From Eubacterium sp. (GTDB lineage: Bacteria > Bacillota > Clostridia > Lachnospirales > Lachnospiraceae): DNA of 13,702 nucleotides. Below the pieces are notes generated by a model that had not been told where the DNA came from, did no database searches, and saw only the letters and a program-made list of their open reading frames with translations. The stretch spans positions 1 to 13,702 of the forward strand of contig JAJGAH010000013.1 of NCBI GenBank assembly GCA_020844525.1, given 5' to 3'. Every line of letters starts with the position of its first letter. Position 1 is the stretch's first letter. A program made the position numbers and the translations under genes. This document shows positions 1 to 13,702 of the stretch, piece after piece.

Positions 1-501
1 AAGCTTTCCGTCATGCACAACCGCAACAATCACACCCGGGCAGATGACCGGATAGTAGATCTTCTGGCATCTGGGGCACTTCAGCATCCTCTCATGCGTA
101 TCCGGCACGAGTTCACATCCGCAGCCACCGCAGTATCTGTGACTGTCATACCAGAGTGAAAGCTGCTTCCCGGTGACACCGGCAAAAGCCAGATACCTTG
201 GTTCCGCTGAACGGAAAGACCAGTCCCTCTCAAAATGAAATCCCTCCTGCATTAATGCAGCAGGCATTTTCTCCGGATCAATCCTTCCAAGAAAGAATTC
301 CTCTTCATCAATCCGGAAGAGATAAGTAAATGAGATATCCGCCCCATCAAAATCGCTTACCCGCGGAAAGACCAGTTTTCCAGTCTCATCCACTCTCATG
401 AAGGCCTTACCGTCATGATAGATCAGCGCCCATTCGTATCCTGCCGGCTGTTTGTTTTCAAATTCAATATGGAATTTTCTTGGCGCGATATCCTGGATCA
501 T
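1..501 (-). CDS. nudC: NAD(H) pyrophosphatase, NudC type (C-terminus cut by window edge)
   Basis: The 167 visible residues start at ATG 501, nine bases after an AGAGG ribosome binding site (511-515). The reading frame is open to base 1, so the C-terminal part is outside the window. Residues 1-115 match the poorly conserved N-terminal domain expected for NudC proteins. A zinc ribbon follows: C124-x2-C127, then C142-x2-C145, with the family-like run 'YYPVICPGVIVAV' leading into the Nudix fold. The catalytic Nudix box itself lies beyond the edge. Known members hydrolyse NADH to NMNH and AMP, and some decap NAD-capped RNA; this role is inferred from family. An extra Cys (C129) sits in the first knuckle. 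It lies 120 bases downstream of the MATE gene on the same strand with no terminator visible between, so read-through is possible. Confidence 0.85.
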   Translation of the reverse strand, partial: MIQDIAPRKFHIEFENKQPAGYEWALIYHDGKAFMRVDETGKLVFPRVSDFDGADISFTYLFRIDEEEFFLGRIDPEKMPAALMQEGFHFERDWSFRSAEPRYLAFAGVTGKQLSLWYDSHRYCGGCGCELVPDTHERMLKCPRCQKIYYPVICPGVIVAVVHDGKL

Positions 502-621
502 ATATTTTTACCTCTTCAGATTTATATTAATATGATATCGGGGCAAAAGATTGATGATGAAATTGGCCCTTACATCATTTATATGTGGCAATACCTGCAG
601 GCAAAGCGTTCATTGCCCGCC
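502..621. other. Gap between MATE gene and nudC
   Basis: These 120 AT-rich bases hold a 10-base palindrome ATATTAATAT (524-533) and the nudC ribosome binding site. I see no intrinsic terminator and no convincing promoter; a TATAAA on the minus strand (526-521) has no good -35 partner. nudC may be read through from the MATE gene. Confidence 0.4.
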
Positions 622-1962
622 CTAAAATTTTCTTTCAATATCCTTCATGACAAACCGGTAGCAGATGCCGGTAAAAATCGCAGCTGAAAGCCAGGCGGCC
701 GGGTCGCAGAAGCAGGCAGCAAGGTAGCTCATCAGATGAATGGACAGAAATGCCGTAATGCCCCTCGCTCCAAATTCAACAAGTCCGCCAAGCATCGGGA
801 GCAGTCCATACCCGCACCCCTGCATGGCATTGCGGAATACAAAAATAAAGCTCAGCGGAATAAAGAAGCAGGAGGCAGTCCACACGTAGGTCTTTGCCCA
901 GGGCATCAGCGTTCTGATATCTTCCGATCCCGAGAAGAAAAGTCCCAGTGTGACAGGAATCAGCGCGACGCACAGCAGAGCGGCACCGACCGAATAAATT
1001 GTATCAATGATGAGCGCATCACGCACGCCTTTTTTCACACGGTCGATCTGTCTGCTTCCAAAATTCTGGCCGCTGTAGGTGGCAATCGCAGACCCCATGG
1101 ACGGCATCTCCTGCGTCATCAGCATGACGATCTTATTGGCTGCCGTGTAACCTGCAACCGCCGTGGAACCGAAAAGATTGACTGCCGCCTGCATGATCAT
1201 GGTCCCGGATGATGTAATGGCAAACTGCAGTGTCATGGGAATACTGATGCGAAGCTGTGCCCTTGTCATCTCTCCTGACAGGCGCCACTCGCCCTTCCTG
1301 GGCGTAAGGATCCTGGCCTTTCTCCAGATGTAGATAAAACAGAGCACCGCAGAAACCGCCTGTGATATAACCGTCGCCAGAGCCGCTCCCGCAACTCCCA
1401 TCCGGATACCCATTGTAAGAGCCAGGTCCAGTACGATGTTCAGCACCACCGCAACAATCAGGAAATAAAGCGGTACCTTGCTGTTTCCGACCGCGCGAAG
1501 AAGCGCTGCACTCATATTATACATGATCATCGCAATGAGACCGATACTGATGATCATAATATACGTATATGCATCCCCGAAAATGTCATCCGGCGTATTC
1601 ATAAGGCGAAGCAGCGGATGCATCAGAAGGGCACAGAGCACAGTAAAAAAGGCTGTCAGAATCAGACTCAGCAGCAATGCATTGGCTACGCTTCCTCTCA
1701 CACCCTTTTCATTTTTTGCGCCATAATGCTGTGCAGTCAGAACCGTAAATCCGGTCGACATGCCCTGGGCAATACCGCTTAGCAGGAACATTATAGTTCC
1801 CGTAGAGCCAACAGCTGCAAGCGCGCCTGCGCCTACAACTCTTCCGACAATAATTGTATCAACCACATTATAAAACTGTTGAAAAAGATTTCCACAGAAA
1901 ATCGGCAGCAGAAAACGCAGCAGAATCGATGAGGGCTTTCCCATTGTCATATCTGTTTCCAT
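622..1962 (-). CDS. MATE family multidrug efflux transporter
   Basis: The protein has 446 residues, the usual MATE length. It is strongly hydrophobic and fits twelve membrane helices in two halves. The N-terminal run 'GNLFQQFYNVVDTIIVGR' (residues 24-41) is typical of this family, and a similar pattern (GTMIMQAAVNLFGSTAVAGYT) recurs at the start of the second half. Family members export cationic drugs or metabolites using a sodium or proton gradient; the substrate here cannot be read from sequence. ATG 1962 is chosen because a TGGAGGA site (1971-1977) lies eight bases upstream; nearby ATGs at 1966 and 1969 are out of frame. A good promoter at 2000-2028 gives a leader of about 30 bases. The gene is followed by nudC on the same strand after 120 bases. 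Confidence 0.93.
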   Translation of the reverse strand: METDMTMGKPSSILLRFLLPIFCGNLFQQFYNVVDTIIVGRVVGAGALAAVGSTGTIMFLLSGIAQGMSTGFTVLTAQHYGAKNEKGVRGSVANALLLSLILTAFFTVLCALLMHPLLRLMNTPDDIFGDAYTYIMIISIGLIAMIMYNMSAALLRAVGNSKVPLYFLIVAVVLNIVLDLALTMGIRMGVAGAALATVISQAVSAVLCFIYIWRKARILTPRKGEWRLSGEMTRAQLRISIPMTLQFAITSSGTMIMQAAVNLFGSTAVAGYTAANKIVMLMTQEMPSMGSAIATYSGQNFGSRQIDRVKKGVRDALIIDTIYSVGAALLCVALIPVTLGLFFSGSEDIRTLMPWAKTYVWTASCFFIPLSFIFVFRNAMQGCGYGLLPMLGGLVEFGARGITAFLSIHLMSYLAACFCDPAAWLSAAIFTGICYRFVMKDIERKF

Positions 1963-2319
1963 GCATCATATCCTCCAGAATGTTGTCCACAGGTCTGCTA
2001 TTATAACGCAAGAAAAACGCACAATCAATTCCCCGCCAAGTAATAATTCTCAGTTAATAAGTACAGGTCTGTTTCCGGATATGCTTACTGGCACAGCTAT
2101 AGATTTTTAATTTCCACTTCGGTATAATGACTTCTGGGTAATAAATTTGGAATTTATGCCATTGACTGTAATGCACAAATAACGAACCTCATAAATAGTG
2201 GGTTCTTATATATATGATGTCAGGGTCAGAAGATGTATGACCATGAAATCATTTTTAATATTTTAATATTATACATTCATGCATCACATGTATTTTGGAG
2301 AAAGGTAAACAGAAAAATT
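1963..2319. other. Divergent intergenic region, MATE / HAD
   Basis: The 357 bases separate two divergent genes. The left part holds the MATE promoter. On the plus strand, TATAAT at 2123-2128 is the best -10 candidate for the HAD gene, but its -35 partner (TAGATT, 2100-2105) is poor. Just downstream lies a perfect 7-base inverted repeat, ATAAATT-TGG-AATTTAT (2141-2157), with GG/CC flanking it. A smaller hairpin, GAACC...GGTTC, lies near 2184-2205. No small gene is supported here. Confidence 0.5.
2000..2028 (-). promoter_or_regulatory. Promoter of the MATE gene
   Basis: On the minus strand TTGATT (2028-2023) and TATAAT (2005-2000) are separated by 17 bases, a near-consensus sigma-A type promoter. 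Transcription would start near 1993, giving a leader of about 30 bases before the ATG at 1962 that includes the strong ribosome binding site. Confidence 0.8.
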
Positions 2320-2931
2320 ATGGCAGATTACAAGAATATTGTATTTGATATGGGACGGGTGCTGACAGATTATACTGCGGACAACGCCACCAGAGCGTAT
2401 ACCTCCGATCCTGAAATCATCCGCGAGGTGAATCTCCTTGTCTATCATTCCGGGGAATGGACCATGCTCGACGCAGGGCTGATGCAGGAAGAGGAGGCGC
2501 TCCGGAAAATGATGGAACGGGCATCTTCAGATCAGGTACGCCTTGCAGTGAAGTCCAGCTTTGAAAACTGGGACAAATATAATCTGACCCCCCACCCGGG
2601 AATGGGCGATCTTGTCAGGGACCTGAAAAAAGCAGGAAAAAAAGTCTATATTCTTTCCAATGTCAGTGTCCGGCTGGACCATGATGAATGGAAAAAGCAT
2701 GTGGAAACCCCGGAGCTGTTTGACGGCGCATTTCTGTCCGCACCGCACAAGGTGCTGAAGCCGCAGCACCAGATCTACGAGATGTTCCTGCAGGAATATC
2801 GCCTGAAAGCCTCTGACTGTGTGTTCATCGATGACCTGTCCAGAAATGTCAGGGCAGCAATCGAATGCGGACTCGGCGGATACGTCTTTGACGGCAATGT
2901 TGAAAAGCTTCGCGCTTTTCTGAACCTGTAG
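2320..2931 (+). CDS. HAD superfamily phosphatase, YihX-like
   Basis: The 203-residue protein is a haloacid dehalogenase-type hydrolase. The four motifs are present: motif I FDMGRVL with nucleophile D10, motif II S113 in ILSN, motif III K147 in LKP, and motif IV D171-D172 in FIDD. The second Asp of motif I is replaced by Gly (G12), as in the sugar-phosphatase YihX subgroup (FDLGNV), so this is not a defect. An alpha-helical cap lies at about residues 20-85. The substrate is probably a small phosphorylated metabolite, but this is not readable here. The frame is open back to 2233, but the upstream residues look like translated leader; ATG 2320 puts the HAD motif at the N-terminus as in the family. 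GGAGAAAGG at 2297-2305 is the only Shine-Dalgarno-like stretch, at rather long spacing. It is convergent with the GGDEF gene, 17 bases apart. Confidence 0.88.
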   Translation: MADYKNIVFDMGRVLTDYTADNATRAYTSDPEIIREVNLLVYHSGEWTMLDAGLMQEEEALRKMMERASSDQVRLAVKSSFENWDKYNLTPHPGMGDLVRDLKKAGKKVYILSNVSVRLDHDEWKKHVETPELFDGAFLSAPHKVLKPQHQIYEMFLQEYRLKASDCVFIDDLSRNVRAAIECGLGGYVFDGNVEKLRAFLNL

Positions 2932-2948
2932 AATTACAATTCCAGCCG

Positions 2949-4061
2949 TCAAATACTGCAATCCAAATGTCTGTCTGCTGCATGCATTTTTCTTTTGTTT
3001 TCATACATCATCTGGTCCGCTCTGTGCACGGTCTCCTCGCCATCCTCTCCGGGACGCTGTCCGGCCATACCAAAAGCAAAATCCAGAGGGAAGTCTCCAT
3101 ACTCCGGGTCACATTTTTCTCTGTCCTGAAGTTCTGCCAGAACCGGAAGCAGCTGTGCCGGAGTGGTAGTTATGGAGAGCATGCAGAATTCATCTCCACC
3201 AATCCGAAAAAGCTCCCCATATGGAGCCATCACCTTCTGTGCAGTCAGGCCGAAAGCACGCAGATATGCATCTCCATCTGCGTGTCCGCGCTGATCATTC
3301 ACATCCTTTAAATGATTCAGGTCAAACATCACAGCCGTAAGCGGCCTGTTTTCCCTGCGATGATGCCGCAGCATTTTCAGATACACTTCCCGGTTGTGAA
3401 GTTTTGTGACCAAGTCAGTCTTCGCGTACATTTGGTCAATTGCAAGAATCATGAAGAGATAACAGATACTGATACAGCACCAGTTGTCGGTCAGATCTCC
3501 GTAAATAATCTGTGCCAGTACTCCAACACCTACGATTCCCACTGAAAACGCAACCATAATATGATCACTTCTGTCAAACAAGAAGCTGCGAATGTAATAT
3601 CTCCATATCAGAAAAAGAAATATAAGATATTCCACCAGGGAATAGAATATAAAAAATGGTTTAAAGTACATATATCCTTCCCTATGGCTGAATATAACCT
3701 TATACCAGATATTCAAAAAAGGAACAATCTCCAGGAAGGATAATGCGAGGATCCTGATCAGATGGCTCCTCAACGATATGACCCCAGTATACACATAAGG
3801 AATAAACGCCGCCGAAACAGGAATCAGCATATAGATTACACATGTTATTGAATTCAAAACTGTATCTGTTTGTACCGTTGCCGGAAAAGTTTCCAAAACT
3901 ATTTCCCAGATCTGGTCCAGAATCAGAATCAGTGCAAAAAAGATTCCGGAAAGGAAGCAAAAGCGTTTCACTCTGATTTCGATGCTCATGCTGTCATACA
4001 GCCGGAACCAGGCAAACAGTACGAGAATCATGGAGATAATGTCAATAAATAAAACTGTCAT
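2949..4061 (-). CDS. Membrane-bound GGDEF diguanylate cyclase
   Basis: The 370-residue protein has an N-terminal membrane region (about residues 1-210, roughly six to seven hydrophobic segments) and a C-terminal GGDEF domain (about 213-360). The domain keeps the signature GGDEF at 288-292, metal-binding D247 and E291, and the substrate-binding stretch with N255 and D264. It should therefore be able to make c-di-GMP from two GTP at the cytoplasmic face. No RxxD inhibitory site is present: the expected positions hold A279 and G282. The membrane part is not a sensor family I can name. ATG 4061 has a GAGG site (4071-4068) six bases upstream that overlaps the stop codon of the Nudix gene. Only eight bases separate the two genes, so translation is probably coupled. 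This is the third gene of the riboswitch-led operon. Confidence 0.92.
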   Translation of the reverse strand: MTVLFIDIISMILVLFAWFRLYDSMSIEIRVKRFCFLSGIFFALILILDQIWEIVLETFPATVQTDTVLNSITCVIYMLIPVSAAFIPYVYTGVISLRSHLIRILALSFLEIVPFLNIWYKVIFSHREGYMYFKPFFIFYSLVEYLIFLFLIWRYYIRSFLFDRSDHIMVAFSVGIVGVGVLAQIIYGDLTDNWCCISICYLFMILAIDQMYAKTDLVTKLHNREVYLKMLRHHRRENRPLTAVMFDLNHLKDVNDQRGHADGDAYLRAFGLTAQKVMAPYGELFRIGGDEFCMLSITTTPAQLLPVLAELQDREKCDPEYGDFPLDFAFGMAGQRPGEDGEETVHRADQMMYENKRKMHAADRHLDCSI

Positions 4062-4069
4062 TTAAGTCC

Positions 4070-4639
4070 TCATTTATCCGTGCGAAAAATCATATATGCA
4101 AGAATTCCCGCCACCGTTTTGGCGTCCTGTATCTCCCCCCGGAAAATCATTTCATGCAGCCTGGTAAGAGACAAGGCCTCCAGCCTGATCTCCTCCGCTT
4201 CATCGAGCTGCTGTTCTCCCTTACGCACCAGATTCTGCGCGAGATAGACATCCGTATATTCATTGCAATAGGCTGCCGCTGTTTTCAAAGTCAGCAGGTG
4301 CGTCCAGTGCTTCGCGATATATCCTGTTTCCTCCTGCAGCTCTCTTTTTGCGGTCTGCTCTGCAGATACATCACCCGGATCAATTGCACCTGCCGGAAGC
4401 TCAAGTGTTTCGCGATCAATCACCGGTCTGTACTGGCGGACCATCAGGATGCGCTCGTCAGGAAGAACAGGAACGATGCACGCACCGCCGCCCTTCTTAT
4501 GAGAAACGAAATCCCACTCCTCGATTTTGCCATCCGGCAGCTGCATTCTGTCCTTGTATACATCCAGAACAGAGCCGGAATAGACAAGTCTTCTGTTCAG
4601 TCGTTGCAGCTTATATAAGTTCTGGTCGTCTATCCCCAT
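4070..4639 (-). CDS. Nudix hydrolase, ADP-ribose pyrophosphatase-like
   Basis: The 189-residue protein matches the NudF/YqkG type ADP-ribose pyrophosphatase layout. It has an N-terminal strand region, then ILMVRQYRP (64-72), the Nudix box at 84-107 and a conserved tail. The box reads G84...REL(99-101)-x-EE(103-104)-x-G106, with metal-binding E100, E103 and E104 intact. There is one residue more than the standard spacing between G84 and R99, and D90 stands where Glu is usual. Known relatives cleave ADP-ribose to AMP and ribose-5-phosphate; another nucleotide substrate is possible. ATG 4639 follows an AAGGA site (4650-4646) at six bases. It lies 62 bases after the unknown gene and 8 bases before the GGDEF gene on the same strand. 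Its presence with a cyclase may be chance operon packing. Confidence 0.88.
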   Translation of the reverse strand: MGIDDQNLYKLQRLNRRLVYSGSVLDVYKDRMQLPDGKIEEWDFVSHKKGGGACIVPVLPDERILMVRQYRPVIDRETLELPAGAIDPGDVSAEQTAKRELQEETGYIAKHWTHLLTLKTAAAYCNEYTDVYLAQNLVRKGEQQLDEAEEIRLEALSLTRLHEMIFRGEIQDAKTVAGILAYMIFRTDK

Positions 4640-4701
4640 TTGTTTTCCTTCATTCTCAGCAGTTAAAAATGATCATATCTCCAGTATATACTACCGATGA
4701 A

Positions 4702-5220
4702 TCAGCGGAACTCTCCTGGTTTTATACGGATTTCCCGATTCCTCTTCACATTCCAGAATCTGCAGTCTATGACTCCGCCTTTATTTTTCAGCATCTGAAT
4801 GAACGGATCACAATCCGCACTATGCAGAAAATCAATGGTCTGGTGAAACAGACGAACCCTGCTCACATCATTATCATTTATTGTCAGAGAACAGACCCAT
4901 TCTTTGCCGGAATAAACTGCCGCCATATACATTCTCCCAGAGAGAAAATTCACAATGTCCTGCCGCATATGCTCAAAATCCCGGTCTGTCGCCTCATAAT
5001 GAGCATTCCAGTCTCCATAAGTAAGTGTGAAGCTGTCCTCCAGGTCAATATACAGATCATCCTCGCCCGAAGGATTTAGTACTGCCACACAAAAGTTACC
5101 GTTTTTGAGATACTCGTATCCTTCGTCTTCCTTCGTATAAGTAGCAATCTTCTGTCCATCCAGAATATCGATTACTTCGCCAAGCATCGCTGCAGGCCTG
5201 GTCTTTACCGGTTTTGCCAT
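4702..5220 (-). CDS. Unknown 172-residue protein under c-di-GMP riboswitch
   Basis: I do not recognise a named family. The protein is soluble, acidic in the middle, and has no signal peptide or membrane segment. Visible stretches are an N-terminal basic segment (MAKPVKTRP), an acidic block 'GEDDLYIDLEDSFTLTYGDW' (52-71), an aromatic W71-x2-H-Y motif, and a basic C-terminus (KRNREIRIKPGEFR). The frame is open upstream to 5286, but that part overlaps the terminator and palindrome. ATG 5220 is preceded by AGGTGG at short spacing and by AAAGG at 12 bases. The gene is the first one after the riboswitch and is co-directional with the Nudix and GGDEF genes. Its job is unknown; response to c-di-GMP is inferred only from position. 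Confidence 0.75.
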   Translation of the reverse strand: MAKPVKTRPAAMLGEVIDILDGQKIATYTKEDEGYEYLKNGNFCVAVLNPSGEDDLYIDLEDSFTLTYGDWNAHYEATDRDFEHMRQDIVNFLSGRMYMAAVYSGKEWVCSLTINDNDVSRVRLFHQTIDFLHSADCDPFIQMLKNKGGVIDCRFWNVKRNREIRIKPGEFR

Positions 5221-5238
5221 TCTCCACCTGTACCTTTC

Positions 5239-5254
5239 TGTTCTGATCAGAACA
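5239..5254. promoter_or_regulatory. 16-base perfect palindrome in the leader
   Basis: TGTTCTGATCAGAACA is a perfect 16-base palindrome between the terminator-like hairpin and the ribosome binding site of the unknown gene. It could be a repressor operator for a dimeric protein or a small RNA hairpin near the start codon. No named regulator is recognised. Confidence 0.45.
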
Positions 5255-5257
5255 AAC

Positions 5258-5290
5258 AAAAAAAAGCCCCTCTGCATGACATGCAAAAGG
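5258..5290 (-). terminator. Intrinsic terminator downstream of riboswitch
   Basis: Read on the minus strand, CCTTT-TGCAT-GTC-ATGCA-GAGGG forms a stem of about ten pairs (with G-U pairs), followed by C and eight T (5265-5258). It sits between the c-di-GMP aptamer and the first gene, the expected place for a riboswitch expression platform. Confidence 0.7.
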
Positions 5291-5297
5291 AACCTGC

Positions 5298-5321
5298 AAA
5301 AAAGATACCACTACCTGTATC
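5298..5321 (-). terminator. Weak hairpin plus T6 at the aptamer 3' side
   Basis: On the minus strand GATAC (5321-5317) and GTATC (5308-5304) can pair around an 8-base loop, directly followed by six T. The stem is short and AT-rich, so this is either a weak terminator or part of a switching structure. The GTATC arm overlaps a TGGTA that could pair instead with TACCA (5405-5401) at the 5' side of the aptamer. Confidence 0.4.
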
Positions 5322-5400
5322 GTAAGCGCAGCTGGCTGCCAGATCAAAGGCCCTTTAGCTTTGCGTCGCCGGTTTTCACCGGGTTTGCTGAATAAATTAT
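5322..5400 (-). promoter_or_regulatory. Cyclic-di-GMP class I (GEMM-I) riboswitch
   Basis: On the minus strand the conserved GEMM-I blocks occur in order. AGCAAACC leads into a perfect CCGGT-GAAA-ACCGG hairpin with a GNRA tetraloop, then GACGCAAAGCT closes P2 (AGC/GCT). GGGCC follows, then the P3-side block GGCAGCCAGCTGC (5339-5327), like the GCCAGCTGCC found in many clostridial members. The variable hairpin between GGGCC and GGCAGCC is very short. Known GEMM-I RNAs bind c-di-GMP at the three-way junction. Here the RNA precedes the unknown, Nudix and GGDEF genes and is followed by terminator-like hairpins, so transcriptional control is likely. I see no strong promoter between the tuf terminator and the aptamer. 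P1 is not obvious by eye. Confidence 0.88.
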
Positions 5401-5411
5401 TGGTAAACGAA

Positions 5412-5458
5412 GCCCGGAAAGGCTATAAGCTTTTCCGGGCCGAACGGTAATAAACCGT
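5412..5458 (-). terminator. Terminator of the str operon after tuf
   Basis: On the minus strand GCCCGGAAA (5440-5432) pairs with TTTCCGGGC (5420-5412), with inner GC pairs, and is followed by a T-rich run TTCGTTT. A smaller hairpin ACGGT-TTATT-ACCGT (5458-5444) precedes it. The position, 19 to 65 bases after the tuf stop, fits the end of the str operon. The T-run is interrupted, so some read-through into the riboswitch leader is possible. Confidence 0.7.
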
Positions 5459-5476
5459 ATTCACTCCATGAAAGAA

Positions 5477-6670
5477 TTACTCAAGGATGGAAGCTACACG
5501 TCCAGATCCTACAGTATGGCCGCCCTCACGAATAGCGAAGGTAAGTCCCTGCTCCATAGCGATCGGGTGAATCAGCTCGATGGTCATCTCAACGTTATCA
5601 CCAGGCATGCACATCTCAGTTCCTTCCGGAAGAGTGATAACACCGGTAACGTCTGTTGTTCTGAAATAGAACTGCGGACGATAGTTGTTGAAGAAAGGTG
5701 TATGACGGCCACCCTCATCCTTTGTCAGAACGTATACCTGAGCAGTGAACTTTGTGTGGCAGGTAACTGTGCCAGGCTTTGCAACAACCTGTCCCTTCTC
5801 GATGTCTGTTCTATTGATACCACGGAGAAGAACACCGATGTTATCACCAGCCATAGCCTCATCCAGAAGCTTATGGAACATCTCAATACCTGTAGCAACA
5901 GAACTGAGCTTGGACTCGGAAATTCCAAGGATCTCAACCGGGTCATTCAGTCTCAGAGTACCACGCTCTACACGGCCGGTAGCAACAGTTCCACGTCCGG
6001 AGATTGTGAATACATCCTCAACAGGCATAAGGAACGGCTTATCAGTATCACGAACAGGAGTCGGGATATGCTCATCAACGGTAGCAAGAAGCTCCATGAT
6101 CTTGTCGCCCCAAGGACCATTCGGATCCTCAAGAGCCTTCAGAGCGGAACCACGAACGATAGGAGTATCTTCGAATCCATACTCGTCAAGAAGCTCGGTA
6201 ACCTCCATCTCAACCAGCTCAATCAGCTCATCATCATCAACCATATCACACTTGTTAAGGAATACAACCATGGCCGGAACACCAACCTGACGAGCAAGCA
6301 GAACGTGCTCACGAGTCTGTGCCATAACACCATCAGTAGCAGCAACTACAAGGATAGCGCCATCCATCTGAGCTGCACCTGTGATCATGTTCTTTACATA
6401 GTCAGCATGTCCTGGGCAGTCAACATGTGCATAGTGACGGTTCTCTGTCTCATACTCTACATGAGCGGTATTGATTGTGATACCACGCTCTCTCTCTTCG
6501 GGAGCTTTATCAATGTTGGAGAAGTCAACAATCTGGTTCTCATCGGTAGGCATTCTGGTAGCCAGAACCTTGGTGATTGCAGCTGTCAGAGTGGTTTTAC
6601 CATGGTCTACATGTCCGATGGTACCAATGTTGCAATGCGGTTTTGTTCTTTCAAATTTCTGTTTTGCCAT
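5477..6670 (-). CDS. tuf: Translation elongation factor EF-Tu
   Basis: The 397-residue protein is a full-length EF-Tu, which delivers aminoacyl-tRNA to the ribosome as a GTP complex. The GTPase motifs are intact: GHVDHGKT (19-26), RGITI (62-66), DCPGH (84-88, with catalytic H88) and NKCD (139-142). Domains 2 and 3 follow with the family-typical '[12 protein letters not shown]' stretch. ATG 6670 follows an AAGGAGG site (6687-6681) at ten bases. It is the last gene of the str operon, 136 bases after fusA, and that gap holds a promoter of its own. Q128 in LLARQVGVP is the residue equivalent to E. coli Q124, which is linked to kirromycin action; it is wild type. Confidence 0.98.
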
Positions 6671-6759
6671 TGTAATACTTCCTCCTTAAAATGAATACCG
6701 GCGTTCCGCCTGCGTATTTACTTTATTAAAACTGAATAATAGAAAATCCGCTAAGCAAG

Positions 6760-6788
6760 ATTATATTTCATTTTCTTAATCATTGCAA
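6760..6788 (-). promoter_or_regulatory. Internal promoter of tuf
   Basis: Between fusA and tuf, on the minus strand, TTGCAA (6788-6783) and TATAAT (6765-6760) are spaced by exactly 17 bases. This would let tuf be made in excess of the upstream genes, in line with the high EF-Tu need. The resulting leader is about 85 bases and includes a small GGCG-GAA-CGCC hairpin before the ribosome binding site. Confidence 0.75.
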
Positions 6789-6806
6789 GTGAATTATCTG
6801 CCATGT

Positions 6807-8924
6807 TTACTTATCAGAGAGAACCTTTTCCTGTACGGACTTCGGAACCTGCTCATAGCGCTCGAAGAACATGGAGTAGTTCGCACGTCCCTGGGTTTCA
6901 GAACGAAGGTCTGTGGAATATCCGAACATCTCAGCCAGCGGAACAAAACCGCGGATCAGCTTACCGTTTCCGACATCGTCCATTCCCTCGATACGTCCAC
7001 GACGGGAGTTCATGTCACCGATAACATCTCCCATGTACTCCTCAGGCGTGGTAACCTCAACCTTCATGATCGGCTCAAGAAGTACCGGAGCACCCTTCTC
7101 CATTGCCTGCTTGAAGGCCATGGATCCTGCAATATGGAATGCCATCTCTGAGGAATCGACCTCATGATAGGAACCATCATATACCTCAGCCTTGACACCG
7201 ACTACCGGGAATCCGCCCAGCTGGCCAGCCTTCATTGCATCCTGAATACCTTCATCAATAGACGGAATGTACTCTTTCGGGATGGAACCGCCAGTAACGC
7301 TGTTCACGAACTCGTAAGTCTGATCGCCGTTGGCATCGATCGGAGAGAACTTCACCTTACAATGTCCATACTGACCCTTACCACCGGACTGACGTACATA
7401 CTTGCTGTCGATATCCGATGCCTTGGTGATGGTCTCCTTATATGCAACCTGCGGAGCACCTACATTGGCTTCCACGTTGAACTCACGGAGCAGACGGTCA
7501 ACGATGATCTCCAGATGCAGCTCGCCCATGCCGGCAATAATGGTCTGGCCAGTCTCCTGGTTTGTTGTGGCACGGAAGGTCGGATCCTCCTCAGCCAGCT
7601 TTGCAAGTGCCTCGCCCAGCTTCTGCTGTCCAGCCTTTGTCTTCGGCTCGATTGCAAGCTCAATAACCGGATCCGGGAAGTCCATGGACTCCAGAATAAC
7701 CGGATGCTGCTCATCACAGATGGTATCACCGGTGGATGAGAACTTGAATCCGATCGCAGCAGCGATATCACCGGAATAAACCTTGGACAGCTCTGTACGC
7801 TTGTTGGCATGCATCTGAAGGATACGGCCTACACGCTCCTTCTTGTCCTTTGTAGCGTTCAGAACATAGGAACCGGAATTCAGTGTTCCGGAATAAACTC
7901 TGAAGTATGCAAGACGGCCAACGAACGGATCGGAGACAATCTTGAATACGAGAGCTGCAAAAGGTTCATCATCAGATGAATGTCTCACAACCTCATTGCC
8001 GTCAAGATCTGTTCCATCGATATCCGGTACATCTGTAGGAGCCGGCATGAAGTCGATAATCGCATCCAGAAGCTTCTGGATACCCTTGTTCTGATGTGCA
8101 GATCCGCAGAGAACCGGAACAGCCTTGTTCTCGATTGTTGCTTTGCGGAGTGCCTTCTTCATATCATCGACACTTGGCTCTTCGCCATCGAGATAAGCCA
8201 TCATCAGATCATCATCAAACTCGACGATCTTCTCAACCATCTCTTCGTGAGCTGCCTGGCACTCATCCTTCATATCGTCCGGGATGTCCTCAATTGTGAT
8301 ATCATCACCGGTCTTGTTGTTGTAGATGTATGCCTTCATCTCAAACAGATCAACAACGCCCTTGAAGTAATCCTCTTTACCGATCGGGCGCTCGATCACA
8401 ACCGGGTTCTTTCCGAGCTTGGTAATGATCTCATGAACCGTATTGTCAAAGTTCGCACCCAGAATATCCATTTTGTTTACAAAGGCCATACGGGGAACGT
8501 TGTAGGTGTCTGCCTGACGCCATACGTTCTCGGACTGAGGCTCAACGCCTCCCTTTGCATCGAAAACGCCTACTGCACCGTCCAGTACACGCAGGGAACG
8601 CTCAACCTCAACTGTAAAGTCTACGTGTCCTGGTGTATCGATGATGTTGATACGATGCTCAAGTGCGCCCGGCGCCGGCTTATTCTGATACTGATGTGTC
8701 CAGTGGCAGGTTGTAGCTGCGGATGTGATCGTGATACCACGCTCCTGCTCCTGTGCCATCCAGTCCATTGTTGCAGTTCCCTCGTATGTCTCACCGATCT
8801 TATAGTTAACACCGGTGTAATACAGGATACGCTCTGTCAGAGTAGTTTTACCTGCATCAATATGCGCCATGATACCAATATTTCTGGTTCTCTCCAGCGG
8901 ATATTCTCTTCCGTTATCAGCCAA
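6807..8924 (-). CDS. fusA: Translation elongation factor EF-G
   Basis: The 705-residue protein has the usual EF-G length. It drives ribosomal translocation and, with RRF, ribosome recycling. Motifs: AHIDAGKTT (20-28), RGITI (62-66), DTPGH (96-100), NKMD (150-153), then EF-G domains II to V including 'GRGRIEGMD'-type C-terminal sequence ([10 protein letters not shown]). The start is a TTG at 8924: it has a strong AAAGGAGG site (8940-8933) eight bases upstream, and no ATG precedes the conserved N-terminus ([13 protein letters not shown]). The ribosome binding site touches the rpsG stop codon, so the two are probably coupled in translation. It is the third gene of the str operon. Confidence 0.98.
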
Positions 8925-8939
8925 CAGAGTTCCCTCCTT

Positions 8940-9596
<657 letters not shown>

Positions 9597-10010
9597 TTAC
9601 TTCTTCGGTCTCTTAGCGCCGTATTTGGAACGGGCTTTCTTTCTGTTCGCTACGCCTGCGGTATCCAGTGTTCCACGGATAATATGATATCTGGTACCAG
9701 GCAGGTCCTTAACTCTTCCTCCACGGATCAGTACAACGCTGTGTTCCTGCAGGTTATGTCCCTCACCCGGAATATAGCTTGTAACCTCGATTCCGTTGGA
9801 AAGACGTACTCTGGCGATCTTTCTCAGAGCGGAGTTCGGCTTCTTCGGGGTTGCGGTCTTCACTGCTGTGCAGACACCGCGCTTCTGAGGAGAAGACTGA
9901 TTTACGGATTTCTTTGTCAGAGAGTTGAAGCCTCTCTGCAATGCCGGCGCGTTGGATTTCTTTACGGAAGTCTCACGGCCTTTTCTGACTAACTGGTTAA
10001 ATGTAGGCAT
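9597..10010 (-). CDS. rpsL: 30S ribosomal protein S12
   Basis: The 137-residue protein is S12, which shapes the decoding centre. It has the Firmicutes-type insertion of about 13 residues ([15 protein letters not shown], 26-40) relative to the E. coli protein. The conserved decoding loops are [10 protein letters not shown] (55-64) and GGRVKDLPG (97-105). Streptomycin-linked lysines K56 and K101 (E. coli K43 and K88) are wild type. ATG 10010 follows AAGGAGGA (10028-10021) at ten bases. It is the first gene of the str operon. Upstream there is no rpoB, rpoC or L7Ae-like gene; instead a divergent HD-GYP gene follows, and the operon has its own consensus promoter. Confidence 0.98.
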
Positions 10011-10064
10011 TCCTTAAATTTCCTCCTTGATTTTCTTGTACGGCTGCTGTTATGCAATCTGCGC

Positions 10065-10103
10065 ATGACAAAAAGGCGCACGTACGCCTCTCATTTTTGT
10101 CAT
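10065..10103 (-). promoter_or_regulatory. Hairpin at the 5' end of the str transcript
   Basis: On the minus strand ATGACAAAAA (10103-10094) pairs perfectly with TTTTTGTCAT (10074-10065). Inside lies a second stem AGGCG...CGCCT (10089-10074) with a six-base loop. The predicted transcription start (about 10105) lies only a couple of bases upstream, so the mRNA would begin with this hairpin. The inner GC stem followed by TTTTT also resembles a small terminator, so attenuation is possible. Confidence 0.6.
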
Positions 10104-10111
10104 ACCCGGTC

Positions 10112-10140
10112 ATTATATATTTCCACAAAATAATTGTCAA
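10112..10140 (-). promoter_or_regulatory. Consensus promoter of the str operon
   Basis: On the minus strand TTGACA (10140-10135) and TATAAT (10117-10112) are separated by exactly 17 bases, a perfect sigma-A consensus. Transcription would start near 10105, giving a leader of about 95 bases before rpsL. Confidence 0.92.
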
Positions 10141-10532
10141 GCACCATCTCGTGAAGTCTGTGTAAGCTGTTCAGGCAGTTTTCGTAAAACAGTACCTTTA
10201 CTGACATGACGGCCATGAGCTTTACATCCCGTGACTGTCAGTGGCATGCCATCGTTGACGTTCACCGGTCTGCCAGACAGGCCTCTGAATGGTAATATAG
10301 CATAGCCACAGGATACTGAGATAAATCATTTTTCTTTCCCCATACATTACAACTATGCTATAATGTCAAAAAGTATGCTATAATGTCCAAAAGAACAATT
10401 ACAACAGATCATTATTTGTACAACATTGATACTTCGTCCAGAATTCTGCACCTGTTTTCGCATATTTCCCGGACATTGCCAATCACATCAATTGTTAAGT
10501 AAAGCCTCAGAATTGGAAGATTTGTTAACGAC
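10141..10532. other. Divergent intergenic region, rpsL / HD-GYP
   Basis: Beyond the str promoter no gene is supported. The stretch contains GTTTT-CGT-AAAAC (10178-10190), an inverted repeat ACTGACA...TGTCAGT (10200-10206 with 10236-10242) and a 10-base palindrome TGGCATGCCA (10242-10251). The duplicated HD-GYP promoter follows (10354-10393), then a leader with a long-range pairing ACAAcaTTGAT with ATCAATTGT (10420-10430 with 10487-10495). None matches an RNA family I know. Confidence 0.45.
10354..10393 (+). repeat. Tandem 20-base repeat carrying two extended -10 promoters
   Basis: Two adjacent 20-base units differ at one base: TATGCTATAATGTC followed by AAAAAG or CAAAAG. Each holds TATG-C-TATAAT, which matches the TRTGnTATAAT extended -10 consensus of Gram-positive bacteria. 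The -10 boxes are at 10359-10364 and 10379-10384. Neither has a good -35. They point towards the HD-GYP gene and would give leaders of roughly 140 to 170 bases. Confidence 0.75.
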
Positions 10533-11627
10533 ATGATAAAAATAAAGGCTGTTAAACCCTCACAACTGAAAACTGGCATGGTCATTGCCGATGAGATTCT
10601 GGATCAGCATGGCCGGGAACTGGTCAGAAACGGCACGTATGTTGATGATTTTATTATCGAACGTCTGAATAGTCTGAACGTCAACACTGTCATGATCCAA
10701 TACGGACGCCCCGACGATAACCCCGAAGATATATCCCCCGAGGCCATCCGGAATATTCAGCGCTTCCGCAGACCAGATAAGACAAAAATGGTCATCAGCA
10801 GTATCATAAAAGAGCGGGTTGAACATAATGTCAAAAATATGTTCATCAACGCCAACCAGCCTGATGTTGCCGTAAAAATGGCCAAGACCGTTGTTTCCGA
10901 TCTGATGGATTCCATTCGCAAGAATAATGCCATCATGCTGAGCATTGACGATCTCAGGATCTCTGACGAGTACACCTTCAAACACAGCGTAGATGTTGCC
11001 GCGCTTTCCATGATCATTGCCCGGAAAGAGAAATTGTCAGAAGACCAGATTCAGAAAATCGGTCTGGCCGGACTTCTGCACGACCTGGGAAAGACAAAAA
11101 TTCCCAATGAAATTCTGAACAAACCGGGACGACTGACACCAGAAGAATTTGAGATCATGAAAAAGCACAGCCAGTACAGCTACGAGCTTGTCAGGAACAA
11201 TCCGGAGGTATCCCCGGATATTGCCATTGGTATTCTGCAGCATCACGAGAAAATGAATGGCTGCGGATATCCTTTCGGTCTGACGGAAGAACACATTCAT
11301 CCATATGCAAAGATTCTGTCTGTCGCTGATATTTTTGATGCTCTGGCCACGGACCGGCCCTATAAGAAGGCAATGAATCTCAAAGACGCGACGGACCTTC
11401 TGATGACCATGACGGCCGAATTGGATTCCTTTGCGCTTCGCAGTTTCCTCAGGACGATTCTTCTCTATCCTGTTGATTCGATTGTACAGCTCAGCAATGG
11501 TGAATCCGCCCGTGTTGTCAGCAACCACCCGGATCTTCCGCTTCGTCCTACGGTAGTATCCTTGAAAACTGGTGCGGTTTATAATCTGGCATCGACAAAA
11601 TATCTGAACCTTGTCATCGAATCCTGA
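10533..11627 (+). CDS. HD-GYP domain c-di-GMP phosphodiesterase
   Basis: The 364-residue protein has an N-terminal region (about 1-135) of the type often found before HD-GYP domains, an HD-GYP domain (about 140-300), and a short C-terminal beta-rich tail (about 312-364). Metal-binding and signature residues are present: H151, H183-D184 with K187, H212, H237-H238, G245-Y246-P247 and D266. The HHE-x-x-D-G-x-GYP signature has Asn (N242) at the usual Asp. Known members hydrolyse c-di-GMP to pGpG or GMP in the cytosol. No membrane segment or signal peptide is seen. ATG 10533 gives the usual family N-terminus; the ribosome binding site (GGAAGA, 10515-10520) is weak and 12 bases away. It is divergent from rpsL and has a tandem promoter. 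Confidence 0.92.
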   Translation: MIKIKAVKPSQLKTGMVIADEILDQHGRELVRNGTYVDDFIIERLNSLNVNTVMIQYGRPDDNPEDISPEAIRNIQRFRRPDKTKMVISSIIKERVEHNVKNMFINANQPDVAVKMAKTVVSDLMDSIRKNNAIMLSIDDLRISDEYTFKHSVDVAALSMIIARKEKLSEDQIQKIGLAGLLHDLGKTKIPNEILNKPGRLTPEEFEIMKKHSQYSYELVRNNPEVSPDIAIGILQHHEKMNGCGYPFGLTEEHIHPYAKILSVADIFDALATDRPYKKAMNLKDATDLLMTMTAELDSFALRSFLRTILLYPVDSIVQLSNGESARVVSNHPDLPLRPTVVSLKTGAVYNLASTKYLNLVIES

Positions 11628-11643
11628 CAATGAACTGCAATAA

Positions 11644-11701
11644 AAAACTGCCACGACAGGCTGTTGCGGAAGCATACCGCATTGCCTGCCGTGGCAGTTT
11701 T
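11644..11701. terminator. Strong bidirectional terminator, HD-GYP / MCP
   Basis: AAAACTGCCACG pairs perfectly with CGTGGCAGTTTT. Inside are CAGGC/GCCTG and TGCGG/CCGCA stems separated by small bulges. The A-tract on one side and T-tract on the other make it work for both strands, ending the HD-GYP transcript (plus) and the chemoreceptor transcript (minus). Confidence 0.92.
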
Positions 11702-11753
11702 CTTATATGCAGATAATATTTAATATCTTTTAATCTTTGATGTAATGAAAGCT

Positions 11754-13702
11754 TTAATACTTGTCATCCGGATCCGGTCTGAAACTTTCACCTTCTGATT
11801 CCTTTACCGGGGGGAGATCTGCATTATGAACGTTGTGTCCAATATTTCCCTCTCCCACGCCTTTATTCTCCTGCTGTGTATTCTCTGACGTTGATTTTAC
11901 TATGTTGCTCTTATGATCCTTATTTTCTGCTATGCTGTCTTTCTGGTCCTTCTTTTCTTCTGCATCCGCCACTCTCTCATACTTTAATCCGGCAGGTTGC
12001 ATTGTCCTGGCCGCATCCGAATGATCATATCCGTTTTCTTTTTTCTCCGATGCAGCATGAGCAGATCTTCCCTGCTTTTTTTCTGATTCCGTAAGACCGG
12101 ATCTGTCAGCCATTTTCTTAGATGCGGGATGGTTCTTTGATGCGGCACCACTCTCTGATTCCGTATGCTTTTCTGCTCCCGCTCTGTCCGCTCCGGTTTC
12201 TCTGAGCTTAAACTTCATGATCAGCTTCTTCATAAGTGAGGCCTGTGAAGAGAGCTCTTCGGATGCCGCAGCGCTTTGCTCGGCTGTTGCGGAATTGGTC
12301 TGCACGACGTTGGAAATCTGCTCCAGTCCCTTGGTCACCTGGGATACGCCCTTGCTCTGCGCATCAGATGCAGTGCTGATTTCACCAATCAGGGCTGTAA
12401 TCTTTTCCGTGTTGTCTGATACCGATCCAAGGGATTTTGCGGTTTCTCTTGTGAGGGCTCCGCCCTTCTGCACGGCGTTTACCGTATCCTGAATCAGTGT
12501 TGCGGTTGACTTTGCAGCCTGCGCGGATTTATTGGCCAGATTGCCAACCTCGTCTGCAACAACAGCGAATCCTTTGCCCGCTTCTCCGGCACGTGCAGCC
12601 TCGATGGAAGCATTTAATGCAAGAATATTTGTCTGGAAAGCAATATCATCGATGGTCTTGATGATCTTGCTGATCTCCTCAGCCTTTTTCGTAATGTCAT
12701 CCATGGCATCGGACATTTCGTGCATTTTCTCATTGGAGTTTGTAACCGCCTTGCCGGCTTCCTCGGAAAGCCTCGATGCATCCTGCGCCCGTTCTGCAGT
12801 GTCATGGATTTTCTGGGTAATATCTGCCATAGCCGCAGAGAGCTCCTCTACAGATGAAGCCTGCTCTGTAGATCCCTGGGCAAGTGCCTGTGCGCCGGAA
12901 GCAACCTGACCGGCTCCGCTGTCGACCTGATCCGCCGATTCCCGGATCCTGGCCATGCTCATATTCAGCTGGTCTGTAATGACGGCGAGAGAATCCAGAA
13001 GCGGTCTGTATTCCCCGATATATACATCCTGCTCATCATTTTCAAAATCAAAATCACCTTCAGCCATGCTGCTGAGCTTCTGACGGAGATTCTCAATAAT
13101 TCCCTGCAGGGTCTCTACCATCGTGCGCATGCTGTCGGCCAGTCTGCCGATCTCATCATGGTAATCGTATTGCAGAGAAACCTCGAAGGACCCCTTAGCC
13201 ATGGTTTCCGCCACGCCGGCCACCTGCTTTAACGGCTTCAGGGACTTCTTGATCGTGCGGCTGATCAGAATGAAAAGTGCCGCCAGAAACAGCAGCAGTG
13301 CAACCGACATGATCATGACCAGCTTGCGGATGCCTCCCACATACTCACTGAAATCAATAGAGGTCTGCACCCACCAGGTCTTATTGCCAACCGATACCGG
13401 ACTGAAAGCACGTACCTTGTGATATTGGCCATTCTTTACATCGGCAATAAAGGATTTGCCCGAGCTCATGCTATTTTTAACACTTGAAGCAGAAGCACCA
13501 AGGTACTTTGTCACATCCACACCGATGGAATCCTTATTGCTGCTATAGGCAATGTTTCCACTATCATTAATAACATCGACTAATAGCGACTGATAATTCT
13601 CCTTTTCCTGACCGCTGACATCGAAGGCTTCTACAGAAAGGTCCACAAAAGCAACCCCGATCACCTCTTCTTCCTCGGTCTTTTTATTCTTCCATGCGAT
13701 CG
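11754..13702 (-). CDS. Methyl-accepting chemotaxis protein (N-terminus cut by window edge)
   Basis: The frame is open to the window edge, with 648 complete residues visible; the true start and first membrane helix are outside. Counting from the V codon at 13664, residues 1-110 are the end of a Cache-like extracellular sensor ([13 protein letters not shown]). A membrane helix follows (about 114-134), then HAMP (about 136-190) and a second HAMP-like stretch (about 195-240). The MCP signalling hairpin (about 250-485) has its conserved tip at 338-380 ([20 protein letters not shown]). Receptors of this type signal through CheW/CheA to the flagellar motor. The last 147 residues (about 490-636) are an unusually long Lys/Glu/Ser/Ala-rich tail ending in DDKY. 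The gene is convergent with the HD-GYP gene across a shared terminator. The ligand is unknown. Confidence 0.93.

What the first reader, a model, noticed from the sequence alone, without database searches (positions are those of the whole stretch)
2949..5400. c-di-GMP riboswitch heading an operon that ends in a diguanylate cyclase
A GEMM-I aptamer (AGCAAACC, perfect P2 hairpin with GAAA loop, GACGCAAAGC, GGCAGCCAGCTGC) precedes three co-directional genes: unknown, Nudix, GGDEF. The spacings are 62 and 8 bases and the last pair shares a ribosome binding site/stop overlap. If the operon is one transcript, the RNA sensing c-di-GMP controls the enzyme that makes it. That GEMM-I RNAs often control c-di-GMP turnover and motility genes is established; the specific loop here is inference.
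Basis: partly seen in the sequence, partly recalled or inferred. Interest (0 to 1): 0.75.

Follow-up and report, generated by a model that had tools for sequence, protein, structure and literature searches.

The report
Self-limiting signal operon behind EF-Tu gene
In a Lachnospiraceae bacterium, a row of three genes that ends with a likely c-di-GMP-making enzyme begins with an RNA of the c-di-GMP sensor family just behind the EF-Tu gene, and this RNA is predicted to shut the row off when the signal is high, so that the signal would limit its own production.

Summary
Confirmed on the minus strand: a GEMM-I aptamer (RF01051, 49.7 bits, cut-off 35; 5399-5324), a terminator-like hairpin (5291-5267), then an unknown protein, a Nudix hydrolase and a GGDEF protein with intact catalytic motifs (gaps 62 and 8 bases, no promoter-like site between). 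(1) The leader starts 77 bases behind tuf; two congeners keep the aptamer there, a third has the terminator without it. (2) In those two the terminator's 5' arm is complementary to the aptamer core, which predicts an OFF switch and so negative feedback; in the window the pairing is weaker (P=0.16) and rests mainly on the neighbouring P3 strand. (3) The older cargo is unknown gene-FliB-Nudix; GGDEF is clade-specific, and FliB is missing here. [quoted passage not shown] yet all ten GGDEFs found in this incomplete genome look c-di-GMP-type. GEMM-I ahead of GGDEF is uncommon, not new: 4 of 60 sampled family loci, two of them without EAL. Ligand, single transcript and feedback remain untested. A rare variant of a known kind.

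The parts
5324..5399 (-). GEMM-I (c-di-GMP-I) riboswitch aptamer
   Evidence: Rfam RF01051, 49.7 bits, E 2.2e-7, model 1-87 of 87
5389..5389 (-). A at aptamer position 11 (Vc2 position 20), the selectivity base; G in both congeners that keep the aptamer
   Evidence: role of the base from PMC9262584 passage; its equivalence to position 11 is placed from the Rfam structure line and recalled Vc2 numbering
5348..5368 (-). aptamer segment CGACGCAAAGCUAAAGGGCCU (core plus 5' strand of P3), predicted antiterminator strand
   Evidence: duplex with terminator 5' arm -12.8 to -13.0 kcal/mol; same segment in G201 and G211; in the window most pairs come from CUAAAGGGCC
5258..5291 (-). intrinsic terminator (hairpin 5291-5267 and U-tract), expression platform
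   Evidence: 11 pairs; fold; counterparts in G201 and G211 and, without aptamer, in G203
4702..5220 (-). first gene, 172 aa, no known family
   Evidence: ORF; no Pfam/NCBIfam match; 12 of 16 genus genomes and 4 of 200 family genomes, own included in both
4070..4639 (-). Nudix hydrolase, 189 aa, substrate not assigned
   Evidence: PF00293 60.1 bits; best NCBIfam model NudE, below its cut-off
2949..4061 (-). GGDEF protein with membrane-like N-terminal half (by eye), predicted diguanylate cyclase, 370 aa
   Evidence: PF00990 80.3 bits; catalytic motifs intact; no I-site RxxD (by eye, rule recalled)
5412..5440 (-). hairpin behind tuf with a broken U-tract (TTCGTTT)
5396..5401 (-). -10-like AATAAT ahead of the aptamer (TATAAT in G211, CACAAT in G201), no -35 found
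   Evidence: read by eye; scans found no promoter-like site
5477..6670 (-). tuf (EF-Tu), the gene directly upstream
   Evidence: ORF; gene name recognised from the sequence, no family search run; 98% identical orthologues upstream of the same aptamer in G201 and G211

Best explanation
The window holds a GEMM-I aptamer, a terminator-like hairpin and an unknown gene-Nudix-GGDEF row just behind tuf, which together are predicted to work as a transcriptional OFF switch: when c-di-GMP is high the aptamer would hold its core and P3 strands, the terminator would form and the likely diguanylate cyclase at the end of the row would no longer be made. When c-di-GMP is low, the same stretch (GACGCAAAG..AGGGCC) would pair with the terminator's 5' arm as an antiterminator and RNA polymerase would read through. 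Shown: aptamer, terminator, gene order, spacing, catalytic motifs, conservation of place. Inferred: ligand, OFF direction, one transcript, cyclase activity, the feedback. The cyclase lacks the RxxD inhibition site, so this switch could stand in for missing product inhibition (inference). Transcription would enter from a -10-like site at the aptamer's start or by read-through from tuf; this is unresolved.
For: RF01051 match with a terminator-like hairpin 32 bases further on. Place kept: G201 carries the aptamer between tuf and the orthologous first gene, G211 between tuf and a contig end (59.1 and 61 bits). With the terminator's 3' arm withheld from pairing, all three leaders fold with the terminator's 5' arm on the aptamer: on core plus P3 strand in G201 and G211, on the P3 5' strand in the window, which also breaks P3. 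Aptamer segment against arm: G201 -18.9 kcal/mol (P=0.019, 2000 shuffles), G211 -16.2 (P=0.011), window -12.8 (P=0.16). The aptamer-terminator spacers are 32, 59 and 87 bases (with 11), yet the same segment is used. The seven functional C. difficile class I switches are OFF (PMC6366702, part 1 of 3 read). Cyclase motifs intact. No promoter-like site on the minus strand between 5477 and 4061. Only 46 bases separate terminator and first gene in the window, too few for the TGNTATGAT-like site seen by eye in the three congeners.
Against: The antiterminator is not above chance in the window itself (P=0.16; 0.08). The full-length minimum-energy folds have the terminator formed without ligand, and in G211 the chain grown to the 5' arm keeps the aptamer, so read-through would depend on folding order. 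A at position 20. G203 has the genes without the aptamer, and its terminator arm's match to the congeners' or window's aptamer is not significant (P 0.08-0.14). No orthologous GGDEF lies behind Nudix in the other genus members fetched. Weak terminator-like sites lie inside the first gene (4853-4838) and in Nudix (4489-4472, 4186-4174). No transcript or binding data.
Confidence: 0.5

Rival explanations
1. The switch serves the unknown gene (and, in relatives, FliB), a surface or motility function; the GGDEF gene is a passenger whose level matters little, so there is no working feedback loop.
For: Unknown gene-FliB-Nudix is the wider-spread row: a FliB-like gene lies between the two on one contig in 6 genus genomes and, across a contig break, in G201; 3 of 3 FliB proteins scanned match NF038110 at 185-204 bits, cut-off 85. 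An orthologous GGDEF at the locus is seen only in the window, G201, G203 and G211. Congeners G212 and G209 carry GEMM-I ahead of flagellar genes. [quoted passage not shown]
Against: The window lacks FliB and has GGDEF 8 bases behind Nudix with a stop/ribosome-binding-site overlap. G201, G203 and G211 have FliB but no flagellin match, so a flagellar role is itself doubtful.
Confidence: 0.22
2. The riboswitch is decaying: the A20 change, remodelled flanks and weaker antiterminator mark a lineage in which the aptamer no longer switches, and the terminator merely damps read-through.
For: Window 49.7 bits against 59.1 and 61 in the congeners; P=0.16 for the antiterminator; G203 has a terminator of this type without an aptamer.
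Against: The core GACGCAAAGC and GAAA loop are intact; 7 of 60 family loci also have A20, so A20 alone is not decay.
Confidence: 0.15
3. The aptamer is a cGAMP (3',3'-cGAMP) or dual-ligand sensor, so the loop is cross-talk between two cyclic dinucleotides rather than self-limitation.
For: A at the base equivalent to Vc2 G20; passages describe this base as a selectivity factor, and the G20A class I RNA as binding cGAMP (PMC9262584, PMC6274999).
Against: 10 of 10 GGDEF domains found in this genome carry the canonical Asp, not the Ser/Thr of Hypr enzymes (signature from a PMC6456294 passage); both congeners have G20; cGAMP riboswitches can also bind c-di-GMP (PMC9262584 passage). The genome is 69% complete and other cGAMP synthases were not sought.
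Confidence: 0.1
4. An ON switch: c-di-GMP binding promotes read-through and the loop amplifies the signal.
For: Class I ON switches exist (Bc2 in Bacillus thuringiensis, PMC6366702).
Against: Aptamer and terminator do not overlap in the window (32 bases apart), so a bound aptamer cannot break the terminator directly; the predicted antiterminator uses strands that the bound aptamer needs.
Confidence: 0.06

Closest known systems
Cd1 class I c-di-GMP riboswitch of Clostridioides difficile (flgB operon)
   Same: GEMM-I aptamer, intrinsic terminator, OFF logic with an antiterminator that costs ligand-binding ability (PMC9262584 passages); OFF is only predicted here
   Different: Here the antiterminator is predicted to use the core and P3 5' strand, not the downstream aptamer strand named A in those passages; cargo is unknown-Nudix-GGDEF, and it lies behind tuf
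GEMM-I leaders ahead of GGDEF genes in other Lachnospiraceae (L194 in G026, L199 in G046)
   Same: GEMM-I with a terminator, and a GGDEF gene without EAL as first (L194) or first co-directional (L199) ORF
   Different: GGDEF comes first, without the unknown and Nudix genes in front; terminator arm classed as pairing with the 3' aptamer strand
GEMM-Ib / cGAMP riboswitches of Geobacter
   Same: A at position 20 (the Geobacter consensus is recalled)
   Different: No Hypr-type GGDEF among the 10 found in this genome; Bacillota host
C. difficile CD630_07570, a GGDEF-EAL gene lowered when c-di-GMP is high
   Same: A turnover gene answering to c-di-GMP (PMC6200980 passage)
   Different: A phosphodiesterase, so the sign of feedback is opposite; no riboswitch is named in the passage seen

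Membership tests
RF01051 c-di-GMP-I (GEMM-I) riboswitch | covariance-model score above gathering threshold | tested here: met
   49.7 against 35 bits
RF01051 c-di-GMP-I (GEMM-I) riboswitch | P2 stem with GNRA loop and core GACGCAAAG | tested here: met
   GAAA loop, 5 of 6 P2 model pairs standard, core exact
c-di-GMP-selective subgroup (G20 type) | G at the base equivalent to Vc2 G20 | tested here: not met
   A at 5389; a selectivity factor, not a hard filter, in the passage seen (PMC9262584), so the RNA is filed as RF01051 but not as proven c-di-GMP-selective
GEMM-Ib cGAMP riboswitch | A at position 20 | tested here: met
   also 7 of 60 family loci
GEMM-Ib cGAMP riboswitch | a cGAMP-making Hypr GGDEF in the genome | tested here: inconclusive
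   0 of 10 GGDEFs found have Ser/Thr at the signature position, genome 69% complete
transcriptional OFF riboswitch | intrinsic terminator downstream of the aptamer | tested here: met
   5291-5267
transcriptional OFF riboswitch | antiterminator mutually exclusive with the bound aptamer | tested here: inconclusive
   P 0.019 and 0.011 in G201 and G211, 0.16 in the window
transcriptional OFF riboswitch | ligand-dependent termination | not testable with these tools
   needs transcription assay
diguanylate cyclase (GGDEF) | GGDEF domain with substrate and metal residues | tested here: met
   PF00990 80.3 bits; DLNHLKDVNDQRGHADGD and RIGGDEF; aligned to solved GGDEF proteins; roles of single residues recalled
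diguanylate cyclase (GGDEF) | c-di-GMP synthesis | not testable with these tools
   no assay
Nudix hydrolase | Nudix domain | tested here: met
   PF00293 60.1 bits; the NCBIfam models matched are all below their cut-offs

The most novel reading that the evidence does not exclude
A growth-coupled thermostat for c-di-GMP: transcripts that leak through a weakened tuf terminator are the main input to the riboswitch, so the row is supplied in proportion to translation-factor transcription and gated by c-di-GMP, through a terminator whose arm is complementary to the core and P3 strands of the aptamer; the GGDEF enzyme, which lacks an I-site, is held in check by this RNA instead of by its own product site.
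Probability: 0.22. Interest if true: 0.72.

Novelty: new variant of a known kind. Interest (0 to 1): 0.47.

Why it matters
[quoted passage not shown] A cyclase gene under a predicted OFF switch is a compact case in which riboswitch homeostasis of a second messenger could be tested in one leader. The clade also gives a natural series: aptamer with G20 (two congeners), with A20 (window), and absent with the terminator present (G203). If read-through from tuf feeds it, signal supply would be tied to the transcription of a translation operon.

Tried and rejected

Core-complementary terminator as a unique feature: rejected as unique. Of 68 leaders (60 family loci, the window, two congeners at the tuf locus and five further genus loci), 9 lacked the searched core pattern and were dropped, 11 had no terminator by the script; of the other 48, 4 passed P<=0.05 (G201, G211, G209:C4, L196) and the window did not (0.08). 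In the cruder classing, 24 of 68 were dropped and 12 of 44 used the core (window, G201, G211, G209:C4 and 8 family loci).

Relic pairing in G203: its terminator arm against the aptamer segments of G201, G211 and the window gives P 0.082, 0.13 and 0.14, so loss of the aptamer there is plausible, not shown.

Weak tuf terminator: the longest T-run after the hairpin is 2, 2 and 3 in the three aptamer-bearing genomes against a median of 5 in 47 others (5 of 47 have 3 or fewer; 2 of 52 dropped). By the looser count of T in the next 8 bases (5, 4 and 5) the three do not stand out. The three are one clade, so this is one event. Supportive only.

Promoter: no sigma-70-like site at 9 of 12 in the tuf-aptamer gap of the window, G201 or G211; the -10-like hexamers and the TGNTATGAT-like site of the congeners were read by eye. 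In L080 (G211) no promoter- or terminator-like site was found between Nudix and GGDEF.

tuf next to GEMM-I elsewhere: I compared by eye the listed RF01051 places (list truncated by the tool) with the tuf places of 146 of the same 200 family genomes; among these only the window's pair is adjacent, the nearest other on one contig being about 9 kb apart (G054).

Literature: listings were seen; none of the titles or abstract starts shown there describes a riboswitch behind tuf or a GEMM-I-controlled cyclase feedback loop. Only open-licence papers are in that library. Read: part 1 of 3 of PMC6366702. Passages only: PMC6200980, PMC11477304, PMC9262584, PMC6274999, PMC8835794, PMC6456294.

Changed after re-checking: the window's antiterminator fold rests mainly on the P3 5' strand, not on the GACGCAAAG core as in the congeners. 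The OFF logic is the same, so the odds were kept.
Full report
Observation. On the minus strand the window carries one Rfam match at E<=1: RF01051, 5399-5324, 49.7 bits against a gathering score of 35. A terminator-like hairpin of 11 pairs with a run of eight T follows at 5291-5267, then three genes at 5220-4702, 4639-4070 and 4061-2949 with gaps of 62 and 8 bases. The Nudix stop overlaps the GGDEF ribosome-binding site. Pfam gives Nudix (60.1 bits) and GGDEF (80.3 bits) and nothing for the first gene.

Surroundings. The gene upstream is tuf (6670-5477), behind fusA, rpsG and rpsL (these four names are recognised from the sequences, no family search was run on them). The aptamer starts 77 bases after the tuf stop. 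A second GEMM-I of this genome (contig C225, 62.7 bits) precedes a secreted-looking protein with Pro/Gly-rich repeats. The genome's nearest named protein for the first gene, 86% identical, is from Bilifractor, a Lachnospiraceae genus; the assembly is 69% complete.

Relatives. In the genus, 12 of 16 genomes hold the first gene and 12 of 16 a tuf match, own included. In G201 and G211 the aptamer sits in the same place behind tuf (59.1 and 61 bits). In G203 tuf is followed by a canonical terminator (T-run 5) and then by a terminator like the riboswitch's, but no RF01051 match is there. Contig ends fall between aptamer and first gene in G211 and between first gene and FliB in G201; that the contigs are neighbours is inferred. 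So only the window shows aptamer and GGDEF on one contig. In G207, G209, G212, G204 and G205 the first gene is followed by Nudix, with a FliB-like gene between them in all but G207, without tuf in the fetched stretch and without an orthologous GGDEF behind Nudix; in G206, G208 and G210 the first gene was found without these neighbours. The gene between is flagellin lysine-N-methylase FliB (NF038110; 3 of 3 proteins scanned at 185-204 bits, cut-off 85). It is absent from the window's row and gave no match in the rest of its assembly. G201, G203 and G211 hold FliB but gave no flagellin match, while the window's genome has one. So the row probably began as unknown-FliB-Nudix, came to lie behind tuf with a GEMM-I switch, gained GGDEF, and in the window's lineage lost FliB and was compacted. 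This order of events is inference.

Mechanism. With the terminator's 3' arm withheld, all three leaders fold with the terminator's 5' arm on the aptamer: on core plus P3 strand in G201 and G211, on the P3 5' strand in the window. In the duplex calculation the same segment, CGACGCAAAGCTAxAGGGCCT, is used in all three although the spacers to the terminator are 32, 59 and 87 bases. Against 2000 dinucleotide shuffles of the arm the pairing gives P=0.019 (G201), 0.011 (G211) and 0.16 (window). These strands must be in the bound aptamer, so ligand binding would free the terminator arm: an OFF switch. Cd1 of C. difficile works by the same logic with another strand (PMC9262584, passages). The window's own evidence is weak and leans on its congeners. 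The full-length minimum-energy folds have the terminator formed without ligand, and the G211 chain grown to the 5' arm keeps the aptamer, so the ON state would rest on folding order.

Ligand. The base equivalent to Vc2 G20 is A in the window and G in G201 and G211. Among 60 family loci 7 have A (of 82 leaders printed, one, L018, was in the wrong orientation and is dropped; 10 of the other 81 have A). Passages seen describe this base as a selectivity factor between cyclic dinucleotides and cGAMP riboswitches as able to bind c-di-GMP (PMC9262584). All 10 GGDEF domains found in the window's genome carry Asp at the position where cGAMP-making Hypr enzymes carry Ser or Thr (signature from a PMC6456294 passage). 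c-di-GMP is therefore the likelier ligand but not certain.

The enzyme. The GGDEF protein has a membrane-like N-terminal half (by eye), DLNHLKDVNDQRGHADGD and RIGGDEF and aligns to solved GGDEF proteins. The I-site RxxD is absent (APYG; the spacing rule is recalled). Activity is untested.

Input to the leader. No sigma-70-like promoter was found between tuf and aptamer in the three genomes. A -10-like hexamer lies 12 bases before GCAAA in each (AATAAT, CACAAT, TATAAT, by eye). The tuf hairpin has T-runs of 2, 2 and 3 against a median of 5 in 47 other tuf genes, with the limits given under Tried and rejected. Either a weak own promoter or tuf read-through could feed the switch.

How rare. 80 of 200 family genomes, own included, have RF01051. 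I took the first-listed locus of 60 of the 79 others and found a co-directional GGDEF within about 4.5 kb in 4 (a fifth match, in L163, is on the other strand): two GGDEF proteins without EAL (L194, L199) and two PAS-GGDEF-EAL proteins (L171, L166). A few stretches were shorter because contigs end. A GEMM-I cyclase operon is therefore uncommon but exists elsewhere. [quoted passage not shown]

Verdict. A GEMM-I aptamer with a terminator heads the row, and the predicted outcome is negative feedback on c-di-GMP synthesis. It is a rare arrangement of known parts with three unusual details: its place behind tuf, a terminator arm complementary to the aptamer's core region shared with two congeners, and A20.

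Noticed in passing
window 10533-11627 (+) and 11754-13700 (-): An HD_5 (HD-GYP-like) protein, a possible c-di-GMP phosphodiesterase, and a chemoreceptor lie on the other side of the rpsL-rpsG-fusA-tuf cluster.
   Followed up: no
L098 2640-2732 (-), G000 contig C225: Second GEMM-I of this genome, ahead of a secreted-looking protein with Pro/Gly-rich repeats; no terminator was found by the script and no Pfam match for its main ORF.
   Followed up: partly
L035 / L079 (G203), tuf to first gene: No aptamer, but a riboswitch-type terminator, with a normal tuf terminator in front.
   Followed up: partly
G201, G203, G211: FliB-family gene present but no flagellin N-domain match; the enzyme may have another substrate there.
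   Followed up: no
L094 5352-5426 and L095 5708-5782: GEMM-I ahead of fliE, fliF and fliI in G212; the same arrangement in G209 judged by sequence likeness only.
   Followed up: partly
L171 (G127): GEMM-I with A20 directly ahead of a PAS-GGDEF-EAL protein: another c-di-GMP turnover gene behind a selectivity-base variant.
   Followed up: no
L092 4008-4109 (-): THF riboswitch (RF01831, 89.5 bits) just behind a GGDEF gene in G205.
   Followed up: no
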